Source: Caryophanon sp. (GTDB taxonomy: Bacteria; Bacillota; Bacilli; Bacillales_A; Planococcaceae). From it: a DNA stretch of 64,000 nucleotides. The stretch is taken from positions 1 to 64,000 of the forward strand of contig JAHAYH010000014.1 of NCBI GenBank assembly GCA_018384745.1, written 5' to 3'. Of the stretch, positions 1 through 64,000 are shown in pieces. Made by a program: the position numbers and the translations under genes. How positions within the stretch are numbered: position 1 is the first letter of the stretch; each line of letters starts with the position of its first letter. The notes beneath the pieces were generated by a model. The model saw nothing but the letters and a program-made list of their open reading frames with translations. It was not told the origin of the DNA and ran no database searches.

Positions 1-133
1 GTAGGCCGATATCCTCGTTATTAAAAAGCTTCATGGTGACGCCGGTGCAGTCGTAGCCCTGCTCCTGCATGAGGAGTGCTGCTACGCTGGAATCCACACC
101 ACCACTCATAGCTATTAATGCTTTTTTGTTCAT
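1..133 (-). CDS. mnmA: partial MnmA/TrmU tRNA 2-thiouridylase N-terminus (bacterial, not phage)
   Basis: Minus strand reads [46 protein letters not shown]-loop SGGVDSS; RBS AGGAGGAAGAAG before ATG at 133; runs off the window edge. Confidence 0.8.
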
Positions 134-217
134 CTTCTTCCTCCTGAGACCGTCCATAAGGCACCATCTTCTTCGCAATGGCTCCTAGGAGTATTATTTC
201 TATATTATATTTCTATA

Positions 218-349
218 TTAATTAAAATGTTTGTAAAAACTTTTAGACGCAATTTCAAACATAGCTTTATCGCCAGAAGTGTCGCCAAAGGCAAAAACCT
301 CATCATATAATGTTAAATCGATTTCTTTTTCGATTCTATGGAGTCTGAT
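218..349 (-). CDS. partial HAD-superfamily (IB-like) phosphatase C-terminus (bacterial)
   Basis: Minus strand reads IRLHRIEKEIDLTLYDEVFAFGDTSGDKAMFEIASKSFYKHFN*; HAD motif GDTSGDK; no start codon, upstream merges into phage sequence. Confidence 0.65.
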   Translation of the reverse strand: MRLHRIEKEIDLTLYDEVFAFGDTSGDKAMFEIASKSFYKHFN

Positions 350-3300
350 CTAGTTACAGTTAGTACAGTAGCTTCTGATGCACAGGATGCAGCTAGCGAT
401 AACTCAGATGCTATTGATGGTTTAGACTCTCGGATTGGTACTGCCGAAACAGCTCTGCTTACTAAAGCTTCTGCTGATGCGCTTAGCGTACTTAACACTA
501 ACCTCTCAAACCTTGAAGGTACAGTAACATCTCAAGGTAAGCAGCTAACCACGTTAAACAACAGCCTGGAACAGACAGATACTCGTTTAGATGGGGTAAG
601 TGATACTGCTGATACAGCTCTTGGTAATGCGAATGCTGCAAATACGGCACTGACCACTAAGGCAGATTCTAGTGTAGTAGCTGCACTGTCTAGCCAAGTT
701 ACAGGTATCTCAGGAGAGGTACGTAGCAATAGCAGTAGCATTACAGAACTTACGAACCGGGTTGAAGATAATGAGGTAGCCATAGGAACTAAAGCGTCTT
801 CTGCAGCACTTCAGGCATTAACCAATGAAGTGTCTACAGTTAAGGGTACAGTTACTACACAAGGTCAAAGCATAACTAGCCTGACCGGTACGGTATCTTC
901 TCAAGGTACATTGATTGGGGATGCACAAACTGCTGCAAATAATGCTGCAAGTCTTGCAGGAAGCAAAGGTAAAGTGTTCTTCCAGAACACGGCACCGCCT
1001 GCTTCTGAAAGACTTATTCAGAACTTATGGATTGATACCACTGGAGGTAATAACACTCCTAAACGCTGGCAGACAGATGCATGGAAACCGGTAAGTGATA
1101 AGGTTGCAACAGATGCTCTAGCAGCTGCAAACCAGGCAAATACTACACTCACTACGAAGGCTGATGTTACTGCATTACAGAATCTACAGACTAACCTCAC
1201 TGCTGTGGATGGTCGTGTAACTGCCAATGCCAGTGAGATCACTACACTTAAATCAAATCTATCTTCAACCAATGCTGCTGTATCTACCAAGGCAGATACC
1301 TCCGCATTGAATACCCTGAAAACTCAGGTGAATAATGTTAGTGACAAGGTTACTGCAAACTCTTCAAGCATCACTACATTAGGTGCTTCAATCACAACTA
1401 TTACAGGTCTGCTTTCGGATAAGGCAGATGCATCACTACTGAATGATTACTTCACTAAAGCTGAAGCAAATGAAGCTACATCAGGGCAGATTGCAACCTA
1501 TGACGCTAATCTAGTTATTGGTGGGGTAAACCAGTTATTTGATTCAGAAGCTGAACGTGGTACGGATGGTAGTAGTTACTTAAGTTATGAGCGTAGCAAA
1601 GCGTTATATGACTTCTACCAGGCTAACTTAGGTAAAGCCATTACTATTAGTTTTGAAATTAATACACCAGTAGCCGGGATACTGAACGTACTCTCTGCCA
1701 ACCTGTCAGCACATAGCTTTATTGCTATGGTTAATGCTGATAAAGCAGATAGTTGGACGAAGTATGAAGTAACCACAACACCTAAACTAAATAACGAATA
1801 TGGTTTAGATGACCTTATGAGTAGTTTGGAGTTCAAAGGTGTAACTATTGGTTTAATACCTAAAGTACGTAAAGTACAGCTGGAAGCGGGTACACGTGCT
1901 ACAGATTGGAGTCCATCTCCACGTGACTATACTGAAGCATTTAATAGCTTAACTTCAATTACTGAAGCCAATGCACAAGCAATCACATCAGTGACCAGTC
2001 ACGTAGGTGAGATTGACGGTGAACTGGTGTCCGTAGGTGAATCCCTAACAACACTGTCTAATAGAATTACTGAGGTAGACGCTGAAGCTAAGACAGGTAT
2101 TACGAATGCAGCAACTGCACAAAGTACTGCTGATACTGCTGTTAGTGCTAATGAGGTCACAGCAAGTCGTGTAGATGGCCTTACAGCTACTATGGAAACT
2201 ATGGATGGTGAGATTCAAACCAAAGCTACTGTTACTGCTGTCAATGGTTTGGAGACACGTATTGAACAAGCGGAAGGTGCACTTACTTTACAAAGTAATG
2301 AACTGACTACACTCAAATCTGAAATTGATACTAAGGCCAGTGCACAGGCATTGTCTGAGTTACGCACTTATGTGTCAGATGAGGTAGACGGGGCTATAGA
2401 AAGTAGTTCACAACTCATTACTGAACTACGTAATGAACTGAATGTGACAAATCAAGATCTTGCATTGAAAGCAAATACCAGTGCAGTGAATAAGCTTGTA
2501 TCAGATCTGAGTAATGATATTGATGGGGTGCTTACCAGCACTACGGTTGCACTAGATTCACTTCGTTCTGAAATGACCAGCGAGCTAGGGACTAAAGTAA
2601 ACTCATCTGTTTTGAACTCTTACTACACCATTACCCAAGTAGACAATACAATTTCTGGGGCTATTAGCAGGCTAAGCTCTCAAGTAGATACCGCACTTGG
2701 AGACAAGTTAGATGCTTCAGTAATATCTAATTACTCTACCAAAGCAGATACTACAAGTGCAGTGACTAGCGCTATTACAGCCTACAAGTCAGAAGTGAAT
2801 AATGCTTTAGGGCAGAAGCTAAACGCTTCTGTGATTAATAGTTACTCTACAATTACCAGCATGAACACAGCAATTAGTAATGCAGTGTCTACTGTAAGTT
2901 CTGAGCTGGGGAATGCTAAAACAACTATAGATGAACAGAGTCATGTGATTAACGGGATTAAAGCTGTTAAAGCAATTTCAGTAGACAACAACGGAGTTAT
3001 TTCTGGATATGGTTTAATCTCAGAATTGGTTAATGGTACTGTAACCTCAGTATTTGGTATCAATGCAAATAACTTCTATATAGGTTCTCCAGCAACAGGT
3101 AAGAAGTTACTGGTAGTACGTACTACTGCAGGTACAGTGAATGGAGTTAGCTACCCTATTGGCACTTATCTTGATACTACGTTTATTGCTGATGCTGCTA
3201 TCACTACAGCTAAGATTGATAATGCAGCTATTACGACGGCAAAGATCGGAGATTTGCAGGTAGATACCCTGAAGATTAAAGACAATGCTGTAACACTACC

Positions 3301-3772
3301 TTTGGCTATTACAGACATGTCTGAAGATTATCGGGACAACGTGGCTGCCAACACTTGGCATGCCATATCTTCAGTATGGCTCGCTGGAATTTCATCAGGT
3401 CAGCGAGTTCTGTTGATGTTTAACGCTATGCCTTTTGATGCAGACACTACTAATGGTGCTGTAGCTATGACCGCGACTAACAATAATACTTGGACTAATG
3501 CTTTTGCTAAACTAGGATTACGCATAAACGGTACGCTGGTCGCTACTTTACAGCATGAAAGGACGGAACAAATTACAACAGTATCCCCAACAGATGGGTA
3601 CATGGTTCGTTGGACATCTCCTAGATGTGTTCTACCTACTTCTTCTACAAGTTACTTTTTCACAGCTCCTGTGAATAACCCCCTAATAGAAATAGTAGGT
3701 ATGGCAAACACGTATCCCACACTTGCTAAAAAAGCAGCTGTCAATTACTTTGCACTGGTGGTTAAGAAATGA
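338..3772 (+). CDS. tail fibre / tail tip J-like C-terminal protein (DUF1983-like modules), probably 5'-truncated by the junction
   Basis: 1144-aa ORF with coiled-coil repeats (TTKADSSVV..LTTKADVTAL), NLWIDTTGGNNTPKRW module, C-terminal TTAKIDNAAITTAKIGDLQVDTLKI. Confidence 0.7.
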   Translation: MESDLVTVSTVASDAQDAASDNSDAIDGLDSRIGTAETALLTKASADALSVLNTNLSNLEGTVTSQGKQLTTLNNSLEQTDTRLDGVSDTADTALGNANAANTALTTKADSSVVAALSSQVTGISGEVRSNSSSITELTNRVEDNEVAIGTKASSAALQALTNEVSTVKGTVTTQGQSITSLTGTVSSQGTLIGDAQTAANNAASLAGSKGKVFFQNTAPPASERLIQNLWIDTTGGNNTPKRWQTDAWKPVSDKVATDALAAANQANTTLTTKADVTALQNLQTNLTAVDGRVTANASEITTLKSNLSSTNAAVSTKADTSALNTLKTQVNNVSDKVTANSSSITTLGASITTITGLLSDKADASLLNDYFTKAEANEATSGQIATYDANLVIGGVNQLFDSEAERGTDGSSYLSYERSKALYDFYQANLGKAITISFEINTPVAGILNVLSANLSAHSFIAMVNADKADSWTKYEVTTTPKLNNEYGLDDLMSSLEFKGVTIGLIPKVRKVQLEAGTRATDWSPSPRDYTEAFNSLTSITEANAQAITSVTSHVGEIDGELVSVGESLTTLSNRITEVDAEAKTGITNAATAQSTADTAVSANEVTASRVDGLTATMETMDGEIQTKATVTAVNGLETRIEQAEGALTLQSNELTTLKSEIDTKASAQALSELRTYVSDEVDGAIESSSQLITELRNELNVTNQDLALKANTSAVNKLVSDLSNDIDGVLTSTTVALDSLRSEMTSELGTKVNSSVLNSYYTITQVDNTISGAISRLSSQVDTALGDKLDASVISNYSTKADTTSAVTSAITAYKSEVNNALGQKLNASVINSYSTITSMNTAISNAVSTVSSELGNAKTTIDEQSHVINGIKAVKAISVDNNGVISGYGLISELVNGTVTSVFGINANNFYIGSPATGKKLLVVRTTAGTVNGVSYPIGTYLDTTFIADAAITTAKIDNAAITTAKIGDLQVDTLKIKDNAVTLPLAITDMSEDYRDNVAANTWHAISSVWLAGISSGQRVLLMFNAMPFDADTTNGAVAMTATNNNTWTNAFAKLGLRINGTLVATLQHERTEQITTVSPTDGYMVRWTSPRCVLPTSSTSYFFTAPVNNPLIEIVGMANTYPTLAKKAAVNYFALVVKK

Positions 3773-4341
3773 TTAATTTTGAACATGTATGTGTTGTAGA
3801 TAAGGACACAGGAAGGCTTCTAACATATTTTCATAATGTTTCGGAGGCTATGGTTGAGATGAACACTCCCGAAAATGGGGTTGCAGTTCTGTGTGAAGCT
3901 CCTAGCTTTAAGTGTTATTGGGACTTTAATAAGAAGCAATTTATTAAAGTAGGTGTACCTGAAGATAGCAATCTCGTATTCGACTACGTTACGAAAAAAT
4001 GGACAGACCCAAGAAACTTGGATGAAATCAAAGCCCAGAAATGGGCTGAGATTAAGTATGAGCGAGACCAACTTGAATTTGGGGGCTTTGAATTTGAAGG
4101 CAGTATTTATGATTCAGATCAGGTTTCTCAAGGTCGAATTATGGGTGCAGCGATTGCAGGTGTAGAACAAGTGTGGACAACTGCAAGTAACAGCACCATC
4201 ACTCTTACTGGCTCTGAGTTGCTTGAACTGTACCAAGCTTTACAAGCTCATGTGGCTAGTGTGCATGATAGAGGTCGTGAAGCTAGAGCAGCAATAAACG
4301 CTGCTTCAACTAAAGAGGAAGTTGAAGAAATACATTTATAA
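3769..4341 (+). CDS. tail fibre assembly-like (DUF4376-like) protein
   Basis: 190-aa ORF overlapping the preceding stop; C-terminal KWAEIKYERDQLEFGGFEFEGSIYDSDQVSQGRI typical of DUF4376. Confidence 0.55.
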   Translation: MINFEHVCVVDKDTGRLLTYFHNVSEAMVEMNTPENGVAVLCEAPSFKCYWDFNKKQFIKVGVPEDSNLVFDYVTKKWTDPRNLDEIKAQKWAEIKYERDQLEFGGFEFEGSIYDSDQVSQGRIMGAAIAGVEQVWTTASNSTITLTGSELLELYQALQAHVASVHDRGREARAAINAASTKEEVEEIHL

Positions 4342-4345
4342 ATAG

Positions 4346-4370
4346 TAAAGCCCCTCATGTAGGGGCTTTA
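4346..4370 (+). terminator. intrinsic-type hairpin
   Basis: TAAAGCCCCTCATGTAGGGGCTTTA inverted repeat after a stop codon. Confidence 0.75.
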
Positions 4371-4418
4371 CTTTATCTGTTATTATTCTTCATGTTTTAC
4401 ATAACTAAGGTATTAAAC

Positions 4419-5687
4419 ATGCGTAATGCAATGTGGGTAGGTGGAGGCATTACAGGTATGGGTGAGATTCCTATGCTTGGTGTCAAGGAAAAAGGATTAG
4501 CAAAAGTTATTCGGGATATTTTTAGTAACGATGAGAAAGGATTCTTTTACGACCCTAATGATTTGAGTACGATGTATCAGGATGCTGCGGGGACTAATCC
4601 AGTTACAGCAGTAGGGCAGCCTGTAGGTTTGATTTTGGATAAGAGTAAGGGTCTAATAAAGTCAGAAATAAATAGGGACGTTAATTTTGACAATCCTTCA
4701 AGTTGGTCAGGTCAGTCATCAAAAATTTCTGTAAGTGGTGGGTTAATATCGTGTAACTCAACTACAAACGTTAGGGTTATTCAATCAGGGGTATCTGTTT
4801 CCGCAAATACCAGATATGTGATGGAAATTGACGTTGTAAGTTACACGCGAGGAGACCCATTTATTCTTTGTGGCGGTGTTGAAGTGCCTATTCCAAAAAG
4901 TGTAGGTAAGCACATTATTAGCTTCACAACAAAAACAACAGGGGCAATACTTGGTGTGTACACAGGAAAAATTAATGTTGGTGGTGAGTGGGCAGCAAGT
5001 AGCCTTTCTTTAACCTCAATAGATGGAAACCACGCCTACCAATCTACTTCAGCAGCAAGACCTATACTTGGTACTGAGCTAGTTGTAAATGGTGATTTTA
5101 GTGCAGGTCTAGCAAATTGGGTGCAGTGGGGTACTGCTGTTTCTTCCGTCTCAGAAGGCGTGTTGAGTATTACGGGACAAGGCTCAACTTCTGGCGTGTA
5201 TCAAGATATCCCTACGGTGGTCGGAAGAACCTATGTGTTAGACTTTAGAGCGGCAGGTTTTGTTCGCGTGATGCTGTACGCGAACTCAGGTTTTTCACCT
5301 GCGATACCTAACTCAAACGCTCCTCGTGTGACTTTCGTAGCTACGTCTTCAGTAACGCGCATATATGCATACTGTAACGGTAGCGGTACTGGCACTATTG
5401 ACAACATCTCATTAGAGCACGTTACAGGCTATCGCACAGACCGAAACTATCTTAAATTTGATGGTGTGGATGACAAGCTCACAACCACACTACCCACTCA
5501 ATTAACAGGCTGTACAGTGGCTCGTTCTGTACCAAATGTTGGGGCTCAAATACTGACAGGTCAAACAATCCCTGCGACCTACAAGGACAATACAGTCCAT
5601 TGTGGGTTGATTGTGATTAACAGAGCTTTAACTCCTAGTGAAACCTCAGCCATTACTTCTGAACTCAACAAGAGGGCTGGTGTATGA
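4419..5687 (+). CDS. structural / receptor-binding protein with carbohydrate-binding-like modules
   Basis: ORF 4392..5687; start at 4419 (MRNAMWVGGG) preferred after AAGG; LGTELVVNGDFSAGLANWVQWGT motif. Confidence 0.55.
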   Translation: MRNAMWVGGGITGMGEIPMLGVKEKGLAKVIRDIFSNDEKGFFYDPNDLSTMYQDAAGTNPVTAVGQPVGLILDKSKGLIKSEINRDVNFDNPSSWSGQSSKISVSGGLISCNSTTNVRVIQSGVSVSANTRYVMEIDVVSYTRGDPFILCGGVEVPIPKSVGKHIISFTTKTTGAILGVYTGKINVGGEWAASSLSLTSIDGNHAYQSTSAARPILGTELVVNGDFSAGLANWVQWGTAVSSVSEGVLSITGQGSTSGVYQDIPTVVGRTYVLDFRAAGFVRVMLYANSGFSPAIPNSNAPRVTFVATSSVTRIYAYCNGSGTGTIDNISLEHVTGYRTDRNYLKFDGVDDKLTTTLPTQLTGCTVARSVPNVGAQILTGQTIPATYKDNTVHCGLIVINRALTPSETSAITSELNKRAGV

Positions 5688-6016
5688 AATTTAACTTATC
5701 AGTCGTCAGCATCATCCCCGATGATCACAGAGACACGATCAATCAAATTGCAGAGCTTTATGGTTGTGGTCCTAACAATCTATATGTAAAGCTGCAAGGT
5801 GAAGACGGCATCTATTGGGGCTGTCATTCGTGGTGGAAGCCTGAGCATTACGCTTTATTCAGTAATGAAGAGCTACGTAATCAAGTGGTTCCTGACGAAC
5901 TTAAACCTTCACTTGAGCATTTATATGAACGCCTAATGCTAGACGGAGATGCTCAAGAGAATTGGCAGTCTACATTAAACGAATTAAACTTAACTATAGT
6001 GCAAGAGGAAGTCTAA
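5684..6016 (+). CDS. hypothetical protein
   Basis: 110-aa ORF overlapping the preceding stop (ATGA). Confidence 0.6.
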   Translation: MKFNLSVVSIIPDDHRDTINQIAELYGCGPNNLYVKLQGEDGIYWGCHSWWKPEHYALFSNEELRNQVVPDELKPSLEHLYERLMLDGDAQENWQSTLNELNLTIVQEEV

Positions 6017-6246
6017 TGACTACTAAAATTCAATTAACCAATCAACCACAGCAGATTGTGAATACTGAAAACTGGGCATTGATTTCATCCAGCTCAGGTC
6101 AGGATTTCAAGATTCATGTTGGTGCCAGTGTGTCTGATGTGAGTGCATTCCACTTAGTTCGTGAAATTGGTTTCGGGGTAGGTGTCAAAGTATGGGCATG
6201 GACGGATAGTTCAAGTCCAGTACATGTCAGCGTATCGCAAGGATAA
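6016..6246 (+). CDS. hypothetical small structural protein
   Basis: MTTKIQLTNQPQQIVNTENWALISS; TAATG coupling with upstream gene. Confidence 0.6.
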   Translation: MTTKIQLTNQPQQIVNTENWALISSSSGQDFKIHVGASVSDVSAFHLVREIGFGVGVKVWAWTDSSSPVHVSVSQG

Positions 6247-6294
6247 CTTAACAGGCACTTCTTAGGAGGTGCCTTCTTCTATTAGGGGAATACA

Positions 6295-6828
6295 ATGAGT
6301 AAGAGTATCGCAATTACTGCAGGCCATAGCAGTACAGATCCAGGTGCTGTGAACGGTAAACGTACAGAAGCGCAGATCGTACAAGATATGGTAAAGATGG
6401 TTTCTGTTTACCTGGAACGTGCGGGTATTGATTTTGAAACGGATGTTGAGGATGGGGTAAACCAACCTTTAGCTAAAGCTATTAAGGTTGCTAAACGAAA
6501 TGACATTGCTATGGAATTTCACTGTAATGCTGCAGCTTCCAGTAAGGCTACAGGTGTTGAGGTGCTGGCAAGTGAAAAGCATAAACCTCTAGCACAGGAG
6601 GTAGCTAAAGCCATTGGTGATGTGCTAGATCTGACATTGCGTGGTGTTGGTGGTTGGAAGTCTGAAGGATCAGGTCAGCATAGTCGTCTTGGTTTCATTT
6701 CTACAGGTGGTGGTTTAATCGTAGAGTTATTCTTTATTTCTAACCCATCTGACTTATCTAAGTGGGATGCTAAGAAATGGTTGGTTGCTAAGGCAGTTGC
6801 TGAAGTTTTAATTAAACATGCGAGGTAA
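6295..6828 (+). CDS. N-acetylmuramoyl-L-alanine amidase (Amidase_3-type endolysin)
   Basis: ITAGHSSTDPGAVNG, EFHCNAAASSKATGVEVL, VELFFISNPSD: zinc amidase motifs. Confidence 0.8.
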   Translation: MSKSIAITAGHSSTDPGAVNGKRTEAQIVQDMVKMVSVYLERAGIDFETDVEDGVNQPLAKAIKVAKRNDIAMEFHCNAAASSKATGVEVLASEKHKPLAQEVAKAIGDVLDLTLRGVGGWKSEGSGQHSRLGFISTGGGLIVELFFISNPSDLSKWDAKKWLVAKAVAEVLIKHAR

Positions 6829-6830
6829 TC

Positions 6831-7214
6831 ATGTCTATAGGCGCTAAGGTGACATGGGCAGCATTTCAGAAGATTCAGCCATTAGTGCTGATCTTCTTTA
6901 TTGTACTGTCTGTAATTTTAGGGGTGATATGCTTATTGCTTGGTACTAAGAATATGATGCTTCAGTCTCAGCTTCTAGTGAATAAAGAGAACAAGATTGA
7001 AGTTATTGTAGATACTACTGAAATAGCAAATGCATTATCGAAGGGATATTCTGAAAGTAAGATAGAGAGAGAGATCATTTATGAAAAAATTAAAGGGGAT
7101 ACCGAAACCATCGTTAAACATGACACTGTTTTCCTTAACGTGTGCATTAGCGATGACGGGATGCAGCACTACAACAACTTCGTATCTTCCCCCGTTACCG
7201 GTAAACCTGAGTGA
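6831..7214 (+). CDS. Rz-like i-spanin
   Basis: N-terminal TM helix, directly after endolysin, overlaps an Rz1-like lipoprotein in another frame. Confidence 0.6.
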   Translation: MSIGAKVTWAAFQKIQPLVLIFFIVLSVILGVICLLLGTKNMMLQSQLLVNKENKIEVIVDTTEIANALSKGYSESKIEREIIYEKIKGDTETIVKHDTVFLNVCISDDGMQHYNNFVSSPVTGKPE

Positions 7215-7374
7215 GCCCTGTAAACCATCAGGTTTACTTAAAGGTACTTCAGGGGATGTTATCTACGAGTTGTTAATGGACAACGCATACAAGGCACGTG
7301 AATGCAGTGCAAAGCATGCAGCTACGATAGACTTCTATGAGCAGATGAGGAAGGTGGTAAATGGAAAGAACTAA
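7081..7374 (+). CDS. Rz1-like o-spanin lipoprotein
   Basis: Signal peptide and lipobox LAMTGC; embedded in/overlapping the Rz-like gene. Confidence 0.65.
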   Translation: MKKLKGIPKPSLNMTLFSLTCALAMTGCSTTTTSYLPPLPVNLSEPCKPSGLLKGTSGDVIYELLMDNAYKARECSAKHAATIDFYEQMRKVVNGKN

Positions 7375-7972
7375 GCTTCAATTTGGATATAGTGCAGATG
7401 ATGATAATGGTTTTATCCTACGGGAAGGTGCACAACACATTGAAGATGCTCTAACTGATATCTATATGTTCTTGTCTGGTGGTCAAAGTCAGGTAAAACT
7501 GCCTCTGGCCATACCTAAGTCTAGAGGAGGTACAGGTGCTACTGGTGAAGCATCTTCAAGGGAGTTTGTAGTAAGCCAAGGTGTTAAGGCTTTCCAGCCA
7601 GTGTTGCTTAAATATGTTCCTGTGGCTTATTGCACAGTTGGTTTAGGTACAGCACCTAAGACCCACGTAATAACTGAATTAAATTCTGAGATTCTATTCT
7701 TTAGAACAGGTGTAGGTACATACAAGTGTACGGTGTTTGGATCTATCAAGATTAATAATGACTTCATCTACGTACAACCAGATAACTACGGTAATCAGGG
7801 AATATGTGGAGTTCCTACTTATGAAGGAAATGACATTATCATCAAGGTTCATCCGTTGGTTTTTGACCAAGTTACGGGCAGGTTTGCTCCGAATACCGAC
7901 GAGAGAGTTGATGTACCAGATGGTACTTTTATCTCTTTTGTACTTGTTAATACGATTGGTGCCTTTATATAA
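7361..7972 (+). CDS. tail fibre-like protein
   Basis: LAIPKSRGGTGATGEASSREFV, a GGTGATG motif typical of tail fibres. Confidence 0.5.
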   Translation: MERTKLQFGYSADDDNGFILREGAQHIEDALTDIYMFLSGGQSQVKLPLAIPKSRGGTGATGEASSREFVVSQGVKAFQPVLLKYVPVAYCTVGLGTAPKTHVITELNSEILFFRTGVGTYKCTVFGSIKINNDFIYVQPDNYGNQGICGVPTYEGNDIIIKVHPLVFDQVTGRFAPNTDERVDVPDGTFISFVLVNTIGAFI

Positions 7973-7985
7973 ATTTGAATGAAAT

Positions 7986-8010
7986 AAAGCCCCAATAAGG
8001 GGCTTTATTT
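7986..8010. terminator. bidirectional terminator between convergent genes
   Basis: AAAGCCCCAATAAGGGGCTTTATTTTT. Confidence 0.8.
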
Positions 8011-8021
8011 TTAAGTAAATA

Positions 8022-8672
8022 TTATTGGAAGTTATATCCATCTTCACCAGTAATTAAAGCTTTGGACCAGTTTTCATATTGGTCTGCATCAGCTTGAAGC
8101 TGCTCTACAGTACGCCATTGAACATCAGTAAGTTCTTCAGCACATTGCTTCATGTCTTCCATGTCTTGATCATTCAGATCAATCACAGCAACAATGCCAA
8201 AGTGAACCATACCTACTGTATTAGTGTAATCCACAATACAGTGTTTAAAGTTTACACGCTGGCTGAATTTCTCTAGATCCAGACCTAGCTCTTCTTTAAG
8301 TTCACGCTTGGCAGCATCAAGAATAACTTGGGTAATAGTTTTACCAGGTTCAGCATCGGTATCATCTACATGGCCGCCAAAGCCCAAGCTTCGTGTACCG
8401 TGCAAACGTGTTTCTGCTCCCTTACTGCGTGAATAAGTCAGATAGGAGCCTTTATACTTAACCAGCATGTAAGGAAGTACCTGCGGTGTGCTAAGTGCTT
8501 TAGAAAAGTTAGGCATATCTTTACCATCTACTTCACTACGTTTATGGAAGGAAAAGTGCTGCTCTTCAATCCAATTCATGTTAAAGCGGGAAATCATGCG
8601 TTTACCTGTTTGAGGGATCACACCCCAGGTAGCCAGTAAAGCAAGTTGAATGCAAAGAACGATACCGTCCAT
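8022..8672 (-). CDS. NUDIX hydrolase
   Basis: Nudix box GHVDDTDAEPGKTITQVILDAAKRELKEELGL. Confidence 0.75.
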   Translation of the reverse strand: MDGIVLCIQLALLATWGVIPQTGKRMISRFNMNWIEEQHFSFHKRSEVDGKDMPNFSKALSTPQVLPYMLVKYKGSYLTYSRSKGAETRLHGTRSLGFGGHVDDTDAEPGKTITQVILDAAKRELKEELGLDLEKFSQRVNFKHCIVDYTNTVGMVHFGIVAVIDLNDQDMEDMKQCAEELTDVQWRTVEQLQADADQYENWSKALITGEDGYNFQ

Positions 8673-9250
8673 TAATAGACTCCAGAGTTTTTAAGAATAA
8701 AGTTAATACGTTGGTCCAGGTCAGTAATCCATACAGGAATAACATAAGCTGTAGTACGCATGTTAAGTTCATAAACTACACCTAGATAAATGTAGTTAAG
8801 ATGGTTTACGTAGCCGGGTTGAGGTGCAGCTGATTTAGGGTTGTGCTCTAAAGGAATACCCGGCTGTACCAGGAATACTTTATGAAAGTAGTGATTGGTC
8901 AGTGCATGGCAATCAGCAATATATTTTTGAAGCCATAGCTCATCATCACGATCAAGTACATTAGAGTTAGCCAGTGAGACTGTATAACCAATGAGATCTA
9001 GAGGTGTACGGTCATAAATGATATTACCATTGGCAGATGCTGCCAGCAGTTCTGCCATATAGTTGAGTAAACCTTCTTGTATCTGACGACGTTCTTTAAA
9101 GGTGTAATCCTGTTTTGATGAATCAAAGCCAAGAATGCGTTGTGCTTCTGATAACTGTACCTGCATAAAACGAATGCCACTGGCTTCGGCAGTAGCCTTG
9201 GCCAGTGTAGTTTTACCGGTACGGTGTGCACCAAGTAAACCTATAATCAT
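8672..9250 (-). CDS. P-loop AAA/NadR-like kinase
   Basis: Walker A GAHRTGKTT; overall AAA_28/nicotinamide-riboside-kinase-like pattern. Confidence 0.6.
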   Translation of the reverse strand: MIIGLLGAHRTGKTTLAKATAEASGIRFMQVQLSEAQRILGFDSSKQDYTFKERRQIQEGLLNYMAELLAASANGNIIYDRTPLDLIGYTVSLANSNVLDRDDELWLQKYIADCHALTNHYFHKVFLVQPGIPLEHNPKSAAPQPGYVNHLNYIYLGVVYELNMRTTAYVIPVWITDLDQRINFILKNSGVY

Positions 9251-9678
9251 TTACGTGGAACTCTTTTAGTAGCAGGACGTGCACGGGCAGGTGCATCTAT
9301 GTGTAGGGTTGCATCTATTGGTTCGGGTTGCACCATTTGGCTTTCGTACTGACTTTCGTACTCAGTGCGTTCCTGTTCTTCAAGCTCTTGTACACGACGA
9401 GAGATCTGATCCACTTCTGTATTAATAATACTAAGTAGTGCATTAAGGTCTTCCGGTTGTTCTAACTTTTCAGAGTATGAACGAATAGCTGCAGACAATG
9501 CTGCTACAGCACCAGATACGTTCATGCCATCGGAGGTAGTAGAAGTAATGGTGTTACCTTCAATAGATACAATAATAAAGTGATCTGTATCCTTTACTGC
9601 ATTTAGAACACGGATGTTCTTTTGAGATTCGGAAATGGTTTTTTCCAATGTTTGGATAAGGTCTTGATTGTTTGACAT
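9247..9678 (-). CDS. hypothetical protein
   Basis: 143-aa ORF in leftward operon. Confidence 0.55.
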   Translation of the reverse strand: MSNNQDLIQTLEKTISESQKNIRVLNAVKDTDHFIIVSIEGNTITSTTSDGMNVSGAVAALSAAIRSYSEKLEQPEDLNALLSIINTEVDQISRRVQELEEQERTEYESQYESQMVQPEPIDATLHIDAPARARPATKRVPRK

Positions 9679-9698
9679 GGCTTCTATTCCTAGAGTGT

Positions 9699-9722
9699 GA
9701 AAAATCCCCTTTCGGGGATTAT
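9699..9722 (-). terminator. hairpin terminator
   Basis: AATCCCCTTTCGGGGATT between minus-strand genes. Confidence 0.55.
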
Positions 9723-9743
9723 GATGGTGGTATTTTTAATGCT

Positions 9744-10034
9744 TCAAGGTTGGATTTTATCCTGTAGCTTCTGGATGAATCTTGCACCAGCATGAATGGC
9801 AACTGCCGTATAAACGCTTTGAGGTACAAGCTCATGAACCAGAGTAACGAAAGGGTACATCTCCCAAGCAACTAAAGCAACGAGGAGTGAAGAACTAACT
9901 TCTGAGTAGTACCACATTGCATTGGCTTTACTCTTCTTCCTTGCTAGTTTTTTTACAATGCTGTTAAAGATGCTCACACATACAATAACAGCAGCGATAA
10001 GATTTGCCCAAGCATCAGGATCTACATGAAACAT
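9744..10034 (-). CDS. membrane protein, possible holin
   Basis: Two or three hydrophobic segments, 96 aa; holin role is inference only. Confidence 0.5.
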   Translation of the reverse strand: MFHVDPDAWANLIAAVIVCVSIFNSIVKKLARKKSKANAMWYYSEVSSSLLVALVAWEMYPFVTLVHELVPQSVYTAVAIHAGARFIQKLQDKIQP

Positions 10035-10152
10035 TAAGATTCCCCAAGATTTGATGCTTGAGAGATTTTATGATCTTTTTTACTTAATAGCTATCGCATA
10101 AGTAAATTAATGATAATATTGGGACTCCTGAAAACTCAATTGAGGATTTGAC

Positions 10153-10332
10153 ATGAGTTTAGTGATTGAAAATGAAGGTGCAGTAGATTCTGCTGAAGGT
10201 ACTGTATTCGGTGCCCAAACAGGTCCACGTACTATTGGTGATTTGCTTGGTGAATCTAATGATCTGCTTCCACTATACCGTGGCGGTGCAATGATCATTA
10301 CTGCTGAAGAAGAGCTTCCTGTAGCTCCTTAA
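10153..10332 (+). CDS. small protein of unknown function (59 aa), + strand inside minus-strand cluster
   Basis: MSLVIENEGAVDSAEGTVFGAQTGPRTIGDLLGESNDLLPLYRGGAMIITAEEELPVAP*; GAGG upstream; followed by a terminator; below the ORF-track length cutoff. Confidence 0.6.
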   Translation: MSLVIENEGAVDSAEGTVFGAQTGPRTIGDLLGESNDLLPLYRGGAMIITAEEELPVAP

Positions 10333-10346
10333 CAGTAAACCAAAAG

Positions 10347-10370
10347 AAAGAGGCGTTAAGCCTCTTTTTT
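10347..10370. terminator. terminator between convergent genes
   Basis: AAAGAGGCGTTAAGCCTCTTTTTT. Confidence 0.75.
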
Positions 10371-10715
10371 ATTTCTTAAGTTCCGGATGAAGTCTGCAAC
10401 TGCCAGTAACTCTGATGAGGTGCTCTTATAACGAAATTGCTGAATAACAGCATTAGCATCATCAATACTTTTACAGTAGGCTTCATAAGCCTGATAGTGA
10501 TCTAAATCCTTAAATACACTGACTTCCCATTGTGTGTAATTAGGATGATGGGTACGTGCTTTTTGGATACTGATGACTTCACGGGAATCCTTCAGTTTTA
10601 CCCATTTAGATCCTCTAGACTCTACTACGTAGGTTTGTCCTTTTAGTACTACAGTATTACCTGGTTTAAGTTTTAGTAGGTCTTCACTACTCATCGACTT
10701 CATCATCTGCTCCAA
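10356..10715 (-). CDS. hypothetical protein
   Basis: 119-aa ORF in leftward operon. Confidence 0.55.
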   Translation of the reverse strand: MEQMMKSMSSEDLLKLKPGNTVVLKGQTYVVESRGSKWVKLKDSREVISIQKARTHHPNYTQWEVSVFKDLDHYQAYEAYCKSIDDANAVIQQFRYKSTSSELLAVADFIRNLRNKKEA

Positions 10716-11067
10716 AGTTGATTAACTGTAATTGAATGAATTTCAGAAAGTCCTGAATCTCTTGATCCGATTTCTTAGATTTAATCAGATGGCTTACATC
10801 TATACTGAAGTTTGGAATAACTCTACGTACGTTATCGTAATCGTCTTCTAGAATGATAGCGCTGCCATCTATCCAGAGTTCATGATCATTGAATAAACGG
10901 CATAAGTCTGTGTCATCCTTAGTGAACTGGACCGAGAATGTATCTTCGTTATCGTCTTCGTCCCGAGGATAGTCATCATCAATATCATACTTAATGGGTA
11001 CACCATCATAGTCGTCAATGAGTGAGTTGGCGACTGCCATAATTCGTTCAAGTCTTACTGATTGCAT
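10687..11067 (-). CDS. hypothetical acidic protein
   Basis: 126-aa ORF in leftward operon. Confidence 0.55.
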   Translation of the reverse strand: MQSVRLERIMAVANSLIDDYDGVPIKYDIDDDYPRDEDDNEDTFSVQFTKDDTDLCRLFNDHELWIDGSAIILEDDYDNVRRVIPNFSIDVSHLIKSKKSDQEIQDFLKFIQLQLINFGADDEVDE

Positions 11068-11297
11068 GGTTCACTTCCTAAAGTAGTTACGTCTTCAACC
11101 GGTACGATATAGAAACCCTCTTTATCTACTTCGTACATAGAATCTAATTTGTCGTACTCTGCCTGGCTATCGCCAAGCTGTACGTAATAGAAGGTTTCAT
11201 CATCTGGGTGAAGAAGGTTATTGGTTTTGAATGCGGGTGAGTTTGAATAATCGAAGGTGTATTTAGTACGTTCGATAGTCATGTAATGACGGTACAT
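11055..11297 (-). CDS. hypothetical protein
   Basis: 80-aa ORF in leftward operon. Confidence 0.5.
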   Translation of the reverse strand: MYRHYMTIERTKYTFDYSNSPAFKTNNLLHPDDETFYYVQLGDSQAEYDKLDSMYEVDKEGFYIVPVEDVTTLGSEPCNQ

Positions 11298-11335
11298 TAG
11301 TTACCTCATTAAGTAAGGGGCCTAAGCCCCTTTGG

Positions 11336-14173
11336 TTAAATGATTCCTTTCTCTTTAAGATAGGCAATGTGCTTCTCTTTAAGTTCCAGGATGGTTTGTG
11401 CATCTGCACCATTTGGAATGGTAAATGGGTAAGCCCAGTTAGGATATGCAATATCCAGTTCTGCACCAATCTTCACACGGTCATGTGCAATGAGCGGATC
11501 TTCCTGCCATTGCATTTCTGTGATCAGATGTTTATTTACAAACATGATGGCATCTAGGTCATCATAAGTGATGTAGTAAGATGCATCGTGAATAGGTGCA
11601 ATCGGGAATATTTCATACTTAAACTTAGAGTTCCAGACATGGTTCATAAATGCCACCATAGCCCGGTTATTTAACTGGCCATAAGACTGACCAATTGCAT
11701 TACCTAAAGTACGTTCATCTTCACTGGTTCCTCTTGCTTGATAGCTTGATTTACGGATGGTATTGCTCAGTAAAGGGCAACGTAAACGTAAACCAAAGGC
11801 CAATGTGATGTAGCCTAAGTTTGCTGCTTCATCAATACGGCGCTGAACATACTCATCTGATTCGATGTACAGGGTATGATAGTTACCATAGATTTCTCTG
11901 GCTTCTTTCTTACTAAATCCAAACTTCTCTACCAGTCCGTGTTCAGAACCGCCGTAAGTCATCATAAAGGTTGGAGCCTTAGAATCATGACGTACAGGGT
12001 CAAACAGTTTCTTGATAGAGTTAATAGAACTAACACAATCAAGAATGCCAGGTACACGGTGAGGGAAGTATGAGAATGCTCGGATGGAGTGGCCATCATA
12101 CTTACTTGAGTTACCAATCTTGGTTATAGAAGTGGATTTACCCACGTCCTCACAAGTTTTAAGTAAGTTGTCATACTGACTATCAAATGGAAATACATCA
12201 TCATTGTTCTTACAGTGTATTGCTGCAAAGTCTTTTACTTTGATGACATCACCACGGAAGATTACTTCTGCATCATCACGCATGATATAGGTGCCATTGT
12301 CGCCTTTTACCTGGTAAATCTCATGGCCTAAGTACACCTTCATTTTGTTGGTGTCTTTAGACAAGAGTGCAGAGATATAATCTTCTAAACTGTTGAAGTC
12401 TGAGAAGGTGAAGATCTTACCTTCTGGTGCCTGGAAGATACTCTTAATGGCTTTACCATAGGTTGAACCACTTGGTAAGTTCTGAAGGTTTGGATCACTA
12501 CTGCTTAAGCGACCTGACTTTACTCTGGCAATATTAAAGCTGCCATGTAAGTAGCGTCTACCATCTGCTTTTAACATCCCTTCAGCAAATGCTTTCATGA
12601 ATGTATTAATCACTGTACACAGCTCAGAATAGTCAATGATGTTCTGGAGTAATTCCTTTACTTCAATGTCTTCTGTCTGGTGGATTAATAGCTTAATGGT
12701 ATCTGCATCAGTTTTAGGTTCCTTAGCTGGAGTCAGCTTTAGTACCGGTAACTTAAGTACACCATGTAGAAGTACTTGCAGCTGGTTTGAACTTCCGGGA
12801 TTGAAAACCAGATCATCAAAGTCATCTGCAGATTTACGAAGCTTCTTCAGTTTGGCGTTGGCTTTCTCCACCTCCTTATCAATCAGAATATCTTCAGCTG
12901 CTAATACATAGTCAGATTCAAGAATCTTTACCTTAAGGTCTTCACGCATAGTATTGAGTTCAGTATCTACTTCAATACGGCGTTCTTCATTCATAGGCAT
13001 GCCATGAAGTTCTGTAACCAGAAGTACACGCTGCATATCCAAGAAGTCTTGATATACAGTATCCTGCTTTTCAGCAAACATCTGATCCCAATACTTATCC
13101 TTAACCCATAAGTTACAGCAGCTATCTGTCAAGTTATAACGAAGTAACTGGAATGGTTCGATCTTCAGAACATTCTTAATGTTGTCTTCACCATAGTCAC
13201 CTGCATACTCATAGGCCAAGCCTTTAAGTGTCAGGTCAGGACGTGTCGTACTGTTTAGGCATAGGAATGCAATCATCCGTGTGTCATCCCAATTACGTGT
13301 CAGATGGAGTACACCATCTACCATGTTCTTGTGATCTAACGGGTGGTCCATGTAAAGTTCCCAGACCAATTGTTTTAAGTCATAGGAACCACCATGGAAA
13401 GTGATGTTGCCTTCATATGTATCGAAGAACTCACGTAGGAGCTTACGTACACGATGGTTCTTAATGTTGGCACCATAGATACCAGCTTCTGGTGTAATGG
13501 GCTTATAGTCCACTAGAAAGGACACACCAGCACTAATAGAAGTAGCGAATGCAATAGATGCAATTCCTGCTTCCCCTAATCGTAAGCTGAAGGTTTCAAT
13601 ATCTACACCTAGTTCTTCAAACTGGTGCAGACGTTTCAGTTCTTTCCGAATCTGATCATACGTAACAGGGTAACGCTCATCAGTGAACTCTAGATTAATA
13701 CGAGAAGATACTGTGCCACCATATGCTGCAATCATAGTGTTATTGGCCAGTTCAATTTTCTCAGTCTGGTTTGGGTTATAAGCCAGGCTAGAATAGTTGA
13801 CTGTGTAAACCACATTGATGTGTTCTAGCCCTGGAATCGTACAAGGTACTGCATGATCCAGATTGGCTTCTGCTTTGGCCTGTTTAGTAATGTACTTATA
13901 GTAGTTACTGTCTGCACATAAGATATGTTTTACCCCGGTTCCCTGTAGTACAGGCACCAAGGCTTCTACATGATCTTTCATAAGGTTTTTTGTGACCTTA
14001 TTATTGTGATACATCAAGGTTGCAGCCATGATTGCGGTGTCTGGGATACCTCCTAGAATCATTGGATTGGCATAATAATTTTCAATCATGCGTTGAGAAA
14101 AAGAGGTATCTTTAATCAGAATTGCTACATCGAATTGTGACTGCCCTTTATCACAAATCTTGTATAGGTTCAT
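11336..14173 (-). CDS. DNA polymerase (family A, N4-like)
   Basis: PolA palm/finger motifs: FTFSDFNSLEDY, TFMMTYGGSEHGLVEKFG, APIHDASYYITYDD; N-terminal 3'-5' exo-like region. Confidence 0.9.
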   Translation of the reverse strand: MNLYKICDKGQSQFDVAILIKDTSFSQRMIENYYANPMILGGIPDTAIMAATLMYHNNKVTKNLMKDHVEALVPVLQGTGVKHILCADSNYYKYITKQAKAEANLDHAVPCTIPGLEHINVVYTVNYSSLAYNPNQTEKIELANNTMIAAYGGTVSSRINLEFTDERYPVTYDQIRKELKRLHQFEELGVDIETFSLRLGEAGIASIAFATSISAGVSFLVDYKPITPEAGIYGANIKNHRVRKLLREFFDTYEGNITFHGGSYDLKQLVWELYMDHPLDHKNMVDGVLHLTRNWDDTRMIAFLCLNSTTRPDLTLKGLAYEYAGDYGEDNIKNVLKIEPFQLLRYNLTDSCCNLWVKDKYWDQMFAEKQDTVYQDFLDMQRVLLVTELHGMPMNEERRIEVDTELNTMREDLKVKILESDYVLAAEDILIDKEVEKANAKLKKLRKSADDFDDLVFNPGSSNQLQVLLHGVLKLPVLKLTPAKEPKTDADTIKLLIHQTEDIEVKELLQNIIDYSELCTVINTFMKAFAEGMLKADGRRYLHGSFNIARVKSGRLSSSDPNLQNLPSGSTYGKAIKSIFQAPEGKIFTFSDFNSLEDYISALLSKDTNKMKVYLGHEIYQVKGDNGTYIMRDDAEVIFRGDVIKVKDFAAIHCKNNDDVFPFDSQYDNLLKTCEDVGKSTSITKIGNSSKYDGHSIRAFSYFPHRVPGILDCVSSINSIKKLFDPVRHDSKAPTFMMTYGGSEHGLVEKFGFSKKEAREIYGNYHTLYIESDEYVQRRIDEAANLGYITLAFGLRLRCPLLSNTIRKSSYQARGTSEDERTLGNAIGQSYGQLNNRAMVAFMNHVWNSKFKYEIFPIAPIHDASYYITYDDLDAIMFVNKHLITEMQWQEDPLIAHDRVKIGAELDIAYPNWAYPFTIPNGADAQTILELKEKHIAYLKEKGII

Positions 14174-14706
14174 ATAAGCTTGCTCACTGTAATGAAGTTT
14201 TCAATATTAAAAGCCAGGGCATACTGATCAATAATCTGATCTGCACGTTCCCGGCTTATGCCTTTGGCTGTGTTTAGAGAAACGAAGTCTACCTCATCTG
14301 AAACCATATTCATAATGTGATCAGGGATAACCTGACCTACTTCTTCAATGGTTTTTGCTTCTCTAAATACAACCGAAATCATGTTCTTAAAGCTGCGAAG
14401 AGTTAATTCCCATTCATCTTCATACCGCTTTCGCATGCGTTTGAATCCCTCTACGAGGTCTTCATGCAGCTCACCGGATTTACGATGTAATACAGATTTC
14501 TTGACAGATTCCACTACGCTTTGAGGGTAGGCATTGCCCTCTACACGGAAGGCAATAAGTTCTTTATCTTCAAGTTCGTTATGCTCTTCCAGATACTCCT
14601 GACAGATAGCATCCCAAGTTTGGTTACGTGCTTGCTCTACACCTTTGATAAATGTAGAGATGAAGATATTCCGTAAACACATAGAGTTTGTTGAATTGAG
14701 TTTCAT
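14170..14706 (-). CDS. hypothetical protein (replication operon)
   Basis: ATGA-coupled between helicase and polymerase. Confidence 0.55.
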   Translation of the reverse strand: MKLNSTNSMCLRNIFISTFIKGVEQARNQTWDAICQEYLEEHNELEDKELIAFRVEGNAYPQSVVESVKKSVLHRKSGELHEDLVEGFKRMRKRYEDEWELTLRSFKNMISVVFREAKTIEEVGQVIPDHIMNMVSDEVDFVSLNTAKGISRERADQIIDQYALAFNIENFITVSKLI

Positions 14707-15932
14707 AAGTTACCTATTACATGGATTTCCTTCCGTGCACGGCTCATGGCCACGTAAAGTAAACGTGACAATGACTTGCTGGAGGATACGTTAGCGAAAT
14801 CGGAGAGGTCTAGGAACACACGGTCATAGGTACTCCCCTGTGATTTGTGGACAGTACATGCGTACTGAGGTCTGAAGTCTACCCAGGTTGTATCAATGGC
14901 ATAACGCATAGAGTCCTGCATTTTGGCATTGGCATAGTGGATGTGGGCTTTATAATCTTTAGGGATAAACAGGTTCTTAAATCCTGAAGTATCTACATAT
15001 AAACCAGGAATAGTATCCGTAACGGTAATACCATCTATTTCATGGTTTACATGAAACATTCCAGGATCTACCCGAGTAAGGCGTACAGTAGCATCCGTCT
15101 TAATGGATCCCATGGCTCCTTTGAAGAATTTGTTATTTACCATGTAGTCACCTTCTTGGTAACTGGTACGGTTTTCCAGCTCTTCAAATAAGAACTTCGA
15201 TACTTCTAAAGTTCTCTCATTGGTGAATGATAGGAACCGGGCAGATCCTTTTTTAAACGCTTCTACCATGGCATCAGCGAAAGCTTCATTTTCACTATCT
15301 TCATAATGAATAAAGCTCTTACCATCTGGTTTAAGTTCTGGGAACTCACCATCCAGTACATACTGTTTTAAGCTTTCAGCTACTTCTTTAAGTACTGAGG
15401 TTTCTTGTCGTACCTGTTCCTTAAGCTCAATGGTAGGGAATCCTCGGGCAGCTACAGGAATCTTACGACTACCTACTGGTGCCAGTTGTGCATGATCTCC
15501 TACGAAAATAACTGAAGAGCTTGTGCCTATACTCTTCATCAAATAATCCAGAAGTTCTGAATCAATGTAGCTGTACTCATCAATGATAAGCAGAGTGTTC
15601 AGTATAGGAGTGATAGGTGGGTACACTGGTTTACCGTACTGCATTTTAATCTTAAGGAATGAATGGAGGGTTCTACATTCATGGCCTGTGGCTTGTTTAA
15701 GGGAATCTACAGCTTTGTTAGTTGTTGCTGTAACCTCAATCTTTTTAGGGCGGGTATTGGTAAGTCTAAGCGTGGCAGCCCACTGCTTATCCTTCCACAA
15801 GTTAAGGATTTCCTTAATTAGTGTGGTTTTACCTGTACCTGCTGAACCATCTACAACGAGGACTGGATGATCCTCTAACAGCATAAGTTTAGCTGCTTCA
15901 AGGACATTGGTTTGATCTTGGGTTAATGACAT
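14703..15932 (-). CDS. DNA helicase (SF1, RecD/Dda-like)
   Basis: Walker A GSAGTGKTTLIKE; LLIDEYSYID; VHKSQGSTYDRVFLDL; YVAMSRARKEI. Confidence 0.88.
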   Translation of the reverse strand: MSLTQDQTNVLEAAKLMLLEDHPVLVVDGSAGTGKTTLIKEILNLWKDKQWAATLRLTNTRPKKIEVTATTNKAVDSLKQATGHECRTLHSFLKIKMQYGKPVYPPITPILNTLLIIDEYSYIDSELLDYLMKSIGTSSSVIFVGDHAQLAPVGSRKIPVAARGFPTIELKEQVRQETSVLKEVAESLKQYVLDGEFPELKPDGKSFIHYEDSENEAFADAMVEAFKKGSARFLSFTNERTLEVSKFLFEELENRTSYQEGDYMVNNKFFKGAMGSIKTDATVRLTRVDPGMFHVNHEIDGITVTDTIPGLYVDTSGFKNLFIPKDYKAHIHYANAKMQDSMRYAIDTTWVDFRPQYACTVHKSQGSTYDRVFLDLSDFANVSSSKSLSRLLYVAMSRARKEIHVIGNL

Positions 15933-15971
15933 TTTCCGGTTTCCTGAATAAGAAAAGCCGGAGTTACCCGG

Positions 15972-16142
15972 CTAGTGTTTAACGATAGCTTTTACAATAA
16001 TTAGAAGCCAGTCTCCTACTTCCCTAAGTATAAACATAAATAAGTAGGCGCTTCCTCCTGCTTTGGCTAAAGCATTCCAAAAAGCATCTTCCATGTCATA
16101 GTTAATGAGGAAGAATGATATGAGTATTAAGATGTAGGTCAT
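15972..16142 (-). CDS. small membrane protein (56 aa)
   Basis: MTYILILISFFLINYDMEDAFWNALAKAGGSAYLFMFILREVGDWLLIIVKAIVKH*; ATGA overlap with upstream vWA gene. Confidence 0.55.
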   Translation of the reverse strand: MTYILILISFFLINYDMEDAFWNALAKAGGSAYLFMFILREVGDWLLIIVKAIVKH

Positions 16143-17353
16143 TTACCCTTTCCTAAGTCTTCAACTTTAAAGTGAATGACAGATCCGAATGTAGGTCGCC
16201 ATGTAGGGTTATCATAGATACACCAGATGACAGGCTTCTTTGGATCCATGGATTTAGTTAGATGAAAGTAACCATCAGTGAGTACTACCAATGCACGGCT
16301 AGGAATATCCTGTAGCTTCTGTAGTACCGGTTCGATTAAAGTACCTCCACCACCTTTCATCTTGATCTGTCTGAACTCTTGCGTGTTCTTAACAACATCA
16401 CGTGCTTTAAGGTCATGGTCGAATTGCATGATGCCAATCTCTTTTGGTTTAAAGCGATCAAATACATGTGCAATTTCAGATACAAACTGGGTAAACATAT
16501 CGTTCGATACTGAACCAGAGGTATCAATAGCAAAGTCAATACGGCCTAAGCCTTTACCTAGTTTTCCTGGTAACGTCAGGTTCTGTGCTAGGCCACGTCT
16601 TGAAGGACGTTTAAAGCTACTACCTTGACGGCCAATGGCGTACATCTGATCTGCCAGTGCAGTCTTCCAGTCAATGATTGGACGTGTACGTTCCTGATAG
16701 TCACGTAACACTTGTCCTGGTACATTGCCCATGGCTTTAGATCCAGCTTGTTGTGAAGCCACAATAGATTGATCTACGATGTCTTGGACTTGCTGTGTAA
16801 CTTGGTCTTGGGTAACAGATGGGAATGGATTGCCATTACTGTCATTGCCTGCAGGTGTTTGCATGAAGTCATCAAAGTTAGGGCTCAAACCAGAAGTACT
16901 ACCTGGCTGTTTCTTTTCCTTATCTTTGATACGTGCATACACCTCATCTGCAGACATATTATCGTACTGATGATCCAGACAGATGCCTTCGATTACATCT
17001 AGGCCCATATTGTCCAGTTGGTTATTAATCACATAGTCAGTTGCAATATTCCACATACGATGGTCACGTGAACCAATACGGTTTAAGTGTTCGTAGATGA
17101 CATGCATGACTTCATGAAGTAAACCAAATGCAATTTGGCGGTTACTGAGTTTGATAACAAAATCTGGATTGATGAACATGTTAAGTCCATCAGTGGCCAG
17201 GGTTTTAATACTGCGTGTGTATGACAGGTTTAAGCGGATAAGTGCAGTTGCAAAGAAGGTGTACTCAGAGTTAGTCATTAGACTAATCTTAGCGGTACTT
17301 ACCTTCTCTTTGGCTTCTTTATCCACATCTGCCATAGGAATAATTGCGGTCAT
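16139..17353 (-). CDS. vWA domain / putative metallopeptidase (DUF2201-like)
   Basis: LLHEVMHVIYEH (HExxH) and FAIDTSGSVSNDMF (MIDAS). Confidence 0.8.
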   Translation of the reverse strand: MTAIIPMADVDKEAKEKVSTAKISLMTNSEYTFFATALIRLNLSYTRSIKTLATDGLNMFINPDFVIKLSNRQIAFGLLHEVMHVIYEHLNRIGSRDHRMWNIATDYVINNQLDNMGLDVIEGICLDHQYDNMSADEVYARIKDKEKKQPGSTSGLSPNFDDFMQTPAGNDSNGNPFPSVTQDQVTQQVQDIVDQSIVASQQAGSKAMGNVPGQVLRDYQERTRPIIDWKTALADQMYAIGRQGSSFKRPSRRGLAQNLTLPGKLGKGLGRIDFAIDTSGSVSNDMFTQFVSEIAHVFDRFKPKEIGIMQFDHDLKARDVVKNTQEFRQIKMKGGGGTLIEPVLQKLQDIPSRALVVLTDGYFHLTKSMDPKKPVIWCIYDNPTWRPTFGSVIHFKVEDLGKGK

Positions 17354-17883
17354 TCTGTTTTCCTTTTTATAGGTTCGTATTTGAACTCAGTTAAGGTATC
17401 AATAGTACCGGTGAGTTTGAATAGCACCATCTGCTGTTTCATTACGTTATTAATGAAACCTGCTGAAGGTAAGGAATTACGGGCACGTTCTCGGGCACTT
17501 TCTGCTAACTTAGTCAACTTACCTTTTCTAGGCTCAATCATAAGATGAGTGGCTTCTACTAAAAGTACCTGAAACCTGCTGTAAGGATTTAACAAGTACA
17601 TATAATCAATGTACATGTTCTCGGTAAAGTTTTGACGTAACAGAAATGGAATGTTGTATTCATACAGAAAGTTTAGTGTTTCTTCTACATCAGTACTCGA
17701 TAAATTAAATTCGGAAAAGGCGTATTTAATTGAGTCCAGTTGTAGATCTGTATGACAGTCATATGGATCCTGATTATGGACATGAAACAACCCAGGTCGA
17801 ATAACCTTGAGTTGTTCCGTGTAAATATGAGGTACATTCACATAAGCACTATCACGTAGATGATCCATGCTAATGTCTGACAT
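17350..17883 (-). CDS. hypothetical protein
   Basis: 177-aa ORF between vWA and ATPase genes. Confidence 0.55.
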   Translation of the reverse strand: MSDISMDHLRDSAYVNVPHIYTEQLKVIRPGLFHVHNQDPYDCHTDLQLDSIKYAFSEFNLSSTDVEETLNFLYEYNIPFLLRQNFTENMYIDYMYLLNPYSRFQVLLVEATHLMIEPRKGKLTKLAESARERARNSLPSAGFINNVMKQQMVLFKLTGTIDTLTEFKYEPIKRKTE

Positions 17884-17884
17884 A

Positions 17885-18830
17885 TTACAATGCTGCCGTA
17901 ATCCGTGATTTGTTTACAGAAATCCAATTAGATACTGCTTTGTCTGAAATCAGCTTCTTGGTTTTACGTAAAGCTGAAGCCATCGCTACAGTCTGCATTT
18001 CTGGTTCCATACGTTCAAGATAAGTCACTAATGGGCCAATCTTGGTTGTACCAACTTCTTCTACCATAGCCTGTGAGATCACACCGGTAAGTGCGTACAC
18101 TTGGCCTACTTCAGTAGGAAGATCTGCATTAGTGGGATCAGCAAGGATCTTTTTAATGTCAGGTAGTTTGGCATAGTAAGCCACGAATGCTTTAAATTCA
18201 GCTGCTACTTTACCAATAGTTCCTAGTGCCAGAGTATGTACATCATCTGTGTAAGAGCCTTCAAGGTTCATAATATTAGAAAGCTTCTCCCAAGTACGAG
18301 GACATGGGAAAGTAAGCTGGTCCACGTTAGGATCAAAGTCATGTAGGAAGTTTGGTTTCCAAGCCAGGTAATCCAGGATCATCTGGTTAATGCCTGCTTT
18401 AGATGCCCAAGCCATCCATGATTTATGATGTACTGCTACTTCTACCGTAATCACACGTGATTGAAGCGCTGTGCCTAGTTTGCCGGCAATGGCACCATCA
18501 GTAGCCTTGTTACCGCAAGCTACTAATACGACGTTATCAAGCAGTTTATGTTGCCCTACTTGGCGATCCAGAATTAACTGATAACTTGCAGCTTGTACTG
18601 CTTCGTCTGCAGAAGTTAATTCATCTAGACAGATTAGGAATCCATCATAGAAATCTTGCTTATTGGTTGCTGGATCAATTTTAGGTGAACCATCTTTATT
18701 CCATTTAAGAAGACGTTTTTCGTCCCCCATTCCTTGAAGTGGGAACATGTCGTTTGGAATGTAGGATGTGCGTTTACCGACGACATTACCTGATGCATCA
18801 AGTACATCAATAAAGTTTGGAATACCACCA
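17885..18830 (-). CDS. MoxR-like AAA+ ATPase, exon 2
   Basis: Open frame extends upstream of M at 18748 to ..GGIPNFIDVLDASGNVVGKRTSYIPND-MFPLQGMG; Walker B FLICLDELTSA; joins exon 1 in frame. Confidence 0.85.
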
Positions 18831-19775
18831 CTTTATGTTCATAGGACTTCGTTAGAATCCTACCGTTACACCACTTTATTAAAAGTGTAACTGCTACATG
18901 TCACCATGCAGAACAGACTATATCAACACCCTCGTTATTACGTTAGGCTATAACCCGTTTAGTTATAGAGTGATCCTTTATATCACTGTGACTACCTTTT
19001 CCATTTAATCCATACTTATTTAGGAACCACTTGGCTGTACTATGCGATGTTTACGCTGTCTAGTCGTTAGGCATTTAGCTAAAGTTAAGAGATCTGTCAC
19101 TTATGTTGTTTTCAATTAAGAAGTTGTCTACTGCTTTCGCTGCATCTACTTCATTATCGAATCTTTTCTGAAATACAGGTTTCCCATCCTTTTTGATTAT
19201 AGCTTTCCACTTTAATCTAGATTTATCCCAACATACATTGTGATACTTGGATGTAATTCCTGATTTTTCACCTAATCTCGCTTTTACAGGATTTTTAAGA
19301 CCTGTTCTATGAGCGTGTTTAAGGTTTTCAGATCTAGTGACCCACTCTAGGTTATAAGCATTATTGTTTAGCTTATCTCCGTCAATGTGGTTTACCTCTG
19401 GTTTGGATTCAGGATTGGCTACAAAAGCTTTAGCCACTAATCTATGAAGCATAAATTTATGGCTTATATTATTCTTGGTTATCTGTACCATAGGGTACAA
19501 GCAACCAGATCTAAAATAAGTTTTTAGTAGTCTTTCCTGGTATTTACCATGATTGGTTCTAATGGATCTTACTAAGCCTGTATTAGAGACTTGAGCATAG
19601 CCTTCAAAACCTTCAATATCTTTCCAATTAACTTTAACATCTAGCACGGGATTGTCTCTCTAAGATAGGGATCCTTAGTATGCACTAGGATATCCTACGT
19701 AACAAGAGGTTTCCCCCGTTTAGGTAGTTTTCGACATAAGATTTCTCTTATGAAGCACTATGCCGTTAGGCGTTA
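18831..19775 (-). other. group I intron (td/nrdB-like) inside MoxR-like ATPase gene
   Basis: Minus strand begins TAACGCC.., has CTAAACGGGGGAAACCTC, GACAATCCCGTGCTA, GCCTAACGACTA (P3'/P7), GATATAGTCTG (P7') followed by TTCTGCATGGTGACATG, and ends GAACATAAAG. Confidence 0.9.
19075..19647 (-). CDS. intron-encoded HNH endonuclease (NUMOD4 + HNH_3 + AP2-like)
   Basis: WKDIEGFEGYAQVSNTGLVRSI (NUMOD4), PEVNHIDGDKLNNNAYNLEWVTRSENLKHAH (HNH), C-terminal SKYHNVCWDKSRLKWKA (AP2-like); GTG start. Confidence 0.88.
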   Translation of the reverse strand: MLDVKVNWKDIEGFEGYAQVSNTGLVRSIRTNHGKYQERLLKTYFRSGCLYPMVQITKNNISHKFMLHRLVAKAFVANPESKPEVNHIDGDKLNNNAYNLEWVTRSENLKHAHRTGLKNPVKARLGEKSGITSKYHNVCWDKSRLKWKAIIKKDGKPVFQKRFDNEVDAAKAVDNFLIENNISDRSLNFS

Positions 19776-19960
19776 ATGTCTGTTTGATCCATACCGGCCA
19801 AACGTACATCAATGAATAGAAGGTTGTTCATACGGGCTACTTCACGCATGAATGCAGATTTACCAATACCTGGTGAACCAAGTAGGAATGGAGTTTCCCC
19901 TGCATTAATTGCAATATCAACCAGGTTTACATACGGGTTGTTAGCTACTTGTACTGTCAT
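19776..19960 (-). CDS. MoxR-like AAA+ ATPase, exon 1
   Basis: MTVQVANNPYVNLVDIAINAGETPFLLGSPGIGKSAFMREVARMNNLLFIDVRLAGMDQTDI; Walker A GSPGIGKS; reads into intron. Confidence 0.85.
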
Positions 19961-20130
19961 TTTGAAATACCTAATTGTTTCAGAATAGTGTTCTGATGGA
20001 TTTGTAAAAGGGTGAACAGCGTGTTCTCGTCAGTAATTGGAAGCAATGCTTTGGCTCTTGCCCAAGTTATGTCGAGGTTGTCATCTGTTGGGAAAATTGG
20101 GTTTGGTGTTGCTTTAACAAGAGGCTGCAT
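19957..20130 (-). CDS. hypothetical protein (57 aa)
   Basis: MQPLVKATPNPIFPTDDNLDITWARAKALLPITDENTLFTLLQIHQNTILKQLGISK*; ATGA overlap with ATPase gene. Confidence 0.55.
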   Translation of the reverse strand: MQPLVKATPNPIFPTDDNLDITWARAKALLPITDENTLFTLLQIHQNTILKQLGISK

Positions 20131-20395
20131 AATTAATTAAATCTTCCAGTTGCTGAGGTGTATGAATGTCTTCATCTGCCAGCATCTCAAGTAACTTAGT
20201 TTCACGTCGGGTTTTGTAACCAACGAGTTTAACCAAGCCTTGTTCTGCCAGAGCACGGCGGATAGTAATAGGCGCTACATGAAAATGGTTTGCCAGTTCT
20301 TCTTGGGTATACTTGCGTTTACCGTTGAATCCTGTCTTCTGGTACATTGCAGCGACTTGTTTTTCTTCGGAAATAGTTAGACCTAAAGTTCCCAT
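20114..20395 (-). CDS. HTH DNA-binding protein
   Basis: YTQEELANHFHVAPITIRRALAEQGLV; start MGTLGLTISEEK after TTTGGAGATCCTT. Confidence 0.6.
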   Translation of the reverse strand: MGTLGLTISEEKQVAAMYQKTGFNGKRKYTQEELANHFHVAPITIRRALAEQGLVKLVGYKTRRETKLLEMLADEDIHTPQQLEDLINYAASC

Positions 20396-20514
20396 AAGGA
20401 TCTCCAAATAAATAATTAAATAAGCCATCACCCGTAAGGGCAATGGCTCAATAGACCATAGAAGGGGGCGAAGCCCCCTATCAAAGTTTTAATAGTACGA
20501 GTAGGTTGTATAAC

Positions 20515-20835
20515 TCATAGTTGTACTCTTGGCATATCCTCAAGCTTGTAGCCCATAATCTGTAAGGTAGCCTCCAAGTTTCCTATATGCCTATAGGAGA
20601 TAATTAGAGGATCCTTATTGGTAAATTGGTCAATGGCTTGAATGAGTATTAGGGCCGGTATATATCCTCTGGAGTCCTTAGCATCAATCTTAGCTAATCT
20701 AGCGTAGTTCATACCTGTCTTAGGCTCCCCAACAACTACTACCCTCATACCATTAATGGTTAATGTGTGCAGTTCTCCACACTTCTGCCTTGGCACTCGG
20801 ATTAGTACAGGGGGTACTTTAGGTTTAGGGTTCAT
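20515..20835 (-). CDS. hypothetical protein
   Basis: 106-aa ORF coupled to RNAP2 gene. Confidence 0.5.
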   Translation of the reverse strand: MNPKPKVPPVLIRVPRQKCGELHTLTINGMRVVVVGEPKTGMNYARLAKIDAKDSRGYIPALILIQAIDQFTNKDPLIISYRHIGNLEATLQIMGYKLEDMPRVQL

Positions 20836-22058
20836 TAGCAGACTCCATATATTGATTCACGAATTTGCTGGCTTAAGTTATTAGACAGTTTCTTGTACTT
20901 AAACTTCTTGCCGGTAATCATGGATAGAATGTGATCCAGTAACGTAGAGTCAGCTAGATCTGCCAGGATGTTACGGTAGTGGTAGCGTAGGGCATCACCA
21001 TTGTTGCTATGTATGCGGAATGCATCATGTACGGTGAGAACCGGGAATGGTTTGAATTGAGTAATGTCCTCAATCATGGCTATAAGTTTTACTTTCAATT
21101 CTTTAGGAATAGATTGTGCAACTTCTTTATCCATGGTTTCAAACCATACTGGATCTACCAGACCGGTAGAGTAGTACATACCAAGTAGTGGTGACTTACA
21201 TTCAGTTACTGGAGAATCCATGAACTCAGTGAGCATCGCTTTACACTTCTTAAGTGTAGGAGCATGGTACGAGCATTTGCGTAGCAAGGTGCGAAGTACA
21301 TATGCGTCTACACTGTGAGTTACGTTGGCAGGTAATGAAATACCAGACTTACTTCCCATATTGACTTTATACGATGTCTTAAACTTATGATGGTTTAGTT
21401 CATCTACCTCAATACGAGTTTCTTCTGTTTGCATTACTTTTACTGCTACATCGAAACCATCAGGCATTTTCCAGTAGTGGCTAAGTGCCCATGGTTGCCA
21501 AGCATTCAGTAGAGTATTCAGTAGGCCAAAGGCTCCTGGAGCTGAACGCATAGCTGCTTCGTAGAATGCTTCAATAGCAGGGCCTTCTTCTCCAAAGATC
21601 TTTTTAGGTGTTGCCTTAGATCCGTAAAGTGAAGTCATTACCGCATCTTTAGCATCCTTACGGCTGATCTCTAAACCTTGTACCTGCCATTCACGAAGTA
21701 CCTTGTTCTGCTCTGCAGTTACTTCTGTGTACGCATCGTAGCGTTTAGGCTCTGGAGTAAGGTTTGTGATAATGGCTCCTTTGATACAGCCAGTGAGTGC
21801 AGATAATACTTGCATACCTGAACAGGTAGCATCTAAAGAGATTAAGTGACCAGTTGGCTTTCCAGCGCATACATCACGTAAAGCCATAACGGATTTGATG
21901 TACAGTACTTTATCTTCAGTAGCTTGGTCAGCCAGTTCTTCTAAATTGGCAAAGTTATCCTTCACCCATTTGATGCGATCTGCAAATACTTCTTTGTCTA
22001 GGCCATAGCAATTTGCAATATCCACGCATAGGTATTCAATACCGCTCATGTTATTCAT
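20835..22058 (-). CDS. RNA polymerase subunit 2 (N4 RNAP2-like, T7-family C-terminal part)
   Basis: LDATCSGMQVLSALTG (T7-type motif A), YGSKATPKK (motif B region), VLTVHDAFRIH (motif C). Confidence 0.88.
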   Translation of the reverse strand: MNNMSGIEYLCVDIANCYGLDKEVFADRIKWVKDNFANLEELADQATEDKVLYIKSVMALRDVCAGKPTGHLISLDATCSGMQVLSALTGCIKGAIITNLTPEPKRYDAYTEVTAEQNKVLREWQVQGLEISRKDAKDAVMTSLYGSKATPKKIFGEEGPAIEAFYEAAMRSAPGAFGLLNTLLNAWQPWALSHYWKMPDGFDVAVKVMQTEETRIEVDELNHHKFKTSYKVNMGSKSGISLPANVTHSVDAYVLRTLLRKCSYHAPTLKKCKAMLTEFMDSPVTECKSPLLGMYYSTGLVDPVWFETMDKEVAQSIPKELKVKLIAMIEDITQFKPFPVLTVHDAFRIHSNNGDALRYHYRNILADLADSTLLDHILSMITGKKFKYKKLSNNLSQQIRESIYGVC

Positions 22059-22083
22059 GTCAGTTCCTTAAAATAGATTAGGT

Positions 22084-22362
22084 TTAGTGGTTGTTTAGGT
22101 AGTCTTCTATGTACTCAATGAGTGGATAGAATGCTGTTGAAAGATCACCTGTTAGTTTGAGAAGTGCGATGAAGTCTTCTTGCTGTTCTGGGTAGAACTT
22201 AATTAAAGGTATTGATGTTTGAGATGCGAAAGGAACAGAGTCCTCAATCAGAAATGTTTCATTAGGGTATACCGAAATTACTCGATAACTGATTGTGGTA
22301 CTTAATCCCTGATTCTCCTCTATGGCATTTTTTATTTTTCCTGTAACGATGAATCGTGTCAT
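22084..22362 (-). CDS. hypothetical protein
   Basis: 92-aa ORF. Confidence 0.5.
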   Translation of the reverse strand: MTRFIVTGKIKNAIEENQGLSTTISYRVISVYPNETFLIEDSVPFASQTSIPLIKFYPEQQEDFIALLKLTGDLSTAFYPLIEYIEDYLNNH

Positions 22363-22748
22363 TCAGTATCCTCCAAACCATTCACTAGATGGATTAAAGC
22401 AGCCTTTAAACAGCCGGATATCAACTCCGCTGCTTTAAGTTCTTTAACTTCAGTTTCTGTAATCTTGAATATGTGCATTCCTTTTAGATTAGTATCTAGG
22501 GATCGAGTGCTTAGTGGGATATAATAAGCAATTTCTGGATTAATGCTTATGAAGTGCACATCATCTTCAGTGAACTCTCCTTTACTATCCATTATTGCAA
22601 TAGCAAAGGTAGCGCTGTAGTTGTTCACTTCTACAGAATCAATCAGGGATTTCAGTGTAGATAATGGACGTAATCTAGAAAGTATCTCTAGATGCATTAG
22701 CTCCTCTTTAGAGTAGCGATTTGACAGCCTGATATGCTGCATATGCAT
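22359..22748 (-). CDS. hypothetical protein
   Basis: 129-aa ORF, ATGA coupled. Confidence 0.5.
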   Translation of the reverse strand: MHMQHIRLSNRYSKEELMHLEILSRLRPLSTLKSLIDSVEVNNYSATFAIAIMDSKGEFTEDDVHFISINPEIAYYIPLSTRSLDTNLKGMHIFKITETEVKELKAAELISGCLKAALIHLVNGLEDTE

Positions 22749-22974
22749 CTCCTTTTATGCGTATAGCTGCGGTTAATAGGATAGTGGCATCAACATTAAG
22801 TGGTTTACCTTCTTTAGGGTACTTAGTGCGGATACGGTAGTTATCGTTGGATACCTCTGCTATTTCCTTATCAGGATCTATGCAAATGTATATAGGTGTT
22901 CCCGGATCTAATCTGTAACCAGGTAGGCTAGGGAACATCTGAAAAGATAATTGGATTCTGAAAGCGTTCTTCAT
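22708..22974 (-). CDS. hypothetical protein
   Basis: Start moved to MKNAFRIQL, preceded by AAGGAGACGTA. Confidence 0.5.
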   Translation of the reverse strand: MKNAFRIQLSFQMFPSLPGYRLDPGTPIYICIDPDKEIAEVSNDNYRIRTKYPKEGKPLNVDATILLTAAIRIKGDAYAAYQAVKSLL

Positions 22975-23290
22975 TACGTCTCCTTGCGTACTCTTCATAG
23001 AAGCTTTTACTTAAACGTAAAAGACTATGTGATACATGAGTAGAATGTTTAGATACTTGATTACGTTTGACTGCTCTTACATGAGCATGGAATACATAGG
23101 TAAACCCAGTAAGTTTAGCTAGAGCTATCCTATACTCTAGATCCTTTTGATGCATTTTAATGAAAGTACCTTGCTTCATTATCCCATCTAGAGCTGCTGC
23201 TAGATCACTGTAAATCTTTACATTGAAGGATTCATCATCTCCGCTCAGTTGATATACGTCTCCTGTTTCTATGCATTTAATATTGATCAT
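22928..23290 (-). CDS. hypothetical protein
   Basis: 120-aa ORF, ATGA coupled. Confidence 0.5.
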   Translation of the reverse strand: MINIKCIETGDVYQLSGDDESFNVKIYSDLAAALDGIMKQGTFIKMHQKDLEYRIALAKLTGFTYVFHAHVRAVKRNQVSKHSTHVSHSLLRLSKSFYEEYARRRNEERFQNPIIFSDVP

Positions 23291-23535
23291 AATGACTCCC
23301 AGAACTCTTTGAGTATTTCAGTATCTTCAGTTAGTTTGTATAAGGCATCTACAGCTTGTAGCTTGCTTTCTGTAGTTAGATGCCCTTTAGGGTATTGCTG
23401 CGCTGCATAAGCGAGATTAGGCTGTCTTACGTGTTTTCTTTTACCGTTAATGTAAACAACGATAATGTAGTCATAACCAGATTCTGCTTGCTCAAACTCA
23501 AGTTGTTTCTTTGCTTTGGCTATGAGTATTAGCAC
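23287..23535 (-). CDS. hypothetical protein
   Basis: 82-aa ORF overlapping RNase H gene. Confidence 0.5.
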   Translation of the reverse strand: MLILIAKAKKQLEFEQAESGYDYIIVVYINGKRKHVRQPNLAYAAQQYPKGHLTTESKLQAVDALYKLTEDTEILKEFWESL

Positions 23536-23971
23536 GTCTAGCTTCCTTCATTGCAAGTCTGGCTCTCATGTCGCACATACGATTGGCTTTAGATCTTTGA
23601 TCATTTACCCTGGTATGTCCCTTTACATGGCGGGCCTTTAACTTAAGGTTATGGGTACTAAGGATATTCTTTAGCAATGAATATGCTGCTTCTAGATCCT
23701 CTCTTGGTTTGCACTTACCTTTTAGAATATCCACTACACCTTTGTTATCAAGTTGGACGAGTACATCATCATTGGCTTGAATAAGGTTATTGGTTACGCC
23801 GTAAGATAAAGCGTTTACGACTGCTTTGAACTCACCTTCATACCCATCTTTAATATGGGTTTTGAATGCCCCTCCTCCTGGTGTTCCACCTCTGGCAGAT
23901 ACTATCCAGAATCCGTATCCTGCTGCCCCTGTGGGGCATACGGATGCGTCTGTCATGATGGTTACTCTCAT
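23498..23971 (-). CDS. ribonuclease HI-like
   Basis: MTDASVCPTGAAGYGFW.., EGEFKAVVNAL, VQLDNKGVVDILKG, RHVKGHTRVNDQRSKANRMCD. Confidence 0.8.
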   Translation of the reverse strand: MRVTIMTDASVCPTGAAGYGFWIVSARGGTPGGGAFKTHIKDGYEGEFKAVVNALSYGVTNNLIQANDDVLVQLDNKGVVDILKGKCKPREDLEAAYSLLKNILSTHNLKLKARHVKGHTRVNDQRSKANRMCDMRARLAMKEARRANTHSQSKETT

Positions 23972-23974
23972 GGT

Positions 23975-24244
23975 TTAAGTTATGTCCTGTTTGTATTGAT
24001 GGATAGGATCTATGCCAAGTAGGTACAAGGCGTAGTAATGTTCAAATGTAGGAAAGTCTACTAAGATCCAATTATCAATTGATTCTCGTAAAGGCATTAA
24101 GCCATCTTCGTCTAGTAACAAGAAGTGGAAATAGTATTGATGGAGCTCTTGAGCTTCTTCCCATCCACAATCTTCTGGTACACATGATTTGTCGCAGACT
24201 AATCCAAATATATTAGTTTTATTTAAAGAAGTTTTCTGGGACAT
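23975..24244 (-). CDS. hypothetical protein
   Basis: 89-aa ORF overlapping end of RNAP1 gene. Confidence 0.5.
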   Translation of the reverse strand: MSQKTSLNKTNIFGLVCDKSCVPEDCGWEEAQELHQYYFHFLLLDEDGLMPLRESIDNWILVDFPTFEHYYALYLLGIDPIHQYKQDIT

Positions 24245-25187
24245 CTACTTTCTCCTTATTACTAAGTTCAATCATGGCTTTTTTGAAACTTGCACCCATT
24301 GGATTTACATGATGGCCTTGGCTATAAATACGCCCACGCATGTCCACTTTGTTGCAGACATAGAATTTATTGCCTGCATCAAGCATCAGGTTGTAAACCA
24401 TAGCTGACAGTTCGCAGTGGATATACCAGTTGTACTCTTCCTGACGTAAAGCATCGTTAAGTTCCTTACCCTGTTTACCTTTCTCGATAAGTGAATCACG
24501 GATGTCCTCCATAGATTTCTTACGCTGTTCAGGTAGGCGTTCAAGGAACTCTTCATTGATACATAGAGGTATATGGTTCTGTCTGTTCAGTACAGCTAAA
24601 CAGATATCACCTTCATGATGTTTGTATGCTCCACCTAAGATCAAGGACTGACCTTTAAGGGATTCATACCCACTATCACGATTGGATTTAAGCTTCTTTG
24701 GTTTATCGATACTTGGTGGAATGTACATTCCTCTTTCCGCAATGAGGCGCTGCTCATTGTTAAGTACCATATTAGGGATAACGTGATACTGGCCTTTAGC
24801 ATAAAGAGGGGCAATGCCGTATAAGCCAATAGGTAACATGACAGCTAATAATTCAGCTGCCAGTGTGATACCTTCACGTGTATCTGCGAAGCCTAGCGTT
24901 TGACCTAATTGAGATGACATAGTGGCTAAGGTAGTAGTTCCCTTAATCAGGAGAACATCAATAAAGATCTTCTCCACAATGTCTTGTATGTCCATGCAAA
25001 GAACTGAGTCTTTACGCTGTTGTTTGGTTTTATAGGTGGCAGGCTCTTGAGCCCATTTGGTAATTAGGTCTATACCATCACCTATCATATGCAGAGTTGC
25101 TGGCTCTGCCATGAGTAATTCAAAGATGTAGTCTCTAGTAGATTTCTTGGAGAATACTTCTTCTAGATTTGCTTGAGTAAGTTCCAT
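24219..25187 (-). CDS. RNA polymerase subunit 1 (N4 RNAP1-like, T7-family N-terminal part)
   Basis: C-terminal NKVDMRGRIYSQGHHVNPMGASFKKAMIEL = DxxGR motif of T7-type RNAPs. Confidence 0.85.
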   Translation of the reverse strand: MELTQANLEEVFSKKSTRDYIFELLMAEPATLHMIGDGIDLITKWAQEPATYKTKQQRKDSVLCMDIQDIVEKIFIDVLLIKGTTTLATMSSQLGQTLGFADTREGITLAAELLAVMLPIGLYGIAPLYAKGQYHVIPNMVLNNEQRLIAERGMYIPPSIDKPKKLKSNRDSGYESLKGQSLILGGAYKHHEGDICLAVLNRQNHIPLCINEEFLERLPEQRKKSMEDIRDSLIEKGKQGKELNDALRQEEYNWYIHCELSAMVYNLMLDAGNKFYVCNKVDMRGRIYSQGHHVNPMGASFKKAMIELSNKEKVDVPENFFK

Positions 25188-25540
25188 TATGGTTTACCTT
25201 TAGTGTTAAGTAGTTTTGCCTTTAATACATCAGTTTCCATGATTGAAAGGCATATGGATCCTTGGTATACCCCGATATCTGCAATAAGCATTTCTACTTT
25301 TCTCTCTAGTCTAGGTAGACCAGAAAGCATAAGTGCGGCATCTAGAACTCTCAGGTCTTCTGACAGCCCGGCTATAGTAAATGCGGGGTACTTAGTAGTT
25401 CCTTCGTAGTCTGCGTTAATCCTGAATAGATCACGCTTATTCCGAATTTCTCTGAATAGTTCTTCAGTGGATTCTCCTGGGAACACTGATCTTTGTAGTA
25501 CGTAGGAGTTTGTTCCTTTACGATATATTGCTAATGTCAT
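25187..25540 (-). CDS. hypothetical protein
   Basis: 117-aa ORF in RNAP1 operon. Confidence 0.5.
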   Translation of the reverse strand: MTLAIYRKGTNSYVLQRSVFPGESTEELFREIRNKRDLFRINADYEGTTKYPAFTIAGLSEDLRVLDAALMLSGLPRLERKVEMLIADIGVYQGSICLSIMETDVLKAKLLNTKGKP

Positions 25541-26088
25541 TTATCTAATCCTTGTTCAGTGAACCACTCTTCAAAGCGGTTTAAGGTGTAATCGATACCT
25601 AATCCGAAATCGAATACAGGCACCAGATAGGAATCAGCTATAGCTATGGCCATGCCAGTACCACCTGTGGCTTTACCACCTTCGGTATAACAAAGCATGA
25701 ATAGACTAGGTTGAGGTACTGCTAGGTTAGGGCCAGCTACGATATGCATGTTACGGCCATGAAGCTTACGCGCTCCCTGTGAACAGTTCTCCCATGCTGG
25801 GTGATAGGTACTTGCCATATCAATTACTTTAGGATGTACGCCCGTATACGGACTGCTATACCCGTTGTAATCTTTCCATGGCAGATATAGTTCTACCTTT
25901 TCAGGATGCTTTGTAACGCCATCTAGGAATGCTGTATCGGCACCTAATGCACCACCGGTACGTAGGCTGAATCCATATTCTTCTAGAGTTCCTGCGAGTT
26001 CTGTCATTACTTCTAGAACTTCATCAGGGGTATTACGCGCGCCACATCCGCTGTAAGGTAAATACTTTTGTGAGCTTTTAACTTTCAT
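25537..26088 (-). CDS. SLOG/DprA-like Rossmann-fold protein
   Basis: YSGCGARNTPDEVLEVM.., LRTGGALGADTAFLDG, TGGTGMAIAIADSYLVPVFDFG. Confidence 0.6.
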   Translation of the reverse strand: MKVKSSQKYLPYSGCGARNTPDEVLEVMTELAGTLEEYGFSLRTGGALGADTAFLDGVTKHPEKVELYLPWKDYNGYSSPYTGVHPKVIDMASTYHPAWENCSQGARKLHGRNMHIVAGPNLAVPQPSLFMLCYTEGGKATGGTGMAIAIADSYLVPVFDFGLGIDYTLNRFEEWFTEQGLDK

Positions 26089-26684
26089 ATGTTTTCCTCG
26101 TTATGTATGGAATTAATTACATTAACTATTTCAAAGAACTCTTCAGTTGTGCAGTCATGTTTCATAGTGTTTATAAGGTGTGAGGCCCACACTACGTTAC
26201 CTTTGACGTAACCTAAAGAAGGGTCTTTTTTGTCTAATGCTGGTTGAAGATAGTGTGCTGACTTAAGGCTATCGGTAACATGGGTAAAGCATATGTCTGC
26301 ATGGGTGTAGTAGCATTTCCCTTCTTGAGATTCCCAAAGTTCCTTAAGGTACTCTTTAGTAAGGTTGAAATTCTGATTAGTCAGTTCTGCTCTAGACTTA
26401 ATTTGAATGCATCTTTTATGCATCATTTTGTCTATGTTGTGTCTGTCTTTAAGATTCCTTAAACGTGAGAGTTTATTAAAACAATCTGAGCATTTGGCGT
26501 TATACATTGGTATGCCATTTGCGTATTTCTTAATGTGGAAGTTTTCAGCTCGTCCTGTTTTAATCTCAAAACATTCGTTACAGCATCTCTGATCCAGAGG
26601 ATGTAGATGGTATCTGTTGAATGTTCTTAACTCATTAGTGGAAAGATTCTTTAAGTTATCTAGATAGTACTGGAAAGGTTTCAT
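26085..26684 (-). CDS. free-standing HNH-type endonuclease
   Basis: CCNECFEIK / CSDCF zinc knuckle; LWESQEGKCYYTHAD..SAHYLQPALDKKDPSLGYVKGNVVWASHLINTMKHD; ATG at 26684 (MKPFQYYL) preferred over TTG at 26699. Confidence 0.65.
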   Translation of the reverse strand: MKPFQYYLDNLKNLSTNELRTFNRYHLHPLDQRCCNECFEIKTGRAENFHIKKYANGIPMYNAKCSDCFNKLSRLRNLKDRHNIDKMMHKRCIQIKSRAELTNQNFNLTKEYLKELWESQEGKCYYTHADICFTHVTDSLKSAHYLQPALDKKDPSLGYVKGNVVWASHLINTMKHDCTTEEFFEIVNVINSIHNEENI

Positions 26685-26723
26685 ATGCAGGTACTCCAAT
26701 TTAAAACTTGATTATACCTGCAT
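26685..26723 (-). promoter_or_regulatory. inverted repeat / RNA hairpin at HNH start codon
   Basis: Minus strand ATGCAGGTA-N21-TACCTGCAT immediately followed by ATG; loop ends in TTGGAG. Confidence 0.7.
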
Positions 26724-26807
26724 AGATATATAAGGTACACTCTTTTTTCATACCGCTCCCACGCCAGAATATGGCATGTACTTTTGTTTGGTTTTCATCT
26801 TCATTAA

Positions 26808-27062
26808 TTAATTCCTTGCATACATTTGAATGGTTTCAATTGAGGGTACGTACATATAGGTAGATCCTATACGTCCTTTACATATAATTAATCCTGCTTC
26901 AGCTAAGTGAATCATGATTAACCTGGCATTATGTCGTTTGGTATTTAATACATGCTCGGTTAAATCCTTAGCACATGTAGGCTCATTTCTATTAGCCATG
27001 AATATTAAGATGTCACGGATACTTAGATAGTATTTAACACTATCCAATTTAGTTTTGTTCAT
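26808..27062 (-). CDS. small winged-helix/HTH-like protein
   Basis: MNKTKLDSVKYYLSIRDILIFMANRNEPTCAKDLTEHVLNTKRHNARLIMIHLAEAGLI; upstream part of the 27128 ORF judged untranslated. Confidence 0.5.
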   Translation of the reverse strand: MNKTKLDSVKYYLSIRDILIFMANRNEPTCAKDLTEHVLNTKRHNARLIMIHLAEAGLIICKGRIGSTYMYVPSIETIQMYARN

Positions 27063-27129
27063 AACAAACACCATATGAGAAGAGCAGGGAAACAGAACAA
27101 CAAGCGGAACAGGACAAGCCCGAACCACA

Positions 27130-27147
27130 TATTAGAGCGGAGCGAAA
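27130..27147 (-). promoter_or_regulatory. vRNAP-like early promoter element (copy 1)
   Basis: + strand TATTAGAGCGGAGCGAAA upstream of leftward gene. Confidence 0.45.
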
Positions 27148-27150
27148 CTG

Positions 27151-27453
27151 TTAGGTTGTTAAAGCAAGAATAGAGTTAATATAAGTATTATTAGCATAAG
27201 CAATAAATGACATATCACTCTTAGTTAATGTACGTTCAGATAATATTGAAGCTATTAACTCTTCATTATCTTCTAGTATATTTGCAGCGTTTCTGTTTAG
27301 TTTAGAGAACGATACAAGTAGTTTAAGTACTGTGAATGATGCATTAATAAATCCTTCATCATCTGGTTTAACCTTATAGAAACTATAATAAGCAGGAAGC
27401 CTATCTTTATTAACTTGGTTTAAACTGTGTATATTAAATTTAAATTTAGCCAT
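27151..27453 (-). CDS. hypothetical early protein
   Basis: 100-aa ORF. Confidence 0.5.
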   Translation of the reverse strand: MAKFKFNIHSLNQVNKDRLPAYYSFYKVKPDDEGFINASFTVLKLLVSFSKLNRNAANILEDNEELIASILSERTLTKSDMSFIAYANNTYINSILALTT

Positions 27454-27492
27454 ATTAATAACCGTACTGTGATTGGTAAAAAATTAAATGAC

Positions 27493-27516
27493 ATAGGATG
27501 CCCGAAGGCACCCTAT
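27493..27516 (-). terminator. UUCG-loop hairpin terminator
   Basis: Minus strand ATAGGGTGCC-TTCG-GGCATCCTAT after the 27526 stop. Confidence 0.65.
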
Positions 27517-27525
27517 ATCTGATTA

Positions 27526-27984
27526 TTATTCGTCTTCTGCTTCTTGAACAGGTTGACGACGTGCGCGAGGTTTTGCTTTTGCCGGAGCAGGTTCAGCAAC
27601 ACCATTACGTGGCACGAAGCTATTTGATCCGCGCTCTTTCGGTGTTGCGTCAACCACCTCAAGTTCCATGCAATCAAGCAATTGGTTTACATCGCCGCCT
27701 TGAGACCAAAGATCAAGGATCATGCTTTCCAATTCAGATGCTTCACGCAATGGTTTGTCTTTGCCATTCCACTTAAGAGTTTTCACTCCGTCTGCGGTAT
27801 GGAATTTGATTTTCAAATAAGCTTGTGCTTGGAAGCGCTCATCCTGCTCCTGTTGCTGTTCAGGCTGGAACCCGAAGCCTTGCTGTTGTTGGCCATAAGG
27901 TGCAGCCGGAGCTTGACGACCAAATGAACGAGTGTTTTGGCCAGCAAACGGATTAACAAAGCCTTGTTGGTTACGAGTAGTCAT
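27526..27984 (-). CDS. hypothetical early protein, Q-rich N-terminus and basic tail
   Basis: 152-aa ORF downstream of promoter-like element at 28025. Confidence 0.6.
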   Translation of the reverse strand: MTTRNQQGFVNPFAGQNTRSFGRQAPAAPYGQQQQGFGFQPEQQQEQDERFQAQAYLKIKFHTADGVKTLKWNGKDKPLREASELESMILDLWSQGGDVNQLLDCMELEVVDATPKERGSNSFVPRNGVAEPAPAKAKPRARRQPVQEAEDE

Positions 27985-28024
27985 GGTGATATACCTTTTA
28001 AAAATTGAAGTTTGGATTATTCCG

Positions 28025-28042
28025 CATTGGAGCGGAGCGACA
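28025..28042 (-). promoter_or_regulatory. vRNAP-like early promoter element (copy 2)
   Basis: + strand CATTGGAGCGGAGCGACA. Confidence 0.5.
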
Positions 28043-28113
28043 AGAAAAGAAGAGCTACCGAACAGGAAAATACTACCGAGCCCCGAGCGAAGCGAGCGTG
28101 TATAAAAAACTAA

Positions 28114-28129
28114 AACTCCCGAAGGAGTT
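28114..28129 (-). terminator. UUCG-loop hairpin terminator
   Basis: Minus strand AACTCC-TTCG-GGAGTT after the 28136 gene. Confidence 0.65.
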
Positions 28130-28135
28130 AATAGT

Positions 28136-28375
28136 TTAGATACCCCAAGGGTTAGTAAGGATAGTTACGTAGGTGAATCCTTTGTAGTTGTAATTCACTT
28201 CAGCAACACACATCTCTATAGCAAGTTTGGATATAACATCTGGATCTTGCTTAAATAGTACGTTATCCGGTATTTCCACATATAAGCATCCATTTACATT
28301 AATGGCTTTAAGGTTAGTATTACCTACTGCCAATAGGCCATGCATGTTTGGTAGATTAGATATATTTGTGTGCAT
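28136..28375 (-). CDS. hypothetical early protein
   Basis: 79-aa ORF flanked by promoter-like element and terminator. Confidence 0.5.
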   Translation of the reverse strand: MHTNISNLPNMHGLLAVGNTNLKAINVNGCLYVEIPDNVLFKQDPDVISKLAIEMCVAEVNYNYKGFTYVTILTNPWGI

Positions 28376-28399
28376 AGTAATGCCTACTAATTAAGCTCA

Positions 28400-28417
28400 C
28401 ATTGGAGCGGAGCGACA
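28400..28417 (-). promoter_or_regulatory. vRNAP-like early promoter element (copy 3)
   Basis: + strand CATTGGAGCGGAGCGACA, identical to copy 2. Confidence 0.5.
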
Positions 28418-28512
28418 GCATTGTTTGGAGGTATAAATAAGCTTAATAAGCTTGTAAGTAGTGCAGGTAAGAATGCTAAGTATCAGTATAAATAGCATTC
28501 CAGTTTTAGATG

Positions 28513-28737
28513 TTATGGTTCAGGTTGATAGTGTTGTATGAGGCCACTAACTATCTGCTCTTCAAGTTCATAACTTTCAAAGCCGAAACCTTCTAACATT
28601 TCAGTAAGTGATTCAACGTGTAAGCTGAATTTATCCGTATCTTCGATACATATATCAGCTACTGAATCAGGCAATTTAGTGAGGATATCTCGTAGGTGTT
28701 CTGGCATTTCTACCAGCTTCTTAAGTGCTTCAGACAT
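28513..28737 (-). CDS. hypothetical early protein
   Basis: 74-aa ORF. Confidence 0.5.
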   Translation of the reverse strand: MSEALKKLVEMPEHLRDILTKLPDSVADICIEDTDKFSLHVESLTEMLEGFGFESYELEEQIVSGLIQHYQPEP

Positions 28738-29012
28738 TAGTAAACTCCTAGTGATTTACACAATTTAATAAGTAAGTGCATGCGTGATACACGGACGTGT
28801 CCAATCAGTTCACCAAGGTAAACAGTTTGTAAAACGTCCAGTTGATTAGTGTGTGACAAGTGATAAATAGCTTGGTCACGTAGTGCTAAGTTACCTGCTA
28901 AGTGCAGGTATTTAATAAGATTAAGATGCTCTACATAGGTAGGAACATAGGGAATATTTCGAGGGTATAGGTACATTACAATGTATTCCTTTTGTAATTT
29001 ATGCATTGACAA
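28737..29012 (-). CDS. hypothetical early protein
   Basis: 91-aa ORF coupled to the next gene. Confidence 0.5.
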   Translation of the reverse strand: MSMHKLQKEYIVMYLYPRNIPYVPTYVEHLNLIKYLHLAGNLALRDQAIYHLSHTNQLDVLQTVYLGELIGHVRVSRMHLLIKLCKSLGVY

Positions 29013-29142
29013 GGTATTGACAACAACCTACGATGCATCGCAACAGGGGTCATATAATGACTAGATTAATACTTAGGAATAACTAATAAATACTATAAGT
29101 ATTATATAAAGTATAAGTATGTATATCCCCAAGTTGTCACCA

Positions 29143-29158
29143 GTGTTCAGGAGAACAC
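29143..29158. promoter_or_regulatory. hairpin, possible early promoter
   Basis: GTGTTC-AGGA-GAACAC perfect 6-bp stem upstream of the 29012 gene. Confidence 0.35.
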
Positions 29159-29191
29159 ACCATAAATAAAAGGAGCATATAGCTCCTTATT

Positions 29192-29383
29192 TTATTCATA
29201 GCATAAATATGTAAGTAGACATCCTAGTCCGAAGAACAGTACAGCTTTAGCAATATAGATCTCTCGATTAATCACGTTGTAGTAATGATCAATCTCCATA
29301 GTTGTCACAAAGTTAATGGCTAATGCAATCATAGAAATGAATAGGATGAGTTGTAAGTTAGATTTGTTCATAGTTGTCACCAA
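29192..29383 (-). CDS. small membrane protein
   Basis: 63-aa ORF, two hydrophobic segments. Confidence 0.5.
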   Translation of the reverse strand: MVTTMNKSNLQLILFISMIALAINFVTTMEIDHYYNVINREIYIAKAVLFFGLGCLLTYLCYE

Positions 29384-29497
29384 AGTAAGAGTAAATAAGG
29401 TAAATGTTAGAGTTAAGATAATTGGAAATAAACTACTAAGTTCTAACCTCCTGTACTGTACTTCCCTATAGAGTTTCCAGTAGATGAATGATCTTCA

Positions 29498-29534
29498 TAT
29501 TAGAACGGAGTGACACCTACCTCACTACGTGAGG
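29498..29534 (-). promoter_or_regulatory. degenerate vRNAP-like element (copy 4) plus 6-bp stem/3-nt loop hairpin
   Basis: + strand TATTAGAACGGAGTGACA then CCTCAC-TAC-GTGAGG. Confidence 0.45.
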
Positions 29535-29575
29535 GTACTGTACTTATAACTGTAGTAAGTATCCAATACTGTGAC

Positions 29576-29619
29576 CTGTGTAATCTGTGTAATGTGTAAG
29601 ATGTGTAGAATGTGTAAGC
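29576..29619. repeat. about 9-bp tandem microrepeat, 5 imperfect units
   Basis: CTGTGTAATCTGTGTAATGTGTAAGATGTGTAGAATGTGTAAG. Confidence 0.7.
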
Positions 29620-29627
29620 ATTAATAA

Positions 29628-29643
29628 ACCTCCCGAAGGAGGT
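29628..29643 (-). terminator. UUCG-loop hairpin terminator
   Basis: Minus strand ACCTCC-TTCG-GGAGGT after the 29649 stop. Confidence 0.65.
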
Positions 29644-29648
29644 ATTTA

Positions 29649-29780
29649 TTAGTTGTTGAGTGCTTGGATGCATTCATCTAGATCTTTCTGGATTGCTGCA
29701 GCTAATTCGTTATCACCATTCTTGATTGCATTATCAAGCATTTGTTCAAGTTGGTATTTATCTTCAAGTAGGTAGATCAT
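29649..29780 (-). CDS. hypothetical early protein (43 aa)
   Basis: MIYLLEDKYQLEQMLDNAIKNGDNELAAAIQKDLDECIQALNN*. Confidence 0.5.
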   Translation of the reverse strand: MIYLLEDKYQLEQMLDNAIKNGDNELAAAIQKDLDECIQALNN

Positions 29781-29790
29781 GATTTATTCC

Positions 29791-29931
29791 TTATTTGATG
29801 CGTTTAGCTTTAGAGATGCGGTAGTCGATAATCTTGGAATCTACTTTAGTCATTGTGATTAGGTATGCATATTTAACTAGGTTGAAGCAGATCTTTGGTA
29901 AGCATTTAGCGATGATGATTAAATCTTTCAT
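29791..29931 (-). CDS. hypothetical early protein (46 aa)
   Basis: MKDLIIIAKCLPKICFNLVKYAYLITMTKVDSKIIDYRISKAKRIK*. Confidence 0.45.
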   Translation of the reverse strand: MKDLIIIAKCLPKICFNLVKYAYLITMTKVDSKIIDYRISKAKRIK

Positions 29932-29958
29932 GGTTTATTCCTTAAGTATGAGAGGATG

Positions 29959-29974
29959 CCCACCCGAAGGTGGG
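29959..29974 (-). terminator. UUCG-loop hairpin terminator
   Basis: Minus strand CCCACC-TTCG-GGTGGG after the 29982 stop. Confidence 0.65.
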
Positions 29975-29981
29975 ACAGGTA

Positions 29982-30275
29982 TTAGAAGTTTATGCCTAGC
30001 TCTTCTGCTTGCTTGTTGTAGTCAGCCATAAGTTGATTATGGGTGATGGCATCAGCAATGGTCACTTGTTCACGATATCGTTCAGCTTTATCAGCTAAGA
30101 TACCGGTAGTATGCTCTACTAATCGTGCAGCATTATTGACAGCATTAAGCGAAGAGATGGCAGTACCAAGGGTCACATTCTTAAGGTCAGAGAATGCAAC
30201 TTGTTGGGTAGTAATAGCAGCCTTAACTTGAGGTTTAACAGGTGCTTGAGTTTGTTTTGCAGTAGTCATGGTCAT
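29982..30275 (-). CDS. hypothetical first leftward early protein
   Basis: 97-aa ORF downstream of hairpin promoter-like element. Confidence 0.55.
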   Translation of the reverse strand: MTMTTAKQTQAPVKPQVKAAITTQQVAFSDLKNVTLGTAISSLNAVNNAARLVEHTTGILADKAERYREQVTIADAITHNQLMADYNKQAEELGINF

Positions 30276-30299
30276 AGTCCTATGTTGTTAAATGATCCA

Positions 30300-30317
30300 T
30301 ATTAAAGCGGAAGCGCT
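30300..30317 (-). promoter_or_regulatory. vRNAP-like early promoter hairpin (copy 5)
   Basis: + strand TATTAAAGCGGAAGCGCTT: AAGCG-GAAG-CGCTT stem-loop. Confidence 0.55.
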
Positions 30318-30400
30318 TGTGTAAATAAGGATTGTTAATGTAAGTGGACATAGGGGGGGGTCTATTTACTTGGGGGGTGTCCCCAACACCTAAGCCCTAC

Positions 30401-30524
30401 ACTTGAACCAAATTTATAAAATCTCAGATATCCGTTTTGCAACTGAACTAAATTTATAAATTTCTACATATCGCTTTCTACAACTGAACCAAATTTGCAA
30501 AATTCCCCATATCCGATTTGTGCT
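30401..30524. repeat. 3 x about 40-bp imperfect tandem repeat
   Basis: TTGAACCAAATTTATAAAATCTCAGATATCCGTTTT / CTGAACTAAATTTATAAATTTCTACATATCGCTTT / CTGAACCAAATTTGCAAAATTCCCCATATCCGATTT. Confidence 0.8.
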
Positions 30525-30554
30525 ATATACTCCACTTTATTTGGGGTAACACTT

Positions 30555-30761
30555 ATGCGAATAATCCAACTTATTAAGATATTCTTTTGTAATCATGGTA
30601 GTAATGATTTAGAGTTTGTACGTAATATTGGTGGTGATGAAATGATGCGTTATCATGTGAAAACTGGATTAGCTAAATCCAAGTGGTATTGCAAATATTG
30701 TGGTCGTGATATTTATAAGAATTACAGGATAGGTGAAAATGGAAGCTTTAATAACCGCTAA
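30555..30761 (+). CDS. small zinc-ribbon-like protein
   Basis: MRIIQLIKIFFCNHGSN..KWYCKYCGRDIYKNYR; start at 30555 preferred. Confidence 0.5.
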   Translation: MRIIQLIKIFFCNHGSNDLEFVRNIGGDEMMRYHVKTGLAKSKWYCKYCGRDIYKNYRIGENGSFNNR

Positions 30762-30951
30762 TGTACTAAGTGTATTTATATTGGTTTTCTATAATTTATA
30801 TAGAATTGATGAGATAAGTACTCAAGCATTATTAAGTAATAAACTTAAAGTAAAAGGGATGTTAGTACATCTGGCTTTAGTTAATATTATTTATTTAGTT
30901 GTATTTGCTATTTCCGTTATGGTATCTTTGGCCCTACTTAGATCGCTGTAA
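30739..30951 (+). CDS. small membrane protein
   Basis: MEALITANVLSVFILVFYNLYR...; two TM helices. Confidence 0.5.
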   Translation: MEALITANVLSVFILVFYNLYRIDEISTQALLSNKLKVKGMLVHLALVNIIYLVVFAISVMVSLALLRSL

Positions 30952-30977
30952 TGTTCTAGTTTTGGTTGTTTGACCTG

Positions 30978-31017
30978 AACCCCTATTGGTTGTGTGCCTT
31001 TAGGGGTTTCTTTTTAT
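30978..31017 (+). terminator. intrinsic-type terminator
   Basis: AACCCCTA..N..TAGGGGTTTCTTTTT. Confidence 0.65.
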
Positions 31018-31069
31018 CTGTAGTTTCTGTTTAATACGTGATAATGCAAGGAACTACAATGGAAAGACC

Positions 31070-31759
31070 ATGAAACTGAGTAAAGAAGATTTTGTTACGG
31101 CGCTGCCAAGTAATGTCACTAAAGGCGTGAACAGTGCAGTTGTGGATTATGTGAATGAAGCATTAGCAGATCAAGATACTAGAGAACGCTTTAAAGAGAA
31201 TCTGTTTAACTACAATAAGATCTTGTCAGAAGGTAAGTATAAGGTTTCTGATTATATTAGTGCAGTGATGTACATTAGTTTTAAAAGTATGAACTACACT
31301 AATATTGAAGCATTTGAACGGGCATTCCCCGAGAAGATGGCACGTTATACTCGTGAAGGTAAAACCATGGACCAGATCCATAACTTCGTTAGTGCGTATA
31401 ATAGAACCAAGTTAGTCGTGGCTTTAACAGCACAGGCCATTATCCCTACCCATATTCTAAATCAGGACTTGTATCAGGAATCTATTAACGTCAATGCTAA
31501 GTTAATGCGTAATGCTTCTAGAGAAGATGTACGTCAACGTGCAGCAGAGTTCCTGGCAACACATCTGGCACCGCCTGTAGACAATAAAGTTAAGCTGGAC
31601 ATTGGTGTAAGTGAAGACTTCTTATCTGAGCTACGTAATGCCACAGATCGTCTTGTAGATGGTCAGTTAGAGGACATCAGAAGCGGAAGAACCACAGCAG
31701 CACAAATAGCAAGAACAAGAATTATCGAAGGCGTATCTAAAGATGTTGTGGATGTATAG
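31070..31759 (+). CDS. terminase-associated protein (N4 gp69-position)
   Basis: 229-aa ORF immediately upstream of large terminase. Confidence 0.5.
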   Translation: MKLSKEDFVTALPSNVTKGVNSAVVDYVNEALADQDTRERFKENLFNYNKILSEGKYKVSDYISAVMYISFKSMNYTNIEAFERAFPEKMARYTREGKTMDQIHNFVSAYNRTKLVVALTAQAIIPTHILNQDLYQESINVNAKLMRNASREDVRQRAAEFLATHLAPPVDNKVKLDIGVSEDFLSELRNATDRLVDGQLEDIRSGRTTAAQIARTRIIEGVSKDVVDV

Positions 31760-31883
31760 TCTTATTATTGCCGGGCTAGTAATGACATTTGCCGGAGTGT
31801 CGTTTGGTGCAGGTTATCTCATGGGTGGGGGGAAGTTGCGGGGCCTTAAGGCCAGAGCAACGAACCCAAGGAAGACTAAATGA
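31752..31883 (+). CDS. small membrane protein (43 aa)
   Basis: MYSLIIAGLVMTFAGVSFGAGYLMGGGKLRGLKARATNPRKTK*; ATGA overlap with terminase. Confidence 0.5.
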   Translation: MYSLIIAGLVMTFAGVSFGAGYLMGGGKLRGLKARATNPRKTK

Positions 31884-33520
31884 AAAAGACAACATTAAGT
31901 AAATCGGTACATGACTTGATTGAACAGGCCAAGCAAAGTACCAAAACAGTAGAAGATTGGCTTAGGGAGGTAGATTATTCAGAATCCTCTAATTATGTAC
32001 CTTCTAAGTTTGCAGTACGTTTTGTAGATATGATCCAGTTAATCCATGGGGTTGAAGGAACACAGAACGTCACGCCTGAAGTTCACTTAAAGGTGCTGGA
32101 TAACTTCATTACCAATAAGAACTTCGTAGTGAACATGATGCACCGTGGTTTCGGTAAGTCTACTTTAATTAAATACCTGTTCTTCTATTTGGCCATTTAT
32201 GAAGAGCTGCCTAACTTTGGTGCCGTAAACTTTCTAATCTATGTATCGGATAGTATGGATAACGGTATCTCGGTAATGCGTCGTGATATTGACCATACCT
32301 ACGAGAACTCAGAGTTTCTGCAGAAGATCATTAAACTTAAAACCACAGAAGATAGATGGGAGATGACTAACTCTCATGGTTTCAAATTGGTTATTCGTGG
32401 TTATGGTGCTAAGTCCGGTATTCGTGGTACACGTGAACAGGGTAAGCGTCCACAGATCGCTATTCTGGATGACTTGTTATCAGATGATGATGCTCGTTCA
32501 CCTACGGTACTCGCATCTATTAAAGCCAACGTAGAGAGTGCCATTACCTATGCCCTGGATCCTACCAATCGTAAGGTATTTTGGATGGGTACTCCTTTCC
32601 ATGCCGGTGATCCTTTGTACCAGGCAGTGGAATCTGGAGCCTGGGAAGTCAACTTATACCCAGTATGTGAAGATTTCCCGGTAGAACGTAATGAGTTCCG
32701 TGGATCCTGGGAAGATCGCTTTAGTTATGATTATGTACTTGAGCAGTATTTGAAGGCCGTGGCCACAGGTAACGTCAGCTCCTTTAACCAGGAATTGATG
32801 CTTAAGATTATGTCTGATGAAGACCGTCTAATCCAAGAAGCAGATGTCATGTACTATGACCGAAACATGGTCATGCGTAATCTGGATTCATTTAACGTCT
32901 ACTTTACGACTGACTTTGCAACATCTGATAAACAGTCTGCGGATTACAACATCATCCATGTATGGGCAGTCAACTATAACGGTGACTACTTCTGGTTAGG
33001 TGGTATCTGTAAGCGTCAAACCATTGATAAGACCTTTGAAGATCTATTCAGGCTGAACAACCTGTATAAACCATTAAGTGTAGGTATGGAGGTTACAGGC
33101 CAGCAGGAAGGCTTTGTGACGTTCCTCAACCGGGAGATGAGTAAGCGTAACCAGTTCTTTAACTTGGCTTCTAGTGGCAACAGCAACAAGCCAGGGATCA
33201 GACCTAATACCAACAAGATGCAGCGCTTTAACACGGTGGTTCCTCTATTCAAGGCCCATAAGATCTTCTTACCTAGTGAAGTCCATAATGCAGATGATAA
33301 AGCAGCACTGACTGAACTGAAAACAGAATTGTTCCTTGCTTGTGTAGGTGGTTTCAAGTCTAAGAATGATGACTCTATTGATGGTGTATCCATGCTCAGT
33401 GCAATGCCGATATACTTCCCGGATGAGCCAGTGTATATGGAAGAAGGTGATGACGGTATTTACCGTAAATCCTCCAGACATAATCGTGACGTTCATTACT
33501 TAGACAACTACATCGTATAG
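31880..33520 (+). CDS. terminase large subunit (N4 gp68-like)
   Basis: MMHRGFGKSTLIKYLF (Walker A-like), IAILDDLLSDDDARS (Walker B), TTDFATSDKQSADYN nuclease motif. Confidence 0.88.
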   Translation: MKKTTLSKSVHDLIEQAKQSTKTVEDWLREVDYSESSNYVPSKFAVRFVDMIQLIHGVEGTQNVTPEVHLKVLDNFITNKNFVVNMMHRGFGKSTLIKYLFFYLAIYEELPNFGAVNFLIYVSDSMDNGISVMRRDIDHTYENSEFLQKIIKLKTTEDRWEMTNSHGFKLVIRGYGAKSGIRGTREQGKRPQIAILDDLLSDDDARSPTVLASIKANVESAITYALDPTNRKVFWMGTPFHAGDPLYQAVESGAWEVNLYPVCEDFPVERNEFRGSWEDRFSYDYVLEQYLKAVATGNVSSFNQELMLKIMSDEDRLIQEADVMYYDRNMVMRNLDSFNVYFTTDFATSDKQSADYNIIHVWAVNYNGDYFWLGGICKRQTIDKTFEDLFRLNNLYKPLSVGMEVTGQQEGFVTFLNREMSKRNQFFNLASSGNSNKPGIRPNTNKMQRFNTVVPLFKAHKIFLPSEVHNADDKAALTELKTELFLACVGGFKSKNDDSIDGVSMLSAMPIYFPDEPVYMEEGDDGIYRKSSRHNRDVHYLDNYIV

Positions 33521-33527
33521 GTGCCAA

Positions 33528-34325
33528 ATGATTTTACTAAGTGAGTTCTTGAATGAACTCGTAGATGGGGAAGGTTCACAGGTAGCATCAGTGGTTACTG
33601 CTTCTACCGGTCAACTGAATCCCAAGAAAGTGAATGGGATTATTAACATTCTTAATGCTGCATTAACTGATGTGTTTACCCGGTTCCTTCTGGTGAAGAC
33701 TGAAGTAATCCTAAAGACCAAAAGGGATCTATGCATTTATAAGATTGATAATGAGCATATCTTTCACCCGGATACCAATCCAGATGGTTATGTGCATGCT
33801 GCAGAGCCATTTAAGCTATTGGCCATTACAGATGTACGTACCTTGAATGAAGGTATTACCATGCCCTTAAACCGTCAGAATAAATACATTAAAGACTATG
33901 CAGCCTACCAATTTACACTCACTGATGGATATGTTCCCGCACGGTATAATGGCCACAGCTTTCATACTTCTGGTTATAGTACTCTCCGAACACCTCTTAA
34001 GCTGGATGATTCGGAACTTGTACTTTCTTTACGTACAGGCCATCCTCGTATTGAAAACATACCTGCTGATGAACTACAGGACTTCGACTATGACAGCGTA
34101 CTTATTGATTTGCCTGAAAGCTATCGCACGGCTTTGATCTACTACACCATGTCACGATTGATGAATGCCAAAGGTGCACAGAATCTGGGGCAGAGCATGT
34201 TCCACGATGGGGACAACTACTACCGGAAGTATTTACAGGAATGTGAGTTACTTAAGGGATCGGATACCGAAGTATCTGAAGTAGCTGACCTTCAGCAGGT
34301 ATTTAGAAATTCTGGATTTATTTAA
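33528..34325 (+). CDS. structural/hypothetical protein (N4 gp67-position)
   Basis: 265-aa ORF between terminase and portal. Confidence 0.5.
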   Translation: MILLSEFLNELVDGEGSQVASVVTASTGQLNPKKVNGIINILNAALTDVFTRFLLVKTEVILKTKRDLCIYKIDNEHIFHPDTNPDGYVHAAEPFKLLAITDVRTLNEGITMPLNRQNKYIKDYAAYQFTLTDGYVPARYNGHSFHTSGYSTLRTPLKLDDSELVLSLRTGHPRIENIPADELQDFDYDSVLIDLPESYRTALIYYTMSRLMNAKGAQNLGQSMFHDGDNYYRKYLQECELLKGSDTEVSEVADLQQVFRNSGFI

Positions 34326-34331
34326 TGATTT

Positions 34332-34358
34332 AGCCTACTTTATGTAGGCTTTTTCTTT
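34332..34358 (+). terminator. hairpin terminator
   Basis: AGCCTACTTTATGTAGGCTTTTTCTTTT. Confidence 0.7.
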
Positions 34359-34398
34359 TAACATACTTGCATTGTGCACTCATACTTAGGTAGAACCA

Positions 34399-36636
34399 AT
34401 GCAAGTTAATAAAGAAGGCCAGGGGTATCCAATCAACAATGAGGTTGATCACGATAAACAGGTCAAAGCTGCAGTAGACTGGAAGAATCCACCTACACTA
34501 AAAGAACTTAAAGAAGGCTTTCAATCTGCCAAAGAACAGACTGAAACTCAACTTAAGAAAATTGAAGAATGGCTTGATGCCTTTAATGCTACCGGCAGAT
34601 TTAAAGCACCTGAAGTAGATGGTAGATCTAGAGCATCTGTACGTCTAGTACGTAAACAGGTTGAATGGCGTTGCCCTTCCCTAACTGAACCATTCCTGTC
34701 TAGTAATAAGATCTTTAACGTGGCTCCACGTACTTATGAAGATAAGCAGGCAGCAGTTCAAAACGAACTTATCCTAAACTATCAGTTCAAAACCAAAGTA
34801 AATGCTGTCAAGTTGATGGACGATATTGTTCGTACTATGGCCACTGAAGGCACTGTGGTTATCCATCCAATGTGGAAATACAAAGAAGATGTTTATAAAG
34901 AAGAAGAGAACATCTTTGAACCCTACCCTACTGCGGATGATGACTATCAGGCTCAGATCATGCAGATCGCCGAAGAAGTCCAAAACAATCCTGATGTGCT
35001 CCAAGAATTTGAAGAGAATATTCAACTAGCGATACAAAAGTACTTAGAAGAAGGTGTAGTACTTGAATACCGTTTTGTTGAAACTAAAATTAATGAAGTA
35101 AAGAAGGTTCGCAATAACCACCCAATTGCTGAAGTAGTTCCTACAGAAGATGTGTTCGCAGATCCAAGCTGTAAAGGAGATATTGATAAAGCTAAGTTTG
35201 TGGTTAAACGCTTTGATACCTGCTTGGCTTCATTAAGAGAAGACGGGCGTTACATCAACTTAGACGATTTGGAAAAAGAGGTAATCTCTAATGAACAGAG
35301 CACAGCAAAACCAAATGATTCAGGCTTCAAGTTTAAAGACAAAGCTAGAAAGTCTCTTGAAGCATACGAATATTGGGGATATTACGATATTGATGGTACT
35401 GGCATTCTTTATTCTTTTGTTTGCACCTGGGTAGGTAATACATTAATCCGTTTAGAACGTAACCCACATCCAGACAATAAGTTACCGTTTATCTTTATCC
35501 CGCTTATCCCGGTTAAACATTCACTATATGGTGAACCAGACGCTGAACTGATCATGGATAACCAATTGATTATGTCAGCAACCATGCGAGGTGCTATTGA
35601 CCTATTCGGTAAATCTGCCAATGGTCAGACTGGTTTAGCAAAAGGTTTCCTGGACCAGACCAACTTAGGACGCTTTAACCGGGGTGAGAACTATACGTAC
35701 AACAGTACCATGCGCCCTGATGCTGCAATCTTCACACACAAGTTCACTGAGATTCCTCAATCCGTATTCCTAATGATGAACTACCTCACCAATGAAGCAG
35801 AAGCCTTCTCTGGTGTGAAATCATTTAACCAGGGAATTAGTGGCGACAGTTTAGGGAAGACCGCGAAAGCAGGTCGTACCGCACTGGATGCCAGTGCTAT
35901 TCGTGATGCTAGTATCCTACGCCGTATTGCAGAAGGTATGGTACAAATGGCTTACAAGTTCCAAGCCATGAATGCTGAACTACTGACTGAAGATGATGTA
36001 GTACGCCTGACCAATAAAGAATATGTGCGTGTAGATCCTGAGAACCTGAATGGTGACTTTGACTTAACCATTGATATCTCTACTCCAGAATCTGACCAAG
36101 CCAAAGCAGATGACCTGGTAATGATGATGCAAACAGGACAAGGTACATTCCCGCTTCCTTTTGTTCAGAAGATCTTCTCTGAAATTGCACGTCTGAAAAA
36201 CATGCCAGACCTGCAGCAATTCATTGATGAATACCAACCTGAACCGGATCCATTCCAGGAACAGATGCAGCAATTAGAGCTGCAACAGAAGCAGGCTGAG
36301 ATTGAAGAAATCCGTGCAAGAGCTGCAGAAATGTTAGCGAAAGCTCAAGTGAATCTTGCAGAAATTAATGTACGTGCTGCCCGTGCAGAGAATACAGTTT
36401 CCCAAACTGATAAAAATAATATCCAAACCTATAAAGAGGCGAACGGTATTACTCAGGAAGAGAAGCTTCAGCTTGAGGAAACTAAAGCAAGAATTAAGCA
36501 GCAGCAGGATATGATGTATCACAATCTTACTAAAGATCTTGAGAAGCAGAAACACAATCAAACCATCTTACAAGAAGGTGCTAAGAATGATTTAGCTGGT
36601 TTAAGCGAACCAACAAATAATACTAGCCCTGCATAA
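34399..36636 (+). CDS. portal protein (N4 gp59-like)
   Basis: 745-aa ORF between terminase and capsid; SLTEPFLSSNKIFNVAPRTYEDKQAAVQNELILNYQF; long Q/E-rich C-terminal coiled coil. Confidence 0.8.
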   Translation: MQVNKEGQGYPINNEVDHDKQVKAAVDWKNPPTLKELKEGFQSAKEQTETQLKKIEEWLDAFNATGRFKAPEVDGRSRASVRLVRKQVEWRCPSLTEPFLSSNKIFNVAPRTYEDKQAAVQNELILNYQFKTKVNAVKLMDDIVRTMATEGTVVIHPMWKYKEDVYKEEENIFEPYPTADDDYQAQIMQIAEEVQNNPDVLQEFEENIQLAIQKYLEEGVVLEYRFVETKINEVKKVRNNHPIAEVVPTEDVFADPSCKGDIDKAKFVVKRFDTCLASLREDGRYINLDDLEKEVISNEQSTAKPNDSGFKFKDKARKSLEAYEYWGYYDIDGTGILYSFVCTWVGNTLIRLERNPHPDNKLPFIFIPLIPVKHSLYGEPDAELIMDNQLIMSATMRGAIDLFGKSANGQTGLAKGFLDQTNLGRFNRGENYTYNSTMRPDAAIFTHKFTEIPQSVFLMMNYLTNEAEAFSGVKSFNQGISGDSLGKTAKAGRTALDASAIRDASILRRIAEGMVQMAYKFQAMNAELLTEDDVVRLTNKEYVRVDPENLNGDFDLTIDISTPESDQAKADDLVMMMQTGQGTFPLPFVQKIFSEIARLKNMPDLQQFIDEYQPEPDPFQEQMQQLELQQKQAEIEEIRARAAEMLAKAQVNLAEINVRAARAENTVSQTDKNNIQTYKEANGITQEEKLQLEETKARIKQQQDMMYHNLTKDLEKQKHNQTILQEGAKNDLAGLSEPTNNTSPA

Positions 36637-36653
36637 TTAATATGGTTTAATAC

Positions 36654-36680
36654 AGCGAAGGTTAATCCCTTCGCTTTTTT
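36654..36680 (+). terminator. hairpin terminator
   Basis: AGCGAAGGTTAATCCCTTCGCTTTTTT. Confidence 0.75.
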
Positions 36681-36698
36681 ATTGGAGTAAATACCTAA

Positions 36699-37004
36699 AT
36701 GGTTTCTCAAGAAGATCTATTACAAATTGCAGAACAGGATGAAAAGATTAAATTAGGTACTGCCATGCACAACCTAATGAATAACGCTGATTTTGCAATT
36801 ATTTATAAGCATTACGTAGAAAGTTTACCTTTAGAGCTAACTTATTCACTTGGCACACTTGAAAAGGATGATACTCATAGTGATAATGTTGCAAGACGTT
36901 TAACAGCAATTGCGCTTTTTAAAGTATTTGTAGAAGACACGGTTAATCAATTACCAATGGCGGTAGAAGAGAAAAACCGTATTCTCAATTCAGGAGATCA
37001 TTAA
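36699..37004 (+). CDS. hypothetical head-region protein
   Basis: 101-aa ORF coupled to the next gene. Confidence 0.5.
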   Translation: MVSQEDLLQIAEQDEKIKLGTAMHNLMNNADFAIIYKHYVESLPLELTYSLGTLEKDDTHSDNVARRLTAIALFKVFVEDTVNQLPMAVEEKNRILNSGDH

Positions 37005-38239
37005 TGGGTATCGAGCAGCTTAAATCAGCTTCAGACATTTATAATTTAAGTGATGAAGAATTTAGCAAACTAGATATTAACGCTTTATCTACTCCAGCAG
37101 ATGAAGATAATTCAGAAGAAGACGACAACGATAATCCAGATCACGATCAAGATAACCCGGAAGATGAGGATGATAATAATCCTGATGATACGGACTCTGA
37201 AGATGATTTAGAGGAAGATGATTCTAATTCTGATGATGATACTCCTGACGAAGAAGACGACATTGATGATGAACAATCAGATGACGTTTCAACTAAAGAG
37301 AAATCTGAACCTGTAAAGGTTAAAGAAGCCCCTGCCAAAAAAGCAGACAAGGCCAAACCAGATGTTGTTGAAGATAAGCAGTTAGATAATGAGAGCCTAG
37401 CTACCTTTCATAAAGCACTAACCGCACCTTTAAAAGCAGCAGGGCATGAATTTACTTTAGAAGATCCTAATCAAATCCGTGAGCTTGTATCTAAAGGTTT
37501 AGACTACACGCGCAAGATGCAGCAAATCAGTCATCTACGTGGTATTGGGGAAATTCTCCGTGAACACGATATGCTTGATCCTGAAAAGCTTGCCTATGCA
37601 GTAGACCTTGCAAACCACAAACCTGAAGCTATTGCCCGTCTAATCAAGGAGTCTGGGGTAGACACCTTTGAACTTGGGGATGACGTTGCAGACAGTTATC
37701 AGGCAACACCTGCCAATATTGAAGGTAAGGCCAAAGAAGTAACAGTACGTGAGATTGTTGAACAATATAAAGACGACGAGAACTTTAATTCGGTATTCAA
37801 CGAAGCCCGTCAGTGGGATAACGAATCTCAAGTCACATTGGTTAATAATCCTGAAGTACTACACCTCCTGGCTGCACATGCAAATAACGGCGTATATAAA
37901 CAAGTAATGGCTAAGGTGATTCAGGAACGTGCCATCACAGGTACTACAGAACCAATCTTGCAGCATTACAATCGTGTAGGCCAAGCGATGTTTGCAACTG
38001 AAAATGATGGTGGTAATGCCCAAGCCCCTCAGAAACAAGCACCCGCTAAATCCGAACGTGTTGTTATTAAGCGCAAATCAGTGGATGAAGCTACGCGACG
38101 TAAAGCCTTAGCACCTACTGCCAGTACTAAAACCAAAACTAAGTCACTTAAAATCACTTCAGCAGCAGACATCTTTAATATGTCCGAAGATGAATTTAAG
38201 AACTTAGATCCAGATATTCTACGTAAATTAGGAAAGTAA
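37004..38239 (+). CDS. probable scaffolding-type acidic protein
   Basis: Extreme D/E-rich N-terminal tract; directly upstream of major capsid; SAxDIxNxSDEEFxxLD repeated at both termini. Confidence 0.6.
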   Translation: MGIEQLKSASDIYNLSDEEFSKLDINALSTPADEDNSEEDDNDNPDHDQDNPEDEDDNNPDDTDSEDDLEEDDSNSDDDTPDEEDDIDDEQSDDVSTKEKSEPVKVKEAPAKKADKAKPDVVEDKQLDNESLATFHKALTAPLKAAGHEFTLEDPNQIRELVSKGLDYTRKMQQISHLRGIGEILREHDMLDPEKLAYAVDLANHKPEAIARLIKESGVDTFELGDDVADSYQATPANIEGKAKEVTVREIVEQYKDDENFNSVFNEARQWDNESQVTLVNNPEVLHLLAAHANNGVYKQVMAKVIQERAITGTTEPILQHYNRVGQAMFATENDGGNAQAPQKQAPAKSERVVIKRKSVDEATRRKALAPTASTKTKTKSLKITSAADIFNMSEDEFKNLDPDILRKLGK

Positions 38240-38242
38240 ATT

Positions 38243-39409
38243 ATGCGCGTATATGCAGATCCAATTAATGGTAAAGAAAGTTCTATTGGGGAACAGATTG
38301 TCACTGCTTACTTTGAGCGTAAAGCTGTAGAAGAAGCTGCACCAGAGCAGTACTTCACACAGTTGGCTTCAGTAAAAATGATGCCTAAAAACTCAGGTAA
38401 AACCATTGAGCGTTATGTTCATATCCCATTGCTTGATGACCGCAACATTAACGACCAGGGTATTAACGCTCTTGGTAAGAAAATTGAAGATGGTAACTTG
38501 TACGGTTCTAGCCGTGACGTAGGTACTGTAACTCGTAAAATGCCAGTGATTGATGAGAATGGTCAGCGTGTAAACCGTGTTGGCTTTAAGCGTCGTAAGA
38601 TCAAAGGCACTATGCAGAACTTCGGTTACTTCACTGAATACAGCCGTGACTCTTTGGACTTCGATACTGAAAATGATCTTGAGCAGTATGTACATTCTCA
38701 AATGATTTCTACAGCATCGCAGATCACTGAAGACCTTTTGCAGATCGACCTGTTAAACGCAGCAGGTACTATCTTCTATGGTGGTACAGCTCAGAGTGAT
38801 GCAGAAATGACTGAGACATCTAAAGTGTCTTATGAAGATCTTGCACGTTTATCTGTAGCATTGGACAACACCCGTACACCTAAAAACACTACTGTAATTA
38901 CTGGTTCGGTTAAGGTTGATACCAAAACACTTCCAGCAGCACGTGTAATGTTTATTGGCCCTGACCTGATTCAGCAGTTACGTAAAATGGTTGATTACCA
39001 TGGTGATGCTGCGTTCATTCCAGTTCAGAAGTACGGTGATGCCACTACCATCCTTCGTGGTGAAATCGGTACAGTGGATCAGTTCCGTATCGTTGTAAAC
39101 CCTGAAATGATGAAGTGGGAAGGTGCTGGTGCGACTGTATCAGACGATAAAGGCATCTACACAACTGAAGGTAAAGCCGATATCTACCCAATGCTGGTTG
39201 TTGGTGATGATGCGTTTACTACTATTGGTTTCCACCCTACAGGTACGAATACCAAGTTTGAAATCATTCATGTGAAACCAGGTTCAGGTAATGCATCAAA
39301 TGCGGATCCATATGGTAAACGTGGTTTCATGTCTATCCAATGGTGGTACGGCTTCATGGTTCATCGCCCAGAACGTATTGCACTGGCTAAGACAGTTGTA
39401 GAATTATAA
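38243..39409 (+). CDS. major capsid protein (N4 gp56-like)
   Basis: Position and composition; ERYVHIPLLDDRNINDQGINALGKKIEDGNLYGSSRDVGTVTRKMPVIDENG. Confidence 0.85.
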   Translation: MRVYADPINGKESSIGEQIVTAYFERKAVEEAAPEQYFTQLASVKMMPKNSGKTIERYVHIPLLDDRNINDQGINALGKKIEDGNLYGSSRDVGTVTRKMPVIDENGQRVNRVGFKRRKIKGTMQNFGYFTEYSRDSLDFDTENDLEQYVHSQMISTASQITEDLLQIDLLNAAGTIFYGGTAQSDAEMTETSKVSYEDLARLSVALDNTRTPKNTTVITGSVKVDTKTLPAARVMFIGPDLIQQLRKMVDYHGDAAFIPVQKYGDATTILRGEIGTVDQFRIVVNPEMMKWEGAGATVSDDKGIYTTEGKADIYPMLVVGDDAFTTIGFHPTGTNTKFEIIHVKPGSGNASNADPYGKRGFMSIQWWYGFMVHRPERIALAKTVVEL

Positions 39410-39429
39410 TTTTCATTATTGTAGGATAG

Positions 39430-39458
39430 GGGGAAGTTTTATACTTCCCTTTATTTTT
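39430..39458 (+). terminator. hairpin terminator
   Basis: GGGGAAGTTTTATACTTCCCTTTATTTTT. Confidence 0.65.
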
Positions 39459-39482
39459 ACCACATTTAGCTAAGGAAACCTT

Positions 39483-40115
39483 ATGTCAAGCGTAGACCAA
39501 GACTTAGATCAAGACCAATTGGATCAGGAAGAAGATGAGCAGGAGTTAAAACAACCTACTCGTTTAGAATCATTAAAAGCAAAAGCAGATAAATTAGGTA
39601 TTAAATACAAGTCCAATATTAGTGAAACTGCATTGGCCAAAAAGATTGAATCTGTTCTTTCTGATGAGTCAACTGCAAAAGATGAGTCAGACGAAGTTGA
39701 CGAATCTGAGCAGGATGACGAAGAAGAAGAAGAACCTAAACCAAAGCCAAAGAAACTAGACAAAGCTCATGAGCGTAAGCGTAGTCAAAAACTTGTACGT
39801 GTCATTGTGCGTCCACTGGATCCACGCCGTACTCAGTTAGATGGTGAACTGGTTATGACAGGTAACTCTGCCATTGGCACCACAGGTAAATTTGTTCCAT
39901 TTAATATTGAAGCTGGTTTCCATGTTCCTGAAATCATCTATAACACTCTAAAGGATCGTACCTTTACTGAGTTCTACACAGTACAGGATAAAGACGGTAA
40001 CGAGCACACCAAGTCCCGTCAAAAGAAAGCATTCATTATTGAAGTACTGGATCCTCTAACTGAAGAAGAAATCCAGGAAATTAAAATCCGTCAACAAGCT
40101 ACCTTGCAGGACTAA
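39483..40115 (+). CDS. head/tail structural protein with acidic N-terminus
   Basis: 210-aa ORF. Confidence 0.55.
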   Translation: MSSVDQDLDQDQLDQEEDEQELKQPTRLESLKAKADKLGIKYKSNISETALAKKIESVLSDESTAKDESDEVDESEQDDEEEEEPKPKPKKLDKAHERKRSQKLVRVIVRPLDPRRTQLDGELVMTGNSAIGTTGKFVPFNIEAGFHVPEIIYNTLKDRTFTEFYTVQDKDGNEHTKSRQKKAFIIEVLDPLTEEEIQEIKIRQQATLQD

Positions 40116-40120
40116 TCACA

Positions 40121-41620
40121 ATGACAGAGCCGTTGAATCCAACTGGCACTGAAGGTACTTTGGAAGAGAGCTCAGGCTCTCTTTCTGCTATCAGTGTTCA
40201 GGAAGTTAATATCCCGAAAATGGATATTGGGGAACTCACTGAGGTTAAGGAAGATGGTGTAGGTGTACTAGATGTACTTATCCGTAACCTTAAACTAAAC
40301 CTTGATCGTGAGTGGGAACAAGAGCGTATTACCGGGCCAGAGTATGCCCGGGCATTCATTGAACTTTACCAAAGTACTTTACAGATTGGTTTAGGGTATG
40401 TGACTGCACGATCACGCTTAGGTTATGAGATTACCAATCTTCAAAATGATGCCAAGTATAAAGAGGCTCAGATTGAAATTGCCAAAGCTCAACTTGGTAA
40501 GATCCCGCATGAAATTGCGATGATCATTGCCCAGACGGAACAGGTAGAGTTTGAAACCACTAGCAGATTACCAGCAGAGGTAGCGAACATTACCAAGCAA
40601 GGTGAACTCATTACCCAACAGGTTGCAGAGTCTACTTACAGAGTGGCTAATGTATTACCTAAAGAGCTGGAAATGATTACTGCCCAGGTAAGTCAGGTGG
40701 AAGGCAACCTTACTAAGATTCCGCATGAGATCAACATCCTTAAGTCGCAGGATGCACAGCTCATTGCAGAAACCACTTTGACCGGTACACGTAATCAGTT
40801 AGAGACTGCTAACCTGGCCAAAGTACCGGTAGAGGTAGAGTTGCTGCGTAAAGAATCTCTACGTGCAGATGCTCAGATCTCTTTGGTGAATAAGCAGGTT
40901 GAACAGATCACTACTGAACTTACCAAGATTCCGGTAGAGCTAGAAATCTTGACCAAGCAGCGTGATGCCACATCAGCAAGCATTGATCAGACTGAAGCTC
41001 AGACTGAACGCATCGTACGTGAAACCACTTTGAAGTTGCCTATAGAAATTGCAAATCTGGAGAAGCAAGGACTGGCACTTACTGTAGAAACCGCACTCAC
41101 AACTAACCAAGCAGAACTAGCACGATTACAGGCAACTAAGATCCCTGCAGAGGTAGATCTGATTCAGGCAGAGATTGCTTCTAAAGCCAAACAGAATCTT
41201 ATTCTTGAACGTGAGTATGAACTCAAAGTAGGTGAGCTTGAACTGCAAGGTAAGAATCTATTACTTGCTGGTGCTGAACTTGATCTACGCCGTGAAGAAC
41301 TTAAAGTTAAAGCTGCACAGGTTAAAGCTCAAGATGCTCAGGCAGACCTGTATCAACAGAAAGTTATTACTGAAAAGGCTCAAGTGGATAACACCGTGGT
41401 AAATGCTGATTCTGTAATTGATCTTAGTAACCAGGTACTTAAAGCTCAGGTTAAAGGTTATGCCTATGATGCTCAAAACCGTCTAGCTAAACTTATGGTA
41501 GATGTGTTCTCCGTGACCTATCAAGGTGGGGAGCGTGAGGTGAACTCAACTAACAAGATGACAGACATCGAAATGGGTAAAGTCATGACGAAGGTGTTCT
41601 CAGAGTTAGGCGTAAGCTAA
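40121..41620 (+). CDS. tail tube-like structural protein (N4 gp54-position), internally repetitive
   Basis: Repeats of KIPxEIxxLxxQ...; N-terminal NLKLNLDREWEQERITGPEYARAFIELYQSTLQ. Confidence 0.6.
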   Translation: MTEPLNPTGTEGTLEESSGSLSAISVQEVNIPKMDIGELTEVKEDGVGVLDVLIRNLKLNLDREWEQERITGPEYARAFIELYQSTLQIGLGYVTARSRLGYEITNLQNDAKYKEAQIEIAKAQLGKIPHEIAMIIAQTEQVEFETTSRLPAEVANITKQGELITQQVAESTYRVANVLPKELEMITAQVSQVEGNLTKIPHEINILKSQDAQLIAETTLTGTRNQLETANLAKVPVEVELLRKESLRADAQISLVNKQVEQITTELTKIPVELEILTKQRDATSASIDQTEAQTERIVRETTLKLPIEIANLEKQGLALTVETALTTNQAELARLQATKIPAEVDLIQAEIASKAKQNLILEREYELKVGELELQGKNLLLAGAELDLRREELKVKAAQVKAQDAQADLYQQKVITEKAQVDNTVVNADSVIDLSNQVLKAQVKGYAYDAQNRLAKLMVDVFSVTYQGGEREVNSTNKMTDIEMGKVMTKVFSELGVS

Positions 41621-41637
41621 TCTAATCTATATAATCA

Positions 41638-41660
41638 GGAGAACTTAGGTTCTCCTTTTT
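41638..41660 (+). terminator. hairpin terminator
   Basis: AGGAGAACTTAGGTTCTCCTTTTT. Confidence 0.75.
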
Positions 41661-41672
41661 ATTGGAAATTTT

Positions 41673-44000
41673 ATGGGATTACTCAGCTCCAAGAAGAAAA
41701 CATACGTAAACATGAGTGTCACACGTATGCTAGAAGATGAGGATATTACTCCGGTAGGCAAAGCAGCACTACTTGACTACGTACTCAGTGAAAATAAACG
41801 AGTAGACGCTCTTGCTGATTCTTATGTGGATTTCCTCAATAACCATAATAGAGAGTCTATAGGTAGTAAAGTACTCTCTCTACATAACTGGGCCAAGAAG
41901 AAGTATCACTATGGAGCTTTGGTTTCAAGCACCTATGCTGAAGGGGATATCAACTTAGTTGAAGAGCTGAAGACTTACTTATCCAATAGTGAAGGTGAAC
42001 CAGTCACTGTAGATTATGCAAAGTTCGGTCCACTGAATAATCATCATTTTGCTTATAAGCAGCTTATAGATCACTTTGGCTTTAACATCAAAACCAATGA
42101 AGTTGTTAATGAATCTTTAAGGAATGGATTTACTACATATCTTGAAGACATGGTGATTTACTACTGCAGTAAAACCATTCAGGATGTGATTAACCCAGAT
42201 TACTTAAACCCATTGGGTTATGCTGCCAAGTCTGGTAAGACTGCCACACGTGTAGAGAACCGTAAAGTAGCACACACTCCTTGGCAGGAAGATGCAAATG
42301 CCAGTGAAGACTATGCAATTGCTACTATGGTTTACCGTAATGGTACTGTAGATACACGGTACACAGTACGTTTAGACTTTCTGGCTTATGAGTTTTCGGG
42401 AGAGCAGTTACTCCCGGAAGCTGGTGAAGATCCTACTATTGATGATCCAGAACTAACTGAAACCATTACAGCAGGTGAGCCTGATTACTACATGGTTCGT
42501 TATAAGCTGGCAACAGGGGAAGAGAAGCTATTCACCTACCTCTTTAGATCCGGCAGCTCTAGCTTTCTAGAGAATCTATTTAGAAAGGATGTAGATCTAG
42601 GTATCCATGTACCTAACGTATATTTACGTTTAAATGGTAAAGACCTGCATGAGAACACGGACGAAGCTGCTAAGTCCTCTAAAGTTTATTGTAATAAGCT
42701 TGGGTTCGATTACGCTGGTGTCAGTACTCAGATCATGGATCAGATCGAAAATAAGAATGACATTAAGGATATGTTTATCTCATTTAGGCTGTCCCCTAAC
42801 GATACCAAGGATCCCTTGGTTTCTGAGTACTTCTACTACTTCTTTGAGGAGATGTATAAAACCACAGGATCTAAACGTAAGTCCTCAGATGAGCGTAAGA
42901 CTCTAATGAAGTACATTGAGGGGCAGGCTTTAGGAGCTATGTCCTATTCTGTAGAAGACAATGTTAGCCAGGTAAACTGCAATTTCACTGCACTAGGGTA
43001 TGAGGACATTGTTGGGAGTATTGGGCCTGTAGGCACCTTCAAATCGGATTACACCAGTGTAGAGTATGACGGCTTTGCAGGCCGCTTAATGAATAAGATG
43101 TACCGCCCAAGACATACATTTAGAAAACAAGTTACTGAAACTGTATATCGTGAATACTACGTAGATGGTTTGAGTATAGATCAGAAGCTTAGTTCTGGTC
43201 ACTGGACTTCAGCCAGTAGAGAAGATGAGAATCTATGTCTACCAGTAGATATGGAATTGATTGCCAAGCGTATGCGTAAGGATAGGCATTGGCTAATTAG
43301 TAAGTCATTCTTATTGGTGATTACTACAGTTAAAGTAGTTAAGAAGAAGTGGTATCAGACCGGTATCTTTAAAGTGATTATGTTTATTGTTGCTGTCGTC
43401 ATCAGCTTCTTTACTGCAGGTCAGGGGCTTGTCTGGTATCTTGCTTTGGCTAAGGCCATAGCTATCGCTGTAGTGACGCAGGTTGCAGTTATGGCCATAT
43501 CCGCAATACTTACCGCACTTGGTATTGATGCGTCTATCGTGGCTGCTATTGTGGCCGTAATCGCTATTGCTACAGGTGCTTATGCTGCAGCTTCTAAAAC
43601 CACAGTAGCTGGTTTGAAAGCTACACAGTTAATGACCATCTCTAACGTATCCTTTGGCGTATCCCATAATCACATTGCCCTGAACATGAAAAGAGCAGTA
43701 CAAGCCTTTGAAGAATTTAAAGACTTGATGGAATCTGAGATGGATTCTATTGAAGAACAACGTAAACTACTTGGATTAGAGGATGGTGGAAAAGTAGATG
43801 TTTACACCTTGTTAGCCAGACAAACCAGAGAACCTGATATTCGTTTAGGGGAATCCCCAGTAAACTTTTATGAGCGTACTCTATCGGTGAATGCTGGTTT
43901 AGCAACCACAGCACTACTTAACAACTATGTTCTGATTTCTTTACAACTGCCAAGCTTTGAAAGCTTTATGGCAAAACGGAGTAACTATAATGTTTGGTGA
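41673..44000 (+). CDS. virion structural protein with C-terminal TM segments
   Basis: 775-aa ORF; VIMFIVAVVISFFTAGQGLVWYLALAKAIAIAVVTQVAVMAISAILTAL. Confidence 0.65.
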   Translation: MGLLSSKKKTYVNMSVTRMLEDEDITPVGKAALLDYVLSENKRVDALADSYVDFLNNHNRESIGSKVLSLHNWAKKKYHYGALVSSTYAEGDINLVEELKTYLSNSEGEPVTVDYAKFGPLNNHHFAYKQLIDHFGFNIKTNEVVNESLRNGFTTYLEDMVIYYCSKTIQDVINPDYLNPLGYAAKSGKTATRVENRKVAHTPWQEDANASEDYAIATMVYRNGTVDTRYTVRLDFLAYEFSGEQLLPEAGEDPTIDDPELTETITAGEPDYYMVRYKLATGEEKLFTYLFRSGSSSFLENLFRKDVDLGIHVPNVYLRLNGKDLHENTDEAAKSSKVYCNKLGFDYAGVSTQIMDQIENKNDIKDMFISFRLSPNDTKDPLVSEYFYYFFEEMYKTTGSKRKSSDERKTLMKYIEGQALGAMSYSVEDNVSQVNCNFTALGYEDIVGSIGPVGTFKSDYTSVEYDGFAGRLMNKMYRPRHTFRKQVTETVYREYYVDGLSIDQKLSSGHWTSASREDENLCLPVDMELIAKRMRKDRHWLISKSFLLVITTVKVVKKKWYQTGIFKVIMFIVAVVISFFTAGQGLVWYLALAKAIAIAVVTQVAVMAISAILTALGIDASIVAAIVAVIAIATGAYAAASKTTVAGLKATQLMTISNVSFGVSHNHIALNMKRAVQAFEEFKDLMESEMDSIEEQRKLLGLEDGGKVDVYTLLARQTREPDIRLGESPVNFYERTLSVNAGLATTALLNNYVLISLQLPSFESFMAKRSNYNVW

Positions 44001-44424
44001 TTTATTCAAGAACAGTTATGCCCAAACCTTTGGTGGGGCCAATGCAGTCGTAGATCCTGCTGCATGGAATGATCTACAGGCTGCAAACTTTATGAACTTT
44101 GGTACTGAACCAGGAACTTATCCGGGTTTTGGTGAGCAGCTTAAGTTTGCAGGGGATGAGCTTGGCAATAAGTTTGCACAAAACCAAGGACTACTTAACT
44201 TTGGTTTAGCAGGTGCTAAGGGTATCTTTGATACGTACAACATGTTTAAACAGAACAGCATGCAAAAAGATCTTCTGAACTTCCAGAAGGACAAGTACCG
44301 TACTGATTTAGGTTTAGCTAAAAAGGCTACAAACCTTGACTTGTATGAGCGTCAACGTCGCCGAGTATCAGCCAATCCTAACGCTGAATCAGTAGAAAGT
44401 TACATGAAGAAATGGGGAGTGTAA
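43990..44424 (+). CDS. virion structural protein
   Basis: MFGDLFKNSYAQTFGGANAVVDPAAW; start at 43990 overlaps upstream stop. Confidence 0.6.
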   Translation: MFGDLFKNSYAQTFGGANAVVDPAAWNDLQAANFMNFGTEPGTYPGFGEQLKFAGDELGNKFAQNQGLLNFGLAGAKGIFDTYNMFKQNSMQKDLLNFQKDKYRTDLGLAKKATNLDLYERQRRRVSANPNAESVESYMKKWGV

Positions 44425-44427
44425 TTA

Positions 44428-46209
44428 ATGTCTGGACCTAATTTTGGGTTTAAGTGGAATCCGGTAAATGCTGATATTGATTGGCAACTTACCCAAAGTA
44501 AAAGCTATGGTGATGGGATTCAAACTCTCAATAATGCCATGAATGCTTTTGCGGATTCCACACGTAAACAGAATACTGATGCACTGCTTATGCAGATTGC
44601 ACAGGCCAATGATCCTACAGCTTTAGGCAATACTGGCATCCTTGCCGGTATTGATCCACTTAACCGTACAGTAGCTGGTGCTGATGTATTGAAGGAGTTT
44701 ATGACACGGGATGATGCACTTCGTACGAAGCAAGCAAATACCATGGCAACAGACTTCTTGTTGAACAACACAACAAATCTGGAGTTCATTAAAGAGCGCT
44801 CAGAACTGGAAGGTATTACGCCTGAGTACATGGGCCCTATTGCTAGTTTGGTTTCACAGCAACGTGCTACTGCTGCAGCTGCAGCGCAGCAAGCAGAGGA
44901 GAACAAGCGAAAGAATATTGAAGTTGGTTTGAAGGTTTCTAAAAACAACTCCGATGTTGAATTGAATAACTTCAATATGCAGAAGTCTATGTATGAAAAC
45001 CAAGGGAAGGAAGAAACTGTAATCATGTATGACGAGAACGGTAAAGCGTATCCTGTCACTACACGTACACCAAGCCTGGCTCAAGTTGCTGGTGGAGGGG
45101 TCAAAACCAATATTGCAGAACCACAAGCAAAAGCTATTGGTAATCTTCGTGCTACAGGCTGGAATGATAATGTCGTATCTGGTTTCGTAGGTAACTTCAT
45201 GCAAGAAGGGGGTTGGGATGGTGCTAAGGGAGATGGAGGAAGTGCTCATGGTGTAGCGCAATGGCGTGGTGAACGTCTAACTAACTATAAAAAGATTATA
45301 GGTAAGTCACCTACAGAATCTACTATTGATGAGCAGATGAAATTCGTTCAATGGGAAATGGAGAACCCACAAGCAGCGGGTATGACTGTTAAACAACGTG
45401 ACATGATCTTAGCAGCTAAGACTCCAGAAGAAGCTGCTGAACTTATTGATAAGTACTATGAGCGATCTGATGGTAAGTCTGTAGGTAAACGTCAAAGCCA
45501 CGCTAAGAATGTGCATTCCCACATCTCCGGTTCAGGTGGCGCTATTGATGCTGCAGTAAAAGGTAATACATCAGGGGAAGTAGCTAATCCAGTTAGTCCC
45601 GGTTCTGTAGCCGTACCTAGTAGTGCAACTACCAAAGGAGCTAAAGGTCAGCCACCTAAGTTCCTACCTGGTGTAGGCTTTGATGGGCCTACTGTACTCG
45701 AAGCACAAGCATCTATGAAAGCTGCACTAGAGGCTGCCAATGCCAAGAACACCATTGCCAAGGCCAAACCATCTAAGGTACAGGAATCGGAGTTTCAGCA
45801 GTTTCTAGCTAAAGGAGGTTATACCGGTAATGAGATCTTTAATCGCAATGCTGAACTGTACGGTACGCTTAAGAACTTTGGCGAGTTCAATAATATGCCT
45901 GGTTCAGAGAAGAAAGCTTTGATGGAGTATCTGACTAATGAAAACCAGAAAGGTTGGGGATTAGCTGGGCGCATGTCTGCTGAAGAAGTAAAAGCCAAAG
46001 TAGAACGCTATAAATCTGACCGTAAATTTGATGCAGCAGCTACTGCGAAGCAGGAGGCATTCACCGCATTAAACGTAGCTGCCACTAAACTGTACCACGC
46101 CAATGTGGGACGCTTCCCTAACATTACCATGCAGCAAGCACGGGAAATGGTAGATAAGCAAATTGCAACAGAGTACGCAAATCTTAATAAAGATAAGAAA
46201 GGGAGTTAG
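44428..46209 (+). CDS. virion protein with tail-lysozyme domain
   Basis: GNFMQEGGWDGAKGDGGSAHGVAQWRGERLTNYKKIIGKSP (phage tail lysozyme-like). Confidence 0.7.
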   Translation: MSGPNFGFKWNPVNADIDWQLTQSKSYGDGIQTLNNAMNAFADSTRKQNTDALLMQIAQANDPTALGNTGILAGIDPLNRTVAGADVLKEFMTRDDALRTKQANTMATDFLLNNTTNLEFIKERSELEGITPEYMGPIASLVSQQRATAAAAAQQAEENKRKNIEVGLKVSKNNSDVELNNFNMQKSMYENQGKEETVIMYDENGKAYPVTTRTPSLAQVAGGGVKTNIAEPQAKAIGNLRATGWNDNVVSGFVGNFMQEGGWDGAKGDGGSAHGVAQWRGERLTNYKKIIGKSPTESTIDEQMKFVQWEMENPQAAGMTVKQRDMILAAKTPEEAAELIDKYYERSDGKSVGKRQSHAKNVHSHISGSGGAIDAAVKGNTSGEVANPVSPGSVAVPSSATTKGAKGQPPKFLPGVGFDGPTVLEAQASMKAALEAANAKNTIAKAKPSKVQESEFQQFLAKGGYTGNEIFNRNAELYGTLKNFGEFNNMPGSEKKALMEYLTNENQKGWGLAGRMSAEEVKAKVERYKSDRKFDAAATAKQEAFTALNVAATKLYHANVGRFPNITMQQAREMVDKQIATEYANLNKDKKGS

Positions 46210-46241
46210 CTATCGTAGTTACCTGTAAGCCTAAACAATGT

Positions 46242-46277
46242 AATATAAGCGTGATTAATTCACGCTTATATTCTTTT
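46242..46277 (+). terminator. hairpin terminator before vRNAP gene
   Basis: AATATAAGCGTGATTAATTCACGCTTATATTCTTTT. Confidence 0.7.
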
Positions 46278-46287
46278 AGGGATAACT

Positions 46288-49200
46288 ATGAGTTCTATTC
46301 TAGATCAAGTACTCGCACAAACCGGTACTTCAAGTAACCTGGATAATTTAACTATTAAGGTTGGGGAATCCGTACAACGTATTGCATCCAAAGTAGATGC
46401 AGCAATGCAACCACAGATTACAGTAGGTGAAGGCTTCACACCTAATAACACGGTAGGGTATGGTGACGCTTACTATGAAAATATGCGTGAAGCTACGTAC
46501 CTGGATGCCAAAGCATCTGAGTATGAGAAACGTAAAGCAGAGGATAGTGAACGCTTTTTAAGTGAAGAAAACTTAACAAGCTCTAACCCGTTTATGTGGG
46601 GTGTAGCAAATATTGCTAACTTTGGTGCCAATGTAGCAGGCACAGTTGTAAATACTTTTGAGAATATCTCAGCAGCCGGGGCAGCAGCACAACGGGAAAC
46701 TTTAAATAATCAAATTCCTGATGATATTAAAGATATTCGTGAACGTCATAAATTAAGCATCAATCAAAATTCAATCAACTCTGAAATTAAACGTCTTAGT
46801 AATATTCGTGATAACTCAGAAGATGATAAGCAAATTGCACAGCTTAATAATGAAATTGCAAAACTGACTCAGCAAACTTCAGTGGTTCCACCTACTCCAC
46901 AAGAACTGGCACGTCTTAAAGAACAGTCTGGCTTAAATGGTATGGGTACTTGGCAGGATGTTCTAAACATTCGTGATGAGTACGATGTAACCAATAAGCG
47001 TCTACGTGGAGATCCTAAGAACGGTACAGCATCTATTACTGGCGCTTCTGAGTGGGGTAACAATAAATCTCTAGACAATATTAAAGAACGTGTTGCAGAT
47101 GAAGATGCAGGCCAGTTTGAGAAAACTATTAATGATCCTAATGCTGGTTTCATGGATAAGGCTGGTGCATGGGGTACACGTATCGGATCTTACTTAGAGC
47201 ATGCTTTAACTAATCCGGGTGCAGTACCTGAGATGTTGGCAGAGTCTCTTCCATATATGGTTCCAGTTACGGCACCTATCGCAGCAGCAGGTGCAGGTTC
47301 TGAAGTATATGCCAGAGGTACACAAGAGTACCGTGAGAACTATGATCGGCATACCATCAACAATGCAGACCACGCAACTATTGGTGCACTTGGTTTGGCC
47401 ATGGCAGGTTCATCTTTTGTTCAGGGTGGTTTAGAGCGTCAGATGCTTAAGGGCGGTTTTGCCAAAGGTACAGGTAAGGTAGTTGATTCTGTAGCAGGTG
47501 CAGTACGTAAAAAAGTAAACCAAGCATCAGCAGCTACTATTGCCAAGACACCTTATGCAGGTGGAATCCTTGATGCAGCAGTACGTGGTACTACAGCAGT
47601 TACAGCAGGTGCATCAGTACCTATTGCACGTGTAGGTGTGGCAGGTGTAGCGGAAGGTTTGCAGGAAGGTGTACAGAACACTATTGAACAGAATGCTGGC
47701 CTTCAAGGTACGATTGATCAAAGCCAATTATCTGAAGCAGTTGCATTAGGTGGTTTGATGGGTGGTGCTCTCTCTGCTCCTGGCGTTGCAGTACAGGCAG
47801 GTGCTGATGCATTCCGTGGTTCACAGCAGCGTAAGCAGGAAGAACTTGTAGGTGCAGCAGACACCACTGAAGACGATTTAATTAATCCTTCAAGTACTAA
47901 GTACAATCCTACTCAAGCAATTAACCGTGAAATCTTAAAAGCAACTTCTACTAAAGAAGAAATGTCTCCAGAAGCTATCACTGAATCTAAAGCCAAAGTT
48001 GATACTTACTACGCAGCCACTAAGGAAGCGTACGATAGATCTACGCAAGCAGTTGAAGATGCCAAGGGTCTAGGCGCTCTTGAGCAGCTGTATGAGGAAA
48101 AGAAAGTATCTTATGCAACCCAGTTAGAGGATCTGGCTAAACGCTTACCTGAACGCTACGACGAAGCTAAAGACGCATTCGATAAGATGCTTAAATCTTT
48201 TGAAGTCCGTATCGCAGCAGCTAAAGAAAATCAGGATAAGATCACAGATCTTGAAGGACGTAACAGAGAAGACAAAGAGTTCTACGACAACGCCACTAAG
48301 TCATATAAACAATTTGATGACTGGTACAAAACCAAGACTGCTAACACGCAAACAGCTCCTGCCAATCCTACAGAAGAAGCTACTCAGTTATTAGGTGCTC
48401 CTGGTTTTGGTGAAGTAACACGTATGCAAGAACTGGCAGCGGATGAGTCTGTTCCTCAAGATGTGCGTAATAAGTTACGTGTGGTTTCAGAAGCATTGAT
48501 TGCAGAAAACAAGGCTAAGAAATTAGATGATGTAAATAAAGATATCAATAAAGGTTCTGAGAAGTACCGTGGCATGTCTGAATACATTACTGAAATGCAG
48601 CAGGCAGTACAGTCAGGTGACAGCGCACAGCAGCGTATCCTTTCCCGTGATTTGAATAACTTTGAATCCACGATGGCATCTAAGTTGGATGCACTTAAAG
48701 TAGCTCAGGAAGAAGCGGATAGAGTTAAGAAGCAGATCCGTGTTGTTCGTAATGAAGATGGAACATGGTTTGCTGATACTGAAGGTAAAGTAAGCCGTAA
48801 GCAGTACAGTAAAAACAATGGTTTTACAGTGAATCCGCATCGTGCAGATGGAACTGTTGGTGCAGACGTAACCCGTAATGCAATGGAAGTAAACCTGGAA
48901 GCTATCCGGTCTACCAAGTTGGCATTAGATGAAATTCTGAATAGTTCTAAAGCACCTCGTCAACAAGCAGCACAACAAGATCCAGAGTTAGCTTTCCAGC
49001 AGCTTATGGATGATATGAATGCGGATGAACGCGCTAATGGTCGTGATACTACTGCACGTGATACAGACCCGGGTGTACGTACTGTAGAGCCTAACCCAGC
49101 TACGCAAAATCCATTTGAAAATAATGAAGGTGACTTAATTGATAATTCTGGTTCCAATCCTACTACTGGTAATCCTTTTGGTAATCTGGGACTTGAAGAT

Positions 49201-52200
49201 CCGTTCGAGAATGTACAAGGCACAGGCCAAGACATTCAGCCAGAATACAGCTTCGATAATGAATCAGAAAATCCCGCTCCAGTAACACAACCTGAGATCC
49301 AATTAGAGCAGGCAGTGAGCGAAGGCGTAGCCGATAGTGAAGCTGCCATTGATGATGATATTCAGGATGAGCAGGCAATCAATGCGCGTAAGTATCCTGC
49401 ATCTAAAGGGTGGAAACGTACTGAGCTTACGAAATCTATTAAGTACTCTAAAGACAATGGTGATGGTACAGAAACAATCCTTAATACGGACAAAGTAACT
49501 GGTGATGTTATCCGTGAACCAGTGACTCGTAATAAGGCAGTACAGGCAGCCAAAAACGAGATACTTAAGGAAAACCGTAATGCACAAGCTAAGACTTATG
49601 AAGAAAGTACTAAGACTGTCGAAACCAGTGATACTGAATTAACAGGCCAGGAAGATACTGAATCTGCTCTCCAAGATGAAGTCAGCAATATTGAAGTTAC
49701 AGATGTGGACACTAAAACATTAGCTGATGGTTCTGTAGACGCATCCCCGGCTGGTGCCTTGGATGCTTTAGATACCAATGGTTTGTCTTATCAGGAAGCT
49801 ATTGCAGCAGAAAAGGAGAAGCCATTAGACCAACAGAACTTGGTGAAGACTGGTTTTGTACAGCGGGTAATTGATGGGGTAAACAGTCCATTAGTTTTAG
49901 TGAAAGACTTCTTTAGCTACGCTGCCGGATTAACCAGTAAATATGAAGAAGATGGGGTGTTCACTCGTAATAGTGCTAAAGCTTTAGCAACAGCTATGTA
50001 TAACGCATCTACGGGTAAACAAGCTTCAGAATACGAAGCAGAAGTTGCAGCTAAGTTGTTCTATCGTTTAGGTCAAGATGTGCCTATGGTACAGAACATG
50101 GTTAATGGCCGTACCCCTGAACGCATGAAGTTCGCTCATGAATCCTTCATTGATTACGCAATGAAAGATGGTGTGCTTGAGGAAAACGTAGCTACAGCTA
50201 TTGTTGCTGCTTCACTAGATTGGGTAGGACAGAATGCAACAGATGATGCTGCAGACGTGCGTACTATTTCTAAGATGCTTGGCTTAAAAGATATTAAGTA
50301 TCTGCCAAATAAGGTACAGACACGTCTTGCACATGTAGGCCAGTATCGTCCACACGTTACCGAACAGTTAGGTAAAAGCATCATGGCTTCTCTTCAACTT
50401 AAACAGTTGGCAGAAGTAGATGAAGCACGTCGGGACAAACTAGGCCAGGCTTTAGGTACAGTGGCTCTAAACTACATGATGCAAAAAGGTATGGTTGAAA
50501 TGTCTACCTTTAAGCACAGTGTATTGGGTGACATGAAGGCACAGGTACTTGAATATACCAATGGTAAAGAAGACACCCGTGACAATAAGTTTGGTAATCC
50601 AAATGGTACTTCAGACTTCATTAGTGCAGCACTTATCCAGAATGAAAATGGTGAAGTAGCCTTAGCCAATGAAGCCAAGAATGTTGTACGTGATTTTGGT
50701 AATGATGTAATTAAAGACATGTTCAATACAGAACGTGCCTATAAAGATGTCAGCCTTGAGCCTATTGAAGCAACCCCACAGACATTCAATGGTTTCGGAA
50801 GTCGTGTATCTAAGTTCCAAGCTGGAGTAGTTGCAAAGCAACAAGCGACAGCGTATGAACTAGATAAGGGAATGTCTGCAATCCTTAAAGCATTCACAAC
50901 CTCACCAGAGCGTAGAAGCACACTGGTTAAGTTACTTGGTGCTGTAGATCCTTCAACTAAACTAAGTATCCGTAAGAAGTCTGTAGAATCTATTAATGAT
51001 GGTATTGCCCGTTCTCTTTCTATCATTGAACGTACTATGGAAACCTCTAAAGGTAAGCCATTCTATTTACCGCATACTGTATGGTCTAACATGCGTATGG
51101 GTATTGACTCGGCATTTAATCCACAAGGCGATAAGATTCACCGTGCATTCAGTTCACTGTCAGAAGAACGTGCTGAGATTGATCTAAACAGTATGGCTAT
51201 CTTTACTGCTAAGAATGATGGTTCAACTACATCGTATGGGAACTTCTTACGTGCACTGGCTTTCCGTATGGATGGTGTTAAGGTTCCGGGTGTAGTCAAT
51301 GGTAAAGGACTAGATAAGAATACCAATGCTGACTTCCTACCTAAACTGGATGAGTACATTCACTCTCAGCCTGTAGAAGATGCTGCTAATGCTTTAGGCC
51401 GTATCATGAGTGGTAAGGAAGTAAAAGGCGATATCAAGCTTGTACAAGATCTGATTGCTGAATGGGGTGATGGGGATGTTGGCCAATCTGCATTAACCTT
51501 ATCTGCCCTGAATGCTATCCGTGAAATGCATAAAGCAGAGCGTAGTCAGAGTAAGAATTTCATTACTTCAGTGACTCCTGAATCTGATGGTACAAACAAC
51601 GGACCGGCATTCACTCACATGATGATGAGTACGCTGACACCTGCTATGTCCAAAGCTTTTGGTATCTTCCGCAATAATCCAAATGGTATCCGTAATCTTG
51701 CACAGTACCGTACGATTGAAAACGGTAAAGACATGTACGAGCTGCTGGGTGAAATCAAGGAATTGAAGTGGACTATTGCAGATGTACATCCAGATCTTCG
51801 ATACGTATTTGATGCGCTGGATAGTAAGTTCGCAGGACGTAATGGCGCCAAGCGTGACCTCATTCCATTTAACTATGGTGCTGGTTATAAGGCAATTGTG
51901 AAAGCCAATGGACGTGAGTTCTTAGAAGGTATTTACGATACCTTAGAGGATGCGATTAATGAAGGTAATACTCAGAAAGTAAGTACTACTATCAACCACA
52001 TTAATGTGCTATTGGATTTCTATAATAAAAACCATAAAGGTAAAGTGCCTGCGCTTAACCCGGCTAACTTCAAAGATATGGATCTGAAACTATCAGATCA
52101 GGTAGAGCAAGCTATCCGTTCTGTAGATACTGCGGTACGTGGGCCAGTGATTAAGGATGCATTAAAAGATCAGTTAAGTAGTTACATTCAAGCACGTGAT

Positions 52201-55200
52201 GAATTTAACTTGGCAAGTAATGCAGCGTTTAACTTGTATGAGCCTTTATACAAATCTATGGCTTCACAGTACCTGGCAGACATTCAGGAGAATGACAAAG
52301 TACGAGCAGGCATGGATGAAGGGATCTCTAAACAAGAGCGTACTGAGATCATGAATGGTATCAAGAAGTATATGCCTACACTTCAGGTTGCTATGGGTAA
52401 GCAGTCAAGTAATGGTAAGACTTCAGGCATTCCTTTGATTGATGTGTCTCGGGTATGGAATGAGAAACGTGGTATTCAGGTGCCGTTTAAACAAGAAGTA
52501 AAAGCACTTAACCGTAGCTTTAAATACATGTTCTCTCCGATTTCAAATAACCAGTTCTTTGAACCGGGTGTATCGGGATTAGCTTTGTTCATTCAGGCTC
52601 ATGATGCTTATGTTACTGCCCGGGTGATGGAAGCACTTACGGTACAGAACCAGCATGATAGTAACTCAACCAATGCCCATGACCTTGAGATTATGGCCAA
52701 GATCCAGAATGAGGCTTTTCTGGATGCAGTATCTATGTCTCATATTGGTCAGTCATTTGTTCAGGCTGTACTGGCTCCTATGCAAGCGTATGCAGATGGT
52801 TTGGTATCAGGAAACACTGATCAGCGTATGCAAGTACATGCTGCATTATCGAGCTTAGGTAAAGCAGTAGGTTTATCGGATGGTAAAGATTTTATAACTG
52901 GACGTGAGCATATTGGTGAAGTCTTAGAGAACCTAGTACGACATATGTATGGTAGAGACTTAGCTAAGATGGACAGTCTTCTAGATACTTATTCTATTAA
53001 CCAGTACGGTACAGAAGGTGGTGAGTACCTGATTACCAAAGGTAAGAAGAATACGCTTGAAAGTCGTAAGCAAGGTCTAGAAGCTGCTAGGGATTTAGAT
53101 CTTAAGAAAGTAGCTAATCTGGCCAAAGGTCTAGATAAGTTCCTTAGCTCTAAAGATGAAACCAAGATTAATACCGATGGTACAGGTTCTAACAAGTTTG
53201 ATCCTGAATCTGAAGCTGCACAGGAAGTTGAAGAGATTCGTCAGGAAACTGCTAAGGAACAGAAACCTAGTACATTCTCTCAAGACTTATATAAATACCG
53301 TAATGAGTTAAAGGATCCTAAGCGTCTGGTGAAGTTTGTTCAGCATAATTTGGCCAAATACCTGAAGGATGAGCGACCTCAAGTAGCAGGTAACGCCAAG
53401 ATGTATAACGAGCTACTTCAGTTAGCAATGGGTAGTCTGGATGGTCTTGAAGTCAACATCGTAACCAAAGGTGAAGATACCTCACATATGTTAGGGGTGA
53501 CTGAAGCCAACATTAAGAATGTTAATGCATGGTTCAAAGCTGTAGGTGATAAGAAGCAGATCAATATCCGTTTAGATAGTGGTTTGAAAGTGGATGCTAA
53601 AGTTGTGGTGCATGAGCTTATGCATGCAGCTACAGGTGTTGCATTGAAGAACTTAAAGGATATGAAAGCATCTGGCAAAGTACCACCTAAGTACAAGGAT
53701 GCTATGAAGTCTTATGATCGCCTTGAAAAGCTTTACCATCATGTACGGGAAAATGTTACCGGTTCAGATGTGTATATCGAGAACTATGGTATCTCTAACC
53801 TGGACGAGTTCATTGCCACTGGTTTGACCTATCCTGAGTTCATGAAGAAGTTATCCACGATCTCAGCACCAGCAGATCTAGACTACCGTTTACCTAAAGC
53901 TGGTTCCCTGTTCCGGGACATGATTGATAACTTGATGGGCCTGTTCTACGGTTTCTTTGCACCAGGTAAAAAATACAGTGCTAAAGAGCTTACAGCCTAT
54001 GAAGCATTGGTTATTGATACTGCACAGTTTGTTCAGCGTACACAAGATGTACCTGCACTTCGGAGCTTACCCAGTTTAACGGAACTGCTAGGAGCACCGC
54101 AGGAACGCGCTCACACCCAAGTATCTCAGATGACTTCATCTGAAGTATTTGATGTACTTCCAGAAACAGGTGATGCGTCTTTTGACGCTCACCTTAAGGA
54201 TGTAATGAGAAACGTAACTGATCGTGCTTTTGGTAGTTTGCCTACATCGTACGACGGGACTGAGTATTCCCCAGAACAGATTTGGAATAATGCACTCCAG
54301 TCTGGTGAGAAGCCGTATGTTACTGATGCTTTGGTAAATGGTTTTGGTATGACGGCGCGTGAGCAATTTGCTGTAGAAGCTATTGAACTGGCCTTAGAAG
54401 AAAGCCTTAAAGATAAATCCTTAAGTGCTTCATATCGTGAATTGGGTGTGGCATTCGATTCTGCGAAGAAGAACCTGAAAGTAGAGGATTTTACGAAGGG
54501 TGATTGGGAATACATGGATCAGCAGGAGAAATCGGAAGCACAGCAGAAGTATGATTACCTGTTTGATACAGCTAATCCTAATTACTTGTCACGCTTTATG
54601 GCCATGGCTTTAGGAAACCAGGAAGTCAATAACCTACTTAATATGCAGGTAGATCGTAAAGCACGTGTACCTGAAGTAGATAACGAATGGTTTAGTAAGG
54701 CTGCTTCATTTCTGGATACAGCATTTGATGTATTGACAGATAAGCACTTAGGCCCGGGTGCCAGTAAACGTACCAATAATCGTATTGGTTTAATCGCCAA
54801 GAAGTTTATTGATATTGATCACAAGAACCGTAACAAGGCTTTGGAGAAGATTGAAGCAGCTATGGAACAGGTAGATAACGTGGCCAACAGTCTTGTAATT
54901 GAGGCAGGGCATAAACTATCTGATCTGGCTTCATCAACTAATCCAGAATCACAGATTGGTAAGATCGTACGTAGTACTACGATTCAGACTTTCAGTGGTA
55001 AACCTCTGGCAGTGTTTGATGTATTGCAGGATTGGCGTAACCAGGAGAATCAAAATACAACACTTGGTTTTGGTGGAGAGTTACTTAAGGAAGTAGGTAA
55101 TGTTACTGAGAACGGTAAAGTAGTTGAGTCCCTGTTACGTCAAACCAAGATGCATGAGAATAATGCTCAACGCTTGCGTACGGAGATTAAGAAAGACGTA

Positions 55201-57444
55201 CTGGAGCTATTCAAGGATGAAGGTAAAAACCTCACCAAGGAGCAAAGAGAAGCAATTACGTACGGTGTACTACGTACAGACTTGCAGGCACTCAGTACCA
55301 AGTACTCTATGAATGATGTAGCACGATACATTCAAAGCCATGGTGCACGTAAATCTGAGATCCGTTTACTTGAACGTGGTTTAAGTTCTGTGCATGTACA
55401 ACGTGCGAAAGATCTGGCCCGTTATATGCAGACCGGTAAAGGTAACGAGATCCTGGTGAAGAATGCCTTTGGTATTGCAGCTGGAGCTGGTCTAGCTAAT
55501 CCAGATATGAATCCAGATCCTGCATTGGTTGAACGTATTGATCATCTGGTTTCACTATACTCATTGGAGTACATGAACTCAGATATGCGTAAAGAATTGG
55601 CCAATGTGGTTGAGCAGGAACGTGAGAATGGTGGCCTGGAGAACTTGATCAAGTATCACAAAGGTTTGGTGAATGACTCTAAAGCTACCTTGTTTAAAGG
55701 TGATCCATTGAATGTTACTAAGGGTTATTTACCTGAAGTAACCAACTCATATCGTGATGTGACTGTAGCTTATACCCAGGCAGATGCAGATCGCTTACGT
55801 AGTGCTATGTACATTGAAGTCGGACCGGTAAGCCGTAGTCAAGCTGATCCATCTGAGTTCACACCTATCATGTTCTATACCGAAGATGCGGGTAAGCAGC
55901 AGTTTATTTCTGGTGCCATTGCCTTGTATAACAACGGAAGTAAAGGACGTGATGTAGACATGGATACCGTTGAACTGACCAATGCTATTAATGCTGGCAG
56001 AAGCAGTCTAGTCAATGATCCTAAATACAATCCATTTGATAGTGTAGATGGGATGATTCCTAAGTACGATACCAAAGGTAATATTACTGGATACCGTTAT
56101 GAAATGGCTGCAGGTACTCGGGATAAGTATCTGGAACGTAATAACGACTTCTCTGATTTAATTGGTACGTTTACTTCTTTGGGTTATACCAAATTGGCTA
56201 ATAAGTCCCAGAACAAGAAGATCGTTAATGCGTTGCACGATATCTATAAGAACTCGACTGCATGGGATCGTAAGAAGTTTGTTTACGTATCTTATGAAAG
56301 TACTGATCCAGTTGCATATGCAGCCTGGGATCGCTTGTCACATGACACCAAAGAGGAAGTTAAAAAGACTTGGGGTAAGTACGGTATGTGGGTTTCTAAT
56401 GAAACTTTCTTGACTGTATTTGGTCATCCGAAAGAGTCACTGTTTACCCGAGCATTTGACAAGACTGATGGTTATAGAGGGATTGGTGAGGAACTGTATG
56501 TCACTATGATGCGTGGCTTGTTTAAGGATAATTCGCGCATTTACGCTGCAAAGACTGAGCGTATGTGGCAAGAGATGGTGGCACTAACCAAGAACTTTAT
56601 TGTTATCAGAAACGTGACAACATTGTTCATGAACGTGGCAGCAAATACTTTCTTACTGTCAGCGCATGGTGTACCGGTAGGGGATATTATTCAGCATACC
56701 AAGGATAGTATTCTGGGAGGTATTCAGCATCGTAAAGACTTGGCCATGATTACCAAGTTGGAAGGTCGTCAGCGTTCAGGTATCGGTGATCCAGTTCAAT
56801 TGCAGAACGAGATCAATATTATCCGTAACCGTATGCAGCAGAATCCAATGCATGAGTTTATTAGTGCTGGTATGTTCTCAGGGATCGTAGAGGATATTGA
56901 TCCATCTACGAATATGTACTCGTACCAGTCGAGCTTACAGCGCAAATTTGAAGGTAAATATGAGAAGCTTCCTAAGATGTTGCGTACAGGGATTGAGTAT
57001 GCTTTCGTTACCCCTAGTACACCTTTGTATCAGTTTCTGCACAGCTCTACTCAATATAGTGATTTTTCTGCTAAGTATGTGCTGTATAAGTACTACACCG
57101 AAAAGGCACCGAAGAAGTTAAGCCATGAAGCTGCTATACAGGAAGCATCGAATAACTTCATTAACTATGATGTACCAACATCACCTTGGATGCAGTATGC
57201 AAACGATATGGGTATCTTGATGTTTACCAAGTACAACTTACGTATTCAGAAAGCCATGTTCAAGCTGATTGCTGAACGCCCTGCTTCTGCATTGTCTCAG
57301 GCATTCCTGATGAATCAATTCAGCACACTACCACCAGGTATTGACCCAATTGTGTTTAATCAGATTGGTATGCCATTCCGTGATGGCGCATTTGGATTAC
57401 TGGGTGTACTAGATGAACCATTCCCAATAAAACTTCTACAATAA
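46288..57444 (+). CDS. virion-encapsulated RNA polymerase (N4 vRNAP-like), 3718 aa
   Basis: T7-family motifs ESDGTNNG (A), KRDLIPFNYGAG (B), FIQAHDAYV (C); also HELMH; adjacent to structural genes. Confidence 0.9.
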   Translation: MSSILDQVLAQTGTSSNLDNLTIKVGESVQRIASKVDAAMQPQITVGEGFTPNNTVGYGDAYYENMREATYLDAKASEYEKRKAEDSERFLSEENLTSSNPFMWGVANIANFGANVAGTVVNTFENISAAGAAAQRETLNNQIPDDIKDIRERHKLSINQNSINSEIKRLSNIRDNSEDDKQIAQLNNEIAKLTQQTSVVPPTPQELARLKEQSGLNGMGTWQDVLNIRDEYDVTNKRLRGDPKNGTASITGASEWGNNKSLDNIKERVADEDAGQFEKTINDPNAGFMDKAGAWGTRIGSYLEHALTNPGAVPEMLAESLPYMVPVTAPIAAAGAGSEVYARGTQEYRENYDRHTINNADHATIGALGLAMAGSSFVQGGLERQMLKGGFAKGTGKVVDSVAGAVRKKVNQASAATIAKTPYAGGILDAAVRGTTAVTAGASVPIARVGVAGVAEGLQEGVQNTIEQNAGLQGTIDQSQLSEAVALGGLMGGALSAPGVAVQAGADAFRGSQQRKQEELVGAADTTEDDLINPSSTKYNPTQAINREILKATSTKEEMSPEAITESKAKVDTYYAATKEAYDRSTQAVEDAKGLGALEQLYEEKKVSYATQLEDLAKRLPERYDEAKDAFDKMLKSFEVRIAAAKENQDKITDLEGRNREDKEFYDNATKSYKQFDDWYKTKTANTQTAPANPTEEATQLLGAPGFGEVTRMQELAADESVPQDVRNKLRVVSEALIAENKAKKLDDVNKDINKGSEKYRGMSEYITEMQQAVQSGDSAQQRILSRDLNNFESTMASKLDALKVAQEEADRVKKQIRVVRNEDGTWFADTEGKVSRKQYSKNNGFTVNPHRADGTVGADVTRNAMEVNLEAIRSTKLALDEILNSSKAPRQQAAQQDPELAFQQLMDDMNADERANGRDTTARDTDPGVRTVEPNPATQNPFENNEGDLIDNSGSNPTTGNPFGNLGLEDPFENVQGTGQDIQPEYSFDNESENPAPVTQPEIQLEQAVSEGVADSEAAIDDDIQDEQAINARKYPASKGWKRTELTKSIKYSKDNGDGTETILNTDKVTGDVIREPVTRNKAVQAAKNEILKENRNAQAKTYEESTKTVETSDTELTGQEDTESALQDEVSNIEVTDVDTKTLADGSVDASPAGALDALDTNGLSYQEAIAAEKEKPLDQQNLVKTGFVQRVIDGVNSPLVLVKDFFSYAAGLTSKYEEDGVFTRNSAKALATAMYNASTGKQASEYEAEVAAKLFYRLGQDVPMVQNMVNGRTPERMKFAHESFIDYAMKDGVLEENVATAIVAASLDWVGQNATDDAADVRTISKMLGLKDIKYLPNKVQTRLAHVGQYRPHVTEQLGKSIMASLQLKQLAEVDEARRDKLGQALGTVALNYMMQKGMVEMSTFKHSVLGDMKAQVLEYTNGKEDTRDNKFGNPNGTSDFISAALIQNENGEVALANEAKNVVRDFGNDVIKDMFNTERAYKDVSLEPIEATPQTFNGFGSRVSKFQAGVVAKQQATAYELDKGMSAILKAFTTSPERRSTLVKLLGAVDPSTKLSIRKKSVESINDGIARSLSIIERTMETSKGKPFYLPHTVWSNMRMGIDSAFNPQGDKIHRAFSSLSEERAEIDLNSMAIFTAKNDGSTTSYGNFLRALAFRMDGVKVPGVVNGKGLDKNTNADFLPKLDEYIHSQPVEDAANALGRIMSGKEVKGDIKLVQDLIAEWGDGDVGQSALTLSALNAIREMHKAERSQSKNFITSVTPESDGTNNGPAFTHMMMSTLTPAMSKAFGIFRNNPNGIRNLAQYRTIENGKDMYELLGEIKELKWTIADVHPDLRYVFDALDSKFAGRNGAKRDLIPFNYGAGYKAIVKANGREFLEGIYDTLEDAINEGNTQKVSTTINHINVLLDFYNKNHKGKVPALNPANFKDMDLKLSDQVEQAIRSVDTAVRGPVIKDALKDQLSSYIQARDEFNLASNAAFNLYEPLYKSMASQYLADIQENDKVRAGMDEGISKQERTEIMNGIKKYMPTLQVAMGKQSSNGKTSGIPLIDVSRVWNEKRGIQVPFKQEVKALNRSFKYMFSPISNNQFFEPGVSGLALFIQAHDAYVTARVMEALTVQNQHDSNSTNAHDLEIMAKIQNEAFLDAVSMSHIGQSFVQAVLAPMQAYADGLVSGNTDQRMQVHAALSSLGKAVGLSDGKDFITGREHIGEVLENLVRHMYGRDLAKMDSLLDTYSINQYGTEGGEYLITKGKKNTLESRKQGLEAARDLDLKKVANLAKGLDKFLSSKDETKINTDGTGSNKFDPESEAAQEVEEIRQETAKEQKPSTFSQDLYKYRNELKDPKRLVKFVQHNLAKYLKDERPQVAGNAKMYNELLQLAMGSLDGLEVNIVTKGEDTSHMLGVTEANIKNVNAWFKAVGDKKQINIRLDSGLKVDAKVVVHELMHAATGVALKNLKDMKASGKVPPKYKDAMKSYDRLEKLYHHVRENVTGSDVYIENYGISNLDEFIATGLTYPEFMKKLSTISAPADLDYRLPKAGSLFRDMIDNLMGLFYGFFAPGKKYSAKELTAYEALVIDTAQFVQRTQDVPALRSLPSLTELLGAPQERAHTQVSQMTSSEVFDVLPETGDASFDAHLKDVMRNVTDRAFGSLPTSYDGTEYSPEQIWNNALQSGEKPYVTDALVNGFGMTAREQFAVEAIELALEESLKDKSLSASYRELGVAFDSAKKNLKVEDFTKGDWEYMDQQEKSEAQQKYDYLFDTANPNYLSRFMAMALGNQEVNNLLNMQVDRKARVPEVDNEWFSKAASFLDTAFDVLTDKHLGPGASKRTNNRIGLIAKKFIDIDHKNRNKALEKIEAAMEQVDNVANSLVIEAGHKLSDLASSTNPESQIGKIVRSTTIQTFSGKPLAVFDVLQDWRNQENQNTTLGFGGELLKEVGNVTENGKVVESLLRQTKMHENNAQRLRTEIKKDVLELFKDEGKNLTKEQREAITYGVLRTDLQALSTKYSMNDVARYIQSHGARKSEIRLLERGLSSVHVQRAKDLARYMQTGKGNEILVKNAFGIAAGAGLANPDMNPDPALVERIDHLVSLYSLEYMNSDMRKELANVVEQERENGGLENLIKYHKGLVNDSKATLFKGDPLNVTKGYLPEVTNSYRDVTVAYTQADADRLRSAMYIEVGPVSRSQADPSEFTPIMFYTEDAGKQQFISGAIALYNNGSKGRDVDMDTVELTNAINAGRSSLVNDPKYNPFDSVDGMIPKYDTKGNITGYRYEMAAGTRDKYLERNNDFSDLIGTFTSLGYTKLANKSQNKKIVNALHDIYKNSTAWDRKKFVYVSYESTDPVAYAAWDRLSHDTKEEVKKTWGKYGMWVSNETFLTVFGHPKESLFTRAFDKTDGYRGIGEELYVTMMRGLFKDNSRIYAAKTERMWQEMVALTKNFIVIRNVTTLFMNVAANTFLLSAHGVPVGDIIQHTKDSILGGIQHRKDLAMITKLEGRQRSGIGDPVQLQNEINIIRNRMQQNPMHEFISAGMFSGIVEDIDPSTNMYSYQSSLQRKFEGKYEKLPKMLRTGIEYAFVTPSTPLYQFLHSSTQYSDFSAKYVLYKYYTEKAPKKLSHEAAIQEASNNFINYDVPTSPWMQYANDMGILMFTKYNLRIQKAMFKLIAERPASALSQAFLMNQFSTLPPGIDPIVFNQIGMPFRDGAFGLLGVLDEPFPIKLLQ

Positions 57445-57446
57445 AA

Positions 57447-57470
57447 ATAAGGCTCCTTCGGGAGCCTTAT
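57447..57470. terminator. UUCG-loop terminator between convergent genes
   Basis: ATAAGGCTCCTTCGGGAGCCTTAT. Confidence 0.8.
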
Positions 57471-57519
57471 TTCATTGGTACTGTTTAATTACTTTCTGGA
57501 ACTCGGGAGATTCCATAAA

Positions 57520-57915
57520 CTATTTAATCTGTTTAATGATGATTACTTTGGTTTCTTCAAAAGCTACTCCGGGAATATTTAAGATATCTTTACTGTTCAG
57601 AAGTTTTCGTCTATTAACAGTTGATGTAAATACCTTGTATTCATTAGGTACAAGCCATTCATCTTCGATAATCAGCTTAGGATTGCCAGGAACATAATCC
57701 ACAATAAAGTTGGGGCTGCGTATCTTAGTGAAGTTATGATCTTCCATAAATTCCTGAATAACTTTACGTAGACCTTGACGTTCAGATTCAAGATCTTTGG
57801 CTTCACGTTGTAAAGCCTGTGCACGTTCCTTCAGCTGTTTCTCAACATTTTCCAGATGTTTGACACGTAGTATCGTTTCTTCAATACGCTTTGGTATAGG
57901 TTGAGGTGTTTTCAT
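57520..57915 (-). CDS. hypothetical coiled-coil protein (possible Gp157/host-nuclease-inhibitor-like)
   Basis: VKHLENVEKQLKERAQALQREAKDLESERQGLRKVIQEFMEDHNFTKIRSPNFIVDYVPGNPKLIIEDEWLVPNEY. Confidence 0.5.
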   Translation of the reverse strand: MKTPQPIPKRIEETILRVKHLENVEKQLKERAQALQREAKDLESERQGLRKVIQEFMEDHNFTKIRSPNFIVDYVPGNPKLIIEDEWLVPNEYKVFTSTVNRRKLLNSKDILNIPGVAFEETKVIIIKQIK

Positions 57916-57978
57916 TTAAGATCTCATCCTGATATAAGTTCAATAAAAATGCCCTTGTTACAGGGCATGGTTGAATGG

Positions 57979-58146
57979 TTAATCACCTGATTTGGCGCTT
58001 TCGACAATGTAGCCGATAAGCATGAAAAATCCTATGAATCCAATGATGATGATTAGAAACGGAGCCAGATACCAAAGGATCCATAGGAAAAACATAGTTC
58101 CAATACAGGCACCAAGTAATGCTAAGAATACTTGGCCTTTACCCAT
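57979..58146 (-). CDS. small membrane protein (55 aa)
   Basis: MGKGQVFLALLGACIGTMFFLWILWYLAPFLIIIIGFIGFFMLIGYIVESAKSGD*. Confidence 0.55.
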   Translation of the reverse strand: MGKGQVFLALLGACIGTMFFLWILWYLAPFLIIIIGFIGFFMLIGYIVESAKSGD

Positions 58147-58766
58147 TAGTCTTTGTTACGTCCAAAGATACGACGACGACGAGGAGCTTCTTCTTCCGGT
58201 TCAGCATCATCTTCTTCAGGCTCTTCTACCTTAGAAGTACGACGTGAGCGACGTGGAGTTTCCTCTACTTCATCTTCCGCTTCCACTGGAGCAGCGCGAC
58301 TACGAGAACGTACAGGCTTCTCATCTTCTACTTCAGCATCGTCATCTACTTCAGCATCATCTTCATCTTCAGCTGGCTCTGCTGCTTTACGACGTGAACG
58401 TACAGGTTTAGCTTCAGCTTCAGAATCATCTTCTTCTACTGGTGCTGCACTACGGCGACGTGTACGGGTAGGTTTTTCTTCCACTTCGTCTTCAGCTTCT
58501 GCTTCTTCAGGAGCATCTTCTACAGCAGCTGTACGGCTACGACGAGTGCGTGTTGGTTTAGCTGGTGCTTCTTCATCTTCTGATTCAGCTTCTGTATTAG
58601 AACCAGCACCTAATTGATCAAGGTCAATTTCAACTTCAGCTACGATGGTTTCGCCAATAGAACTAAGTTCAACATCCTTGGCTTTAACGCCAGGGAACTT
58701 AGGCTTAACGTATGCAGCTACAGCAGCTTGGATATCTTCGATTGTTAATTTAACGGCAGTTTTCAT
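58146..58766 (-). CDS. charge-block repeat protein (acidic blocks alternating with RTRR/RSRR)
   Basis: At least four repeats of [acidic]-KP(T/V)R(T/S)RR. Confidence 0.65.
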   Translation of the reverse strand: MKTAVKLTIEDIQAAVAAYVKPKFPGVKAKDVELSSIGETIVAEVEIDLDQLGAGSNTEAESEDEEAPAKPTRTRRSRTAAVEDAPEEAEAEDEVEEKPTRTRRRSAAPVEEDDSEAEAKPVRSRRKAAEPAEDEDDAEVDDDAEVEDEKPVRSRSRAAPVEAEDEVEETPRRSRRTSKVEEPEEDDAEPEEEAPRRRRIFGRNKD

Positions 58767-59350
58767 TTAGTTAATCTCTTAATGGAGTTAATAAGGTTTT
58801 TTACTTCGGAGGTTTTTAAAGCAGCATAGAGTGCGCCTATGGCATCTGCTACGTGCTCTGCATGCGAGGAAACAATACTACGCTTACCCTTAATGGTTTT
58901 GTACTGCCACTGTGCTTCAGGATGTTTCTTGGATGCCCAAGCAATCATCTCAGCTTTAGTAGCGTTATTGTTGACATTTAACTTAACGTCCTTTGGGGTA
59001 ACTTCAATAACCTTAAGGAAGCTGTTGTTAATGGCAGCAATGATAGTGACACACATAGCGTAGGAAACCATAGCTCTTGAGCTTTGGCTTCCTACAGGTA
59101 CTTCAGCAATGATCAGATCTGCATCTTCAAGGTGTGGAATAATCCCTTCGATCAGCTGTTCAGCGATACGTATGTCTTTACTATTTTGTCGTACAGACTT
59201 GGCTGCAGATTCTTTATACGGTGAGATGACATGCAGCTCATCTACTTCAATTTCATCTGTATCCAGGTAAAGGTAAGCAATAGCTAGACCCCAGTTAGAC
59301 ATACTGGGATCCATTGAAACTATTTTAAGATAGTTCTTTTTCGGCATCAT
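58763..59350 (-). CDS. RuvC-like Holliday junction resolvase
   Basis: LKIVSMDPSMSNWGLAIAYL; IIAEVP; VVSSHAEHVADAIGALYAALK. Confidence 0.75.
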   Translation of the reverse strand: MMPKKNYLKIVSMDPSMSNWGLAIAYLYLDTDEIEVDELHVISPYKESAAKSVRQNSKDIRIAEQLIEGIIPHLEDADLIIAEVPVGSQSSRAMVSYAMCVTIIAAINNSFLKVIEVTPKDVKLNVNNNATKAEMIAWASKKHPEAQWQYKTIKGKRSIVSSHAEHVADAIGALYAALKTSEVKNLINSIKRLTK

Positions 59351-59756
59351 CTTTACCAGTTGAAGCGTACTCTGGAACTACGTTCTGATCTGCATCAGTA
59401 GGTAAGAATTTAAATGGAAGTTCCTGTAGCATGTCGAGTGCATACTGGACACCAGCTTTAAATGATGGAATTTCATCTGCTTTAAGAACACGCATACCAG
59501 TTTCAGGATCTGCATCAGGATGGCCTTTAGCAGTTACTTTAACTTGGATGAATGCAGGATCTTCATCACGACGTTCTGGCATGTTCACTACATGGATACA
59601 TTGATTAACCAGATCGGTATGCCAGTTGTAGATACCGGTAGCGAATTGAGCAACATTACTCACCTCTTCCAAATCTTCGGTAGCATCTTCATGCACCAAG
59701 TTAGGATTGGTTTCGACTACTGCTTCTTCTTCCTGGTTTACTTTCTGTTCTGACAT
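59325..59756 (-). CDS. hypothetical protein
   Basis: 143-aa ORF in replication operon. Confidence 0.55.
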   Translation of the reverse strand: MSEQKVNQEEEAVVETNPNLVHEDATEDLEEVSNVAQFATGIYNWHTDLVNQCIHVVNMPERRDEDPAFIQVKVTAKGHPDADPETGMRVLKADEIPSFKAGVQYALDMLQELPFKFLPTDADQNVVPEYASTGKDDAEKELS

Positions 59757-59809
59757 TTGGTATTCCTCTGGTGAGGTGCAGGTAATCTACACCCCGGGTT
59801 GTGAATGAA

Positions 59810-60565
59810 TTATTTGCGGATCATGCTACGGCGATTGGCAGTACGAGATTTCGGACCATCTTCAGAATTGCTCTTACGGCCTTTACCGCCTGATGATTTA
59901 CCACCATTTGGTTCTTTGCCTTCAGTGAAGTCACGGGTTTTACCTTTCCAGGTTTTAAGCCATTCTTCCATGAACTCAGGTTCTTCTGCTTCCTGTTCGA
60001 GTTCATTGGCAGTAAAGCCATCTTCATCAAACAGGGTATGCCATTCAGCAGAGTGAACTTTTTCATCTACTTCAACATAGTTGCCATCAACATTGTTCTG
60101 TTTAAATTTAACAGTATCAATGATTGCTACTTTAAGTTTGAAGCCAATCAGGTCAGGGAATGAATCAACAACTTCATTCACATCCTTACCGTCACGTTTA
60201 ACCTTGATGGTTTTCTCTTCTGTTTCTAGATCAAGAATACCGCATTCGCCTTCAGTGGCCAGTAGCGCTAATGCGTCAGCTTTCAGGAAGCCAGCAAGGT
60301 ACTTTTTCTTACCGTCACGTTCACTGAATACTTCGCCTTCACCAGTAGTAATCCACCAGTTTTGGAATAGTTTACGGTCATTTAGTTCAGGGATCTTTGC
60401 TTCAATTTTGATGCCTTGTGCATCGGATTTGGTTGAATCTAAACCGTATGCTGCAGTAATCACTACATCATAAACATCAGATGCTGTATTAGAGAAGTTA
60501 CCTAAACTGTCCTTTGGCTTTTCAACACCTTTGGCTTTTTTAACGCCTTTAAAGAATCCAGACAT
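59810..60565 (-). CDS. probable single-stranded DNA-binding protein (N4 gp45-like)
   Basis: Position next to AAA ATPase and primase-like gene, facing vRNAP; acidic/basic C-terminal tail; inferred from synteny. Confidence 0.55.
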   Translation of the reverse strand: MSGFFKGVKKAKGVEKPKDSLGNFSNTASDVYDVVITAAYGLDSTKSDAQGIKIEAKIPELNDRKLFQNWWITTGEGEVFSERDGKKKYLAGFLKADALALLATEGECGILDLETEEKTIKVKRDGKDVNEVVDSFPDLIGFKLKVAIIDTVKFKQNNVDGNYVEVDEKVHSAEWHTLFDEDGFTANELEQEAEEPEFMEEWLKTWKGKTRDFTEGKEPNGGKSSGGKGRKSNSEDGPKSRTANRRSMIRK

Positions 60566-60574
60566 GTTTGTTCC

Positions 60575-60670
60575 TTATAAATATTTAAACGAAGGTTGAT
60601 AAAAAGATTGAACTACTACGGTGAGTCCAATCATGAATACAGAGACAAGGATTTCGAGAAGATAGTACAT
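60575..60670 (-). CDS. possible micro-ORF (31 aa, membrane)
   Basis: MYYLLEILVSVFMIGLTVVVQSFYQPSFKYL*; GAGG upstream. Confidence 0.3.
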   Translation of the reverse strand: MYYLLEILVSVFMIGLTVVVQSFYQPSFKYL

Positions 60671-60671
60671 G

Positions 60672-61400
60672 TTATGCCTCGTAGTAGTCGTCAAGAACAT
60701 TCAGTAAGTTCTGACCATTGTTGTCGATATAGGTTTCTTCAATTTCCCACATATCGAATGGACCACGTAGACGATCCCCTAAAGAATCCTTTGTGGTTTG
60801 AGTTTGGTATACATGCTTGAAGCCTAACTTCTCTTCGCGTGGCGTGATAACGAGAAGATCATTCTCATAGCCTTTCAATTTCTTGAGTGGCATTTTCACG
60901 GCAGCAACGATAACAGAAAAGTATGCTTCAACGCCATTACGTTTTAATGCGCCTTTCACGGGAACATATACTTCTTTTAATCCAGATTCTTCATTTAGAT
61001 CTGAATCAATGTGTGCTGTAAAGATGAAACGAAGACGGGATGGTGCTACATACTGCTGCATCAATTCTTTAAAGAACTGGTTATAGTTACCCCATTCTGC
61101 ACGTGAGTCTTTGGCACCTACGATGTGAACGGATTCAAACATTTCCATCATCATAGTTAGTGAGTCAATCACTACAGTATGCATTTTTGGATTGTCTTCA
61201 GCTTCAGCAATAAGTTCCAGTACATCATACGGGTCTGTAATGATTTCTTCCTGGAACTTGTTTTTGAATGGGATGTCTTTACCTGATTCGCAGTTCAGGA
61301 ATAGTACACCTTCCTGATCTTCTAGATCACGTAATGAAGCGGTCTTACCCGAACCCGGGAAACCAACAATCAATACGAGACGCTTGTTCTTACTTGACAT
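60672..61400 (-). CDS. RecA/Sak4-like AAA ATPase
   Basis: VGFPGSGKTASLRDL (Walker A), TVVIDSLTMM (Walker B). Confidence 0.7.
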   Translation of the reverse strand: MSSKNKRLVLIVGFPGSGKTASLRDLEDQEGVLFLNCESGKDIPFKNKFQEEIITDPYDVLELIAEAEDNPKMHTVVIDSLTMMMEMFESVHIVGAKDSRAEWGNYNQFFKELMQQYVAPSRLRFIFTAHIDSDLNEESGLKEVYVPVKGALKRNGVEAYFSVIVAAVKMPLKKLKGYENDLLVITPREEKLGFKHVYQTQTTKDSLGDRLRGPFDMWEIEETYIDNNGQNLLNVLDDYYEA

Positions 61401-61414
61401 AAAACTGTCCTTAC

Positions 61415-61600
61415 TTAGTCCAAGATATCATCAGCAATTTCACGTATAACGGATGCTGGAATATCATTAATTAAATTGATCCCAACTTTATCTGGGCTGA
61501 AAGAAAAGGTTTCATTCACCTCGTCATAGAAGATAAAGATACCTTCTTCATCCGCAAGCCAGACCTGATGAAGGTTTGTTTCGCTTATATGTTTAGCCAT
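61415..61600 (-). CDS. hypothetical protein
   Basis: 61-aa ORF in operon. Confidence 0.5.
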   Translation of the reverse strand: MAKHISETNLHQVWLADEEGIFIFYDEVNETFSFSPDKVGINLINDIPASVIREIADDILD

Positions 61601-61640
61601 ACAGCATCTCCTGAATATTCAAAGTAGTGCGGGGACCGCA

Positions 61641-63812
61641 CTACTTAAGTTTCTTACTGATAGAGAGCAAGATGGTATTCTTGATTTCTTTATCGCCAAT
61701 TGGATCTTTGAGTTTAGAGTTCACATCTAGTACAGCTTCTTCAATTTCTGAATAGTCTGCACCCATGTCTACCAGGATCATGCCGTAGTTATACAATTGC
61801 TTGTTACGGTTGCCTTCACCTGTGTTCTCAATTACCCAACGCTGGATATTATCTAGATCACCCATTTCCATACGTTCCCGGATACGCTGCTCATTACGTG
61901 CAGATTTAGGAATATATGGCAGTACGTCAAATAACTTAGGATCTACTTCCTTACCATTGACCCATGCAGTGTCATTCACCAATACGCCTTTGTCACAGGT
62001 AATCCATTTCTTAGAAGGTTGTTTGGATGCTTCATCAACCTCAATATCAAATGGTAGTGATTCAATTACGTTCTGCATGAACTGCTTATAGTCTTCATTA
62101 TTCAGCTCCAGGATGTGACTGGTAGGCAGGATAATTCGGTAGCGGTTATGCTTAGGTGTACTACGCTTGGTTTCATAAATGATGTGGTAGTAGTCCTGGA
62201 ACATGGTTTGTGCTGCAGCGATAGGCGTACCATCATCCACATCTAAAACAATCAAGTTAAAGCCAGGGATTACATTGTCATCATGGCGGTAGTCATTCTC
62301 GAAGTGATGGTTACACCACTGCCAGTTTGCACGTTGGCCAAATGCTTCAATGGCTTCGATAGGAACCACATCAGGTTCATAGTCATAACTTGGATGATCA
62401 GATGAAGATACGATGATCTCATCTAGATTGGTTTCTTCCAGTACAGTAGCTTTCAAGAACATGATCTGATCAGTGAACTGCTTGGTGATCACGATGTTGT
62501 TCTTATAGGCCCATGAGATGGCATTGGCAATCATTTCATCTTTCTTGGATTTAGATCCATTGAATGATGGGAGAAGTAAATCAAGATCAGCCAAGGTAGC
62601 AGGTTCTTTAAAATCTACTAGGAACTTGGCCAGTTTCATGAAGTCTTTCTCAGGACTGTTCAGTGCCAGGAAGTCACGACCACTATCTTCAGCAAGCTTA
62701 ATTGCATACTCCAGATAGGTGATAGAGATCTCATCCTGTAAGTCTACAAAGGCATACGCTGCAGCTAGTTTGAGTACCTTGAAGAAGCGGTTGTCCATCT
62801 CAGCTTTGAGAGTCTTCTGATGTTCTTTAAACTGCTCACCACGTTTGATACACCACAATTTGTATTCCATCAGGTAGATGGCTGCATCATGTGGAAGTTC
62901 CATTACTTTCTCTAGATTAGAGATACAAGCCAACTGTTCTAGGTGGTCTGCAATAATAGACATATCAGCATTGGCATGCTTATTGAACATCTTCTTGACC
63001 AGCTCTTGAGCTGACATTTCAGATACTTTGGTAGACTCACGACTATAGCTAAAGAAGCAGCGTCGGGCATACCCGGTCTCAAGCATATTGAAGAACTTGT
63101 TCTCAGCTTCTGAACCATCAAGTAAAGAACTTGCAGTACCTGCCAGTAATACGTTAGCAGGTGTAGCAGCCTCAATACGTTCTACACGGGTGTTCTCGGC
63201 AGAGTTCTTGATCAGGTTATCTTCGATACGTCCTGTGTCGTACAGTTCCAGGAACAACACAATCATGTCTTGCTGGTTAATGAAGTTTGAGCCAATCTCA
63301 TCCACGTTATAGTTGATGGATCCTGCTTTCGCTAGACATAGTTTATGGCGGAACTGTTTGACTGCTGCAGGTGTACCTTTACTGAACTGGAATAATACTT
63401 CACCAGCACTGTTGTACTCCTTGAGAAGTTTCTCCTCCTCCTTGGCTTCTACAGATCCACGGCGACGTGCACGTTCATTGGCCAAGCGTTCAATGTTTTC
63501 TTCTGCTGCTGCAAGAAAGGTTTCCTCCAGGAAGGTTTCACGAAAGCGGTTAATAACTTGGGTGTTTAAAGTATTCATCGTATAGCCTTTACCTGTACCA
63601 GACTCGGACAGGCAGATTGCATAGATGTTTACCGGTAATACACTGTCGCCCCAACCATGAATACCCACACGCATCTGCGAGGTAAGCATGCCAAAGTAAT
63701 ACGTAAGCATTACCCGGAATAAATGCTTATTCGGGTTTTGAGTGACAGTACTCAAATGGTTGGCAATTTTCTCACCCAATGGGTGGTACTTAAACTTATC
63801 TAGGTTAAACAT
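61641..63812 (-). CDS. primase/helicase-like protein (N4 gp42-like, DUF3987-type)
   Basis: Walker-like CLSESGTGKGYTMNTL; C-terminal primase-like region NLIVLDVDDGTPIAAAQTMFQDYYHIIYETKRSTPKHNRYRIILP; start MFNLDKFKYHPLGEKI at 63812. Confidence 0.65.
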   Translation of the reverse strand: MFNLDKFKYHPLGEKIANHLSTVTQNPNKHLFRVMLTYYFGMLTSQMRVGIHGWGDSVLPVNIYAICLSESGTGKGYTMNTLNTQVINRFRETFLEETFLAAAEENIERLANERARRRGSVEAKEEEKLLKEYNSAGEVLFQFSKGTPAAVKQFRHKLCLAKAGSINYNVDEIGSNFINQQDMIVLFLELYDTGRIEDNLIKNSAENTRVERIEAATPANVLLAGTASSLLDGSEAENKFFNMLETGYARRCFFSYSRESTKVSEMSAQELVKKMFNKHANADMSIIADHLEQLACISNLEKVMELPHDAAIYLMEYKLWCIKRGEQFKEHQKTLKAEMDNRFFKVLKLAAAYAFVDLQDEISITYLEYAIKLAEDSGRDFLALNSPEKDFMKLAKFLVDFKEPATLADLDLLLPSFNGSKSKKDEMIANAISWAYKNNIVITKQFTDQIMFLKATVLEETNLDEIIVSSSDHPSYDYEPDVVPIEAIEAFGQRANWQWCNHHFENDYRHDDNVIPGFNLIVLDVDDGTPIAAAQTMFQDYYHIIYETKRSTPKHNRYRIILPTSHILELNNEDYKQFMQNVIESLPFDIEVDEASKQPSKKWITCDKGVLVNDTAWVNGKEVDPKLFDVLPYIPKSARNEQRIRERMEMGDLDNIQRWVIENTGEGNRNKQLYNYGMILVDMGADYSEIEEAVLDVNSKLKDPIGDKEIKNTILLSISKKLK

Positions 63813-63820
63813 ATTGGTTC

Positions 63821-64000
63821 CTAAAGTTCTAGTTCCCCTGAATGTGCATAGCGTTTGGCTTGACCACAAATAGGTAATGCGTTACAGAACTTGCATGCAC
63901 CTACTTTAGATTTCACTTCTACGATAATTCCTACATCACCGGATGCATGCTTCTTGGCAAGAGCATCTGGATAGTTGTCGAAGTTACCGGTACTACGATC
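63821..64000 (-). CDS. partial PD-(D/E)XK / DUF2800-like nuclease C-terminus
   Basis: ..IIVEVKSKVGACKFCNALPICGQAKRYAHSGELEL*; Cys-rich Cas4/DUF2800-like tail. Confidence 0.5.
   Translation of the reverse strand, partial: DRSTGNFDNYPDALAKKHASGDVGIIVEVKSKVGACKFCNALPICGQAKRYAHSGELEL

Follow-up and report, generated by a model that had tools for sequence, protein, structure and literature searches.

The early region of the N4-like (Schitoviridae) phage contig described here raises the question of which signals start its leftward genes, and whether the GCGGAGC-cored elements repeated in front of them are promoters of the kind used by the N4 virion RNA polymerase (vRNAP). The window, the stretch of 64,000 nucleotides that was analyzed, belongs to a 75,165-bp contig, in which five + strand elements were located (Table 1), all within the early region and 23-125 nt 5' of leftward genes; no further element of the family was found elsewhere in the contig. 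The five sequences quoted in the first-pass annotation were all present as given, and its statement that each lies just upstream of a minus-strand gene start was accurate for four of them (23-66 nt from the start codon) and not for the element at 29496 (125 nt). Beyond the GCGGAGC core, the elements have in common a C whose distance to the loop is always 10 nt, a T-T at invariant positions and the frame A-R-C / G-Y, and the loop is GGA in four copies and GGAA in one. Several of the early genes are not preceded by an element. A sixth copy of GAGCGAAGCGA, absent from the earlier list, is found at 28085; because the C-N10 initiator is missing from it, this copy is probably not a member of the family.

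Table 1. Elements, genes and terminator-like hairpins of the locus. For the elements, the strand is that of the predicted leftward transcription.
Feature	Position	Strand	Remarks
Element P1	30298..30314	-	C(30298) CATATTAAAGC-GGAA-GC; GNNA four-base loop; leader 23 nt, gene 1 ATG 30275
Element	29496..29513	-	CATATTAGAAC-GGA-GTGA; leader 125 nt to ATG 29371
Element	28398..28415	-	CACATTGGAGC-GGA-GCGA; leader 23 nt to ATG 28375
Element	28023..28040	-	CGCATTGGAGC-GGA-GCGA; leader 39 nt to ATG 27984 (Drc-family gene); matrix rank 2
Element	27128..27145	-	CATATTAGAGC-GGA-GCGA; leader 66 nt to ATG 27062; matrix rank 3
Early gene 1, 97 aa	29982..30275	-	46% identity to Presley gp1; phrog_32994
Small early gene, 63 aa from TTG (ATG at 29371)	29192..29383	-	downstream of 29496 element
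Small early gene, 79 aa	28136..28375	-	downstream of 28398 element
Early gene, Drc family	27526..27984	-	weak match to phrog_6271, E=0.0034
Early gene, 84 aa	26808..27062	-	downstream of 27128 element
Intrinsic terminator-like hairpin	29628..29643	-	between early units
Intrinsic terminator-like hairpin	29170..29188	-	3' of gene 29192-29383
Intrinsic terminator-like hairpin	28114..28129	-	3' of gene 28136-28375
Intrinsic terminator-like hairpin	27490..27519	-	3' of gene 27526-27984
RNAPII small subunit (N4 gp15-like)	24219..25187	-	51% identity to Presley; early region ends here
RNAPII large subunit (N4 gp16-like)	20835..22058	-	phrog_2051
Virion RNA polymerase, 3718 aa	46288..57444	+	phrog_2206 match; polymerase domain about residues 1140-2310

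Six relatives (Presley, At2, nACB1, XC38 and the IMG/VR contigs L018 and L034) carry 18 elements built on the same C-N10-loop plan. All 23 elements are on the template strand, and the 18 of the relatives are all situated before the RNAPII genes, beyond which long stretches were scanned with isolated matches only. An element precedes gene 1 in five phages (this phage, Presley, At2, XC38 and L034), gene 1 of At2, XC38 and L034 being orthologous to that of the window. The Drc-family gene is likewise preceded by an element in seven phages; the homology of the window gene is weak, and its link to Drc was drawn from weak matches in common to phrog_6271, to which LUZ7 gp14 (Drc) belongs, the Drc-family profile alone giving no significant match to the window protein (E=0.23). 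No link of N4 gp2 to the Drc/phrog_6271 family was found. The loops of the relatives are mostly GTA, with a pyrimidine centre, unlike the GGA of the window, and a four-base loop replaces the three-base loop at gene 1 in both the window and Presley. The most similar known phages are Acinetobacter phages, and no description of an early promoter for the Presley/XC38/At2 clade was found in the literature searched. The class I GTAC-GGA-GTAC hairpins of At2, nACB1, XC38 and L034 were rejected as promoters; they possess no fixed-distance C, lie 176-314 nt from a gene, were not found in the window or Presley, and may be terminators.

The statistical support depends on how much of the element is searched. 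GCGGAGCG occurs three times in the window, each time in a listed copy, against 0.31 expected (1 of 100 shuffles reached three), and the 15-mer with three mismatches alone is weakly above chance (5 found vs 2.55 expected). With the flanks included, CNNNTTNNARCGGAGYG gives six matches in the 2.15-Mb assembly, four of which are listed elements on the + strand within 2.4 kb, and a control pattern gives none; the full pattern with flanks and spacing has two matches in the assembly outside the element-bearing contig. It is with the flanks that the signal becomes strong. A matrix trained on the relatives only placed the elements at 30298, 28023 and 27128 as ranks 1, 2 and 3 when both strands of the 75 kb were scored, with 24.7 as the highest score against 18.0 for the best among 20 simulated genomes. 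Two positions that played no part in the pattern definition also distinguish elements from decoys, namely T at index 4 (22/23 vs 5/18, P=6e-6) and C at index -1 (19/23 vs 2/18, P=6e-6). The first-pass annotation had named a similar frequency elsewhere in the genome as the outcome that would count against promoters, and this test came out in favor of them. An exact search of viral contigs for CAYATTRGAGCGGAGC returned five stretches whose extended contexts hold no such family, and the early region had no blastn match among phage records.

The polymerase expected to read such promoters is also encoded by the phage. An AlphaFold model of its polymerase domain (pLDDT 82) has the N4 mini-vRNAP fold, and a fold search with this model gave 2PO4 as the best PDB match (E = 2.7e-28) and the N4 promoter complexes next; model and fold search together confirmed the N4-type fold of this giant vRNAP. 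A sequence-profile search of the protein against the PDB gave no significant polymerase match. In a MAFFT alignment, weak over the segments concerned, the hairpin-contacting residues of N4 (K114, R119, W129, D901 and R904) show no visible conservation in the clade; the specificity loop exceeds that of N4 by about 28 residues.

Judged from the sequence, this N4-like phage would use the elements as early promoters for its virion RNA polymerase, with a probability of roughly three in four, and they are most likely promoters of the known N4 kind in a variant with the stem cut to two base pairs. In promoters of the N4 type, a +1 C is expected at a fixed distance, with the loop centre at -11 and occupied by a purine; the GC-rich heptamer has a C:G-closed loop that begins with G and ends with A, and extrusion depends on gyrase, with activation by SSB. 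Read along the template strand, the proposed signal would consist of the C, a 10-nt A/T-rich spacer ending in A-G-C, a GNA loop (GNNA at gene 1) and G-C-G. The vRNAP would enter the cell together with the phage DNA. Local folding of the template strand would give a GC-GNA-GC mini-hairpin of very high stability, its extrusion most likely being due to negative supercoiling, as in N4. The vRNAP would bind this mini-hairpin, and RNA would begin with G opposite the C located 10 nt from the loop; at P1, where the hairpin strand is the + strand, transcription would run leftward into gene 1. Unlike in N4, the stem would possess two Watson-Crick pairs only, and next to them usually an A·G mismatch. Each element and the terminator behind its gene may constitute one small early transcription unit. 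We infer the recognition by the polymerase, the extrusion of the hairpin and the exact start site from this arrangement.

The shortness of the stem is a point at which the elements depart from expectation. The third position is mostly A.G (14/23 elements), and from the third pair outward the pairing does not clearly exceed that of shuffled arms (pairs 3-4, P=0.15; pairs 3-5, P=0.036; pairs 3-7, P=0.21). A tandem sheared G.A arrangement was also tested and is a matter of structural reasoning alone, as G.A did not exceed its level in shuffled arms with column composition preserved. An N4-like long-stem search of the template strand, covering the early region of the window from the RNAPII small-subunit gene to gene 1, detected no C-GNA-G hairpin of at least four pairs. 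Of the five window elements, 30298 alone folds stably when standard DNA parameters are applied. The first-pass annotation had credited this copy, placed at 30300, with a clear 5-bp stem; the stem AAGCG/CGCTT, reaching 30318, does exist, but as an alternative fold that excludes the family register, in which the element reads GC-GGAA-GC. Its further suggestion, that the degenerate stems of the other copies represent a divergent recognition mode, was borne out by the six related phages. GNA and GNNA loops on two G-C pairs are reported to form extraordinarily stable DNA mini-hairpins, GCGAAGC having a Tm of 78 C (PMC4686876).

These properties bear on an alternative in which the elements are vRNAP promoters read in linear or duplex form, the hairpin having been lost and the GCGNAGC core kept as plain sequence. 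Such a reading would agree with outer-stem pairing that is near the shuffle level across the clade, with the four window elements (two base pairs in register) that give no stable hairpin of the proposed type under standard parameters, and with the lack of visible conservation of the hairpin-contacting residues and the longer specificity loop. It is nevertheless unlikely, as the two inner pairs are present in 23/23 elements (a requirement built into the search), the 29496 element has its second pair altered on both sides from G-C to A-T, loops vary only inside the stable GNA/GNNA class, including the length change at gene 1, and 5-bp stems are kept at nACB1 1781, L034 4143 and L018 169.

The remaining alternatives do not involve the vRNAP. 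Middle promoters used by the phage RNAPII, or sites bound by its cofactor Drc, could be suspected from the closeness of the elements to the RNAPII and drc genes and from the reported Drc-RNAP2 interaction in the early-to-middle transition (PMC7845610). This is improbable, since the elements end before the RNAPII genes in every relative scanned, with the middle genes beyond; RNAPII would need to drive its own first synthesis; and the elements are GC-cored and confined to the early region, whereas N4 RNAPII promoters are AT-rich from -7 to +2 (PMC4496689). Double-stranded operators could equally account for sites that are repeated and oriented close to gene starts, as could leader RNA elements not tied to initiation, but both are made very improbable by the fixed 10-nt distance to the C, by parallels from N4 and LUZ7 in the same gene contexts and by the separate terminators that adjoin. 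Chance, or a widespread GAGCGNAGCGA repeat with early genes driven by host sigma-70 promoters, is hardly credible: GAGCGAAGCGA strings do occur elsewhere in the assembly (contig C21 has three within 110 bp) and one weak sigma-70 match overlaps 28023, but sigma-70-like sites in the region are rarer than in shuffles (9 vs 14.8), and the scarcity of the full pattern outside the contig and the matrix ranks oppose it.

If the elements are vRNAP promoters, their reduced stem has wider implications. N4 vRNAP promoters are among the few proven regulatory DNA hairpins extruded from the double helix, and to our knowledge nearly all that is known of promoters of this type derives from three sites of a single phage. 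A clade with only a two-bp mini-hairpin and an altered start distance could offer a natural test of the minimal structure needed. With the odds about even, an entire clade within the N4-like phages might begin infection from about the smallest DNA hairpin known to be stable (two G-C pairs with a GNA/GNNA loop), extended by A.G pairs (tandem G.A in the window) and read by a vRNAP with diverged promoter-contacting parts. The resulting annotation rule (a C followed, after a spacing of 9, 10 or 11 nt depending on the clade, by a GNA/GNNA mini-hairpin) could be used to annotate early promoters of other N4-like phages where long-stem searches find none.

The closest known system is that of the N4 promoters P1, P2 and P3, read by the vRNAP gp50. 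The scan applied to the elements here recovered hairpins at 97, 566 and 4555 in N4, the expected places of P1-P3. The resemblance proposed in the first-pass annotation is upheld by them: both sets possess a template-strand GCGNAGC heptamer with a GNA loop and a C:G closing pair, a C at a short and constant distance 5' of the loop, an N4-type vRNAP fold and a place at the leading genome end, upstream of the first genes. In contrast, N4 has three promoters with perfect stems of 5-7 bp and a C-to-loop spacing of 9 nt (nearest C), whereas the five copies here have two base pairs, a frequent A.G third pair, a spacing of 10 nt in all elements and a GNNA loop at gene 1. The predicted hairpin promoters of CB1, CB3 and CB4 (PMC6027278) include an annotated N4-type promoter directly 5' of the CB4 drc gene, as here, but their core is GC-TAT-GC on the template strand with long stems. 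The predicted LUZ7/LIT1 hairpin promoters (PMC3715699) follow the same plan; the LUZ7 sites at 798 and 3702, likely promoters of this plan, have a CC start region and GTA loops but 4-5 bp stems and a CC-to-loop spacing of 11, and the 3702 site, TTGCCATTACACAGGC-GTA-GCCTG with a full 5-bp stem, lies 59 nt upstream of drc. The d(GCGNAGC) and d(GCGNNAGC) mini-hairpins of Hirao and co-workers (PMC4686876) are a physical-chemistry motif rather than candidate promoters, and their core is identical to that of the elements in both loop lengths.

All five GCGGAGC-type copies described in the first-pass annotation were found in the window, and with respect to the frequency of the motif elsewhere, the core alone was modestly enriched and the full pattern was concentrated in the early region. 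A regular expression, C-N7-A-(GCG[GT]AGC or ACG[GT]AGT or four-base-loop forms), gave ten matches in 75 kb versus about 3 in Markov controls. Five of the ten were the reported elements, every one on the + strand at 27.1-30.3 kb; the remaining five were scattered on the opposite strand with different flanks. Across the 2.15-Mb assembly, the CNNNTTNNARCGGAGYG pattern had six matches, four of which are elements of this early region. A sixth GAGCGAAGCGAGC copy, which has no C-N10 initiator, lies at 28085-28097 (+ strand), and strings similar to GAGCGAAGCGAGC occur in host contig C21, three of them inside ~110 bp.

The window represents bases 1-64000 of the 75,165-bp contig C51 and carries an N4-like phage gene set: both RNAPII subunits, DNA polymerase, primase, portal, terminase, and a 3718-aa virion RNA polymerase (vRNAP). 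The nearest named relative is Acinetobacter phage Presley (50% in the RNAPII large subunit comparison). Because the leftward early genes begin at ~30.3 kb and the rightward large terminase gene begins at 31.9 kb, an N4-type genome end is probably located near ~30.4 kb, judging from N4 gene order; the contig would then be permuted and the early region would be the leading end, as in N4. Two G-runs are found at 30354-30400 in the gene 1/terminase interval, near the presumed end. A perfect 7-bp hairpin, AGGGGGC-GAA-GCCCCCT, is positioned at 20463-20479, past the RNAPII large subunit region; in Presley, a terminator is annotated immediately downstream of this subunit's gene.

In N4 and phages of the window's clade, the region upstream of RNAPII was scanned on the template strand. 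Window-type elements were identified in At2 (4), nACB1 (3), XC38 (3), Presley (2), and the IMG/VR contigs L018 (2) and L034 (4), and the long stretches scanned beyond RNAPII contained isolated decoys only, one of them within vRNAP. In the loop alignment, C at index 0 (10 nt before the loop) and A at index 8 were present in 23/23 elements. T at index 4 occurred in 22/23 elements and C at index -1 in 19/23; among 18 decoy matches to the search pattern, the counts were 5 and 2, respectively. Both positions lie outside the search pattern. Orthologous copies within the sample make the P values of these comparisons overstate independence. A weight matrix built on the 18 other-phage elements was scored across the whole contig on both strands, a test that is not fully blind since the relatives' elements were picked with the window motif already known; the top score among 20 third-order Markov genomes was 18.0.

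Early-region elements of the window (+ strand), with implied leaders and weight-matrix ranks
Element start	Implied leader (nt)	Rank, 18-element matrix (score)	Loop position, rank in earlier matrix (three-base loops only)
27128	66	3 (14.1)	27139, 3
28023	39	2 (15.6)	28034, 1
28398	23	29	28409, 5
29496	125	18	29507, 18
30298	23	1 (24.7)	

The gene context is also shared. Presley gp1 shares 46% identity with window gene 1 and resembles gene 1 of At2, XC38, and L034; in all five, an element lies at most ~50 nt upstream of gene 1. At gene 1, the loop of the element has four bases in the window (GGAA) and Presley (GTGA), with the 10-nt C-to-loop distance kept in both. Behind the 28023 element lies a gene with a weak match to phrog_6271 (E=0.0034); the genes that follow the corresponding elements of Presley, At2, nACB1, and L034 also match it weakly. 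This family is also matched by LUZ7 gp14 (5e-37), which is Drc, a single-stranded DNA-binding transcription factor, and by CB4 gp021 (1e-39). LUZ7 has a fully paired hairpin 59 nt before drc, with the same TTGCC start region as the window-type elements, and CB4 has an annotated N4-type promoter at drc; the window-type element thus occupies the place of canonical hairpin promoters in other subclades. Drc itself has been described (PMC7845610).

Beyond the two inner pairs, complementarity of the arms in the 23 elements barely exceeds that of shuffled arms (pairs 3-4, P=0.15; pairs 3-5, P=0.036; pairs 3-7, P=0.21). At the third pair, 14 elements have A.G, 7 have A-T, and 2 have A.A. Standard DNA folding gave no stable hairpin of the proposed kind for four of the five window copies and 5.2-6.7 kcal/mol for the N4 P2 and P3 stems, but such energies fail to reproduce the measured stability of GNA/GNNA mini-hairpins. 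Loops of the GNA/GNNA type are extraordinarily stable when at least two G-C pairs close them, with a melting temperature of 78 C for GCGAAGC (PMC4686876), and according to extrusion studies N4 also needs the C:G closing pair plus loop G and A (PMC4496689). We infer that each element forms a mini-hairpin; on structural reasoning, A.G pairs (in four window copies, tandem G.A) may stack onto it and extend it. A perfect 6-bp stem, CCTCAC-TAC-GTGAGG, lies at 29520-29534, on the initiation-upstream side of the 29496 element and six bases away from it. A GTAC-GGA-GTAC hairpin of 6-7 bp precedes an early gene by 176-314 nt in At2 (L012:826), nACB1 (L013:112), XC38 (L015:717), and L034 (L034:2896), and was not found in the window or Presley. 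In the early regions of two more distant N4-like contigs (L031:1950 and L065:5989), the template strand carries GAACGAAGTGA motifs, which have tandem G.A geometry plus further pairing.

The injected polymerase would recognize each extruded element and most likely initiate leftward there, the RNA beginning with G opposite the C that is 10 nt from the loop, from which the tabulated leaders follow. Terminator-like hairpins at 29643, 29188, 28129, and 27519 divide short units. In its catalytic motifs, the window vRNAP aligns with that of N4, and the polymerase domain as modeled by AlphaFold (pLDDT 82, pTM 0.81) best matches N4 mini-vRNAP and its P1/P2 promoter complexes in the PDB (E about 1e-26 to 1e-28). 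Across the Acinetobacter group, N4 residues K114, R119, W129, D901, and R904 show no visible conservation, and the specificity loop, modeled as a long beta-hairpin, carries an insertion of ~28 residues relative to N4. A conserved enzyme with changed promoter-reading parts fits the shifted spacing and shorter hairpin.

In N4, the hairpins recovered by the scan lie at 97 (before gp1), 566 (before gp2), and 4555 (before the RNAPII genes), the places expected for P1, P2, and P3 (PMC4496689). C lies 9 nt from the loop in N4, 10 nt in the window's clade, and 11 nt in LUZ7, and because CC stands exactly 11 nt ahead of the GTA loop in both LUZ7 early hairpins (L088:798 and L088:3702), a spacing rule specific to each clade is suggested for N4-like promoters. 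N4 promoters are defined by a 5-7-bp stem, which the window-type elements lack; they are thus a variant rather than a canonical member, one that most likely acts like N4 vRNAP promoters and is very probably homologous to them.
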